A stretch of DNA of 45,636 bases from a virus, in the IMG/VR virus record IMGVR_UViG_3300047380_000731, positions 1 through 45,636 of that record; one strand, written 5' to 3'. Below the pieces are notes generated by a model, which did no database searches, was not told where the DNA came from, and saw nothing but the letters and a program-made list of their open reading frames with translations. The position numbers and the translations under genes are program-made. Below, piece by piece: positions 1-45,636 of the stretch (position 1 is its first letter; each line of letters starts with the position of its first letter).

Positions 1-385
1 CGCTTTTAAGACTTGCATTCTGTAATACTTGTTCTTGACTAACCTGTTGTTTGTTCTCTTTAATATAGTCAATAATCGTAAATGAGTCGCCTGTATTAGG
101 CATTCTAACTTCATGGTCTTTTAAGAACGTATGAAGATTAGTGTGGTGAGAACAATTGTAACAATGATACTGAAGTGTGTCCCAATACATGTTACCTCTT
201 TTCTTGGTATCATCTTCATGAGAGTCACCGCAATAAGGACATGCCAAGGTTATTCGCCCTGGCATGTCTTTAAGCAGCTGCTTGTTAGGAGTAGAGTGAT
301 GCTCTACACAAACTTGTTTTAGTGCAACTTTTATTCTACTCTTAAGCTCTTCAGTTAATTGTATGTTATTAGATGTTGAGGTCAT
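1..385 (-). CDS. DNA primase-like zinc-ribbon protein (partial, C-terminus off the left edge)
   Basis: I read this frame by hand. It opens with ATG at 385, inside the last 17 nt of the gp32-like gene, and stays open to the window edge (128 residues). It begins MTSTSNNIQLTEEL. Residues 49-90 form a zinc ribbon: CPYCGDS (Cys49, Cys52), then KKRGNMYW, then CYNC (Cys75, Cys78), then NLHTFLKD. The spacing C-x2-C-x22-C-x2-C and the pattern CPYCGDS...RG..Y...CYNC are typical of the N-terminal zinc-binding domain of phage and bacterial primases, which recognises template during RNA primer synthesis. The catalytic TOPRIM part would lie outside. The overlap with gp32 implies co-transcription with replication genes. 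A different zinc-ribbon DNA-binding protein is possible because only the ribbon is visible. Confidence 0.7.
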   Translation of the reverse strand, partial: MTSTSNNIQLTEELKSRIKVALKQVCVEHHSTPNKQLLKDMPGRITLACPYCGDSHEDDTKKRGNMYWDTLQYHCYNCSHHTNLHTFLKDHEVRMPNTGDSFTIIDYIKENKQQVSQEQVLQNASLKS

Positions 386-1292
386 CTAGGAAAGAATCTA
401 AATCATCATCTGTAGTTACCTTACTTTCAGTTGGTGCTTCAGCCTTTGTTGGCGCAGCAGATCCTGCAGTTGCAGTTTCAGTTACTTTTGCCTTTGGAGC
501 TGGAGCAGATTTTGGAGCAGAAGTTACTGCTGCAATATCATCACCTGGATTAAGGTACATTCTCAATACGTTGTTTACGAAAGCTCTTGTATCTTCGTCC
601 CAAGCTTTGTAGTCGTATTGTGCTAAAGATGGTGCATTCTCTAATTCTTCTTTGATAGCGCCCATAGTCTCTTTCGTTCTTTCTGCTGGAGCATCGCCCA
701 TGATTACTGCAGATTTGTTAGAAGAGAATTTAGATTTGTCGTAGTTATTGTACTCACCTTGTCTTGTAATAACAAGCTCGAAGTTCTTACCTTCAAATAG
801 GTCGAATACTTGTGTTGGCTCACCGAAGTCTGGCTTCAATTCAGAGTCAATCTTCTCTTTAATCTTATATCCAAATTTAAATACTTTGTAAGTACCTTCC
901 ATTTCTGGATTTTGTGGATCTTTAATGATCTTAATAAGAGAATAATACTGTTGACGTCTTTTAAGCTTTTCAGAAGCTTTTCTGTCTACAGCAGAATCTG
1001 ATTTTCTCAACTTCCAGAATACATCTGCAATAGGGCAGTGTTCTCCGATTGTTTGAGGTGAGTCTACTAGTTTACCATCTCCAGAAGAGTTAGTTAACCA
1101 GTGTACGTATTTTTGAACCAAAGATTTTCTTGGGTTCTCTGGATTAGGTACAAATCTAATTAATGCTTTGTACGTTCCGTCTTTGCCATCATCGGCAGTT
1201 GGTTTGTAAACTTCGTTTGTTGAAGTTCTTTCAGGCTGGTGTGTCTCCACATCTTCCACGCCTAAATTAAAAATGTCAAATGAATCACTCAT
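369..1292 (-). CDS. 32: Single-stranded DNA-binding protein, T4 gp32-like
   Basis: The protein has 307 residues, close to T4 gp32 (301). It should coat single-stranded DNA at the replication fork and during recombination. The core (about 40-190) has the family pattern: FVPNPENP, QKYVHWL, TIGEHCPIADVFWKL, a basic and aromatic stretch KLKRRQQYYSLIKII, then FEGKNFELVITRQGEYNNYD. The C-terminus is an Ala/Pro/Thr linker followed by the acidic tail TTDDDLDSFLDDLNI, which in T4 recruits replication partners. The zinc-binding knob appears degenerate. T4 gp32 uses one His and three Cys, but this protein has a single Cys (Cys86), with Ser and Ala where further Cys would be expected. The gene follows an intergenic region and overlaps the primase-like gene downstream. 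Confidence 0.9.
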   Translation of the reverse strand: MSDSFDIFNLGVEDVETHQPERTSTNEVYKPTADDGKDGTYKALIRFVPNPENPRKSLVQKYVHWLTNSSGDGKLVDSPQTIGEHCPIADVFWKLRKSDSAVDRKASEKLKRRQQYYSLIKIIKDPQNPEMEGTYKVFKFGYKIKEKIDSELKPDFGEPTQVFDLFEGKNFELVITRQGEYNNYDKSKFSSNKSAVIMGDAPAERTKETMGAIKEELENAPSLAQYDYKAWDEDTRAFVNNVLRMYLNPGDDIAAVTSAPKSAPAPKAKVTETATAGSAAPTKAEAPTESKVTTDDDLDSFLDDLNI

Positions 1293-1354
1293 AACTTTTA
1301 AATTGTTTAATTGTTTAATACTTGAAATTACTTTAATGTTCTTTCGTTACCTTA

Positions 1355-1375
1355 TAGTTGTACAATATACAATAG
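1355..1375 (-). promoter_or_regulatory. Possible promoter of the gp32-like gene
   Basis: On the minus strand this reads TTGTATATTGTACAACTATA, about 65-80 nt before the gp32 ATG. The GTATATTGTAC part resembles the GTATATTAGTAC core of the duplicated plus-strand promoters at 1671 and 33234, and TATATTG is close to a Bacteroidetes -7 box (TAnnTTTG). The distance to the start codon is longer than in the plus-strand cases, and no repeat supports it. It is a guess from similarity only. Confidence 0.25.
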
Positions 1376-1377
1376 TT

Positions 1378-1548
1378 TCAATTAACTGATAACATAGCTC
1401 CAGAAGGATCCTTCCATGCTCCATCCTTTAGCTTAATCAGCCCTGATTTGTGGAGTAACTCTGATTTCTCAGCATTTGTGAGTTGGTTCGCTGCCACTAG
1501 TGTGTCTAGGATTTTAATGAGTTGAAGGTATTCTGTAGTAATTAACAT
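1378..1548 (-). CDS. Small hypothetical protein (56 aa)
   Basis: A short open frame found by reading the 1.3-1.7 kb gap. It starts with ATG at 1548 and ends with TGA at 1378-1380, encoding 56 residues that begin MLITTEYLQLIKILDTLVAA. The N-terminal half looks amphipathic-helical. The C-terminal half contains GLIKLKDGAWKDPSGAML. No family is recognised. Support for expression is the GATATATAATA motif 27 nt upstream, the same signal found before other minus-strand genes that start after a gap. It lies directly upstream of gp32 in the same direction, so the two could be co-transcribed. Confidence 0.5.
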   Translation of the reverse strand: MLITTEYLQLIKILDTLVAANQLTNAEKSELLHKSGLIKLKDGAWKDPSGAMLSVN

Positions 1549-1575
1549 GTTAATCGTTACTTTGTTTATTATACT

Positions 1576-1586
1576 TATTATATATC
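1576..1586 (-). promoter_or_regulatory. Late-promoter-like GATATATAATA motif (upstream of the 56-aa ORF)
   Basis: The minus strand reads TTAGATATATAATAAG. The 11-base core matches exactly the motif upstream of the giant tail gene (15953-15963) and the S1-like gene (31005-31015). It lies 27 nt from the ATG at 1548. By position and AT-richness it resembles T4 late promoters (TATAAATA), but that function is inferred. Confidence 0.45.
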
Positions 1587-1647
1587 TAAATTTAGTTTTG
1601 TTTCTTCATATTATGTTAATATCTTTTCTAAAATAATTGCCTCAGAA

Positions 1648-1693
1648 TTTTTTTATGTCAGATATTTTTCGTATATTAGTACTGTAATTAAAA
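1648..1693 (+). promoter_or_regulatory. Early-type promoter, copy 1 of a 46-bp repeat
   Basis: Positions 1648-1693 and 33211-33256 match at 44 of 46 bases. Weaker similarity extends about 18 bases further upstream (AAAATAATT...). Both copies sit on the plus strand just before a small plus-strand gene, here 10 nt before the ATG at 1704. The conserved core includes TTTTTTTATGTCA, then TTTTTCGTATATTAGTACTG, then TAATTAAAA. TATATTAG (1672-1679) differs at one fixed position from the Bacteroidetes -7 element TAnnTTTG, and the T-run lies where a -33 TTTG-like element would be. A start near 1685-1690 would give a very short leader. Confidence 0.7.
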
Positions 1694-1703
1694 ATTAAAC
1701 TAT

Positions 1704-1994
1704 ATGAATACAAAATTAAATTTATCAGAAAGAAATAAAGACCTTCTTTTAATGGGGGCTAAGCAAACTGGAAGCTTTACAGAGGGTTATCATTATATTT
1801 ATGAGAGTTTATATATCAATGAAGCAGACTCGCTCTACGCGTTCTGTGAATGGATTGAAAACAAGATCGGTGGTGCTGGTCCGATTAACATCCAAGATCT
1901 TTGGTATGCATTTAATCATCCTGAAGAGGAATTTTCTAAGAACGTTGCAAAACATTGGAAAGAACGAATGGACAAAATTAACTCATACTGCTAA
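1704..1994 (+). CDS. Hypothetical protein (96 aa), plus-strand island
   Basis: A 96-residue protein beginning MNTKLNLSERNKDLLLMGAK. No family is recognised. It is small, soluble and aromatic-rich, with a helical look (SLYAFCEWIENKIGG; EEFSKNVAKHWKERMDK). It is one of three genes transcribed against the rest of the window and follows the repeated promoter at 1648-1693. Its stop TAA is separated by one base from the ATG of the zinc-ribbon gene at 1996 (TAATATG), so the two are probably translationally coupled. Small early phage proteins of this kind often act on the host, but nothing in the sequence proves that here. Confidence 0.75.
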   Translation: MNTKLNLSERNKDLLLMGAKQTGSFTEGYHYIYESLYINEADSLYAFCEWIENKIGGAGPINIQDLWYAFNHPEEEFSKNVAKHWKERMDKINSYC

Positions 1995-1995
1995 T

Positions 1996-2154
1996 ATGAA
2001 AGATTTTAAATGTGTAATTTGTGAAAAGACTATTAAAGGGGAGTATGGTAATAATCCTGCCCCTGTTGTCAATAAAGGAAAGTGTTGTGATAGTTGTAAT
2101 ACTAAGGTAGTTATCCCTACCAGAATTAACCTAATCTTAGGCTATCAGAATTAA
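1996..2154 (+). CDS. Small CxxC/CCxxC zinc-ribbon protein (52 aa)
   Basis: This 52-residue frame is too short for usual length cut-offs. It starts MKDFKCVICEKTIKGEYG and carries two Cys pairs, CVIC (Cys6, Cys9) and CCDSC (Cys30, Cys31, Cys34). They frame the segment GNNPAPV and are followed by VVIPTRINLILG. The pattern C-x2-C...GNNP.PV...G.CCD.CN..VVIP.R matches a small zinc-ribbon protein I recognise as recurrent in tailed phages, of unknown function. Tight spacing after the 96-aa gene indicates one transcript from the promoter at 1648. ATG at 1996 is chosen because the Cys pattern begins directly after it. An in-frame upstream extension would overlap the 96-aa gene deeply and is unlikely. 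Confidence 0.8.
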   Translation: MKDFKCVICEKTIKGEYGNNPAPVVNKGKCCDSCNTKVVIPTRINLILGYQN

Positions 2155-2306
2155 TTTAAGATTTATTGAAGTTTTTTGAAACCTTTTCTGGGAACTAGCA
2201 TATAAGTTATGTCTTTAACGTCAAAGCCAGATAAGGTTCTGGAATGTTAGCTTTAAGTCTGTAAGCAGAGACAAGTATCAGATAGGGGCTTGAAGCAGAG
2301 ACATGG
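2155..2306. other. Convergent intergenic region with direct repeat and nested hairpins
   Basis: This 152-bp gap separates the convergent ends of the zinc-ribbon gene and RuvC and contains no convincing coding frame. It holds an 11-bp direct repeat, AAGCAGAGACA, at 2263-2273 and 2293-2303 (30-nt period). It also holds a stem CCAGA/TCTGG (2227-2231 with 2238-2242) lying within AAAG/CTTT (2223-2226 with 2251-2254), and a small hairpin TCTG-TAAG-CAGA (2258-2269). It could act as a bidirectional terminator or encode a small RNA. No classical hairpin plus T-run is seen. Confidence 0.35.
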
Positions 2307-3005
2307 TTAGTCTGGCAAATTTTCCCCAAGTTTAGCGGCTAGGTAATGATTAAGAAACCAAGCGTCGACTAGATCATCAAACGGCTTCGGCACTTTTTTA
2401 ACCTCACCAATTTCAGAGACACAGTATTTATGTAGAGAACTGTTAGCTAACTCAGGAGATTCACATACATTATTTAAGAATGACATCCAAAGAGCAGCTT
2501 TATTCATATTCCCTTTACCAGCATGCTTCTTAATAGTAGTAGGTGCAACGGTCAGTAAATTTTTGACCTCGAGTTTTGAAATCATTTGTTCTTTTAATAT
2601 AGCTGCACCTGCCGCCATATCAATAATATTATTAGTTCCCATTTTAGATCCGTACGACGAACCCTCAAATGCTATATGATAATCTTCTGTAGTTTGTGTA
2701 ATCCCTGTAATTAATTTAATAAGATGTTCGGCTGTAGTCTTGTATCTTATTATTTTAGCAAACTCATTTTTAGAGTAATCACCAACTGAAGCTTTCCAAT
2801 CAGGTTGATGAATTAAAGATACATCTGGAAATTGCTCTATTTCTTCTTGCCTTCGTTGTTCGGCTTTTGTGCCTGAATTAGGTTTAAGATATGAGATAAA
2901 GTGATACCTGTTTGTACTAGATTGCCAGATACAAATACCAGGGGAATTAAGCGAGAAGTCAACCGTAACTAGATTCAATTTACATTCTTTTACCCATTGC
3001 AGCAC
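2307..3005 (-). CDS. RuvC-like Holliday junction resolvase (RNase H fold)
   Basis: Up to 232 residues. RuvC-type nucleases cut branched DNA such as Holliday junctions. In T4-type phages this job (gp49, a different fold) is needed to resolve replication intermediates before packaging. The RNase H-fold acidic residues are visible: Asp16 in LVTVDFSLNSPG, Glu114 in IAFEGSSYG, and Asp210/211 and Asp214 in PFDDLVDAWFLN. The segment APTTIKKHAGKGNMNKA matches the RuvC family's third core element. The start is uncertain. GTG at 3005 overlaps the upstream gene by 26 nt, whereas TTG at 2978 lies just after that gene's stop and gives MNLVTVDFSLNSPG, a typical RuvC N-terminus. It is probably translationally coupled. 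Confidence 0.8.
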   Translation of the reverse strand: MLQWVKECKLNLVTVDFSLNSPGICIWQSSTNRYHFISYLKPNSGTKAEQRRQEEIEQFPDVSLIHQPDWKASVGDYSKNEFAKIIRYKTTAEHLIKLITGITQTTEDYHIAFEGSSYGSKMGTNNIIDMAAGAAILKEQMISKLEVKNLLTVAPTTIKKHAGKGNMNKAALWMSFLNNVCESPELANSSLHKYCVSEIGEVKKVPKPFDDLVDAWFLNHYLAAKLGENLPD

Positions 3006-3348
3006 CTAGCGCGGCACCGACTAAACGAGATGTTAATAAATCGTAGAAAATACCTTTTTGAATACCAAGTACTTTAGCAATAACTTTACCAACAGATTTA
3101 CCTAAAGCAAATCCAGCTAAACCACCAAAGATAGAACCCAAAAGCCCTTCATTTACAAAAGCTTCTTCTAATCTATCCAATTCAAAAGTACCATCTTCTT
3201 TTTGGTATTGTTGTACGAATTGCTCTAAAGCAAAGTCAACTTTATCTTCTAAATCTTGAGTCCACTCTTGTTGAAGCCCTTCTTGTAAAAGTTGCATATC
3301 TGTTTCAGTCAATTGTTGCTCAACTAAATAATCATTAAATGTTTTCAT
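2980..3348 (-). CDS. Small protein with acidic N-terminus and hydrophobic Gly-rich C-terminus (122 aa)
   Basis: No family is recognised with certainty. Residues 1-68 are acidic and helical (MKTFNDYLVEQQLTETDMQL). Residues 69-122 are hydrophobic and rich in Gly/Ala (GLLGSIFGGLAGFALGKSVG; RLVGAALGAAMGKRM) with GxxxG-type spacing, suggesting one or two membrane-associated helices. The opening MKTFNDYLVE resembles short prohead-core or internal proteins of T4-type phages. The hydrophobic C-terminus would also suit a holin-like or ejected protein. A GATATATA motif ends just before the ATG (3351-3360), which is unusually close. The 3' end overlaps RuvC if the GTG start of RuvC is used. Confidence 0.7.
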   Translation of the reverse strand: MKTFNDYLVEQQLTETDMQLLQEGLQQEWTQDLEDKVDFALEQFVQQYQKEDGTFELDRLEEAFVNEGLLGSIFGGLAGFALGKSVGKVIAKVLGIQKGIFYDLLTSRLVGAALGAAMGKRM

Positions 3349-3363
3349 AATGTATATATCTTA

Positions 3364-3915
3364 TTAATCTATTTCTAATCTTAAATCTAATTTATTATAG
3401 AAAAATGTACATTCAAACGTACTAAAATCAGATACGTTTTCTGCCATATTTAAGTTTAATTCGTTTATTGAATTCATGATAATACCACTAAATTCCATAT
3501 ATGCTACTGAACTACCTTCCGCATCTAAAATCCTTAAAGTCATAGGATTGATATACGGCTCTTTAGTTGTCCTAGCATAATAATATAGTAGAGTGTCCAT
3601 CATAATCCAATAATTAATAAATCCATCTAATAGCTGAAAAGTTACTGTAAACTCTCGTGTTATTGTATTTTGAATTGGAACTGCACCTCTATGGTATCTT
3701 GTCGTTCCATCATTATCTGCTTGAGTAATTGGATCAAACGATACACCTGGGATATTAAGTCCTTGTATTGAATAATTAATAAAGTCAACAGGTTCTGATA
3801 AAAGAGCGCCAGGTACTTTATTTAAATACTTTGAATATTTTTCAGCAACTTCAGTTGGAATAAACTTCCTAGGAAACCTAAAGTCATACGCATTATTTCT
3901 ACTATTTAATATCAT
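3364..3915 (-). CDS. Tail tube-like protein (gp19 family fold, tentative)
   Basis: A 183-residue protein. Features shared with T4-type tube and tube-associated proteins are an early FPRKFIPTE segment, NYSIQGLNIPGVSFDPI, then ITREFTVTFQLLDGFINYW, and a closing strand pair in which EFSGIIMNSINELNLNM is followed by DFSTFECTFFYNKLDL. This matches the layout of gp19-like proteins, where a strand ending in 'I.g..p..i..L.l' precedes 'tFevtl.ldyw'. It could be the tail tube monomer or a tube initiator or cap at the baseplate. The ATG overlaps the upstream stop by one base, so it is translated with the 689-aa gene. Family assignment is by pattern only. Confidence 0.55.
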   Translation of the reverse strand: MILNSRNNAYDFRFPRKFIPTEVAEKYSKYLNKVPGALLSEPVDFINYSIQGLNIPGVSFDPITQADNDGTTRYHRGAVPIQNTITREFTVTFQLLDGFINYWIMMDTLLYYYARTTKEPYINPMTLRILDAEGSSVAYMEFSGIIMNSINELNLNMAENVSDFSTFECTFFYNKLDLRLEID

Positions 3916-5984
3916 TATCCTATAGTAAATTTACCTTTAGTAACCATAGTCTCATCTTTACCATTATCAACACTAATATAAAAAGAATTAGTTTTCATAC
4001 CTCTAATATTAGAAGCATTAGCCTCGTTAATCATAAATAAAACTTCACCCTTAGATGTATCAATATCTTTATTGTAGATATTATTAAACTTTAATTTAGT
4101 AGCTCCATCATTAAATGATAATATAATTCTCTCTGCGTTTTCAAAAGAAATTAAATCAAAATCGTCATTCTTTCTTTTACCTATTACAAATTTATAGTAA
4201 GACGCAAAGGGAGCAACCTCTATTAATAAATCACTAGACTCTACGAAGTCGCTAGTCTCAAACTCTTCAACTTCTTTTATCATATCATTATTACCACTTC
4301 CGTTTAAATTAACCTTTGATGTGCTTGCGATAACATTATGTCTTTCAACGAAAGCAGGTACGAACTTAGTAGATCTAGGTAGATTATCTGTAATAAAACC
4401 TGATATAACTTTACCGCTACTTAAATTTGGTAATACATTATAGACCTCAGTTAATATATTAGGATTGTCAATCTTTAAAGACGCTAATTTTTTACCATAT
4501 TTAGATGCTTGGTTAACTGTTAAACTAGACCTCTTCACAATTTGGGTATTATCAGTTTGGTTGTAAATTCTCATAGTCGCTTCTATTGAAAAATTAACAG
4601 CAACTCCAGCGTTTTTAATTACAGGTCTAAATACTATCGGATCATTAAAACTTTCATATTGTGTAAACGTAATAGATTGAGATTTAACTTGGCTAGTACT
4701 TATTTGTTCATATACATCTATGTCATATATTACAACAATATCATCTGATGAAGTTCTTATCCTATTTAAAACATAAGCCTCGAATGCATTTATTGAATTA
4801 TCCTTTTCACCGTATATGTTAAAGTAATCTCCATCTGCAGCGTCTTCTACTGTAAGCGTAAAATCTGCATATTCATCTTCTCTAGAAACTGTAAATATAT
4901 TTTCTTCTCCAGTATTAAAATAATCTTTACCATTACTTTTATATAAACTATCTATAAGTTTAAATCTAATTTGATAATTAGAAAGTGGATTTAAATCACT
5001 AGAACCTATTGTACCATCACCATAAAACCTATCATTAAATTCTGCGTTTTGATTTACTAAAGAAGGTATTTTAAGATTAATAAATTTAGACCATAAAGTC
5101 TCTCCTAAAATAAAAGGTTTGGGATTAGAAAACTCATAGTTACTAGTATTTAAATAAACTAGTTGAGTTAAAAAGTTTTTAACTGTAGTATTTCTTTCTG
5201 AAAGTATTTCGAATAAAAACCCTTCGTATCCTCTTGAATCAAAACTAAATCCGGATCTTAAGTGTAATTTAACCGAATCATATAAAACCCAATTAATATT
5301 AGCTGTAGCTTCAGTTTGATAATTTAATAGATCTGCTTCATTACCACCTAACCACTCTGATGTATTATTAATAAAGTTATGCATTTCATATGCACCAGTA
5401 GAGTCATAACCTAAAAGTGCATATTTTGTATTATCGTTTCCAGGAGCTTTTACCGCATGGTATCTTCCGATAGTTTGATTAATATCATTTCCCGTAGCTT
5501 CATCTGGGGATGCAAAAAGAGGATTAGCCCTATTATCAATAATTATTTTACCGCCTATTAATCCAGGATATTCATACTCTATTTTACCGTTAGTACTTGG
5601 TGTAAATTCACCAATATTTGTTACTGCAGAAAAGTTGTATATTCCTAAATTACCAGTAATTGAAAAATCAGCAGGATTAGCTAAAGCACTTAAGTCAAAT
5701 TTATATGTTTTACCACTCTCTAGTAATAAAGTCCTGCCCGCAAAATTTTCAACTGCAATATAACCAGATACACTAGTAACATCAAAGTTGACGACTGCGC
5801 TACCTAATTCATTAAGTAAATGTCTAGACGAAAATGGATCTTGGTCCACTGTATCTAAAAACATTACTTCACTACCATTATCATCTACCTCAATGCGATA
5901 TTTTTCAGGATCGCTTTGGTCATGGTAGATAAACTCAAGTAAAATATCTTGGTCTATTCTATAATATCTTGATGCTTGTGCCAT
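3915..5984 (-). CDS. Large beta-rich virion structural protein (689 aa)
   Basis: The family is not recognised. The N-terminus MAQASRYYRIDQDILLEFIY is short and ordered. The rest is rich in Asn, Asp, Ser, Thr and aromatic residues with alternating hydrophobics, as in baseplate and tail-fibre beta-sandwich proteins. There is no signal peptide, membrane segment or enzymatic motif. It lies between the membrane-anchored coiled-coil protein and the tube-like protein, with one-base spacing or overlap on both sides, so it belongs to the same translational unit. The placement in the tail block suggests a baseplate or distal tail component. Confidence 0.65.
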   Translation of the reverse strand: MAQASRYYRIDQDILLEFIYHDQSDPEKYRIEVDDNGSEVMFLDTVDQDPFSSRHLLNELGSAVVNFDVTSVSGYIAVENFAGRTLLLESGKTYKFDLSALANPADFSITGNLGIYNFSAVTNIGEFTPSTNGKIEYEYPGLIGGKIIIDNRANPLFASPDEATGNDINQTIGRYHAVKAPGNDNTKYALLGYDSTGAYEMHNFINNTSEWLGGNEADLLNYQTEATANINWVLYDSVKLHLRSGFSFDSRGYEGFLFEILSERNTTVKNFLTQLVYLNTSNYEFSNPKPFILGETLWSKFINLKIPSLVNQNAEFNDRFYGDGTIGSSDLNPLSNYQIRFKLIDSLYKSNGKDYFNTGEENIFTVSREDEYADFTLTVEDAADGDYFNIYGEKDNSINAFEAYVLNRIRTSSDDIVVIYDIDVYEQISTSQVKSQSITFTQYESFNDPIVFRPVIKNAGVAVNFSIEATMRIYNQTDNTQIVKRSSLTVNQASKYGKKLASLKIDNPNILTEVYNVLPNLSSGKVISGFITDNLPRSTKFVPAFVERHNVIASTSKVNLNGSGNNDMIKEVEEFETSDFVESSDLLIEVAPFASYYKFVIGKRKNDDFDLISFENAERIILSFNDGATKLKFNNIYNKDIDTSKGEVLFMINEANASNIRGMKTNSFYISVDNGKDETMVTKGKFTIG

Positions 5985-6791
5985 TTAAAATCTTAAAAAT
6001 TTTGGTGACCAATATAAGCCGACCCCTATCGAAGGGCCCGTACTAATCACTTGATTATTATTTAAATTAATACCATAACCTATTCCTACACCAATTCCCC
6101 AACCAGCTTTCTTTTCTGATTTTCTATTTAACCTGGTATTAACTAGGTTGATATTTTCAATATCTTTAATCTCTAATCCCGGGTAGCTTGTTGACAGCTT
6201 TAATCTATCAGCACCATCCACATTTTCAATCGCGGCCATTAGGCTTAGAGTTTGTGTTAATTCAAATTTAGTTTCCAGTACTTTAAATTTTTCAAATTCA
6301 TATTTAAAAGTTGAAAACCCTGTTAGTTTTCTAGAGTTACCACCACCAAAATCTTCAGTAGATTTAAATGTAACTTTAGTAGTTGAAGTATCAATAGCCT
6401 CAGTTGTAGTACTTACATCTAAGCTATCTGTAATTTCTAAATTAGCAGATATTAATGAATTAACGTCTTTTAAGTCATCATTAAGTGCTAACGCTTTTTT
6501 ATACTTTTTAGTTAACTTAGCTTGGCTAGATTCTAGTTTTGATAAATCAAATTCAAAAGATCTGATTTGAGCAAGCTGATCCCCATTATCATTTCTTAGT
6601 ATTGTAACTGAGTCTTGAGCAGCCTTAAAGTTATTGAGTTGTCTACCAGCATCTTCTTGTGCTAATTTTACATCTTGCTTTAAGTTCTCAATACTATTAC
6701 ATTGTTTAAGAAATAATAAACATAGAAGGGCTCCCGCAACAAAAGTTACCAGAGTCCTATTTGATAATATATTTTTTATTTTATCCTTCAT
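5985..6791 (-). CDS. Membrane-anchored coiled-coil protein with Gly-rich beta C-terminus (spanin-like candidate)
   Basis: A 268-residue protein. The N-terminus is a short basic stretch, then one transmembrane segment at residues 13-29 (LVTFVAGALLCLLFL). A long coiled-coil region follows (about 32-120, for example EFDLSKLESSQAKLTKKYKK), then a beta region. The C-terminus is glycine- and aromatic-rich (GWGIGVGIGYGINL; GPSIGVGLYWSPKFLRF) and resembles the last strands of Bacteroidetes outer-membrane or surface proteins. The topology is therefore inner-membrane anchor, periplasmic coil, then a possible outer-membrane-interacting end. That would suit an inner-membrane spanin linking both membranes at lysis, but it lies among tail genes. 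A virion- or host-envelope-directed role is equally possible. Confidence 0.6.
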   Translation of the reverse strand: MKDKIKNILSNRTLVTFVAGALLCLLFLKQCNSIENLKQDVKLAQEDAGRQLNNFKAAQDSVTILRNDNGDQLAQIRSFEFDLSKLESSQAKLTKKYKKALALNDDLKDVNSLISANLEITDSLDVSTTTEAIDTSTTKVTFKSTEDFGGGNSRKLTGFSTFKYEFEKFKVLETKFELTQTLSLMAAIENVDGADRLKLSTSYPGLEIKDIENINLVNTRLNRKSEKKAGWGIGVGIGYGINLNNNQVISTGPSIGVGLYWSPKFLRF

Positions 6792-6794
6792 AAT

Positions 6795-7619
6795 TTATAT
6801 TAGATTACCGTCAGTATCCACATTTAAGTCTGATGTATCATCAAAACCTACTGTACCTCCACCAACTCCGCATGGCGCCATACAGAAATCTGTCCAAGCA
6901 GCTCCATTTCCATCAGCATCAACAAAGCCTTGAAACGTTTTAGTAGTAGGATTATATCTTAACATACCTGCTTCATATGTAGTAATATTAGAGGTATTAT
7001 TAGCAAGTTTAAGAGTTTGTTTAACTACAACATCCGCATTTAAAAATATTCTAAAATCATCAGTATTACTAGAGCCGTCCCAACTAGTTTGAAATATAAT
7101 TCTAGCAGGATCTGTCCCATCATCATCCGCACTAGTCACATGTAACTTTTTAGTTGAATCATGGTGTAGTGAAATATATCCAGTTCCAGGATATGGTGCT
7201 ATACTCCCAGCATCATACTCAAAATATCTACCTACATTTAAAGTAGATCTAGACGTAGAATCTCCATCTATATTGTTAGAATTACTAAAAGCTGGATCTC
7301 CTAACCAAATTACTGGAGTATGTTCGTCACTATCTGGTTTAGGCTTAAGTACTGTACGGCTAATATTCGCACCAGAACCTGTAACTTCTATTTTTGCCCA
7401 TGGGCTAGAAGATTCACCAGATTCACCTTTTTGCCCCTGTGGCCCAGTTGCACCATCGGCGCCAGTTAAACCTTGGATACCTTGACTTCCTTTTTGCCCT
7501 TTAGATCCTTCTAGACCTCCTCCGTTAGCTAAAATCTGATCAAAGTTATAGTTAATCTTCTCAAACTTTATATTGTCAGAGTCACTAGGGTGTAGTATTT
7601 CTTGAATATTAATGGCCAT
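6795..7619 (-). CDS. Tail fibre-like protein with collagen-like repeat (274 aa)
   Basis: The N-terminus (MAINIQEILHPSDSDNIKFE; INYNFDQIL) resembles the attachment module seen in the 188-aa protein at 21637-22203. Residues about 38-70 are a Gly-X-Y run (GSKGQKGSQGIQG, TGADGATGPQGQKGE), typical of collagen-like trimerising stalks in phage fibres. The remainder is a beta-rich C-terminal part with GRYFEYDAGSIAPYPGTGY and RIFLNADVVVKQTLKLANN, as in fibre shaft or head domains. It most likely forms a trimeric fibre or whisker-like appendage. It starts 2 nt after the giant tail protein gene and probably assembles with it. Confidence 0.75.
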   Translation of the reverse strand: MAINIQEILHPSDSDNIKFEKINYNFDQILANGGGLEGSKGQKGSQGIQGLTGADGATGPQGQKGESGESSSPWAKIEVTGSGANISRTVLKPKPDSDEHTPVIWLGDPAFSNSNNIDGDSTSRSTLNVGRYFEYDAGSIAPYPGTGYISLHHDSTKKLHVTSADDDGTDPARIIFQTSWDGSSNTDDFRIFLNADVVVKQTLKLANNTSNITTYEAGMLRYNPTTKTFQGFVDADGNGAAWTDFCMAPCGVGGGTVGFDDTSDLNVDTDGNLI

Positions 7620-7620
7620 T

Positions 7621-10600
7621 TTATGACTTTATTTTTACCATAGGTCTAATTCTATAAGAGTAACCTAATCTTTTATTATATATCAATCTAAAATTAAGGG
7701 GCTTTTGTTTATGTTGCTTAAATGTAAAGTTTTTATCTACTTCAAACCCACCATCATCTAAAGTATCAATATTAGCAGTAGTAAGTATCTCAGATTTAAT
7801 ACCCTTAATTCTGCTAGTATATAATTTAATAGAATTTACTGTAAACAAATTAACTAGATTCTTAGTAATATAAAACTCAACATCATCTTTAATAGTAGAT
7901 TTATCTCCAGCTGAATTTTCAGCAGTGACATACCTTGAAATAGAATTTAAAATACCATCATTAGACAAAGTCTTCTTAATTAAAGAATCAATATAAAAAT
8001 CAATGTATATGTTTTCTTTATTTTCAAAAACAACAACATCTCCTTTATTATTTCCATTTAATAATATTTTATCTTGTGATTCTTGGCTACCTACATAATC
8101 AACGTTAAAATTAATTAAGCTATATGAATCTTTAGGTTTCATTACAGTAGAGCCTAAATATGATTTTTCTTCTTTAGTTTCAAATGTACCTGGAACTAAT
8201 TCTGAGCCACCGCCAGATAGAGCTCTGGTATAATAATTTTTATCCCATGAAGATCTAAATACATTAACGTCTTTTTTATCTATAGCTATTTCACCAATTA
8301 GAGGATACAAAGGTAGTTTCTCAGTAGAAGTTGATAGTTTTGTAACACCTGATGTATTTATTTCATTTACCTTTCTATAAAAATGGTTTTTAATTATACC
8401 CCAATTATTATCATGAGTTCCATCATCTTGTATAAACCCTAGATTAAAAGCAGTACCACACCTATTATATCTTCTATAATAATCTCTAGCCAAATTAATT
8501 TCTTCAACATCGGTTAAAGAATGTTTATACATCTGCTCTTCAAACGCTAACTCAGATGAATTAATAGTAGATTGTAAATCGTTAGTTTTAAAGTGTGAAT
8601 ATGTATCAGTAAACGTAATTACAGGCTTAGTATCCACAGTGTAATCACCGTTATGTCTAACTAAAAACGGATAGTAAATATCACCGGCTATTAATTCAAA
8701 ACCTATGTTACCCTTGGATAATTTAAATGATTTTGGTTTATCGGTATCTGTTGTTGTAAGCAAGAATGATTCTTTTATTACCTCATTACCATCTTCGAAT
8801 TCTATTTGAAATCTATTATTTAAAGAAGTTCCGTCCTCTTCTATTGTAGTATAAACTATCTGACCATCATTTTGTTTTAACAACTGATATACATTAGATA
8901 TTGATAAACTATCTAGAATATTTTTAAAAGCATTTTTACCACCCTTTAAATAGTTATACTCAGCTTCTAATTGTAAGTAGTCCGGTAAATTATACAAAGG
9001 TACTGGATTCCCACCTGTTTCGCTATCCATCGGAACTCCAGAAAGAACTAGCTCATCTTGATCGTTTACTGAAGCTATGGGTAAGTATATATTATTTGGA
9101 CCTGAATCTGCATTAATAGTTACTTTTAATACTCCATATTGATTATCATCATCAGTATTTATTTGTTCTATAAATTGAGGAATTGACCCATCTTCATGTG
9201 TTAAACCTGTTAATACTAAATAATCTATCGCAGTCGGATCTGTTGTATTTAAACTATTTAAATTCATAGCTCCGGAGATTTTAACATCAGAATATTGAAA
9301 AACTTCAAACCCAGGATTTCCGGTCCAAACCAGGCTATGATTCATTTCATACAATAGTTTTCTATTAATAGAATTATTAGACCATAAATCGTCTAAGGAT
9401 ACTGTAATAAAAAATACTACAAAATTAAAAGCTTTATTTTGAATAATCTCGTATGAAATATCATTAGACGCTTGACCCGTCTTAACTTTAACAATAGTAC
9501 TAAACTTATACCCATTAAATTCTGAATTTTTAATAAAATCGGAAGAGGTTATATTTTCAAATTCCTTTCTACTTTTAAAATTAACTCTTAAACCTTTAAA
9601 TATAGTACTTGCAAATGATGTATCATTACCGCCATCTACAACAGTATATTTCTTTTTAAGGTTTGTTTTAATAAAAGAAACTATACCATAGTTATCTTTA
9701 ATTTCAAACCCGTCGCTTATCATAAATCTATCAAAATAATCAAAAGATGTACTTTTAAAATGAATAGGTTGTAAATCAAAATCTTCATTAAAGTTTAAAT
9801 AACTAAAAGTATCATTTAACTGATTATATTGTAAGTATTTAGGTATTTTATCTAAATAAAACCACTCATGCGTCATTCCTAATCTATCTCTACCTGGGTT
9901 AGAAAAGTCAGGCGCAAAATTAGTTCTACCAAATGCTTCATTGGCATTTAAATAATATGGTTGTTCTCTTACAGTTAAAGTATCTTTTAATACCCATTTA
10001 TTAATATTAGGAACTACTCTAGAATTTAAAGCAAACTCTTTAAGATTATTTTCATTTAATCTATCATACTCAGTATAAAGTTTTATTTCATTATATTGAT
10101 CTGCAAGCTCCTCCGGTAATACATCACTAATACCTGTAAAATAATTACTAGGTGTTAAATCATAATCATTGCTAAATACTGCAACTTCATCTTCAGTTCC
10201 TGAAGTACTCTGCTCTGGTATATAATTAATAGTAGCAGAATTTTCATATTTTAACTCTTTAAGATCTGAGTTTGAAGTATCATAAAAATCAAAATTCATA
10301 TCATGTATATCAAACGCTGAAAATAAACCTATTCTAGCAAGATTATCCGCATATATTTTAATTTCTCCAGAATCTAAATCGTTTTCACGTTCTAGTATTA
10401 ATCTTTTAAATGTTGTTGGAATTCTATCGACGTCGTCTACAATATCTATAATTTTATTATATACGTTTAATTTTTTAGTCTCTATATAATCACCTATATT
10501 TACATCCGCAACAGAATCTAAAGAAACATAAACTGACTTATTAGCAGAGTTACCACCGCTCATGTAATAAATATTATTAGTTACTGCTATTGAATTTAGG

Positions 10601-13600
10601 CTCTCATCGTGAAGATTTAATAAAGAATTAGTATCTAAATTTTCTATATTTAAAAAATCTATAGAGTTTTCTTTAGGAACTAAAACTCCACTTTGTAAAA
10701 GCTTGTAGCCCTTTACTTTAGATTTAATATAAAATATATTTGACCCTGTTTCATGTAATACGTTAAAATCAGTTTGCGCAGAATTTGTAATACAAGATAC
10801 TAATGCTTTAGTTATCTGGCCTAATGTACCATTACTAGAATATGTAGTACTACTAAAATTACCAGCACTAATTTGATCTGAAGCAATATATGTTGAGTTA
10901 TCTAAGTTAAAAGAGGTTTGTATTGCAACTGCATTTGCTAAGCTAGTATAAGATTGATCTGTTGATTTAATATAAAGCTCTAAATCCCCGAGGGTAGACT
11001 GTAACTCTGTTACATATAATGTACTTTTATCTAAGTCCCAATCTATTTTAATATTAGAAAATCCTAAATTTAAAAATTCATTTTTAATGTTAATAAATGT
11101 AGTTAATAAACTAGAACCAGTCTGGAATGGAACTACCTTTTGTACACCATACTCATTAAAATAAATACTCCAGTTTTCACCCTCCGCAAGTCTAATAAAT
11201 TTAATAGCATACGAAGATTCTTTAGAAGAAAATATAGTAAACTTATCGTTAGTATTAGGAGTTGATATAAGTTCCATTTTAATAAAATCAAACCCAGCTT
11301 CTTTGTTTCTAGTAATATCAATAGAATTACCGTTTGGAGCTATTTTAATTTCATTAGGTATCTTGTTACCTGAATCTTCAACTACAACGTTTAAATTTTT
11401 AGGAATATAATTACTTCTAGAAGAAATTTTATAGTATTCATCACTTATCGAAACATACCCAATAGTTGGAGTCTGAGATATATGTTTAAATGATGGAATA
11501 GCAGACCAGCTATCATTATTAATATTACTATTTAATACATCAAAAACTATATTACCGTTTTCAGAAGTAGAAATAGACCCATATCCAGAATCTATATCAT
11601 TAACGTACACTCCAAAATATCTATTAATACCATAATCCGATACTAAATCATCATTGAATAAAAACTCTAAGTTTAATAAATTAGCACACGCTATATTATT
11701 TCTTTCAAACCCATCAGTTATTAGTTGATTACTTGAAATAAGAGGCGCATCTGCTTTTACAAAATCATCATGTAAAAACTCACCCTTCTTAGTAAAACCA
11801 CCCTTTTTTAAATCAATACCGTTAAACGTACTTTTTTCATTTTCGTCAAAGTTAAAAGTAATTGGAGTCTTTGGGAAGCCCTCATCCTCCATGTGATTCC
11901 TTATATAAGAACCCAATGTAGAATCTTTAGTTAAATCAAATGTTTTTATTATTTCAGAATTTTTTAATAAATCCTGCATATTATTAAACATGCTCCTATT
12001 ATCAAAATCAACAGAAGATGTAGGATCACTAACTCTAAATATTACAAATTTTCTAGGTATAGCTTTATCTAACCAAATTGGTGCGAAAATTCTATAGTCT
12101 TCATCGTGTAGTTTAGAGTAATTATATTTAGTACCGTATTGATATAGTTCTTCAATTTGTTTATCAAAGGTCTCTTGTACTGCATAATCTGAGTATTCTA
12201 CTTTAGTAGCATACATAATGTCAGATGTTGTATAACTAAATTCATAAAACTTTTTTAAGTCATATGAATACTGTCCATCTTTATTAACTTCCCACCTTTT
12301 ATATGAAACTGAAGCCAACTCCTTAGTAGCGTCAATACTTTCAATAAAAACTTGATCGTTGAGGTTGGCTACTAATTTAGCATTAGTTGATAATTTTGGA
12401 TTTGTTCTTAATAACGGTTTAGATACGTTATCTAATTCATAATTAGTCTCTAAATTAAAATTAGGTATTGTCCTATTTAATATTTCAAAATCTTCTACTA
12501 TAGGAAATTGATATGTATTTACAGTTTCTGGATTTGTAAGACATCCTCCACAATCACTATATCCATATGAAATAATAGACTGACTCCCTATACCTATATC
12601 TTGTGGGTTTATTGCAATTGCCCTAATCCTATCCTGTCTATATACTGATATATTATCTTCTAGCTGATTAATTGCGTCTTGTATATTAAGCCCCCATACT
12701 TTATGCTTTAAAGTCATACATTCACTAGACTTAATATGTGTAACAGTATCGCCTACTGTACTAATAAAATCTTTAACAAATGACGTAGAATTTAAATCAG
12801 CAGTATGAAATCCGTCTATTACATATAAAGGCCAGTATGAATCTCCCCCTGGAATACCAGCATCTAATTGTACTTCACATCCATAAAAAGCATAATACGC
12901 ATTAGGTCTAGTTCCAGTTGAACTACCTATTTCATAAGAAAGCCCAGTATGTTCTTCTCTAATGTAATCTTGATTACCTGGAGATAAACAAACACCTCCC
13001 GAACTTCCAATGCTAGCAAGTTCAATCTCATTAGTAATTGAATTAAAACCATACCATTGTACAGCTCCCGTATAACCTGTTTCATCATCATTATTCCAAA
13101 TAAAATACTTACCAAAATATAGTAAAACCGCTGATTGAAATAGTTGACTATAATCGTTTGATAAAGCGGCTGATTCGCTAGTAAAAATTCTCTTTTGATT
13201 TATAGCTAAATCCTTTAAAGTATATGTTATTCCCTGTGGAACTTTATAGTAAATTGTAATATCCTCAAGCTCAGCTGAAGTAGCATTACAAATATACCCT
13301 ATTTCTGTAGGTTGTTCTGGTAACCATTTTACAGTTAAACTTTTAACCTCCCATGTAACTTCAGGTGGACAACCAAATGTAGTCGTATTGTAATAAGGCG
13401 AACTAGTATCTGTGTTTATTTGCCAAACTCCATTTTGATAAGAATAATATTTACCATACGAGCTAACAAAGTTGTAAAGGCCATCTCCTAGTGCAATATT
13501 TGCCGGAGCCGTCTGACCTGCATACGCATTAGCATAATATTCTGAATTAAATAACTGACCGCCAGCCTCAACAACATCACCTAGCGTAAAAGGCGTAACA

Positions 13601-15915
13601 CCATTTGGTTTAAATTCACTAATATTTTGATAAACTATACCTGTTTGAAACGACTGCAAATTACAATATGCATTTACCGATGACGAAGAACCTATTTCTA
13701 TTGGCCACGCTTGACCTCCAGTAACTTGACATGCAACCACTTCCTCAATAATACCATTAGTATCAATCTTATATGATATAACATTTCCTAAGTCAGTTGC
13801 TTCTGCAACTGAAACCCAACCAAATGCAGCGTCAATAGGCGCCCACGTATCACTAAGGGCTGTACTTACGTAAATAGAATCTCCTATTGTTAATTCATTT
13901 AACGTTACAGCTTGTGCTGTGTTTAAATAATAATTTTGAGAGCCTCGAGAATCGTTACAAGCAATTGAAGATGAACTTCCCCATGGGCTAATTCTTACTG
14001 CAACATATGGACTAGCATTTACTGTAACATTAAACAGCATAGAAGCACTTCCACCGTATGGATCGTTTGCCGTAAGGGTAAATGTAGTATTACCCTGATA
14101 TGACCCAGGTGTATATTTTATAGTACCGTTTATACCTAAATTAGAAATATCTACAGCACCCTGCCCACTTGGTGGTTGTGTAGCATTAAATGTAATATTA
14201 TCTCCATCTCCATCTGTTACAGCTATATTAATATTTACAAAACTAAACTGATCAACACTCACTGAATGTGGAGAACTACCAGGTGTGGTAAATTGGGGTG
14301 GTGTATTTCCAGGAGGTTGTATGCTTAGATCTATTTGACCCCTAGCAGAATAAGACTCCGTAGTATTAGTTTCAGTTATTTGATAATAAAAAGTCTCTGT
14401 AAGTTGAGAGCTACTAGGATTTAAATCTACATTATTATTAAGTGTATACGTAAACCACTCTCCGGTACCATCACCTGCTGTAATAGCAACTGTACCGTGG
14501 CTTAATGAGTTATTTAACTGGACATCTGTTAATACATTAGTACCATTTGAATCATCTACCCATTGAAAGCTATATGTTTCTCCTATTTGAGCAGAAGGTG
14601 TTTCTGAGTGCTTTCTTTGAAACTCATAAGATCTAGTTGCGGTATTTGATATTTCTCCATCAAGGGAGATTCCTGTATAATTTTCCGCAGTCGGAGCTGT
14701 ATTTACTGGTGGAGAAACTGTTACGGTTACAGTTCCCGTAGCATCATTAGTTCCATCATCTACCTTGTAATCAAAACTTTCAGAGCCTTGATTAAATACA
14801 TTACCTGGAGTATACCATATAGTACTACCATTATTAGCAATAGCATGTGGCCATTGTGAAATGACACTACCTCCCTGTGATTCTGCTAAACTTCCGTTAA
14901 AATTTCCCGGGTCTAATATTGTATAAGTTAATGGGTCGTTGTCGGTATTACCACTTATATTATTACCTAAATTAATAGATACCCACTCTAAGTTTCCATC
15001 ATTAATATCATTAGTAACACTAACTAACAATGGATCTACAATTATAGTAGGAGGGTCGTTTCCAATACTAGTATCATTAACGGTAACTGAATCAGAAAGA
15101 GAACCTACATATGCTCCATTAGAATCTCCCAGTGTTTGTGGATCTAATGTAACGGTCAAAGTCTCTGCTGACTCTGTTGTTAAATCTTCATTTAATGTAA
15201 AAGTTAAACTACCAGTACCAAAATCTACCGTAATACTACCAGACATTCCATCAGTTGAACTTGATGATAAATCCGCAGAACTAATACCAGTTACAGCGTA
15301 TGGTATTGTAGTACCACCTGGAATATTAGTACCATTTAATGTAAATATAATAGTACCACCCTCGTCAACTGTTGATGCTGATGCTGAAAATGTATCGTAA
15401 GAATATACGGTTAGTAGTCTAGTTACTGTTAAAGCTGGATAATTATCTGAATCTGATACATCATATGTAATTGAAGTATTTCCCGTAGAATTTAAAGTAT
15501 CGCCGCTGGTCGCGCCTGCCATAGTGATACCAGTTACATTACCATCTTCTACATCAGTAGCAGTAGCACCTGCGTCGGTCCATGTTGACCCGACTGTATA
15601 ATATTCAGTAGAATCCCCATTTAAAGTAATTATAGGGCCGTTTTCAATATCTAAAACTCGACCTAAGTTTGCGGTACCATCAATTTGAATTGCTCTATTT
15701 CCATCTAAAGTATACCACCAACCATTGCTTCCTGGCGTAAATGTATCTGTAAGGGGATCCATGCCGGCATCCGTAAATAAATCAGTACCTGCGCCAAATG
15801 TTGCGTTATTGCTATCATCCCAATATAGAGTTTGTTGGGTTACATTACTAGGGCCGTTAGCAAATGCATCAGCTGCACTAGTCTGTAAAGTACCTTTTAA
15901 TATTAATTGTGCCAT
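7621..15915 (-). CDS. Giant tail/adhesin-like structural protein with Ig-like, Calx-beta and cadherin-like domains (2764 aa)
   Basis: The largest gene here. The N-terminal quarter is a chain of beta-sandwich domains. Residues about 92-170 match DUF5011 (PIITLNGDSTEYYTVGSTW; TDAGATATDVEDGNV). About 172-280 look like Calx-beta (STVDEGGTIIFTLNG; ESAETLTVTLDP). About 285-640 are cadherin- or Big-like repeats, each opening with NDPP, NTAP or NTPP and holding VTDGDGD- or VDDGTND-type segments. From about 640 on is a long virion-type region without recognised domains, ending MVKIKS. Such domains usually bind glycans or surface proteins, so a host-contacting tail or baseplate role is likely. A GATATATAATA motif 37 nt upstream and a 75-bp gap suggest a separate late transcript. 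Confidence 0.8.
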   Translation of the reverse strand: MAQLILKGTLQTSAADAFANGPSNVTQQTLYWDDSNNATFGAGTDLFTDAGMDPLTDTFTPGSNGWWYTLDGNRAIQIDGTANLGRVLDIENGPIITLNGDSTEYYTVGSTWTDAGATATDVEDGNVTGITMAGATSGDTLNSTGNTSITYDVSDSDNYPALTVTRLLTVYSYDTFSASASTVDEGGTIIFTLNGTNIPGGTTIPYAVTGISSADLSSSSTDGMSGSITVDFGTGSLTFTLNEDLTTESAETLTVTLDPQTLGDSNGAYVGSLSDSVTVNDTSIGNDPPTIIVDPLLVSVTNDINDGNLEWVSINLGNNISGNTDNDPLTYTILDPGNFNGSLAESQGGSVISQWPHAIANNGSTIWYTPGNVFNQGSESFDYKVDDGTNDATGTVTVTVSPPVNTAPTAENYTGISLDGEISNTATRSYEFQRKHSETPSAQIGETYSFQWVDDSNGTNVLTDVQLNNSLSHGTVAITAGDGTGEWFTYTLNNNVDLNPSSSQLTETFYYQITETNTTESYSARGQIDLSIQPPGNTPPQFTTPGSSPHSVSVDQFSFVNINIAVTDGDGDNITFNATQPPSGQGAVDISNLGINGTIKYTPGSYQGNTTFTLTANDPYGGSASMLFNVTVNASPYVAVRISPWGSSSSIACNDSRGSQNYYLNTAQAVTLNELTIGDSIYVSTALSDTWAPIDAAFGWVSVAEATDLGNVISYKIDTNGIIEEVVACQVTGGQAWPIEIGSSSSVNAYCNLQSFQTGIVYQNISEFKPNGVTPFTLGDVVEAGGQLFNSEYYANAYAGQTAPANIALGDGLYNFVSSYGKYYSYQNGVWQINTDTSSPYYNTTTFGCPPEVTWEVKSLTVKWLPEQPTEIGYICNATSAELEDITIYYKVPQGITYTLKDLAINQKRIFTSESAALSNDYSQLFQSAVLLYFGKYFIWNNDDETGYTGAVQWYGFNSITNEIELASIGSSGGVCLSPGNQDYIREEHTGLSYEIGSSTGTRPNAYYAFYGCEVQLDAGIPGGDSYWPLYVIDGFHTADLNSTSFVKDFISTVGDTVTHIKSSECMTLKHKVWGLNIQDAINQLEDNISVYRQDRIRAIAINPQDIGIGSQSIISYGYSDCGGCLTNPETVNTYQFPIVEDFEILNRTIPNFNLETNYELDNVSKPLLRTNPKLSTNAKLVANLNDQVFIESIDATKELASVSYKRWEVNKDGQYSYDLKKFYEFSYTTSDIMYATKVEYSDYAVQETFDKQIEELYQYGTKYNYSKLHDEDYRIFAPIWLDKAIPRKFVIFRVSDPTSSVDFDNRSMFNNMQDLLKNSEIIKTFDLTKDSTLGSYIRNHMEDEGFPKTPITFNFDENEKSTFNGIDLKKGGFTKKGEFLHDDFVKADAPLISSNQLITDGFERNNIACANLLNLEFLFNDDLVSDYGINRYFGVYVNDIDSGYGSISTSENGNIVFDVLNSNINNDSWSAIPSFKHISQTPTIGYVSISDEYYKISSRSNYIPKNLNVVVEDSGNKIPNEIKIAPNGNSIDITRNKEAGFDFIKMELISTPNTNDKFTIFSSKESSYAIKFIRLAEGENWSIYFNEYGVQKVVPFQTGSSLLTTFINIKNEFLNLGFSNIKIDWDLDKSTLYVTELQSTLGDLELYIKSTDQSYTSLANAVAIQTSFNLDNSTYIASDQISAGNFSSTTYSSNGTLGQITKALVSCITNSAQTDFNVLHETGSNIFYIKSKVKGYKLLQSGVLVPKENSIDFLNIENLDTNSLLNLHDESLNSIAVTNNIYYMSGGNSANKSVYVSLDSVADVNIGDYIETKKLNVYNKIIDIVDDVDRIPTTFKRLILERENDLDSGEIKIYADNLARIGLFSAFDIHDMNFDFYDTSNSDLKELKYENSATINYIPEQSTSGTEDEVAVFSNDYDLTPSNYFTGISDVLPEELADQYNEIKLYTEYDRLNENNLKEFALNSRVVPNINKWVLKDTLTVREQPYYLNANEAFGRTNFAPDFSNPGRDRLGMTHEWFYLDKIPKYLQYNQLNDTFSYLNFNEDFDLQPIHFKSTSFDYFDRFMISDGFEIKDNYGIVSFIKTNLKKKYTVVDGGNDTSFASTIFKGLRVNFKSRKEFENITSSDFIKNSEFNGYKFSTIVKVKTGQASNDISYEIIQNKAFNFVVFFITVSLDDLWSNNSINRKLLYEMNHSLVWTGNPGFEVFQYSDVKISGAMNLNSLNTTDPTAIDYLVLTGLTHEDGSIPQFIEQINTDDDNQYGVLKVTINADSGPNNIYLPIASVNDQDELVLSGVPMDSETGGNPVPLYNLPDYLQLEAEYNYLKGGKNAFKNILDSLSISNVYQLLKQNDGQIVYTTIEEDGTSLNNRFQIEFEDGNEVIKESFLLTTTDTDKPKSFKLSKGNIGFELIAGDIYYPFLVRHNGDYTVDTKPVITFTDTYSHFKTNDLQSTINSSELAFEEQMYKHSLTDVEEINLARDYYRRYNRCGTAFNLGFIQDDGTHDNNWGIIKNHFYRKVNEINTSGVTKLSTSTEKLPLYPLIGEIAIDKKDVNVFRSSWDKNYYTRALSGGGSELVPGTFETKEEKSYLGSTVMKPKDSYSLINFNVDYVGSQESQDKILLNGNNKGDVVVFENKENIYIDFYIDSLIKKTLSNDGILNSISRYVTAENSAGDKSTIKDDVEFYITKNLVNLFTVNSIKLYTSRIKGIKSEILTTANIDTLDDGGFEVDKNFTFKQHKQKPLNFRLIYNKRLGYSYRIRPMVKIKS

Positions 15916-15933
15916 TTAGTTTAAAATCTTATT

Positions 15934-15955
15934 ATAGAGATATTTCTTTCTCTAT
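15934..15955. other. AT-rich hairpin in the gap before the giant tail gene
   Basis: Perfect 7-bp arms ATAGAGA (15934-15940) and TCTCTAT (15949-15955) with an 8-nt loop. After one mismatch the pairing continues for about 3 bp. It lies just downstream of the GATATATAATA motif in transcription direction, in the leader of the giant gene. It may stabilise or process the mRNA, or terminate transcripts of the preceding gene. There is no strong T-run. Confidence 0.4.
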
Positions 15956-15963
15956 TATATATC
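15953..15963 (-). promoter_or_regulatory. Late-promoter-like GATATATAATA motif (giant tail gene)
   Basis: The minus strand reads TTAGATATATAATAGAG, matching over 14 bases (TTAGATATATAATA) the motif before the 56-aa ORF. The ATG at 15915 is 37 nt downstream and the hairpin at 15934-15955 lies between. A late promoter role is inferred from recurrence at gene-block starts. Confidence 0.5.
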
Positions 15964-15990
15964 TAAGATTATTAACTATCTAATGTGGGT

Positions 15991-18900
15991 TTATTGCAGA
16001 ATATTCCTACCTCCGACTTGAGTATACCATGGTTGGATTGGAGTACTTGTAACATTTCTAGTTAATCTAGCAGCTTTTATAGAGTTTAAGTTTTTACCCT
16101 TAGGGCTATACTTAGCAAATACTTCTAAATCAAAAGAAAATTGTTCACCATACTTATCAAAAATATCTAATCCCATTTTCTTAGTATATGTCAAATTATT
16201 ATAGGCTAATCTAGCAAAACCTCCAACTCTACCAGTATCCAGTTCTTCATTATTACCATAATAATCTGTCATTCTATATTGGAATGTAAGATCTACAGAT
16301 ACTGCGTTAGATTCGTTACTTTTCTTAGGTTTTATTTCTTTTTTACTTTTTCTAGTTTCGCCTCCAACTTTTAACGTATCCATATTTACTGGAGACATAA
16401 ATAAGAAAGCTCCACAAGATCTACCGCCCAGTAAGTATTGGTCGGCCTCGTCAAATGACATTTTAATAGATCTATCAAGGTTACCGCCCGATTCATTTAA
16501 ATTTGTTCCACTATGGTATGCCATCTGTTGTTTAGCTTTTACAACATCTAATGAATTATCATATCCAAAAAAGCTAAATAAAGTAGCACCTGTTGCTATT
16601 GTAGCAGTTTTAGGCATAGAGAATATCATACTATTTTTAACGGCACTTAAATCCGTAGTATTACTATTAGCAACTGCATCTTCCCATACATTTTCTAAGA
16701 AAGGATGGTCTTTATGTATAAAAAGACCCCTATTGTAATCATATAAACCTACTGTATTTGTACTAGTAACTTGAACTTTGGACGCGTCCCATGTACCAGC
16801 ATAATCATTAAAATCACCTGACCATATGAAATCAGTATTACCACCCGCTGCATAAGCAGTATTATCATAGCTTAATGGGTATTCATAGTCTGATATAGTA
16901 TAATTACCTACTTGAGTTTCCGTCGGTTCAATTAAATAATGTGGATTTTGATTTGCAACATCCATATATCTACTATATACAAATTGACCTCTTCTTTGTG
17001 CTGATTGATACGGAGAATCATTAAGGTTATCAGATGAACTAGGATCTACATTCTGGTATTGTATCGGAGCTAACTCATACCTACCTTCTGTTAAGTAATA
17101 AGTATCTGAATCTATTTTGACATCTGGAGTATTACCGCCGCTATCGTTTGTAGAAATACCAAATCCATTTGTACTATCTAAAGAACTTGCATTAGCAGAT
17201 CTATAAGCTGATTTAGTTCTATCACCTATTAATCTAGAAACTAATTCTAATTTAGTAGATTTACTATTTTCTAAAAGAAGCTTATATGTTTTAGTTACAA
17301 TATGTCCTTTTCTAATTGTTAGGTCAGCAACTTCATCAACATAATATCCAGCAAATAATTGAGTTGTAGTATCTGGGTTAATATTTGTAACAACACCTGC
17401 GTCATCTACTATTTTAACTACTAATTCCCCTACTTCAGCCTCTACCTCGCCTTTCAATGCTGTAATTTGAGCTTCTAATTCTGCAATTTTATCATATACA
17501 GATATTGGTTTTTGTTCTTCTGATAAGAATCCCGATGCAATATTTGTAGCAACGTGAGCATAATAACTCTCATTAGCAGTAAACGAATCTTCAACATGTG
17601 TATAAACACCCTGTGAAGTTAATTCTTCGTTCATTCTTACTCTAGCAAGTTCAGCTATATTTTGTTGAACAATGGCATCTGTATCTGTAGTATCAATTTC
17701 AGCTTCCGGGAAGTTCATTGAAATAGACTCAGAATAATCTGACATAATTGGGTTTGCAGGATAGCCCGCTTCAGAAATAGATTTAACTCTAATTTCTACT
17801 AATTCACCCTGGTTTATAGGAATATCTAATTGATTAAAATTAATCTCTTGTCCATCTTCTATTTTAGACTCTTGCCATGTAAACTTATTAGAAACATTAC
17901 CATCACTATCTATAGATTTAGCCCTAGGTCTAGGTTTAGTTTTAAATTCTACCCAATTTGAAAATACCGCTGTTTTTTCTCTACCATCATCTGTAAATTT
18001 AAGTTGAGCTGCATTTCCAGATTTACCTGAAGTAGATAAGTATCTATACTGTACAATAAACTGTACAACTTGCTGGTCTAATGTAGCAGCTACAGTCTTT
18101 GGTTTTGGAATTGCCCAAAAGCCTCTAACTCTATACTTAGGAGATATTTTAGTGCTATTAGATTCGCTTGAAATACTTTGTATTTGTGTTACTATGGAAT
18201 TAAATAACTTAGCCTCAGAAGCCCTCTCTTCAATTAATGAATTAAGTTCATTTTTATCTTTATCTCTTTGAACTTTAGACTCATATTTTTTAGTAGCTAT
18301 CTCAGATCTTTTCTTAGTAATAGTCTCATCCAGTTTTTTAATAGCTTCGTCTACAGAAACTTTATCTGAATTTAATTTTTTAATTTTATCTTTAGCGTCA
18401 TTTGCTGTTAAATGGCTATTAATTTGTACAACTTTAAAATTAGAAGTATCTAATACTGGGGCATCTGGCGTGACACCTACTGTTGCAGGAGGAATTGAAT
18501 CAGTTTTAATCGCTTCAATCATTTTAGCAAAATCAGCAACTTCATCTTTGTAAAAATCTGCTAATGTAATTTCTTGCCCGTTTTCCTGTGTTATTGTAAG
18601 CTCGTTTGTGTAAAACCCAATACCAGGAGACCAGTTTTCTGCTAATAATTTAGAAACAGGATCTACTGCCTTCATAAACATTAGCACCCTTTCGTTAAAT
18701 CCACATGGAATATCTACTTGTAAGTTATCATCTTCAGTTTTATAGATGCTTAAAACAGAACCTCCAATCTTAATAGGTTGGTATCCCTCGACTAATTCTA
18801 ATTCAACCTGACGAGTCGAAGCATCAAGCTTACTGATTTTATATCTTGTATTTTTAGATCCACCAGTAACCATCAATTCATCACCTACACGTAGTAATTC

Positions 18901-19668
18901 AGTATCATCTAGATCTTTAGATTTATCGGAATAAGTTAAACTATCTAATGTATATAATTTAATAGCAGCTTTAGTAGTAACACCATTTACAATAACTTCT
19001 CTTTGGGAGTTAGAAATTGATATAACATCAAACTTTCCAGTATATTGTCCAGTTCTATATGGCATATCCCTTAAATCCTCGTCAACTATATAGCTAATAT
19101 TGCTATTAGTAATATCTCTAAGAGCTGTTAAATAATCAATCTCTTCTTGGTTTCTATAATTATCATTAAAGAAATCTACTGCAACTTGATTCGTAGAATC
19201 AAATATAATTCTTTTAATTAAAACCCTTTCCGTGTCGTTTGGCAATTGGCCACTTACATCTATTGATGTTTTAAGTATAGGGTTAAGAAAATCTTCTGCA
19301 AAATAATTAGGTTTTGTAGAAAATGTAATAGGTCTAGCAACTATACTAATATCATTAGCAGGAGTACTTAATTCAGATGTAATAATATTTTGAAAAGTTC
19401 CATCTGGTAGTTTAATTTTAGTACTACCTTTTCCCAATCCAGTTAAAGCTTTAAGATTAGTATCTAACCTATCTAGCTCTCTTTTCATAAAATTAAATCC
19501 GGGTATAGAAACTAGCTTAGTACCACCATCTTCAGTAAGAAGTTCTAATTGAATATTCTTCTGATCTGTAGTTACAGCCTCGTTTATTCTTTCAAATGCC
19601 TTTAAGGAATTTGTATTAATTTCGAGTAGCTTTTTTAGCGAGTTGGATATTGAGTTATTAGTATTCAT
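15991..19668 (-). CDS. Large baseplate/tail structural protein with coiled coils and fibronectin III-like region (1225 aa)
   Basis: The family is not firmly recognised. The N-terminus is helical (NSISNSLKKLLEINTNSLKA). A strong coiled coil occupies about 412-496 (KKLDETITKKRSEIATKK). About 505-660 read like a fibronectin type III pair (RVRGFWAIPKPK; VEIRVKSISEAGYP followed by SDYSESISMNFPE). A second coil lies near 720-745 (YDKIAELEAQITALKGE). The rest is beta-rich. This mix of trimeric coils and Ig-like folds suits a baseplate-periphery protein, comparable in position to T4 gp10 or to VrlC-like proteins, but that is inference. It starts one base after the preceding gene's stop and is followed by a 75-bp gap. 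Confidence 0.65.
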   Translation of the reverse strand: MNTNNSISNSLKKLLEINTNSLKAFERINEAVTTDQKNIQLELLTEDGGTKLVSIPGFNFMKRELDRLDTNLKALTGLGKGSTKIKLPDGTFQNIITSELSTPANDISIVARPITFSTKPNYFAEDFLNPILKTSIDVSGQLPNDTERVLIKRIIFDSTNQVAVDFFNDNYRNQEEIDYLTALRDITNSNISYIVDEDLRDMPYRTGQYTGKFDVISISNSQREVIVNGVTTKAAIKLYTLDSLTYSDKSKDLDDTELLRVGDELMVTGGSKNTRYKISKLDASTRQVELELVEGYQPIKIGGSVLSIYKTEDDNLQVDIPCGFNERVLMFMKAVDPVSKLLAENWSPGIGFYTNELTITQENGQEITLADFYKDEVADFAKMIEAIKTDSIPPATVGVTPDAPVLDTSNFKVVQINSHLTANDAKDKIKKLNSDKVSVDEAIKKLDETITKKRSEIATKKYESKVQRDKDKNELNSLIEERASEAKLFNSIVTQIQSISSESNSTKISPKYRVRGFWAIPKPKTVAATLDQQVVQFIVQYRYLSTSGKSGNAAQLKFTDDGREKTAVFSNWVEFKTKPRPRAKSIDSDGNVSNKFTWQESKIEDGQEINFNQLDIPINQGELVEIRVKSISEAGYPANPIMSDYSESISMNFPEAEIDTTDTDAIVQQNIAELARVRMNEELTSQGVYTHVEDSFTANESYYAHVATNIASGFLSEEQKPISVYDKIAELEAQITALKGEVEAEVGELVVKIVDDAGVVTNINPDTTTQLFAGYYVDEVADLTIRKGHIVTKTYKLLLENSKSTKLELVSRLIGDRTKSAYRSANASSLDSTNGFGISTNDSGGNTPDVKIDSDTYYLTEGRYELAPIQYQNVDPSSSDNLNDSPYQSAQRRGQFVYSRYMDVANQNPHYLIEPTETQVGNYTISDYEYPLSYDNTAYAAGGNTDFIWSGDFNDYAGTWDASKVQVTSTNTVGLYDYNRGLFIHKDHPFLENVWEDAVANSNTTDLSAVKNSMIFSMPKTATIATGATLFSFFGYDNSLDVVKAKQQMAYHSGTNLNESGGNLDRSIKMSFDEADQYLLGGRSCGAFLFMSPVNMDTLKVGGETRKSKKEIKPKKSNESNAVSVDLTFQYRMTDYYGNNEELDTGRVGGFARLAYNNLTYTKKMGLDIFDKYGEQFSFDLEVFAKYSPKGKNLNSIKAARLTRNVTSTPIQPWYTQVGGRNILQ

Positions 19669-19669
19669 A

Positions 19670-21610
19670 TTATCTTAAAATATCTGCTTCAAAAATATAA
19701 TTAGTTGGATCTATACAAACAATCTCGATATACGGAGATGTGCTTAATAATTGACTAGGGTCAATATTTGCAATCGGTTTATCGAATGATGTAGTTGCCC
19801 CTGTCCAAATTTTAATATTATTTCCGTTAACTGCAATCGGATCAAAAGCTATTTTAATAGTTTGACCTGCAGACCATCCGTTAGTGGAATCGTCAATGTA
19901 TATATTTAAATTTTGGCTGAGCGACCCAGAATCTAAAATATTTTTTAAACTTAATCTATTTGTAAATGGAACTAGTTTAGACCAAATACCTATTGTGTTT
20001 GCATCTTGTGGTGAAAATAAATTACTTGTATTAATTTGCGTTAAAACCACACTAGATGCAATATCCCATTTAAATAATTCACTTAAAGTGTATCCGACAA
20101 CCGAGTTGTTAACCTTTATTTTACCAGCAACTGATTTATCTACGGTTGTACCTTTACCAGCAAATATTACATCTGTATTATATTGTAATTCAACAGGGAT
20201 TGTTCCATCTATTAATGAATTAATCTTTCCATGTGCATTATTAATTAAAGTTAATAAAGCACTAGAATCTTGTAATTGTAAAGAGCTTGCCACTAAATCA
20301 TCTTCAACCTCTTTTATTCTATTCTCTAACTCCGTAGCTTTAGCAGTTCCTAAAATTAAATTTTCTAAACTATCTAATCTATCTACAATTTTAGCGTATC
20401 TATTATTTGCTTGTAAAAGCAAGTCTGTTGCATTTTCAAGTGCTGTAGTCGTATCCATGAATAAATCCATAGAGAACGTAGTGAAATCATTTACACTAGT
20501 TTCAACACCAACATTATCAAGCGATGAATTAAATTTAAGATTTAATTTTAAAGAATATGCATTACCATTTAGGCCAGTTACTTCATTTGGCTTAAACTTA
20601 ATTTGTTCGTGTATTTTTGTACCAGGGCCATATGCATCTTGTATATCATCTAGTATTAAAATACCATATAAATTTGTTGCTCTATTTGCAGGAATAGACG
20701 AACTATATAAATCATAATAAACTAATACGGCATTAAATTTAAATTGTTGTCCTGTTTTAGAGTAGTCTAATAAAGACTTTACATCTGGGTTATTTTGCAC
20801 CGGTTCATACGAAGCAGTATCAAAATCGATTTGTACTGAATTAGTTGAATTAGTAGCAATATCGTAATACGCACCTGAACTTAGTGTATACTCATCTACT
20901 ACTGGTAATAAATTAATATTAGGATCAGGGTGTACTTGGCCCTCTCTGCCCTCTATGTTTTGTGCATTAACATCTGACAAATATAATTTATTTGCAGTTG
21001 TATTATACCCCGTAGGCTTAAAAAGTACTAGCGGAGTAGAACCTACAGAAGTAGGTACGTTAATATAAACCTCATGATACGTATTCCCTTTATATGCAAC
21101 ATCGTTTTCAGCGTCTATTGATCCAAGATATTTTACTACCTTATCATAACTACTACCAACTTGAGTAATAGTCTCATTTTCAGCATATGCTCCAGTTGAA
21201 GATTCGTTAGAATCTGTTGCCCTAAAGTCGATAGCCCCTAACGCTGATAACCACTTAAAGAAAATCTTTTCTGCATCAGATTGAAGTATGATCGGATCAT
21301 AATCATCATCTTTTGCTAAAAGTTCTTCCATATTTAACGCATAGTTCTGAAAGGTCTGTGCAAAATCAACGTTAGGTTGACCCGCAACATAAGCCTGTCC
21401 AGAAGGTTGCTTAAGATTAGTCTGGAAATCGATAGTATTAGAGTTATTAACAGAGTCTGTAAAGTCCGGTAAATCTAGTAAAGCAAATTTACTAAATTCG
21501 AAATTTAAGTCAGCACTATTAAACGCTCTAGTCATATCTCTTGCAGACGATGCAAAAGCATACATGGTGCCACCTTGTGGCTGTGGTATTCTAACTAAAG
21601 GAGTTGCCAT
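19670..21610 (-). CDS. Tail/baseplate structural protein (646 aa)
   Basis: No known family is recognised. The N-terminus MATPLVRIPQPQGGTMYAFA is followed by SSARDMTRAFNSADLNFEFS, a motif type suggesting virion assembly. A coiled coil spans about 390-443 (RYAKIVDRLDSLENLI; ELENRIKEVEDDL). The remainder is beta-rich with many Asn, Asp and Thr. It lies between the small fibre-like protein and the 1225-aa coiled-coil protein, spaced by 1-26 nt, and probably forms part of the same baseplate-peripheral assembly. Confidence 0.65.
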   Translation of the reverse strand: MATPLVRIPQPQGGTMYAFASSARDMTRAFNSADLNFEFSKFALLDLPDFTDSVNNSNTIDFQTNLKQPSGQAYVAGQPNVDFAQTFQNYALNMEELLAKDDDYDPIILQSDAEKIFFKWLSALGAIDFRATDSNESSTGAYAENETITQVGSSYDKVVKYLGSIDAENDVAYKGNTYHEVYINVPTSVGSTPLVLFKPTGYNTTANKLYLSDVNAQNIEGREGQVHPDPNINLLPVVDEYTLSSGAYYDIATNSTNSVQIDFDTASYEPVQNNPDVKSLLDYSKTGQQFKFNAVLVYYDLYSSSIPANRATNLYGILILDDIQDAYGPGTKIHEQIKFKPNEVTGLNGNAYSLKLNLKFNSSLDNVGVETSVNDFTTFSMDLFMDTTTALENATDLLLQANNRYAKIVDRLDSLENLILGTAKATELENRIKEVEDDLVASSLQLQDSSALLTLINNAHGKINSLIDGTIPVELQYNTDVIFAGKGTTVDKSVAGKIKVNNSVVGYTLSELFKWDIASSVVLTQINTSNLFSPQDANTIGIWSKLVPFTNRLSLKNILDSGSLSQNLNIYIDDSTNGWSAGQTIKIAFDPIAVNGNNIKIWTGATTSFDKPIANIDPSQLLSTSPYIEIVCIDPTNYIFEADILR

Positions 21611-21636
21611 CTATTAGGTTTCGGTTTAATTTATTA

Positions 21637-22203
21637 TTATGAGATTGTACAAGCGTTTGAGCTTATTACAAACCATTTGTTTTCAAAACATCTTAAAGTT
21701 ACAGTAGAGTTAAGTCCATCCAAAGATATTGAAGTTGCTCCTAAAGTAACACCTCCTGTACCAGCAAGAACTGCAGTTGCAGAACTTCCTACATTTAAAA
21801 GGGTTACTTCAACACCATCAACTGCTGTTGGAATTGTAAAATCTGCATCAATAAAGTAATTACTCTTAGTAATCGATGACGGTGCATTTGTTGTAGTCGG
21901 AGTAGATGGAGTACCAAGTGATCCAGACTTTACAAATTTACCACCTAATGTAAATGTACCATTTGCTTGTAAAGAAGTAGTACATATTGCACCACCTGAT
22001 GTTACAACAAAAAGGTTACCATTATCATTTACGGTTAAAGAGTTTGTAGTTGCACTAGTCAAATTCTCTATTACAGAAGTAGTAGGATTTAATAATGCAG
22101 TTACCGATGCCAATTCATCATTTAATAACTCAAAGTTACTATTAATAGTTGGTCTTGAAGACGATACCGAGTCGGTACCTAAGATTTCAGTAATGTTTGC
22201 CAT
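21637..22203 (-). CDS. Small fibre-like virion protein (188 aa)
   Basis: The N-terminus MANITEILGTDSVSSSRPTI continues NSNFELLNDELAS. It matches an attachment motif (ilgtds..sSr..IN.NF..l) seen at the start of many T4-type fibre and whisker proteins, and a looser version occurs in the collagen-like fibre (INYNFDQIL). The body is small-residue-rich beta (VLAGTGGVTLGATSISL; VTLRCFENKWFVISS), consistent with a trimeric beta-prism. It is probably a short fibre or decoration attached to the baseplate or neck. It lies 6 nt after the gp7-like gene. Confidence 0.65.
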   Translation of the reverse strand: MANITEILGTDSVSSSRPTINSNFELLNDELASVTALLNPTTSVIENLTSATTNSLTVNDNGNLFVVTSGGAICTTSLQANGTFTLGGKFVKSGSLGTPSTPTTTNAPSSITKSNYFIDADFTIPTAVDGVEVTLLNVGSSATAVLAGTGGVTLGATSISLDGLNSTVTLRCFENKWFVISSNACTIS

Positions 22204-22209
22204 TTTAGT

Positions 22210-24963
22210 TTATTTTACTTTTATCATATTACGCCTTATGACGTTTTTGTTATTATATGTATCTTCCGCTTCAAGTTGGATTTCGTAATCACCCGGTTCC
22301 TTGAAAATGTACGTAAGCCACATATTATTATAGTATATATCATTGATTTCTGGGTTACTTAGATTAGTAATAGTCCATTTAGGATTTTTAGCTCCAGGAA
22401 ACTTAGAAATATCAGTTGATATAGTTAAATGCGTAGACCTTTCTACGGTTGCATGGTTTTTAAATACTCTCGTATCATCCCACGTAGGATTGTAATGTTT
22501 TACATGGTTTTCACCACTAACTGCTGAAATTGAAGCAGGGTTAGATTTAATGATTCTAACACTTTCAAAATCATAAGTTTTTGAATATTCTTTACCTGTT
22601 ACCAGGATAAAAAAGAAAGTATCTATTATATTATCATTATTAGCATCATTAATAACGTGGTTAAAATTAAATTTAGATAATACAAAGTTATTACTACTTC
22701 TTAATTCGTTTGCGATTGCTTCCCAAGCAGAAACATCCTGTGCATTTGCTGGTGTTGGAGATGTAATAACATGGTTGGCAGTATTTGTTGTACCCGTGGT
22801 CGGATCTTTAAATATAATTCTAAGAGTATCCCCTTGTTCGATCCAATCTATTTTAAACGAAGATGCTAAATCAGGGCCGACCCTCATTGCTTCCCACCAT
22901 AGATTATTAGTGTCTTTCCACCTAAAAGTACTCTCATCCCATTGGTATGGTCCTGCAGTTTCACTAAAACCAGAATCAGAATATGGATCTACATACCTTC
23001 TAACAGTTGAAAACCTTACACCCTGGTCTTCTTCTACATGTACATAATTAGATCTATCCATTGTTAAATAAAACGTTGAAATATGATCTTCTATTTTTGT
23101 ATAATTATCTTGTGAAAAATCCCAATACCCACCAGATTGATTCCAATCTAAATCTTTTTTATTCCATGTAAAAGTTTTATTACTAATATCAGTATCTAAC
23201 CATTTATAGATACCATATAACTCTAAGTCTTTTAACTTAACTTCAAATAAATCTTTTTCTTTATAGAAAGACATATGACCAAACAAGTCATAAATTCTCA
23301 TCTCAACAGTATAAGATCCAGGATATGGTAAACTAACAGGCAATCTTTTAAAATCATCTACAGGACCTCTATATTCCTGGTGTAGGCCATTAGGCCCGTC
23401 AATTAACCATTCAATTTCATAAACCCATTTTTTCCACCAATTATCCCATGTCACTCTTAAGTTTTGATTTGCATCAACAGCATCATCCCAAACAAAATTA
23501 GCCTCATCCCATATATCATCAAATGAAGGAACTCCGTCTAAAATAACAGGGCAACCAATAGGAATATTTTCATTATATGAATTTAAATCTCTATCATGGT
23601 ATGTTTTGTAAAACTCCTCGTATATGTTTTTCATTTCAGTCCTTTGAGACATTGTTAAAGTACCTTCTTCTGCTGGCTTAAGGTTTAAAAAACTATCATA
23701 GTTACTAGAACTATCATTTTGGTCTAATAGGGATTTTAAAACATTTGAAGTATCTTCAATATAAAGGTCTCTATCATTTGGAAATACATCAAATTTAATT
23801 CTATGACCCTCTGTAAAAAAGCCAATTGGGTTTTGAATCTTCCAAATATTTAAATTTCTATTTGTAAAATAATCACCTTCTCCGGTAATATCAATTATCT
23901 TAGCTTCAAGCGGTAAATAATCTTTTTGTAACTTTGCCTTTAACCCATATAATTTAATTAGTACTTCATCTGGGGTATAATCAAAAGTTTCTTCAACATT
24001 AGGAATATCCCACTGGTCAAACGTTCCATTAGGCTCGTTTAATCTATAAACTAATGAAAATCTACTAGTTTTCTTTTGAGTAGCAGATGGAACTTTAAAC
24101 TTTAATAGTTTTCTAGTCATCTCTCCCCTAACTGAAGCATTAGGTACAGGAACTGCATGGAGCTTACCAAAAGTTTTAGAGCCTTTATCTACATTTATCC
24201 AATACTCTTTAAGAGTTACTTTATCATATCCGAAAAAATCTATTGCGTTTAATATTGCTTTATATGTTCCAACAAACGGCTTTATATTATGCAGCTCTAG
24301 TAATAATTCTTTTCTTTTTTGATTTAATAGTTGGTAATCAGGCGACATCTCTGAAATATCATGCGACTTAAATAATAAAAAATCAGAATCATCTAATGTT
24401 GCACCAAAGTTAGCTAACAAAACTTTCAATCTTTCATCTTCACCCTCAACTTCTCCATAAAATCTAATACGAGCAATAATATCACCACCTGCATATATTA
24501 AAAGGGTTCTACCATGAGGACCTTCCACTATTGAGTTAATAGCAAAATTAACCTGTAGTGCCACATTCTCACCAGTGTTAAGATCTTTTAAATAATTAGA
24601 ATCCTGAGAATCAATTGTTGAAAATAGAGCTAAATCTAGTTCTTGGGATTTAATTTCTTTAATTATGGCCTTACCCTCGTTAATCGTAGTACCATACATG
24701 ATAATATCCTCAGAGTCTCCAATAGGAGTCGGTTCCCATTCAAACTTAAATTTAGTAATAGTGTTATCAGGGGAAACCGGTTTATTAATACCAGGCTCTC
24801 CGTTTACAGTACAATCTTCCAATATAAAAAGATTAATAGTCTCATATAACTGAGTAGATACTTCAGGCATAAAGATATTACCTTCCCAAACACCATCTAT
24901 TATAGATTGTGTAAATTGAAATTCGGAAGTCACTCCATTAAAAAATCTTAAATTACTCCACAT
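22210..24963 (-). CDS. Baseplate wedge protein, gp7-like by position, with PKD/Ig-like domains (917 aa)
   Basis: This gene follows gp6 and a small protein, as gp7 or gpI follows gp6 or gpJ in contractile phages. The N-terminal third contains LLLELHNIKPFVGTYKAILN then IDFFGYDKVTLKEYW, a helix-strand pattern found in wedge proteins after gp6. Two PKD- or Ig-like modules are visible: about 500-570 (YPGSYTVEMRIYDLFGHMS) and the C-terminal 50 residues (FKEPGDYEIQLEAEDTYNN). Many Trp/Asp repeats (FTWNKKDLDWNQSGGYWDF) occur between them. The start overlaps the upstream stop by one base. The gp7 name is inferred from order and size (T4 gp7 is about 1030 aa), not from clear sequence identity. Confidence 0.6.
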   Translation of the reverse strand: MWSNLRFFNGVTSEFQFTQSIIDGVWEGNIFMPEVSTQLYETINLFILEDCTVNGEPGINKPVSPDNTITKFKFEWEPTPIGDSEDIIMYGTTINEGKAIIKEIKSQELDLALFSTIDSQDSNYLKDLNTGENVALQVNFAINSIVEGPHGRTLLIYAGGDIIARIRFYGEVEGEDERLKVLLANFGATLDDSDFLLFKSHDISEMSPDYQLLNQKRKELLLELHNIKPFVGTYKAILNAIDFFGYDKVTLKEYWINVDKGSKTFGKLHAVPVPNASVRGEMTRKLLKFKVPSATQKKTSRFSLVYRLNEPNGTFDQWDIPNVEETFDYTPDEVLIKLYGLKAKLQKDYLPLEAKIIDITGEGDYFTNRNLNIWKIQNPIGFFTEGHRIKFDVFPNDRDLYIEDTSNVLKSLLDQNDSSSNYDSFLNLKPAEEGTLTMSQRTEMKNIYEEFYKTYHDRDLNSYNENIPIGCPVILDGVPSFDDIWDEANFVWDDAVDANQNLRVTWDNWWKKWVYEIEWLIDGPNGLHQEYRGPVDDFKRLPVSLPYPGSYTVEMRIYDLFGHMSFYKEKDLFEVKLKDLELYGIYKWLDTDISNKTFTWNKKDLDWNQSGGYWDFSQDNYTKIEDHISTFYLTMDRSNYVHVEEDQGVRFSTVRRYVDPYSDSGFSETAGPYQWDESTFRWKDTNNLWWEAMRVGPDLASSFKIDWIEQGDTLRIIFKDPTTGTTNTANHVITSPTPANAQDVSAWEAIANELRSSNNFVLSKFNFNHVINDANNDNIIDTFFFILVTGKEYSKTYDFESVRIIKSNPASISAVSGENHVKHYNPTWDDTRVFKNHATVERSTHLTISTDISKFPGAKNPKWTITNLSNPEINDIYYNNMWLTYIFKEPGDYEIQLEAEDTYNNKNVIRRNMIKVK

Positions 24964-25235
24964 TATCTAATACTTTTATCTTCTTTTTCTACTGTATAAT
25001 TTTTATATCCCTTTAAATATTTTACACCCCTTAATGAGTTTAATAGATAATCATCTAAAAATCCAATAAAGTTTTGTATAATTTTATTACGTTGAATATG
25101 TTTAGATAACATCCTGTGTAATAGACCATTAGACTGATAATCATAGCTAATATTTAATCTAGCATCCTTTCTATGCTTAGAAACCTTGTATAGCCTTTTC
25201 TTTTTATATGAAAATAAATCTTTATATAATGACAT
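24963..25235 (-). CDS. Small basic protein between wedge genes (90 aa)
   Basis: A 90-residue, Lys/Arg/Tyr-rich protein (MSLYKDLFSYKKKRLYKVSK; HRMLSKHIQRNKIIQNFIGF). No family is recognised. It abuts gp6 (2 nt) and overlaps the gp7-like gene by one base, so it is co-translated with the wedge proteins and may be a minor wedge or assembly component. There is no membrane segment or Cys motif. Confidence 0.65.
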   Translation of the reverse strand: MSLYKDLFSYKKKRLYKVSKHRKDARLNISYDYQSNGLLHRMLSKHIQRNKIIQNFIGFLDDYLLNSLRGVKYLKGYKNYTVEKEDKSIR

Positions 25236-25236
25236 A

Positions 25237-27066
25237 TTACTTCAATGCTTTTCTATTTCCAGCCTGAACTCTAGTATAAATAGTTCTAGGTACTGGTGTT
25301 TCGTCAAAATTAACACTTAGTGCAGCTTCAGCATTTATTAATGCTTCATCTACTATATCGTCACCATCTCTATCTTGCCATCCACCTCTAAATACTGCAA
25401 CTTCTTCTTTCTCCATAATAATATCTCCCCACTCATCTAAACCTGCTACTGTATATGGTATCTGTGTCGTATCATCGACCTTTACGGTTTGAACCTCTTC
25501 AACTTGCTTAAAGAAAATATACTTTTGCTTTCCATTTCCAATCTCTTCTAAAATAACAGGCTCTTGTGGAACTACAGAAATAGTTTTAGATTCAAAATAA
25601 CCCAACCTTCTAGCAGTTTCTTCGGTCTCAGATATAAATCTAACGTTAACAGCATCCACGCCTTCTATCTCTTCTAAAATATAAATAATATCAGACTTTG
25701 GTAATTTATCCCTTCTAGTAATATTTAAAAGATAATCACTTACCTTCGCTCTAATATCTGTAAATATTTCTTGTTTTGTAAACCCTTCAAAATATCTAAC
25801 ATTAATATCCATACTATATTTTCTAACCTTAGGCTGAACAAACACAACTTCAGTAGTTACCATTTGTTGTCCACTATCCTGTAATACTTTAGACATTTTA
25901 TCATATTCATTTTGGTCAAAAAACATTTCGTTCTCCGGGATAGAAAAATAATCCTGTGACTTTGCTAATTTTCTTTTTACATCCGGCACTGCAAATATGT
26001 AGATAACATTATCATCATCTAAATATTGGTCTGATGTAGTATTATAGGCATCTATATACGAGAATAAACCATATCTTGATAAGAAGTATTCATAATTATC
26101 TGGTGTTGCTAAAACAAAAGATTTACTAGCGAGAGGTGTCATAATTTTAGTAAAATCAGTAGACTCTCTATCTGCTCCCATCTTTGGTGACGAAGTAATA
26201 GTAACATCTAAATATTCATTTAGGTCATGTTCGTTACCTAATGAATCTGTACCATCCGCATCCCATTTTACAGTAAGATCTTGCCCGTCATCTAAATTTC
26301 CAGAAAATCCAACATGTTTAACATATTCTACTTCTATTGCTGACCCTGCAATTGGAACTGCGCCGAACGCACCGTTGCCAAAATACAAATCTATTCCACC
26401 TGAAATTCCTGTTTTTAATAAATAGCCCTTTTCATTATTTAATAAATCATATAACGACTCGTGTTTAGCCCATCGTTCTCCATTAACAGATACGCTAACT
26501 TTAGAATGATCAGTTAAAGATACTGTTTGTATATTAAAGGACTGTAAGTTTTCACCAGTTCCAGTAAAAGTTTGAGATTCAAACTGACCTTGTATAATTG
26601 GAGTAGTAATTTGAGTCATATTAGATTTTTCTAATCTAAATCTATCTTTAGACGTAAGTAATGTATATGTTAAACCATTTACATCAAATTTTAATTCTGC
26701 CCTAGAATCTATATTTAAACCAGTTCCAGCTATTTTACTTAAGTCTGCTCCTGGCTTCCATCTAAATTGAATTTCTCCAGTAGCTGCAAAACCCCTAGTT
26801 GCATCATGTCCAGTAAGCCTAGACATTCCATATATGGATTCTGCCTGTTGTGCTGTATATATGTTTTGTTCTACGAGCGCATCCTCTATATAAAACATTA
26901 TTAACTCATATAACTCAGAAAATACTGAAATTATTTGAGCAAATGGTGATGCCTCGGTAAAAAGCGTATCAGCTCTTTTGTATACCCTTGAGATATATGT
27001 ACGCGAATCTGTTTTAATTTGATTCGCGGTAGCTCTGACGCTTGATAAAAATTTTAATTCTGCCAT
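25237..27066 (-). CDS. 6: Baseplate wedge protein gp6-like (baseplate J family)
   Basis: A 609-residue protein, near T4 gp6 (660). gp6 dimers form the inner ring that clamps the baseplate wedges. The N-terminal helical part (RTYISRVYKRADTLFTEASP; FSELYELIMFYIEDALVEQN) and the mid-region with SIYGMSRLTGHDATRGFAATG match the gp6/gpJ signature of a helix pair followed by a beta domain with a G-rich turn. A later VKHVGFSGNLDDGQDL and a DIRAKVSDYLLNITRRDKLP / SDIIYILEEIEGVDAVNVRF segment match the baseplate J C-terminal ferredoxin-like part. It is directly downstream of the gp25-like gene, which is the usual order. Confidence 0.85.
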   Translation of the reverse strand: MAELKFLSSVRATANQIKTDSRTYISRVYKRADTLFTEASPFAQIISVFSELYELIMFYIEDALVEQNIYTAQQAESIYGMSRLTGHDATRGFAATGEIQFRWKPGADLSKIAGTGLNIDSRAELKFDVNGLTYTLLTSKDRFRLEKSNMTQITTPIIQGQFESQTFTGTGENLQSFNIQTVSLTDHSKVSVSVNGERWAKHESLYDLLNNEKGYLLKTGISGGIDLYFGNGAFGAVPIAGSAIEVEYVKHVGFSGNLDDGQDLTVKWDADGTDSLGNEHDLNEYLDVTITSSPKMGADRESTDFTKIMTPLASKSFVLATPDNYEYFLSRYGLFSYIDAYNTTSDQYLDDDNVIYIFAVPDVKRKLAKSQDYFSIPENEMFFDQNEYDKMSKVLQDSGQQMVTTEVVFVQPKVRKYSMDINVRYFEGFTKQEIFTDIRAKVSDYLLNITRRDKLPKSDIIYILEEIEGVDAVNVRFISETEETARRLGYFESKTISVVPQEPVILEEIGNGKQKYIFFKQVEEVQTVKVDDTTQIPYTVAGLDEWGDIIMEKEEVAVFRGGWQDRDGDDIVDEALINAEAALSVNFDETPVPRTIYTRVQAGNRKALK

Positions 27067-27083
27067 TATTTATTTATCCGTTT

Positions 27084-27440
27084 TTATCTTAGATTTACTT
27101 GAATTAAATACTTATTATTCACAGTAATATCAATAAATGCAATATCCCTTACTTCTCCTTTAAAAAAGTTGACATTTACATTTACATTATATTTTGTAGC
27201 TAATGGACAATACGCAAATATCTGATCTGTAATTGTAGATCTAATTTGATAGTCATTCATACCCATAGAGTAAACCATATCTTCTAAATTACAACCAAAC
27301 CCAGGAGATCCTAAAATATCTCTTCTATTTGTAAATAAGATAGTTTCAATTTGTTGTGTTAATTGTTCTACCTCACCATTCGATTGAACTGTACTCGATT
27401 GGTAATTTGGGTCACCTATGTCTTTAATATAAAAATCCAT
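27084..27440 (-). CDS. 25: Baseplate wedge protein gp25-like (gpW/gp25 family)
   Basis: A 118-residue protein (T4 gp25 has 132). The family core is clear: VEQLTQQIETILFTNRRDIL followed by GSPGFGCNLEDMVYSM. This corresponds to the 'I...l.T..GE...p.fG..l...lf' pattern of gp25/gpW, where the loop carrying the usual Arg-Glu step reads RRDI. The C-terminal strands (VNVNVNFFKGEVRDIAFIDI) match as well. gp25 sits at the centre of each wedge and nucleates sheath polymerisation. It is followed after 17 nt by gp6, the canonical partner. Confidence 0.85.
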   Translation of the reverse strand: MDFYIKDIGDPNYQSSTVQSNGEVEQLTQQIETILFTNRRDILGSPGFGCNLEDMVYSMGMNDYQIRSTITDQIFAYCPLATKYNVNVNVNFFKGEVRDIAFIDITVNNKYLIQVNLR

Positions 27441-27460
27441 TTATATATGTATTCGGCTTA

Positions 27461-28309
27461 TTATGAGTGGAACATCCAATCCACGCCCTCGTCGCCTTTA
27501 ATTTCTTCTATTATCGACTCTAACTCGGTGTCTCCCATGTCTTTAATAGCGTCATAATCAAACTCTACATTACCAGGTAATGCAAATTTAAAGATGCCTA
27601 ACTTAGCACCTAATGATTGTTTTACCCTAGCACTTACATATCTAAAAAATATTTCATCAGAATAAAGTGCGCAATCAGATATAGTTTCGTATACCTGTAA
27701 TATTAAGTCTCCCTTTGGAGTATCTCCCATTATTTTTAACTTACCGTTCAATCTGGCATATTGAAAACTAATAGGGTTCTCTAAAATTTGTCTAGATAGA
27801 TCTGCCATAGAAGCGTTTAAAACGTAATATTGTAGTTCTTCTGCTGCTTCAGCTGGGCCAGAGCCATCGTACATTCCTCTAAATAACATTTTTTCTAAAG
27901 CAAAGTCTTGTCCGCCTTGAAATCTTAAATCTAACCCAGAGCCAGTTCCATTAAAACCAGAACCAGTATCATAAACCCCAAACACAGAATATACAGCGCC
28001 ACCCTCTTCACCATTAACTCCGCTAGGACCTGGTAAATTTAAGCATCTATTCTTTTTAAAGTAATCAGACTCAAATACTTCTTTCGGTACGTGGTAGTAA
28101 TTTTCTTGAACAGAATCTTCATATTGTTTATAGAACCATTTCTTAGCTCTTTTAACTATATTCATAATTTCTTTTTGCGGTAAATTTACAGGAACCATAC
28201 AAGCACCTGTTAAGTCGTCACCTATTTCTGCTAAGAAATCGTTTAAACAATTACCACCAAAGTTTCTTGGACTATCTAAACCGCTAGTACCGCTTCTAAT
28301 TTCACTCAT
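27461..28309 (-). CDS. Virion structural protein, possibly neck or connector (282 aa)
   Basis: The C-terminal third, with YSDEIFFRYVSARVKQSLG followed by FKFALPGNVEFDYDAI and ELESIIEEIK, is a motif set I associate with head-tail connector or neck proteins of T4-type and other large phages: a helix, then 'lPG.v..n', then an acidic helix. The N-terminal part includes IMNIVKRAKKWFYKQYEDSV. The middle is Gly-rich (YDTGSGFNGTGSGLDLRF). A neck role is tentative because it sits beside gp25 rather than with head genes. It lies 2 nt after the amidoligase-like gene. Confidence 0.5.
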   Translation of the reverse strand: MSEIRSGTSGLDSPRNFGGNCLNDFLAEIGDDLTGACMVPVNLPQKEIMNIVKRAKKWFYKQYEDSVQENYYHVPKEVFESDYFKKNRCLNLPGPSGVNGEEGGAVYSVFGVYDTGSGFNGTGSGLDLRFQGGQDFALEKMLFRGMYDGSGPAEAAEELQYYVLNASMADLSRQILENPISFQYARLNGKLKIMGDTPKGDLILQVYETISDCALYSDEIFFRYVSARVKQSLGAKLGIFKFALPGNVEFDYDAIKDMGDTELESIIEEIKGDEGVDWMFHS

Positions 28310-28310
28310 T

Positions 28311-29624
28311 TTATGTTTTAATTTTTTTACTTACAATTACTTCAGTCTCATCAGAAAATCTAGCATGAGGTCCCACGCCACCTTCTCTAAAAATACCACC
28401 TTCCATTTTACCTTTAAAAATACCGTCTTTGCCAAACACATAACAATTTTTTAAAGTACAACTTCCATGTACGTATGATGATTCTACTTTTGAATCCATA
28501 ATTTCAACACCTTTATATAAATTTGATCTAAGTATTTGTGCTCCTGTAACCTTGCCCCCGTAAATTTCCGAGTTTTCAATGTTACCTGAGATTTCACAAT
28601 CTATAAATTCAAAGTCATTTAATAAGTAAGCAGTTTTAAATATACCATCTTTAACTTGAACAACAGAGTAATCGGAGTCATAGTTAATAGTTCCAGATTC
28701 TAAAGATCCTTCTGATAATAATTCTAAGACTTTTTTCTTAAACCTATTCCATTGTACTCTAATAATCTGCTCAGCATCTTGTAAATCTACTAATATATTT
28801 ATCTTAGGCCAATATTTATTTACGGCGGAATAGTCTTTTAACATTTCCATAAGAGGTCTATTTTTATCTAAAATCCTTTTTAATTCTATTTTATTCTCAG
28901 TCGTAAACACTGGACTATAACAAGATCTCCAAACAGCCATAATAAAAGATTCGGCAAGATGCATAATATCATCATACCTTTTTTCATAATCTTTACCTCC
29001 AATATATCTAAACTCTAAATAATTCTTTTGTGCCTTTTCAAAGTTAATGCCATAATATTTAGTATTAGCAAATGTAAAGTTATCTGAACTAATTAAGTTC
29101 TCATTGTAATAGAATGCTTCGTTTTTTGGCATAACCCATTTAATAGATTTAGCGTATGTCGAATTCTCTCTATTGGGGAAATATTTATAGACTCTCTTTT
29201 CATCAAATTCTAAAATAAACTTTAAAATATTCATTTTAGAAACCATATCAATGTCTTCTAAGTAATCTGGGTTAAAAGACATATTTAAGTGGATAGAGGC
29301 ACGGTCAGTTGTATAACCATTCTCTCTAATCCATCCTAACATTTTCATAATAACAACCCTAGCACTCCTATACGGCATAGGACCTGTAACTAATTCAATT
29401 AGCCCAACACCACCAGACATGTCTGGCTCCATTTTAAAAACTTCTGCGCTTGGTTGAAAATCAGAATGAGCTTTATCTTCTAGCTTAATTTTTCTATTTA
29501 AAAGTTTAGATACAGACTCTTTAGTCTCATCCAGTTCTAAATTAGAATAGAATTCAAACTCGATCCCTATCTGACTACCATTAAGGATCGAGCTTCTTTC
29601 TGACTTTTGGTTTAATTTTTGCAT
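28311..29624 (-). CDS. Amidoligase-like enzyme fused to a C-terminal beta-helix (437 aa)
   Basis: Residues about 15-235 match the amidoligase pattern (COOH-NH2 ligases of the glutamine-synthetase-like fold, which join amino groups to peptides or cell-wall components). Visible motifs are SQIGIEFEFYSNL (paired Glu at 22 and 24), KMEPDMSGGVGLIELVTGPM (Glu77), SIHLNMSF (His112) and NYLEFRYIGGKDYEKR (Glu204, Arg206). Residues about 325-420 are short repeats (NDFEFIDCEISGNIENSEIY; DSKVESSYVHGSCTLKNCYV) like a right-handed beta-helix. A GATATATATT motif lies 23 nt before the ATG. It could modify a virion protein or the host peptidoglycan. The substrate is unknown. Confidence 0.6.
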   Translation of the reverse strand: MQKLNQKSERSSILNGSQIGIEFEFYSNLELDETKESVSKLLNRKIKLEDKAHSDFQPSAEVFKMEPDMSGGVGLIELVTGPMPYRSARVVIMKMLGWIRENGYTTDRASIHLNMSFNPDYLEDIDMVSKMNILKFILEFDEKRVYKYFPNRENSTYAKSIKWVMPKNEAFYYNENLISSDNFTFANTKYYGINFEKAQKNYLEFRYIGGKDYEKRYDDIMHLAESFIMAVWRSCYSPVFTTENKIELKRILDKNRPLMEMLKDYSAVNKYWPKINILVDLQDAEQIIRVQWNRFKKKVLELLSEGSLESGTINYDSDYSVVQVKDGIFKTAYLLNDFEFIDCEISGNIENSEIYGGKVTGAQILRSNLYKGVEIMDSKVESSYVHGSCTLKNCYVFGKDGIFKGKMEGGIFREGGVGPHARFSDETEVIVSKKIKT

Positions 29625-29647
29625 ATTAAGAGTATGATATTATCTTT

Positions 29648-29658
29648 CAATATATATC
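29648..29658 (-). promoter_or_regulatory. Late-promoter-like GATATATATTG motif (amidoligase-like gene)
   Basis: The minus strand reads CTTGATATATATTGAAAG, 23 nt before the ATG at 29624 in a short gap after the S1-like gene. It shares the GATATATA core with five other sites. Confidence 0.45.
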
Positions 29659-29675
29659 AAGCTCTTCTTAGATAG

Positions 29676-30968
29676 TTATTGAGGCATCTTTAAAAATACT
29701 TTCATAGCATCTTCGTCTATTCTTGTAATCTGTACAGTAATTTTATCACCAGAACTAAATACCGACATAGTTTCTGGTGTTAGTTCACTAACATGTAACA
29801 ATCCAGTAATGCCATCTTCTATATTTATGAATAAACCATAATCTTTTTTAGACTTTACAATAGCTTCAACTGTAGATGGTATTGTATATTTTTGTGATAT
29901 ATTTAACCATGGATTAACATTTACAACTTCCTTTTGAGTTAATGTTATTTTAGTATTACTAACAATATCTTTAACCTTAAAATTAATAGAGTCCCCGGGC
30001 TTAATTTCTCTTGATTTAAACTTACTTAAAGTTTCTTCATCTAAATCATTATTATGAATCATACCAGTTAAGCATTTGCTAAATTCAACAAATACTCCGT
30101 ATTTAGCAGTACCTGTTACTTTACCAGTCTTTTCTTCTTCTAAAGTTTGCTTTAAATTTTCTATTTCAGTAGGAATTAACGCCTGTAAATATTTCCTATG
30201 TGATACTACTATTGTACCCCTGTCCGGTGAAAAACTAACCGGAACTACATATAATTCTTCCCCAATTATAGATTCAAAATTAGAAAGCTTATTAATACCT
30301 GCTAAAGAACCTGGCATAAAGCATTTAATTCCTTGTACACTTACGGTATATCCTCCGTTCTCAATCATATTATCGACCTTACCAATCCATGCAGTTCTAC
30401 CCTCTTCAATTGCATCTCTAAGATCCATAAAAGTTTTCTGTCTAACACCACCTGAAATACTTCCAGTTAATGTACCTTTAGTTTCTGTAATTAAAACTGC
30501 AGTTTCATCACCAACAGAAGACTGTCGAACTTCTTCAGATTCTTTTCCAAACTTTACATAGACTAACTCTCTATATCCAATATCAACAGTAATCCAAGTA
30601 CTATCAATTGCATATATTATACCTGCGTGAATTTCACCTACAAAAACATTAGGCTTAATATCCTGGCCGTGCGCTTCCATTTTATCGTATAGCTCTTGTG
30701 CATACGGTTCTCTTGAAAATACCTTATCTCCGTTATTTGTCCTAATGTGGGGGTTTGGTTTCCTATAATGAGTCGGGCAAGTACCTTCGTATTTCTCCCA
30801 AAGAAACTCTCCATTTTCGTCGTAAAATTCTGCGTGTGGGTTTTTAGATTCTTGATCTTCGCTAACTTTAGTGTTTGTGTTAGCTTCTTCTTGTGTAACT
30901 GAAGTAGGATCTGCTACAACTACTGTATTGGCGTCATTGCCAATTCTTCTTCTTTTTTTGTCTGACAT
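29676..30968 (-). CDS. Ribosomal protein S1-like protein with four S1 repeats
   Basis: A 430-residue protein. After a basic start (MSDKKRRRIGNDA) and a charged linker, four S1 RNA-binding repeats follow at about 106-175, 192-262, 278-346 and 362-430. The last two are the clearest: GKVTGTAKYGVFVEFSKCL..GMIHNNDL and EAIVKSKKDYGLFINIEDG..GLLHVSEL. Host S1 (six repeats in Proteobacteria) brings mRNA to the 30S subunit. A phage copy could bias translation toward phage mRNA, protect RNA or serve in regulation. It is preceded by the GATATATAATA motif (36 nt upstream) and stands among late genes. An exonuclease or helicase domain is absent, so it is not PNPase- or RNase-type. Confidence 0.85.
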   Translation of the reverse strand: MSDKKRRRIGNDANTVVVADPTSVTQEEANTNTKVSEDQESKNPHAEFYDENGEFLWEKYEGTCPTHYRKPNPHIRTNNGDKVFSREPYAQELYDKMEAHGQDIKPNVFVGEIHAGIIYAIDSTWITVDIGYRELVYVKFGKESEEVRQSSVGDETAVLITETKGTLTGSISGGVRQKTFMDLRDAIEEGRTAWIGKVDNMIENGGYTVSVQGIKCFMPGSLAGINKLSNFESIIGEELYVVPVSFSPDRGTIVVSHRKYLQALIPTEIENLKQTLEEEKTGKVTGTAKYGVFVEFSKCLTGMIHNNDLDEETLSKFKSREIKPGDSINFKVKDIVSNTKITLTQKEVVNVNPWLNISQKYTIPSTVEAIVKSKKDYGLFINIEDGITGLLHVSELTPETMSVFSSGDKITVQITRIDEDAMKVFLKMPQ

Positions 30969-31004
30969 TTATTTTTATTTAAAAGTTATACTATCTTAGT
31001 AACA

Positions 31005-31015
31005 TATTATATATC
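31005..31015 (-). promoter_or_regulatory. Late-promoter-like GATATATAATA motif (S1-like gene)
   Basis: The minus strand reads GTTGATATATAATATG, 36 nt before the ATG at 30968. The core is identical over 11 bases to the motifs at 1576 and 15953. It touches the stop codon of the preceding 700-aa gene. Confidence 0.5.
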
Positions 31016-33116
31016 AACCTATTTTCTTTAAAAAATTATTAATCAATTCTAAGTCTTTTATATCTTTTTGTCTAATAGACTTCTCTGTTAAAATTTTTAT
31101 ACGAGTTCTATTATACTTAAATTGTTTTAATATAGATAATGACATGAATTTCATACCGTAATGATAGAAATAGTTTTCTGGGTTATTTATTATATCCTTA
31201 ATAGAATATCCTAATCTTTCAAACTCTGGTCCATGTAGTCTATTTTCACATCCAAATTCATTAGAATTGTTATGAACGTAACCATCGACATGTAAAAAAT
31301 CTACATCAGATGTGTCTCTAATACCATAGGCTCCTAAAGTTCCACCATTATCAACGCAAAAATTATCATTATTAGTAGGTAACCAGTCATGATATAACTT
31401 TAAACACCTATCGAAAGTAGGTAAACTTTTAATAGTTCGTTGATTAATAAAATCGAAAGTATTTTTATGTTTAATCATGTTTATATGTCGTATACTTTCG
31501 ATATTATATTCTTCTTCAGAAACCTTACAATTGCACTGTTGACCTAAATGTATATGACAATCAGGATCCGAAACGTGAAAGGATGTTTTATCAATTCCTA
31601 ATTTATTTCTTGTGTCATATTTCCATTTTTTTATTTTTTCGTGTAGACGTTCACCAGTAAATATGTATGCTGTAAATTCATCGTTCTGTATCCTTTTATC
31701 AGTCTCTTTAATTAAATTGACTTCCCACCAAGGCTTTCCGTAATGAATTTGGTCAAGTAAATTATACCTACCATTATTATATAATTTTACTTGTACGATC
31801 TCTTTAACTTGTCCAATCGATTTAAGTTCATTAATAATTCTTTGATCGTTTTTCCATAAAAACAAAACTGATATACTTTCTTTGTTCGTTTTAATTATGT
31901 TATATTCACTTTGAGTTTCTTTTAATGATTTTATTATTTCTAGAGATGCTACTTTTAAATTTCCAAAATAAAAATGATTGTTAGGGTTGAAAATAATATC
32001 ATCTCTGTCTTTAGAATATTTTTCAGGTACATACTCATTATGTGATCTAATATCACTATTACCTTGTATGGTATGTGAATTAAAATGTAAGTAATCTAAA
32101 TCTTTACCTTCTCTTAAACCATATATCGAAAGAACAGAACTTCCAGTAATGCAATAATCTTCAATGTCTAAATTATTTTTAATGAGATATTCTTCATAAT
32201 AATTTATTTGTGATTGAAAATTGACATATTTTTCTAACTTTGAATTATTTAAAAAATGAATGCTATTTTCATTAAATAAACATCTTGCTAGACGTAAGGT
32301 TTCTTCAGGAGTATCATTAATATGAACTGAATGGTTTCCGATACTATACACTTTTCGTATTTCTTCTTTAAGTTGTCTAGCGATTTTTAAATCAGATAAA
32401 TTTACTAAGTAAACTACCATTGGAGTAGTTTCATTAGTAAAACATAATCTTGCCTTCTCTCTAAATCCAGCAAAATTATTTGACCAACCTCCTGCCCACG
32501 CTTCTCCTTTATACAGTTGAAGCATATAATTAAACGCACCTGTATTATTAAGCCATATATCCTTTTTATATGAAATTCCACAGTATTTAGAAATAATATT
32601 TTCTACTACAGTTCTACTATGTGTCGCTGCTGGAAATAAACTAATAATAAGATGTTCTTCGGAATTAAGTCTAGCAAGTTCTAATGCAGCAGCGTCTTTA
32701 TACTGCTGAGAAAGGTTTAAGTTATTAAACATTCTATAGTCACATATTTTTTGACCATCTCTATTTAACTCACTTCCGATTTTACACTCAACATGCTTTT
32801 CTAATAAACTCGCGGATGTAACTCTATGTGCTCCATTTAGTAAGAAATCATTATTATCTATTACTACCGGTGACTTTTCCCAATTAAAATTATTATTTTT
32901 TATATCATTAAAAATATTAATAAAATCAGATTTAAAAGCATCGTACGTGTTTTTATTAGGATTGCCGTATTCTTTAAAATTATTCCATAACTTTAAATGC
33001 TCCTTATATGCGTTTTCAGCAAAATCAGATTTAATACCTTTACTATAAAACTTTAAAAATAAATGCTTTATAGGTAAGTCAAATCGATTCCACTTAAATA
33101 ATTTTTTTGCGATCAT
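31014..33116 (-). CDS. ParB-like N-terminus plus two tandem nucleotidyltransferase-like modules (700 aa)
   Basis: Residues about 80-115 (VVIDNNDFLLNGAHRVTSAS) match the ParB/sulfiredoxin-type 'G.HR..A' motif. The rest looks like an internal duplication, unit 1 about 155-400 and unit 2 about 412-690. Corresponding segments are FNYMLQLYKGEAW / YNLLDQIHYGKPW, NHSVHINDTPEE / KTSFHVSDPDCH, NSIHFLNN / FDFINQR, and HFYFGNLKVASLEIIKSLK / YFYHYGMKFMSLSILKQFK. Each unit has a nucleotidyltransferase-fold signature G[GS]-x(11-12)-DhDhLH: GSSVLSIYGLREGKDLDYLH at 325 and GGTLGAYGIRDTSDVDFLH at 591. It could transfer a nucleotide or modify sugar, DNA or protein. The real activity is unknown. It lies in the accessory block with its own motif-bearing leader. 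Confidence 0.6.
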   Translation of the reverse strand: MIAKKLFKWNRFDLPIKHLFLKFYSKGIKSDFAENAYKEHLKLWNNFKEYGNPNKNTYDAFKSDFINIFNDIKNNNFNWEKSPVVIDNNDFLLNGAHRVTSASLLEKHVECKIGSELNRDGQKICDYRMFNNLNLSQQYKDAAALELARLNSEEHLIISLFPAATHSRTVVENIISKYCGISYKKDIWLNNTGAFNYMLQLYKGEAWAGGWSNNFAGFREKARLCFTNETTPMVVYLVNLSDLKIARQLKEEIRKVYSIGNHSVHINDTPEETLRLARCLFNENSIHFLNNSKLEKYVNFQSQINYYEEYLIKNNLDIEDYCITGSSVLSIYGLREGKDLDYLHFNSHTIQGNSDIRSHNEYVPEKYSKDRDDIIFNPNNHFYFGNLKVASLEIIKSLKETQSEYNIIKTNKESISVLFLWKNDQRIINELKSIGQVKEIVQVKLYNNGRYNLLDQIHYGKPWWEVNLIKETDKRIQNDEFTAYIFTGERLHEKIKKWKYDTRNKLGIDKTSFHVSDPDCHIHLGQQCNCKVSEEEYNIESIRHINMIKHKNTFDFINQRTIKSLPTFDRCLKLYHDWLPTNNDNFCVDNGGTLGAYGIRDTSDVDFLHVDGYVHNNSNEFGCENRLHGPEFERLGYSIKDIINNPENYFYHYGMKFMSLSILKQFKYNRTRIKILTEKSIRQKDIKDLELINNFLKKIG

Positions 33117-33126
33117 ATGTTTTTAA

Positions 33127-33173
33127 TTAATGCTGCATAATATATATCACCTTTATTTTAGTTGCAGCATTAA
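33127..33173. repeat. 11-bp perfect inverted repeat in the leader of the 700-aa gene
   Basis: Arms TTAATGCTGCA (33127-33137) and TGCAGCATTAA (33163-33173) are separated by 25 bp. The GATATATATTA motif abuts the proximal arm, so in minus-strand direction the order is arm, motif, arm, ATG. It could be an operator flanking a promoter or an RNA hairpin in the leader (proximal arm 11 nt before the start). Confidence 0.6.
33138..33148 (-). promoter_or_regulatory. Late-promoter-like GATATATATTA motif (700-aa gene)
   Basis: The minus strand reads GGTGATATATATTATGC, 21 nt before the ATG at 33116, enclosed by the 11-bp inverted repeat. It shares the GATATATA core of the window's other putative late promoters. 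Confidence 0.45.
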
Positions 33174-33188
33174 AAAAGCTGGCTTTTC
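33170..33188 (-). terminator. Possible weak terminator hairpin
   Basis: The minus strand reads GAAAAGCCAGCTTTTTTAAT: stem AAAAG/CTTTT with loop CCAG and a run of six T. It would stop minus-strand readthrough coming from the 661-aa gene across the antisense of the 137-aa gene. The stem is short and AT-rich, so efficiency is doubtful. Confidence 0.35.
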
Positions 33189-33210
33189 CTACAAAATAAT
33201 TACCGAATAA

Positions 33211-33256
33211 TTTTTTTATGTCAATTATTTTTCGTATATTAGTACTGTAATTAAAA
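33211..33256 (+). promoter_or_regulatory. Early-type promoter, copy 2 of the 46-bp repeat
   Basis: Matches 1648-1693 at 44 of 46 bases; the two differences are adjacent (GA versus AT after ATGTCA). TATATTAG lies at 33235-33242 and the ATG of the plus-strand gene at 33266. Conservation of the whole stretch between two unrelated downstream genes argues for a promoter rather than gene duplication. Confidence 0.7.
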
Positions 33257-33265
33257 CTAAATAAT

Positions 33266-33679
33266 ATGAATAAACAATTTAACTATAAAGAAATCAAATG
33301 TAACGGGGTTGGTGGTTCAGGCTATCAAGCCGTTCTTAAACACAAAGACCAGATTCAATCTATTTGCCAAGAGGTTCGAGACTTACTAGGCGATAAACTC
33401 TGGGATAAAATGATTAAGCAAGCATCTGAAGTAGATACTTATACTGATTATCATTCAGGTATTAGATATAACAGTGTAGAAGATAATGCTTACAGATTGG
33501 TTACTGGAATTGCTGGACATGTATCTTCTTACCTTGACTCTGATGAGCTAATTGAGATGCACGTAGGCGCAGTTCTAAACAATCTAACTATTGACGAAAA
33601 GGTTTATATGGTTCTTGATGCTCTTCGCGACTGTGCGTCCGCAGACCATTGGTATACTTTCGAAAAGGACTGGGGTTAA
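33266..33679 (+). CDS. Hypothetical protein (137 aa), plus-strand island
   Basis: A 137-residue protein (MNKQFNYKEIKCNGVGGSGY; IQSICQEVRDLLGDKLWDKM). No family is recognised. It is predicted soluble and helical, with acidic and aromatic residues and no motif. It is transcribed against the flanking genes from the duplicated promoter at 33211. Its stop codon overlaps the stop of the convergent 661-aa gene by the four bases TTAA, leaving no room for a terminator. The promoter class suggests early expression. Confidence 0.8.
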   Translation: MNKQFNYKEIKCNGVGGSGYQAVLKHKDQIQSICQEVRDLLGDKLWDKMIKQASEVDTYTDYHSGIRYNSVEDNAYRLVTGIAGHVSSYLDSDELIEMHVGAVLNNLTIDEKVYMVLDALRDCASADHWYTFEKDWG

Positions 33680-35661
33680 AATACAATCGGTACAAAACCT
33701 ACCATAGGAACTGGTCCAGCAGGAGTTGGAATACCACCAAGATAAAGCAACTTAAATTCTAGTAGATGCAGGGCATAGGCTCCTGCAACTGCTGTTGCTG
33801 TAGCATTCGATGCTGGCGCTTGAGTTCCAGGTGTTGCAAAAGACTTACCTGTATTCCAAGCTCTTCTCAGATTATTTGCTAGACGATTTGCACTTCCATA
33901 ATAGATTGGAATGTAAATTCCTGTTAAAGGTGCTGGAATCAACGCGGGTGGTGCAGATGGAGTTGGCGTAAACGGTTTAACAATACAAGCATACCAATAT
34001 GCAATTGTCACTCTAGCCATCATCATATATGGATCTCCAGAATAAGTCTTACCGCCTGGAGTTGTGCCACTTGGGTCCCATGGATGTGGAACTTCAGTCA
34101 TTGGCTCTTCACAGTTTTCAGCAGCTCTAATCGCACATAAAACTCTATGGTATTCAAATTTATATTGAGTACCTGCTTCACCACCACTAAAATTATCTCC
34201 ATTCCAACCTAGAGCTAAGAATGCATAGCCAGGTTTTGACTTACCCATAAACTTAAGATCGTCACTAGCCCTAGCAGCTGCATCTAATTTACCTTCAGGT
34301 GGAGTCCTTCTCCATTTTTTTTCATACTCAAACTCTTCATATTTTTGCCTTACCCATGAAGTAGTCTTTTGATACTTAACAGCGTAAGATGCATTTGACC
34401 AAAATGTAGCTTTTGCATTATTAATCACATACGGAGTACCTCCAGTTCTTTTATTAGGGTAGTATGTGAAAGTTGCAACAACGTTTGACGTTAATATTTT
34501 AGGTCTTTGGTTTACATACAAGTCTTCATAGTCCTTTTCAAAATCATAGGCTACCTGTATTTTATATGGATTAATAGGGCAGAAGTCTGGAGTAATATCT
34601 TTACCATTGGTATTAGTTAATATAGGGAATTCAACTTTATTTTCTGGATTTCTAGAAATTCTTTTCTTTATTACAGAATCATACCCAATTGCATATCCAT
34701 CAGTATCTTTTTCCGGATGCATATTTAAAATAGCAAACTTCACATAACTAGAAACTTTATCCGCTAGTTTTTTATAGTCGTAGCCTGCGTCTTCAATATC
34801 ATTTCGTGCTTTAGAGCTAATATTTTGATAAGCACTAGAATTATTTGTAGTAGAAGTACTATTGTAATTCTCTTTTCCTAAATGACATGCCCATACGAAA
34901 TAATCCCATCTAGATGTAGAGCTAGTCATAAATTCATAACCCATTAAAATCCTAGCCGCAAAGATAACTTCTAATTCTTCTTGAGTTTCATTACCTGTTA
35001 AACATGGAAATTGATAAAACTTAAATTTATATAAATTATAGTTCTGTATATTTTCACCATTTGTAAACGCATTAAATGCTTTATTGTTTTCAGCCTCAAG
35101 TTTAGCTAAAGCTTCTGCGTCAGGCTCTTCAACTTCTGGGCAGAAATCAGCATACGCGGGATGTGACTCTTTGCCCATTTCAATTAGGTTACCATCCTCA
35201 TCGTATTGGTCTTGTAAAGGTATATCACCCTCTCTTAATAATCTTTCAAACGCAATTCCATAACCTTCTTTTAATAAGGTTTCTGCAGCTGGTGTATTAG
35301 TATGTGTTTCGGCTACATGTGTTTGTGCTAAACCTTTAATAGCATCTAAATAATGTTGAGCAACTTGTTTACCAAAATCATATCTACCCGAAAGAGGCTC
35401 TGTACTATTAGCATTAACCATTGTAGCTGGGTTAGTCGCTAGAGTTGCATTAGCAGGATTACCAATAGGTGGTGTCTTGCCACTTAAAATACTTAATTGC
35501 TCTAATGGTTTACCGTCCTCATCTACTGATTTACCTAAAACTTTAGTTGCACCAACTGAAGGCGGCTCATAAGAAATTACTGCCCCACCTGGTTTAGTAA
35601 ACTGCTGGCTTTGTAACGTACTCGCTAATGCTGGAATAAATGTTCCCCAATTCGCTGGCAT
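33676..35661 (-). CDS. Virion structural protein after the spike (661 aa)
   Basis: Not recognised. The N-terminus (PANWGTFIPALASTLQSQQF) leads into a Thr/Ala/Gly-rich segment (residues about 25-90, NPANATLATNPATMVNANST). A mixed domain follows with many Tyr and Trp (YNLYKFKFYQFPCL; SRWDYFVWACHLGKEN). The C-terminal part is Pro/Ala-rich and hydrophobic (TPTPSAPPALIPAPLTG; GAYALHLLEFKLLYLGGIP). It starts 2 nt after the spike gene, at the end of the hub block, so a baseplate hub-associated protein is likely. A tail-lytic enzyme would be expected near here, but no lysozyme, peptidase or amidase motif is visible. Confidence 0.6.
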   Translation of the reverse strand: MPANWGTFIPALASTLQSQQFTKPGGAVISYEPPSVGATKVLGKSVDEDGKPLEQLSILSGKTPPIGNPANATLATNPATMVNANSTEPLSGRYDFGKQVAQHYLDAIKGLAQTHVAETHTNTPAAETLLKEGYGIAFERLLREGDIPLQDQYDEDGNLIEMGKESHPAYADFCPEVEEPDAEALAKLEAENNKAFNAFTNGENIQNYNLYKFKFYQFPCLTGNETQEELEVIFAARILMGYEFMTSSTSRWDYFVWACHLGKENYNSTSTTNNSSAYQNISSKARNDIEDAGYDYKKLADKVSSYVKFAILNMHPEKDTDGYAIGYDSVIKKRISRNPENKVEFPILTNTNGKDITPDFCPINPYKIQVAYDFEKDYEDLYVNQRPKILTSNVVATFTYYPNKRTGGTPYVINNAKATFWSNASYAVKYQKTTSWVRQKYEEFEYEKKWRRTPPEGKLDAAARASDDLKFMGKSKPGYAFLALGWNGDNFSGGEAGTQYKFEYHRVLCAIRAAENCEEPMTEVPHPWDPSGTTPGGKTYSGDPYMMMARVTIAYWYACIVKPFTPTPSAPPALIPAPLTGIYIPIYYGSANRLANNLRRAWNTGKSFATPGTQAPASNATATAVAGAYALHLLEFKLLYLGGIPTPAGPVPMVGFVPIVF

Positions 35662-35663
35662 AA

Positions 35664-36380
35664 TTACTTATTTCTTTGTTGATAGTTAATATGAGTTCCG
35701 GATAGTTGGCCTACTGTTGTTGGAGTAGGTGGCATTGGAGGCCCCGATGGCCCAACGCCAGTTGGATGTATATGTGCTACGTAATCATCTAATAAAGCCT
35801 GTAACCAATCTTGTAAAGATTGTCCTCTTACTGCAGGTTCAGTTTCATCTGCACCAGGCTCTCCCTCATTGGATACAAATATATCCCCACAATCTAAAAA
35901 CATTTTAGCATCTGTAGAAATCTTAATAAATCCTTCTTCATCAATTTGAAGCATAGGCCTTTCTTTTGCGCCTTCGCCTCTTGTAATTACTAGGCCATCT
36001 TCTGGAGAGTGGTAAATTCTTACATTTCTTTCAGCATCGTATACTAATGAGATAACATCATGTGGAGCACTTGAAGCTTCTAGAATATCTGCTTTTAAAT
36101 CTTCGTTTTGATCTACTTGAAACCAGTATTCTGGGTGGTAGATATTTCCATTATCAAATCTAACTGCAACAATATCACCAACTCTAGGTACAACATGCAT
36201 ACCAGGTGCTTCTCTGTTTTGTGGAGTTGCCCATGGAATAGCATCGTTTGTTAACTTGTCAAATTTACCATATACCTTTACCCTTGCTCTACCTTGAAGA
36301 AGAGGATCTTCAATATCAACTACCTCTCCTAACCAATGAGCATCACGTAAATTGTCTCTAAATAATTCACTGTTATTCAT
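35664..36380 (-). CDS. Baseplate central spike protein, gp5/gpV-like (no lysozyme domain)
   Basis: A 238-residue protein. Residues about 14-92 form the OB-fold of gp5/gpV: HWLGEVVDIEDPLLQGRARV, KVYGKFDKL, IPWATP, VPRVGDIVAVRFDNGN. Then comes a short beta-helix-type stretch (about 120-170) and a C-terminal HIHPTGVGPSGPPMPP. T4 gp5 (575 aa) carries an internal lysozyme and a longer needle. Both are missing, so the form is closer to P2 gpV. The HIH motif (203-205) recalls the HxH that binds iron at the gpV tip; here that is inference. It should pierce the outer membrane during contraction. The gene overlaps the 434-aa gene by 8 nt. Confidence 0.85.
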   Translation of the reverse strand: MNNSELFRDNLRDAHWLGEVVDIEDPLLQGRARVKVYGKFDKLTNDAIPWATPQNREAPGMHVVPRVGDIVAVRFDNGNIYHPEYWFQVDQNEDLKADILEASSAPHDVISLVYDAERNVRIYHSPEDGLVITRGEGAKERPMLQIDEEGFIKISTDAKMFLDCGDIFVSNEGEPGADETEPAVRGQSLQDWLQALLDDYVAHIHPTGVGPSGPPMPPTPTTVGQLSGTHINYQQRNK

Positions 36381-37677
36381 GTACGTTATCGTTTAAGTTA
36401 CCATCAGCAGATGAATCAACACCCGGCTCGTAAACACTTTCATCTCCTAATTCATCATTATTAAATGTGCTGCTATACACCTTTTCGCCAACACTAGATG
36501 ATCCGCTTCCAAAGCCTCCTATTAAATCTCCAACTAAACTGCCTAATGCGTTTATACTTCCAGATCTAATAGCGTTTTGTATATTACCTAAATTAACACC
36601 ATGTACATTACCCATAAATAACTTAGATAAAAGCTTTTCTTCAGCTGCGTTTAATGCAGCACTTGTTAATCCGCCGGTAGAGTCTCCAAACGCATTACCT
36701 ATTTCACTATTATTACCCCCTGCAATACCATCTTTTAGATTACCAAATTTAGATTTAGCAGCATCTGTAAAACCAGATACAGCACTATCTAATTTACCTT
36801 GTACATAATCTTTAGGGTCAAATGGTGTTGTATTATATTTTTCAGGAGTAGGTATTGCATCCGATATTGTATTATTATCTTCTTCTACAATTAAATTATC
36901 ACCTAGTTTTTGTTCTACTTGTTTAACACTATTCCACTTAATAGCAATTTTAGGTTTTACAGCCTCAGGGTTTTTATTTATATCCGCAAACATTGATGCA
37001 ATACTATCAATATCAAACTCACAATGTTCAAATTTTAATTTAATATATGGTTTAGCAGTTAAAGACATTTCAGGGTTTATTCCCTTAATCTTGCCTTCTG
37101 GCGGAGCTGACCTAGAAGAATTATTACCACTTTCTGGATTATCTCTTAAGCCTAAGTTAGGAGCGTTAGTATCTTGCTGTATCGTTCTAACTTCAGTTAT
37201 ATAAACGTACATTGTAAAATGTCTAAGATTATGTGGTATTACTTCAACCCATCTTGTAAAATCAAAACAAGCTCTCTTATATAAATCCATTAAACCAAAT
37301 GCTGTTAGTTCTATATTTTCCTCTAAGCATTCAATTTCAAGTTTATTATCTGCAGCACCCCACCACGGCTCTGCCATTTTTTGGTATGTCAATGCAGCAT
37401 CAATACCGGAAACTGTTTGCCAAAACCAAGGCAGCTCTTTATTAATTTTAAAAAGTACCTTTTTAAAGTTATCTAGATTTTGAGCATATTTATTACCCTC
37501 ATCTGATCTAAGCACTTTAGTTAAATAATCTCTAGCAGCTCCCGATAAAAGAGGAGACTCCATTCTACTCTGGTCATCGAACATAAAGAAGAAACTAAGA
37601 TACGTAGGATCTTCGTTTATTTTACGAAGACGTGTACCCTTTCTAAATTCATTAATACCTTTTGTAAAATCAGCCAT
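36373..37677 (-). CDS. Baseplate/tube-associated structural protein (434 aa)
   Basis: The N-terminal half holds DPTYLSFFFMFDDQSRMESP and LPWFWQTVSGIDAALTYQKM. Then comes ENIELTAFGLMDLYKRACFD followed by RWVEVIPHNLRHFTMYVYIT. The pattern 'iel.a..l..lYr...fD..r..ev.P.NLR.F.m.vyv.e' is typical of tube-like or tube-cap proteins of large myoviruses. The C-terminal third is Gly/Ser/Asn-rich and probably flexible (IGGFGSGSSSVGEK). It lies between the hub and the spike, so it may connect the tail tube to the hub (a gp48/gp54-like role). That is inferred from position. Confidence 0.55.
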   Translation of the reverse strand: MADFTKGINEFRKGTRLRKINEDPTYLSFFFMFDDQSRMESPLLSGAARDYLTKVLRSDEGNKYAQNLDNFKKVLFKINKELPWFWQTVSGIDAALTYQKMAEPWWGAADNKLEIECLEENIELTAFGLMDLYKRACFDFTRWVEVIPHNLRHFTMYVYITEVRTIQQDTNAPNLGLRDNPESGNNSSRSAPPEGKIKGINPEMSLTAKPYIKLKFEHCEFDIDSIASMFADINKNPEAVKPKIAIKWNSVKQVEQKLGDNLIVEEDNNTISDAIPTPEKYNTTPFDPKDYVQGKLDSAVSGFTDAAKSKFGNLKDGIAGGNNSEIGNAFGDSTGGLTSAALNAAEEKLLSKLFMGNVHGVNLGNIQNAIRSGSINALGSLVGDLIGGFGSGSSSVGEKVYSSTFNNDELGDESVYEPGVDSSADGNLNDNVHE

Positions 37678-37693
37678 ATATTATTTATCTTTC

Positions 37694-39205
37694 TTATTCT
37701 AAGTTCTTTATTCTTGTAGGCCATTCTCTTCTAATAAGAGTTACCTCTTGCCTAATACCATTAGTACCTTTTGCATAGGTATAATCTATATTTTCAATAA
37801 TATAATGTCCACTTAAAAATTGATCTAAAGACTGACTAGGTCGGTTATCTGTATCCTCAGATCTACCAGCACCGAACGGTCTTTCTGAAAAACCGGCGTC
37901 TTCTCTCTTTTTATTTCCTATTGCTTGTGCCTCTATTTTAGCACCATCATAGTGATACATTAATAAAGGTATTTTCATATACTTATAGATCGATGGGTTA
38001 AATGAAGCTAAAGTAAGTTTAACTTTCATTTTTTGTATTTCCATTTGGTTTTGCTTATTATGTAGCTTTGAAAAAGCTGCATTAGCATGTGTATTACCCA
38101 AGCCATCTTCACCTGCGTTTTGCCTTCCGATATATTTATACTTTACTTGATCTTCATGTCTAGTATCTTTTCTATTACCTCTTAAAGGTTCTTCAATATC
38201 TGAAAGCTCTTCTGTTGTTAGTGCTTCTATTTTAAAATCTTGAAATCTTTCTCCAGGTTCAGAATTATTATCATATATTTGTACAGTTCTAGCGTATCCA
38301 GCTGCTAAACTAACTGAGGCAGAGTTATTAATCATCTCATGTCCTTCAACGTAATTATTAAGACCTTTCATGTCTTTATGATTTGTTAGTAAAAGTGGAG
38401 TTTCAATATTATCACCCTTATTTTCACCACCCTCTTCAGCTTCAGCGCCCTCGACCATAGATGCTCCAAAAGAATTTAATACAGTCATTAGTTCATCTAG
38501 CTTTGGGTTTTTAGAATTAAATATTTTATTAATATCAACATAATTAACATAATACCACTGGTCTATATGATAAACTGTAAACGCATCGTCAGAAATGTAT
38601 GAATCTTCTACAATTGATTTGATAAAATCAGAATATGTTACAAACGCTTGTATTCTAGATTGTGAATCATTAGTAGAATCTATATTTGTAGCAACTCCTA
38701 ATTCTAAATCTCTAGCCACTAATTCTAAATGATCTAATGAAGATCCAGATTCTAAAGTTTGACAATCTTCGGCATATAATCTAGGGACTTTACATACACC
38801 TTCTAATGTAATAGTAGGAGTAGTCCCCTCTGTTGCCGGAGCGACTTCTACTGATGCAATATCAAAATCCATATGAACTGACTTAAAAGTTTCTTGTTGT
38901 TTTGAATTTAATAATATTGTAAAGAAATCCCCATCTCTAGGATATGATTCTACACCAAATGCGTTTTTATTATCAGCTAAAACTAAACTACATTTAGGAA
39001 CAATACCACTTAAAACTAAATCAAAAGATTCAATATCCTCAGGTCCAAACTGATATGAATTAACTAAAACAAAGGGTTTTACTGAACCAATATTTTTAGT
39101 TTGTTTTGCTCCACCACCATCTTCACCTAAATTATCAAGTTTGATCTCTGTGGGTAATATAGCCGGTTCTACAACCGCTAATATGTGGTGATCTAAATCT
39201 GCCAT
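37694..39205 (-). CDS. Baseplate hub protein, gp27/gpD-like
   Basis: A 503-residue protein with features of the hub family that forms the trimeric ring above the spike. The N-terminal strands include VLVNSYQFGPEDIESFDLVL. A gpD-like middle has FVTYSDFIKSIVEDSYISDD and AFTVYHIDQWYYVNYVDINK. The C-terminal closing domain has KMKVKLTLASFNPSIYKYMK, then SGHYIIENIDYTYAKGTNG, then QEVTLIRREWP, as in the C-terminal 'G.Y.v..i.....g...t.l.L.R' of gp27/gpD-type hubs. The order LysM-like, hub, 434-aa protein, OB spike is the usual order in contractile systems. Exact gp27 identity is not proven. Confidence 0.65.
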   Translation of the reverse strand: MADLDHHILAVVEPAILPTEIKLDNLGEDGGGAKQTKNIGSVKPFVLVNSYQFGPEDIESFDLVLSGIVPKCSLVLADNKNAFGVESYPRDGDFFTILLNSKQQETFKSVHMDFDIASVEVAPATEGTTPTITLEGVCKVPRLYAEDCQTLESGSSLDHLELVARDLELGVATNIDSTNDSQSRIQAFVTYSDFIKSIVEDSYISDDAFTVYHIDQWYYVNYVDINKIFNSKNPKLDELMTVLNSFGASMVEGAEAEEGGENKGDNIETPLLLTNHKDMKGLNNYVEGHEMINNSASVSLAAGYARTVQIYDNNSEPGERFQDFKIEALTTEELSDIEEPLRGNRKDTRHEDQVKYKYIGRQNAGEDGLGNTHANAAFSKLHNKQNQMEIQKMKVKLTLASFNPSIYKYMKIPLLMYHYDGAKIEAQAIGNKKREDAGFSERPFGAGRSEDTDNRPSQSLDQFLSGHYIIENIDYTYAKGTNGIRQEVTLIRREWPTRIKNLE

Positions 39206-39215
39206 TTCTTAATTA

Positions 39216-40040
39216 TTAATTACACGGAGCTCCGTCGTTAGCAATATTATTACCATTACCAGTAGATTGTGGTGCACTTCCATCTCCAGCAGCACCTCCA
39301 GTAGAATCAGCAGTACCTCCGCCAACACCTGAACCAGATCCTGCACCAGCTCCAGAACCACCTCCATTACCAGAACCCAGCGCTTTATCTAGTTGAGTTT
39401 CTGTAAGACCCTTACCAGCACCGCTACTAATTCCGCCACTAGCACCAACACCAGAACCAGCACCAACACCAGAACCAGCGCCAACACCAGAAGAAATATT
39501 GTTTTGTTTATTAGACAAGTCGCTAACTATAGAATCTACTACAGCATCATTTTGAGCTTGTGCTCCTAAAACAACAGTCCCATCACCGTCAAATCTATAA
39601 TTCTTCTTTCCTAAAGGAATCACATTAGGTGGTAATAAGGTTTCTTTATTATATTTCTTTTTAAGAGCCTCTAACCTTGCTTGATCTTTTTTAGTTAGAC
39701 GTTTACTTTGTATAAATTCGTTTTTAACAATATTATCTTCAAACCTCATAGGTCTTTCTAATTTATAGAAAGGTACTTGGTCATTAGGTATTTCTAAAAC
39801 ATCTCCTACTTGTAAAGAAAACGGATCCGATATGCCGTTCCATTTTAAAATAACATCGGTTTTACTATCATCATTGTAATGTTCAAGGGCAATTAAATCA
39901 GGTCTTCCTAAGTCGTCTTCCTTTACAATATGAGTAGCTATTATTTCTACATTTTGTTTATTTCTAAACATCATAGTAGGCTGTGTCATAATATACTTGA
40001 CACCGCTTATAGTTTTATTTATGATAGTTCTTAAATCCAT
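39216..40040 (-). CDS. LysM/gp53-like baseplate protein with Gly-rich repeat tail (274 aa)
   Basis: Residues about 20-100 resemble the gp53/gpX-type LysM-containing module: NVEIIATHIVKEDDLGRPDL, then the LysM closing ILKWNGISDPFSLQVGDVLE followed by IPNDQVPFY. In contractile tails such proteins hold wedges to the hub. Residues about 110-150 are basic and helical (TKKDQARLEALKKKYNKETL). The C-terminal 90 residues are a Gly/Ser/Ala repeat (GVGAGSGVGAGSGVGASGG), partly encoded by a tandem 18-bp unit, and end in DGAPCN. It starts by a one-base overlap (TAATG) with the 583-aa gene and precedes the hub gene, as gpX precedes gpD in P2. Confidence 0.65.
   Translation of the reverse strand: MDLRTIINKTISGVKYIMTQPTMMFRNKQNVEIIATHIVKEDDLGRPDLIALEHYNDDSKTDVILKWNGISDPFSLQVGDVLEIPNDQVPFYKLERPMRFEDNIVKNEFIQSKRLTKKDQARLEALKKKYNKETLLPPNVIPLGKKNYRFDGDGTVVLGAQAQNDAVVDSIVSDLSNKQNNISSGVGAGSGVGAGSGVGASGGISSGAGKGLTETQLDKALGSGNGGGSGAGAGSGSGVGGGTADSTGGAAGDGSAPQSTGNGNNIANDGAPCN
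39443..39492. repeat. 18-bp tandem repeat inside the Gly-rich tail
   Basis: The plus-strand unit CACCAACACCAGAACCAG is perfect at 39443-39460 and 39461-39478 and continues partially, with one change, to 39492. It encodes the hexapeptide GVGAGS type repeat. It is probably an expanded low-complexity linker prone to length change. Confidence 0.75.
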
Positions 40041-41791
40041 TAGCCTGCGTTAAAGTCTGATAATTTTGTTGCAAAACCTTTAGTTAGTTTACCTCTATCT
40101 GCATTTCCATAAGCAGATACATCCATAATTTTGTCTAGATCTACTGAACCTTCAACTTCTGGTTGTAAATAAACTCTACCCCTACCAGCATTAAACATAC
40201 TTTCAATTTCACCTTTATCCCTAGGTCTTGCAGGTTTTAAAGCAACTGTAACTTTCATTTTACTTGGGAATCCTTCATAACCTAAAGGTCCCTCAAATTC
40301 TACACTAGAAGATTGTAAAGCTAAATTTCCACAAACCATAATAGGATTCATAGGATTACCTACAGTCATATGCCATTGCCCTGTTGGATCTCCAGTTAAG
40401 AATGCATTAATTACAGCACCACCTTGTGGACCATTCATTAATTTCATTAGTCCACCTCCAATAATATTATCCATAATTTTAGAGTCACCTAATGCATTAA
40501 TACCCTTACCATTCATAAGTCCTTTAGCAGCTTTACCTACATCATCAAATGCAGCTCCCATTGAAGATTTTAATTGAGTAGCTAAACTACCCATAAACCC
40601 TGCATAATCTCCGTTTTTTAATTTGTCAAAATCGCCAAAAGGTTTACCTACAGAGCCACTTCCAGTATATCTAACAGCACCTCCCCAGAAAGGAGCATTA
40701 TTATATGTCAATGCTAAAACGTTCGATAGTGTATCCATGAATGCGACCTTTGGTGATGTATTAAAGAAACCTCTTAAATCATAGTGAAACGTTAAGTTAA
40801 ATTCACTATTAAAGTTCAAGCCTTGCTCTCTTGATAAAACTTTCTTAATAACATTTAAAGGACCAAATACTTTATTTGGATAAGTTTCTCCCATTGGGTC
40901 AAAACCAGCACCTTTATCTCTAATAGTTTCAGCTTGAGCTGCACTATACCCATTAAGACCTGCTTCAACTGCTCTACCTAATGAGGACCCATCCATCATT
41001 TCTCCTAGCTTACCTCTTTTTTTAGCATTACCAGCTACTTTTTGAATTTCCGACTCTACTTCTTTCCATGGAAATTCAGTACCAAACTTTAAGATTTCTT
41101 TCATATCATTACCTAATGCAGGCGACATCCAGGTTACACACCTAGCTAAATCGGGCTGACCTAAATCTATAGGATTGCCTTTACTATCCAGCCCCTGTAC
41201 ATTCATAATATCATCCTGTATAGGATATGCAAATCTTCTTAATGTAATTAAGTATTCGTTTGAAATTTGGCCGTAGTGTTCTGTTTGTATAAAATCACTA
41301 AAGCTATAATTATATCCTAAACCACCATTATCCGAAGCATATTGTACAATTCTTCTAGCAGTAGGATTTAATATATTATCGTCATTACCGTCCATAACAG
41401 TTTTGTTATAGTTTTGGTAATCATTCTTACCCCTTTGAGTTCCTTTGGCAGTATTCTTATATGAGTGTAAAGACCATTTATTATATAAAGATTTAACACC
41501 ATCTCCGGCGTTTATTTCTTTTTTAGGATCTTTAATTTTATATGTCCTAGAACCTATGGCGGCATCCCCATATATTGAGCTACCGGCACTCTCTCCATCT
41601 TCAATAAAGGTTGTAGTACCTGCAGGTGTTGGTTCCTCTGCTTCAGCAGGATCTTCTTCAACTACATCAGTCTTTTTTTCTGTAGTTTTAACGACAGCTC
41701 TGGTATCAACATCTAAGTATTCATATACATGATTTGAAACACCTGTTATCGGATTTGTAACATCATATTCATTTTGTAATAAAAAGGGCAT
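40040..41791 (-). CDS. Virion structural protein heading the hub block (583 aa)
   Basis: The first gene of the hub block, 19 nt after a GATATATA motif. The N-terminal about 80 residues are acidic and Thr/Glu-rich (VVEEDPAEAEEPTPAGTTTF), then there is a helical middle with Gly-rich parts. The C-terminal 120 residues carry GQWHMTVGNPMNPIMVCGNL, then VEFEGPLGYEGFPSKMKV and ARPRDKGEIESMFNAGRGR. This segment recurs in virion proteins of large T4-type phages ('W.lTvGNP.nPi...gNl......f...lG.ddfPt...v.v.l.h.rPRDk..IesMFN.G.gr'). The exact role is unknown. The position before the LysM/hub genes suggests a baseplate or tube-end component. Confidence 0.6.
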   Translation of the reverse strand: MPFLLQNEYDVTNPITGVSNHVYEYLDVDTRAVVKTTEKKTDVVEEDPAEAEEPTPAGTTTFIEDGESAGSSIYGDAAIGSRTYKIKDPKKEINAGDGVKSLYNKWSLHSYKNTAKGTQRGKNDYQNYNKTVMDGNDDNILNPTARRIVQYASDNGGLGYNYSFSDFIQTEHYGQISNEYLITLRRFAYPIQDDIMNVQGLDSKGNPIDLGQPDLARCVTWMSPALGNDMKEILKFGTEFPWKEVESEIQKVAGNAKKRGKLGEMMDGSSLGRAVEAGLNGYSAAQAETIRDKGAGFDPMGETYPNKVFGPLNVIKKVLSREQGLNFNSEFNLTFHYDLRGFFNTSPKVAFMDTLSNVLALTYNNAPFWGGAVRYTGSGSVGKPFGDFDKLKNGDYAGFMGSLATQLKSSMGAAFDDVGKAAKGLMNGKGINALGDSKIMDNIIGGGLMKLMNGPQGGAVINAFLTGDPTGQWHMTVGNPMNPIMVCGNLALQSSSVEFEGPLGYEGFPSKMKVTVALKPARPRDKGEIESMFNAGRGRVYLQPEVEGSVDLDKIMDVSAYGNADRGKLTKGFATKLSDFNAG

Positions 41792-41810
41792 GTAGTATCT
41801 TTTTTATTTT

Positions 41811-41821
41811 TTATATATATC
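41811..41821 (-). promoter_or_regulatory. Late-promoter-like GATATATATAA motif (583-aa gene)
   Basis: The minus strand reads CACGGATATATATAAAAAAT, 19 nt before the ATG at 41791, in a 54-bp gap that opens the hub block. It shares the GATATATA core with the other sites. Confidence 0.45.
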
Positions 41822-41845
41822 CGTGAAATATAATACACTAATATG

Positions 41846-42439
41846 TTAAATCCACTCTCCGCGGTCTAACTCATTATGATTAGGTCTATATAACACGTCA
41901 TCAGCCCATTCGTCGTTAATATATCTATCTCCTAAAAATTTTTGTAATGACTTTAAGTATTCTCCTTTAGTATGAAAATTATATTGACCACTATACACAG
42001 ACCTATTTGTTAGATTAAAAAGATCTTTAATACCCATTTCTACCTGAAAATCCTGTATTTTATTAAATAATACACCTTGTTCAGCTTTAGTCTTTACGCA
42101 AAATACAGAGTCTACACAAATAAGATATTGCTTCCACTTATCTCCATTAAAAACTCTATCCTCAAGATCTTTAACCGTATTATATTCTTTTCTTTTAAGA
42201 TTAACTCTAGTTTCTTTACCCTCAAAGTCTCTAATAAACCTACCACCAAATAGATTTCTTTTTAAAAAACTTATTTGGTCATAAAACTTTTTAATTCTTA
42301 TTTGGTATCTTGGGTTAACGTCATCAAACTTAACATCATATATTAAGCCTCTAACTGGTATTAGTATATTAGGCGCTTGTGTTGTAGATATAAGAGCCTG
42401 GATATATTCACCTTTTGAAAATATTTTATGTTTAATCAT
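41846..42439 (-). CDS. Hypothetical protein (197 aa)
   Basis: Basic, aromatic protein (MIKHKIFSKGEYIQALISTT; IKKFYDQISFLKRNLFGGRF). It ends ELDRGEWI. No family is recognised. The recurring YIQAL.. and YLKSLQKFLGD segments suggest helices. It overlaps the upstream 135-aa gene by 8 nt and precedes the 54-bp gap and motif of the hub block. Tight coupling with three upstream small genes suggests a shared function, perhaps tail assembly. Confidence 0.65.
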   Translation of the reverse strand: MIKHKIFSKGEYIQALISTTQAPNILIPVRGLIYDVKFDDVNPRYQIRIKKFYDQISFLKRNLFGGRFIRDFEGKETRVNLKRKEYNTVKDLEDRVFNGDKWKQYLICVDSVFCVKTKAEQGVLFNKIQDFQVEMGIKDLFNLTNRSVYSGQYNFHTKGEYLKSLQKFLGDRYINDEWADDVLYRPNHNELDRGEWI

Positions 42440-42839
42440 TGTCTATAAATCTAACATTGTCAAATTTGCTTAATACTCCTTTTTTAGGATAATCGCATCT
42501 ATTAACAATAACTAGATCTAAATCACATGGGGTTTCAGTTAAATCATTAACAAACCCTTTAAATCCTAGAACAGCTGTAGTATCTAGGTTTTTAAACATA
42601 TAAAGCATTTTAGCTCCTTCTTTTTCTTTTTCAATAGAATCATTAATTAATTTCTGAATTAACTTTCTAATATAAAGAGATACTATAATATCTGATGGCT
42701 CCTTACTATAAGGATCTGATTTTATCAATCTATTAAATATGTCAAAATAAGAGACTGTTAAATCGTATTCACCAGACTTTGCTAATTTTTCAAACTCAGT
42801 TCTAGTTTTACACCATACACCTTCTACGTGTAGTTTCAT
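42432..42839 (-). CDS. Hypothetical protein (135 aa)
   Basis: Begins MKLHVEGVWCKTRTEFEKLA. The central part is helical (VSLYIRKLIQKLINDSIEKE), followed by FKNLDTTAVLGFKGFVNDLT and a strand LDLVIVNRC. No family is recognised. Four-base overlap (ATGA) with the upstream 107-aa gene and 8 nt with the downstream 197-aa gene point to translational coupling. Confidence 0.65.
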   Translation of the reverse strand: MKLHVEGVWCKTRTEFEKLAKSGEYDLTVSYFDIFNRLIKSDPYSKEPSDIIVSLYIRKLIQKLINDSIEKEKEGAKMLYMFKNLDTTAVLGFKGFVNDLTETPCDLDLVIVNRCDYPKKGVLSKFDNVRFIDND

Positions 42840-43159
42840 TTCTTTATTAAAGAATCAAGCCTTTTTATTTCTTTTTGCAGTTGATTGATTCTTGTTTTTA
42901 TTTGGTTTTCATCTGGGACAAATTTTAAACCCCAGTCTGTTTTGATCTGCAATTGTTCACGATCAATATCACTACCAGTACTTAAGCCTAAATCCAACAC
43001 TAAGTCTTTTAAAAACTTAACCTGTTGAGCTCTTCCTAAATAGCCATCAAAGTCATAAACAACCCTTGATGTATATTCTTCCCCACCTCCATTAACATTA
43101 TCGTCAATTAAATATTTAACCACACCGTTATCCGCAGGTTCTATACTAATAGTAATCAT
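42836..43159 (-). CDS. Hypothetical protein with C-terminal coiled coil (107 aa)
   Basis: Begins MITISIEPADNGVVKYLIDD. It has a central YTSRVVYDFDGYLGRAQQVK segment and ends in a short coiled coil (NQIKTRINQLQKEIKRLDSL). No family is recognised. It lies 5 nt after the 151-aa gene and overlaps the next gene by 4 nt. Confidence 0.65.
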   Translation of the reverse strand: MITISIEPADNGVVKYLIDDNVNGGGEEYTSRVVYDFDGYLGRAQQVKFLKDLVLDLGLSTGSDIDREQLQIKTDWGLKFVPDENQIKTRINQLQKEIKRLDSLIKK

Positions 43160-43164
43160 ATAGT

Positions 43165-43620
43165 TTACTTTTTTCTAGATTGAAATGATTCTCTCACTTC
43201 TTTCTGTAATTTTTTAATAGTTTTTTTATCTTCTTTTCTAGAAGATTTATCTTTAATAGCAGATAAAGACCAAGCCTCTTCTAATTTATTTATTTCACTT
43301 TTATTATAGCCTATTTCTATCCACGAAGCTTTTAAAGACTCTAATTTATTTTCTAATATAGTATGATTTATTTTTTCGTTAGCATCAATATTCTGTTGAT
43401 GTAATTTTCTACCATTTTCTATATTATTATTTCTAAAATTAGACCTAACCTCTCCTAAGAAGTTTAACTTACTTAAATACTTTAATACACCTTGTTGTTT
43501 TAGCATATAACGTCTTTGACGTCTATTCATACTAGTAGGTGATGTCTGGGGCGCTTGCGTCGCCTCCGCTATTTGTTGAGTTTCTTCTGCTGTTAGTGTT
43601 TTTTCTGTTTGTTTTGCCAT
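43165..43620 (-). CDS. Hypothetical basic protein (151 aa; shorter form from 43530 possible)
   Basis: With ATG at 43620 the protein begins MAKQTEKTLTAEETQQIAEA and overlaps the upstream gene by 89 nt in another frame. A second ATG at 43530 (MNRRQRRYMLKQQ) lies one base after the upstream stop and fits the tight-coupling style of neighbouring genes. The body is basic and helical (NKLESLKASWIEIGYNKSEI; SRKEDKKTIKKLQKEVRE). No family is recognised. The short start is the conservative choice; the long N-terminus has a protein-like, low-complexity composition. Confidence 0.6.
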   Translation of the reverse strand: MAKQTEKTLTAEETQQIAEATQAPQTSPTSMNRRQRRYMLKQQGVLKYLSKLNFLGEVRSNFRNNNIENGRKLHQQNIDANEKINHTILENKLESLKASWIEIGYNKSEINKLEEAWSLSAIKDKSSRKEDKKTIKKLQKEVRESFQSRKK

Positions 43621-44152
43621 TATAGTAGTTTTTAATAAATTCCTCAGCTTGAGGCTTTAATTGTTCTTGTAAATTATTTATCTGGCTTAATATAAGCGCC
43701 AAAATCTGCTCATTTAAATCTGCTTTTGTAATATCCATCTGATCTTTAAACAAATCATATACTTCATTAGATGGTATATTTAATTCAAGTGGCATAGTAA
43801 TAGTATTTTTAGCACTAATCTTCTTTAACATCTCTAACATTACATTTACTTCTGCAGTAGGTTGAGTATCTTTAGAAGGATTTACCTCTTCAATTTCTTG
43901 AATAGCCTTAGTTTCTTTGGGACCTCCTGGCCCACTGTCTTTATTAAAAGAAAGAAAGGGTTGTGCTAAATCCAGTGCATTGGCTTCACTTTTAGCCTCT
44001 ATCAACATTTCATTAATTAAAGAAGTTCTACATCTTGTACCATCTGTAAATATTGTAAAGTCTCCATCAGTTTGATTTACTGTTACAGTATCACCTGCTC
44101 TCTCAGTTTTGTGCCAAACATAAATTTTTGGTTTAGTTTCTGTTGTTGCCAT
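43532..44152 (-). CDS. Hypothetical protein (206 aa)
   Basis: I chose ATG at 44152 (MATTETKPKIYVWHKTERAG). It leaves a 10-nt gap to the upstream stop, whereas an upstream start at 44224 would overlap that gene by 62 nt. The N-terminal half is beta-like (VTVNQTDGDFTIFTDGTRCR). A conserved-looking helical middle follows (MLEMLKKISAKNTITMPLEL; YDLFKDQMDITKADLNEQIL), then a basic Asn/Arg/Ser-rich tail ending DASAPDITY. No family is recognised. Its 3' end shares 89 nt with the next gene in a different frame. A role in virion or tail assembly is only suggested by location. Confidence 0.65.
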   Translation of the reverse strand: MATTETKPKIYVWHKTERAGDTVTVNQTDGDFTIFTDGTRCRTSLINEMLIEAKSEANALDLAQPFLSFNKDSGPGGPKETKAIQEIEEVNPSKDTQPTAEVNVMLEMLKKISAKNTITMPLELNIPSNEVYDLFKDQMDITKADLNEQILALILSQINNLQEQLKPQAEEFIKNYYNGKTNRKNTNSRRNSTNSGGDASAPDITY

Positions 44153-44162
44153 ATTTTTATTT

Positions 44163-44390
44163 TTATTCATCAACTTTATCAAAGTCAATACTAGTTTGAC
44201 CAGTTGTTCTATAATTATACTCACGATCTAGAATTTGTTTAATAAAATCATGTGAATCCGGCGGACCTATAATAGCGTCAGCCTTAATATATCTTCTTTT
44301 CCAAAAATCTACAAACTCATCGTTACCTTTTGATTTTAAAGATTCTTTTAAGTAATCCAGATCTGGAATATGTAATTTATTAAATCCCAT
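44163..44390 (-). CDS. Hypothetical protein (75 aa)
   Basis: A 75-residue protein beginning MGFNKLHIPDLDYLKESLKS, with DEFVDFWKRRYIKADAIIGP and a C-terminus TSIDFDKVDE. No family is recognised. It sits 17 nt after the helicase gene and 10 nt before the 206-aa gene and is co-directional. Confidence 0.65.
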   Translation of the reverse strand: MGFNKLHIPDLDYLKESLKSKGNDEFVDFWKRRYIKADAIIGPPDSHDFIKQILDREYNYRTTGQTSIDFDKVDE

Positions 44391-44407
44391 ATTTATTATA
44401 TTTAAAA

Positions 44408-45636
44408 TTAGTAAATTGTTTTTATTCTTTCTTCAAACGACGGTGGAAAGAAATCTTTTTTATTAGATAAACTTCTAAAACATGCGTCTAAAATATATGT
44501 TATTGCCCAATCGTCTTTAGATCTAATCGATCTTCCTGCACCTTGTTGTATTGCAATTCCTGTTTTCCAATCATACCATCCTGGGAATGCAGACATTTTA
44601 GCCTTTACGAGTGGATCTCCCAATGATGGATATGGTACTTTAAAGAAGATCTGAAATCTGGACTTGTCATCTTTCAGGTCTAAACCTTCTAACAAAGAAG
44701 GACCTACAAGTATTTTACCATCTTGTTCGTTAAAATTTCTAATTGCACCTTGCCTCTCCTTGGCTACATCATAGGTTATGAAATTAAAACTATGTTTAGA
44801 CTGAGCATTTATTTCATTCATGAACTGATAGGAACCGGCGTGAATAATTCCACTTTGTCCTTTGTGCTTCTCCAAGATCTTGTCAAGAACCTTTATGACC
44901 TTGGGGAGATTTTGTTCGCGTTCTCTAAAAGACAATTTGTGCCTATTGACGAAAACCACGGGGGATTTTTTGTAATCAAAATTATTACTCATTCTAATAA
45001 CTCTCGCATTACCCATTGAAGTATGTTTTGCAAATGATTTAATATCCCCTAGAGTCGCTGACATAAAGACTTTAAAGCCACTTTTCTTTTGTAAGAATTT
45101 ATCAATCATCATTGCCTCTTCCAAACATAAGAATTTAGTTTCAGTTTCTTTACGATCAATAACAATCGCGTCCATACCAAGTTCTTTAATTATATCATAA
45201 TAGTCATCAAACTTACACCATATATCTTTAAGTCTATCCATTCGTCCAAAAAAAGTCTGCCAATCCTTAGGGACATCTCCCCCTTTAAACCTTGACTTAC
45301 TTTGTTTTAGGGCCGCCGATCTGACCTTGCGGTAAACCACGGCAATACCTCTGAACTCGCTGATGTGCCTCATCAACTCTTGGTGATCGTCTTCCCGCAT
45401 TAAGCGGTCGACTATATCTTCTATTCTGTTCTCAGATACCCAGGCAGCACTAATGGCCTGCTTCTGTACAAACTTGTTTACCTCTTTAAATATCTTTGTA
45501 GTTGTTCTGTCTATTCTAGGACTAAAGTGTGATTGTACTATACTGTCTACCTTATGTGCTTCATCAAAGAATACAAAGTCTCTTATAGGAAATGGTATCT
45601 CTCTGTCTTGTTCTTGCATCTTATCCTCTACATAAT
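44408..45636 (-). CDS. DEAH helicase, DinG/XPD-like, partial (N-terminus off the right edge)
   Basis: The frame is open to the window edge (409 residues visible) and the Met at 45619 is probably internal. The Walker A region would lie outside. Visible motifs are RDFVFFDEAHKVDSIVQ (DEAH box, motif II), FKVFMSATLGDIKSFAKHTS (motif III, SATL), GQSGIIHAGSYQFMNEI (motif IV), ILVGPSLLEGLDLKDDKSRF (motif V, EGLD), and QQGAGRSIRSKDDWAITYIL (motif VI, Q..GR.IR). The separation of motifs II and III by about 180 residues, and the SATL and EG.DL forms, match XPD/DinG-type superfamily 2 DNA helicases. It probably unwinds forks or recombination intermediates. No 4Fe-4S Cys cluster is in the visible part. 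Confidence 0.85.
   Translation of the reverse strand, partial: YVEDKMQEQDREIPFPIRDFVFFDEAHKVDSIVQSHFSPRIDRTTTKIFKEVNKFVQKQAISAAWVSENRIEDIVDRLMREDDHQELMRHISEFRGIAVVYRKVRSAALKQSKSRFKGGDVPKDWQTFFGRMDRLKDIWCKFDDYYDIIKELGMDAIVIDRKETETKFLCLEEAMMIDKFLQKKSGFKVFMSATLGDIKSFAKHTSMGNARVIRMSNNFDYKKSPVVFVNRHKLSFREREQNLPKVIKVLDKILEKHKGQSGIIHAGSYQFMNEINAQSKHSFNFITYDVAKERQGAIRNFNEQDGKILVGPSLLEGLDLKDDKSRFQIFFKVPYPSLGDPLVKAKMSAFPGWYDWKTGIAIQQGAGRSIRSKDDWAITYILDACFRSLSNKKDFFPPSFEERIKTIY

Follow-up and report, generated by a model that had tools for sequence, protein, structure and literature searches.

A putative glycan-modifying family of viruses and bacteria that combines ParB-like, NDK-like and nucleotidyltransferase-like domains

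What kind of protein is encoded by a lone 700-residue reading frame among the tail genes of a virus? The question was raised by a preliminary description, made from the letters of IMG/VR record IMGVR_UViG_3300047380_000731, and the whole stretch of 45,636 nucleotides is called the window here. The ORF lies at 31014-33116 on the minus strand and starts with ATG, so its coordinates had been given correctly. The protein as a whole showed no match in Pfam, NCBIfam, PHROGs, PDB sequences or named phages, and one whole-protein search listed four rows, all with an E value of 2 or worse. The features discussed below are collected in Table 1.

Table 1. Positions of the features in the window
Feature	Position	Strand	Basis
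Whole gene, 700 aa: ParB-like + [NDK-like + NTase-like] x 2	31014..33116	-	
ParB/sulfiredoxin/SerK-like N-terminal domain, residues 1-149	32670..33116	-	GxHR motif, PHROG ParB model
NGAHR motif within the ParB-like domain	32823-32837	-	
NDK-like domain, copy 1, residues 150-292; R254, H265, D268	32241..32669	-	AlphaFold model of single-unit allele
NTase-like domain, copy 1, residues 293-404; motifs I/II kept (GS, R-x3-D-h-D)	31905..32240	-	
NDK-like domain, copy 2, residues 413-555	31452..31880	-	sequence alignments, leave-out profile
NTase-like domain, copy 2, residues 556-700; GG, R-x3-D-V-D, K-x2-R, KDIKD	31017..31451	-	
Recombined block	31048..32246	-	DNA comparison with relative L004
Perfect inverted repeat, 11 bp, 25-nt loop, intergenic leader	33127..33173 (arms 33127-33137 / 33163-33173)	.	

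Matching segments recur in the two parts of the protein, and the motifs quoted in the preliminary description were all confirmed at their places. NYMLQLYKGEAW at residue 196 pairs with NLLDQIHYGKPW at 452, HSVHINDT at 262 with TSFHVSD at 511, GSSVLSIYGLREGKDLDYLH from 325 with GGTLGAYGIRDTSDVDFLH from 591, and FYFGNLKVASL at 382 with FYHYGMKFMSL at 650, while NGAHR occupies residues 94-98. Local alignment (BLOSUM62) of residues 1-412 against residues 413-700 scored 198, compared with 43 +/- 7 and a maximum of 87 in 500 shuffles. Copy 2 was also recovered by profiles built from 38 other family members with both window copies excluded (i-E 2.8e-27 for the NTase-like part and 2.6e-7 for the NDK-like part). 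The internal duplication that had been proposed is borne out by these independent tests. The repeat unit consists of two domains, an NDK-like domain followed by an NTase-like domain, and a ParB/sulfiredoxin-type GxHR domain stands in front of both units. An earlier reading of the unit as one nucleotidyltransferase module was right in that both units carry NTase-type motifs and had overlooked the NDK-like domain. The description had also spoken of a tandem duplication of about 260 residues. The repeat exists, and a simple tandem origin does not hold, since identity between copy 2 and its eight best family matches is no higher than 25-31%; by the same figure a recent tandem duplication is ruled out, and these alignments mark copy 2 as an old or imported copy.

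A search with hmmsearch over 153 loci found 154 ORFs of the family, which represent 70 distinct proteins, including some fragments and near-duplicates. No Pfam, NCBIfam or PHROG model that was tried spans the whole unit, and titles and abstracts of open PMC papers held no description of the three-domain combination among the matches listed. Judged by these searches, the unit defines an undescribed family. Among the 70 distinct proteins, two units occur only in the window protein and the identical L002. A direct viral search returned this identical allele from one other IMG/VR record, together with two contigs that carry a 422-aa single-unit allele at the same locus and share 99.97% identity across 11,319 bases. 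When viral contigs were searched by pattern with copy 2 alone, only the identical allele was returned and no other relative. Three members tried against 50,697 named phage records gave no match. In a pattern scan of cellular genomes, one Thioclava genome was found. Of 337 genomes of its class, two gave near full-length matches, the centre genome and a second one whose copy has one internal stop; in its phylum only the centre genome itself matched among 398 genomes (E<=1e-10). Three plasmids match, from Jannaschia, Ilyobacter and, over half the length, Paracoccus. At the sensitivity used, the family looks rare in cells.

The N-terminal domain had been called ParB/sulfiredoxin-like on the strength of NGAHR, and the family agrees with this. 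Among 53 aligned members, H97 and R98 are present in all 53 and N94 and G95 in 52 each. The PHROG ParB model matches 10 of 45 members, weakly, with a best E of 1.3e-5. This GxHR may be the equivalent of the SerK motif. The domain differs from the ParB/sulfiredoxin/SerK fold families in that PF02195 matches none of the 45 members at E<=1 (it is not among the 21 Pfam families matched) and no HTH family is among their Pfam matches at that threshold. A 2025 survey of ParB folds based its search for fusions on PF02195, the model that matches none of these members, and its main text makes no mention of nucleoside diphosphate kinase, nucleotidyltransferase or glycosyltransferase (PMC12704722).

For the second domain, an AlphaFold (AF2) model was made of the single-unit allele L004, whose first two domains are 99% identical to those of the window protein. 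Using the 53-sequence alignment, the model reached a pLDDT of 95.2 and a pTM of 0.93, compared with a pLDDT of 32 from the single sequence. The top 30 PDB rows from Foldseek comprised 19 titled NDK or NME and 11 ciliary or microtubule complexes, whose matching chains we presume to be NDK-like; the best E was 3e-3, with none below 1e-3. In a VIA search, the 50 PDB rows listed had Z scores of 11.8-13.0 and an rmsd of 2.5-3.5 over 115-133 residues, covering about residues 153-285 at 13-23% identity. According to this model, residues ~153-285 have the NDK alpha/beta (ferredoxin-type) fold. R254, H265 and D268 are invariant in all 53 aligned members. H265 lies on strand 264-266 of the model, and H265 and D268 align with the NDK His and Asp in a profile alignment with 11 NDKs, a set of mixed ORFs with weak scores. 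The paired HSVHINDT and SFHVSD segments of the preliminary description correspond to this NDK active-site strand. When the NDK-like profile was compared with 30 NDKs using hhalign, it scored 20.8 against 12.3 +/- 2.3 for shuffled profiles, of which 1 of 60 scored as high; the program's own values were weak (probability 2.7%, E 0.017).

The likeness to NDK (PF00334) lies in the predicted fold, in the H and D that never vary on the active-site strand, and in the upstream R. The differences are that the domain is fused between two other domains and that PF00334 is not among the 21 families matched by the 45 members at E<=1. In the NDK of M. tuberculosis, an Asn (N114) stands three residues ahead of the catalytic His (PMC7554756). 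The corresponding position 262, which is Asn in NDKs, is H in 49 of the 53 aligned members, S in 3 and N in 1. The first-strand Lys of NDKs (K10) may, by eye, fall at F161 (F in 50 members, H in 2 and W in 1). The model has little room for a Kpn loop, with ~6 residues between helix 243-257, if this is alpha3, and strand 264-266. Because the Asn ahead of the His is replaced and space for the Kpn loop is scarce, the domain need not be a working NDK. Copy 2 of the NDK-like domain retains the equivalents of W207, K250, R254, H265, D268 and N284 and has lost those of Y202 and C225, while the equivalent of K221 depends on the alignment.

The third domain had been assigned the NTase fold. Sequence motifs and profile comparison speak for this assignment, and no structure match stands behind it: none of the 50 VIA PDB rows listed for the L004 model spans residues 293-422, no ParB, AbiEii or other NTase chain was recognised among the 50 PDB rows listed per whole-model search, an outcome that does not count against these folds, and family and per-domain profile searches of PDB sequences gave no meaningful match. 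R-x3-D-h-D is present in all 53 aligned members; ahead of it, position 325 is G in 27 and A in 18, and position 326 is S in 52 of 53. The K-x2-R..+DxxD of motifs III and IV, with Q allowed for +, is present in 51 of 53. The two exceptions are window copy 1, which lacks both motif IV (+DxxD) and the arginine of motif III, and L032, which runs off its contig. By one alignment, 9 of the 14 positions that are invariant in the unit are unchanged in copy 2, to which other alignments add K221 and H359; the H359 equivalent is a gap in one alignment and H in another.

Motifs I-IV have been defined for AbiEii/DUF1814, together with their mutational importance (PMC3985639). The NTase-like profile scored 21.9 against 56 AbiEii proteins using hhalign, compared with 9.6 +/- 1.6 for shuffled profiles, of which 0 of 80 scored as high, and the alignment falls on the catalytic GG..R..DhD. 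As for the NDK comparison, the program's own values were weak (probability 3.4%, E 0.013). These comparisons comprised one run with 30 NDKs and 7 AbiEii proteins and a later run with the 56 AbiEii proteins; the domain alignments were subsets of the 53-row set, with 40, 40 and 39 rows, and copy 2 was part of the first two. Wrong domain pairings scored lower than NDK-like against NDK, and one such control, ParB-like against AbiEii, had a score that few shuffles attained (2 of 60 and 2 of 80). In the AbiEii set, G[GSA]..R-x3-DhD is present in 44 of 56 proteins and +DxxD in 43 of 56, counts that are biased upwards because the set was seeded with motif-bearing proteins. The family resembles AbiEii/DUF1814 (PF08843) in its G[GS]..R-x3-D-h-D, K..R and +DxxD and in a profile score above all 80 shuffles. 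It differs in several respects. PF08843 matches 0 of 45 members at E<=1, the domain has ~110-130 aa compared with 238 positions in the model, the K-R spacing of motif III is shorter than in the KLxAaxxR of AbiEii, and the domain is part of a multidomain protein.

AbiEii is a toxin of phage abortive-infection systems (PMC3985639), so the motif match could mean that the protein is an anti-host factor. During infection, its AbiEii-like NTase would then modify a host target (tRNA, protein or nucleotide), under the regulation of the other domains or with nucleotide supplied by them. The position of the window gene as a lone accessory gene would suit such a role. No antitoxin-like partner was noticed in the loci read by eye, and relatives are fused to GT2 domains and located in bacterial glycan clusters, which makes this explanation unlikely. 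An anti-host or anti-defence role had been offered in the preliminary description alongside a modifying enzyme for sugar, nucleotide, protein or DNA. The glycan context of the relatives speaks for sugar, and nothing beyond the AbiEii-like motifs was found for the anti-host or anti-defence part.

Comparison of the DNA of the window with that of L004 provides a view of how the second unit may have arisen. The first ~290 codons are about 99% identical, the identity collapses at the NDK/NTase boundary, and it returns for the last 11-12 codons, which are nearly identical, and for the spacer downstream, which matches at 54 of 54 nt. Farther out, identity in the flanks is 97.7-99.3%, apart from a diverged neighbouring 661-aa gene. 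In L004, the counterpart of the recombined block is about 340-360 nt long and encodes one different NTase-like domain. The identities of the two proteins are 0.99, 0.99 and 0.51 for the ParB-like, NDK-like and NTase-like domains, and the drop from the NDK-like to the NTase-like domain is the largest among 2145 family pairs. The NTase-like domain of L003 is nearer to that of L043 (0.63) than to that of the window (0.51). The pattern fits an event in which an NTase + NDK + NTase block took the place of a single NTase domain and left the original end of the gene intact. Since all other members have a single unit, the direction of the swap is taken to be a gain in the window. Motif IV, lost in copy 1, reappears at the end of copy 2. 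The second NDK + NTase pair was probably gained by recombination, so that copy 1 would have the complete set of NDK-like residues and copy 2 alone the complete NTase motifs. That two nearly identical phages differ by a domain swap hints that selection may act on a specificity domain.

These losses could instead mean that the window protein is a decayed, recombined and catalytically dead copy. Copy 1 is without the motif III/IV residues kept in nearly all members, and copy 2 is without at least the equivalents of Y202 and C225. Against decay, the frame has stayed open over 700 codons and is identical in another IMG/VR record, both copies have the D-x-D and the equivalents of H265 and D268, and the losses are complementary. 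We therefore consider a dead remnant improbable.

The surroundings of the gene were compared with those in other phages. A PHROG scan of 34 window proteins (E<=1e-5) recognised tail, baseplate and replication families, and no glycan genes were recognised elsewhere in the window. The helicase and baseplate proteins of the window have their best match in the phage collection in LR756500.1 (462 kb), with further matches in other huge phages and in Tenacibaculum, Sphingomonas and Prevotella Lak phages; by these protein matches, the window virus is related to jumbo phages. LR756500.1 has orthologues of the genes flanking 31014-33116 on both sides in the same order, with ~131 bp separating the open frames at the spot that the gene would occupy, and the family profile finds nothing in the 20 kb around the corresponding place. 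Because LR756500.1 keeps the flanking order without the gene, the comparison identifies 31014-33116 as an accessory gene inside a conserved tail-gene block, in line with the accessory block that had been suggested. Tail and baseplate families make up most of those recognised in the window, which might point to a structural or assembly part of the tail. A tail part would not be expected to be missing from the corresponding place in LR756500.1, or to have three enzyme-type domains and homologues in glycan loci of other viruses and bacteria, and we regard this explanation as very improbable. An inverted-repeat leader had also been ascribed to the gene. The repeat exists, and it is not striking, with a folding z of -1.5 on the strand of the gene and -2.8 on the opposite one.

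Several neighbouring genes were recorded in passing. The adjoining 661-aa gene at 33676-35661 (-) is 84% identical to its L003 counterpart over 537 aligned columns and elsewhere unalignable, and LR756500.1 has at its place an unrelated ORF with no detectable similarity. A 137-aa gene on the opposite strand at 33266-33679 (+) has no family match with E below 0.09 and was not found at the corresponding place in LR756500.1. The 437-aa protein of 28311-29624 (-) has a borderline amidoligase match (PF12224, E 2.5e-4, 21.4 bits compared with a cut-off of 22) and a repetitive C-terminus that is possibly beta-helical by eye; its LR756500.1 homologue is 41% identical. The 430-aa protein of 29676-30968 (-), in the tail-gene region, has two S1 RNA-binding stretches and is conserved in LR756500.1. 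To our knowledge, an S1 protein amid tail genes is unusual.

The relatives of the window gene are placed differently, and members from three bacteria lie in glycan clusters. In Thioclava, this is an exopolysaccharide-type cluster, as read by eye. Annotated glycosyltransferases and sulfotransferases surround the Jannaschia member, and the annotated exopolysaccharide cluster of Ilyobacter to which the family gene belongs also encodes a polyprenyl glycosylphosphotransferase, Gmd and GDP-L-fucose synthase. L010 and L014 are in phage cassettes with glycosyltransferases, an epimerase, methyltransferases, an aminotransferase and a GDP-mannose dehydratase (read by eye, partly backed by Pfam). Near neighbours in viral loci were scanned with Pfam, using 142 of 161 dereplicated proteins from 176 in 46 loci. 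The counts were GT2 11, Epimerase 8, Polysacc_synt_2 8, GT10 6 and GT1 6; the families overlap, and each tally lists up to 25 families without assignment to members. Genes more than 4 kb away in the same loci (n=127) gave GDP_Man_Dehyd 10 and GT10 7, with GT2 not among the families listed. The far genes are about as rich in glycan enzymes as the near ones, so the association is with the region and not with one partner, and no local specificity is claimed. In all 42 viral loci where the gene has a neighbour on each side, the two neighbours share its strand and mostly overlap it or lie a few bases from it, in a count for which ORFs were chosen mechanically.

Fusions also connect members with glycan enzymes. 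An N-terminal extension of >150 aa is present in 16 of the 70 distinct proteins (some of them near-duplicates), and all 16 match GT2. In three 946-aa ORFs (L041, L026 and L027) the GT2-matching extension is ~530 aa long, compared with ~240-270 aa in the other fusions, and possibly includes a second enzyme domain. When the L004 model was searched against a predicted-structure library, six matches at E<=1e-3 were obtained, all to giant-virus proteins. Three of them extend over 337-360 alignment columns (E 1.5e-13 to 3.8e-11, TMq 0.57): A0A481Z0W0 of Mimivirus LCMiAC01, which is uncharacterised, and A0A5K0UAL1 of Yasminevirus and A0A1V0SAX2 of Catovirus CTV1, which are annotated as glycosyltransferases. 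Their predicted structures match the family across more than one domain, at 16-19% identity, a likeness that comes from predicted structure. The annotation of the latter two parallels the GT fusions in phages. Members thus recurrently share a location or a reading frame with glycan genes, and the window locus is an exception.

Glycosyltransferases of phages are also able to glycosylate DNA (PMC12619734), and phage ParB-fold domains are often fused to DNA methyltransferases (PMC12704722). By this account the ParB-like domain would bind DNA, and the NTase and the glycosyltransferases would build a hypermodified base. The Ilyobacter member, which adjoins genes for polyprenyl glycosylphosphotransferase, Gmd and GDP-L-fucose synthase, does not suit DNA modification, and no such family is prominent among the Pfam and PHROG families listed, which is weak evidence. 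DNA modification seems to us quite unlikely.

Because of the NTase-like domain and the glycan context, the best reading is a glycan-modifying phospho- or nucleotidyl-transferase, of which the substrate, the chemistry and the division of labour are inferred. We lean, somewhat beyond an even chance, towards an undescribed glycan-locus family of ParB/sulfiredoxin (SerK)-like, NDK-like and AbiEii-type NTase-like domains that probably adds a phosphate-linked or nucleotidyl-derived group to a glycan. The acceptor would be made by the neighbouring or fused glycosyltransferases. The ParB-like domain may bind or hydrolyse NTP or act as a small kinase, the NDK-like domain may pass on a phosphoryl group by way of the invariant H265, and the metal-binding D-h-D of the NTase-like domain would carry out the final transfer. 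The benefit would be an altered glycan on the surface of the virion or the host. LicD/fukutin glycan phosphotransferases (PF04991), described as NTase-fold enzymes that add phospho-linked groups to glycans, are a working analogy only, and none of the 45 members matches LicD at E<=1.

A bolder version, which we put forward as speculation and rather doubt, is a new class of glycan phospho-modifying enzymes that phages and giant viruses would share with a few bacteria. A degenerate NDK would stand between the NTP-binding ParB-like domain and the AbiEii-type NTase and serve as a phosphohistidine relay. The C-terminal NTase would then be an exchangeable specificity module, so that near-identical phages would make different surface groups, and the window protein would have two such modules. 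If the glycan-modifying reading is true, surface polysaccharide loci of viruses and bacteria would contain a phosphate-chemistry step that is unrecognised by the family models tried, and the NDK and ParB folds would be extended to glycan modification. A bacterial glycan cluster would then be a tractable test case for the genes of phage glycan cassettes.
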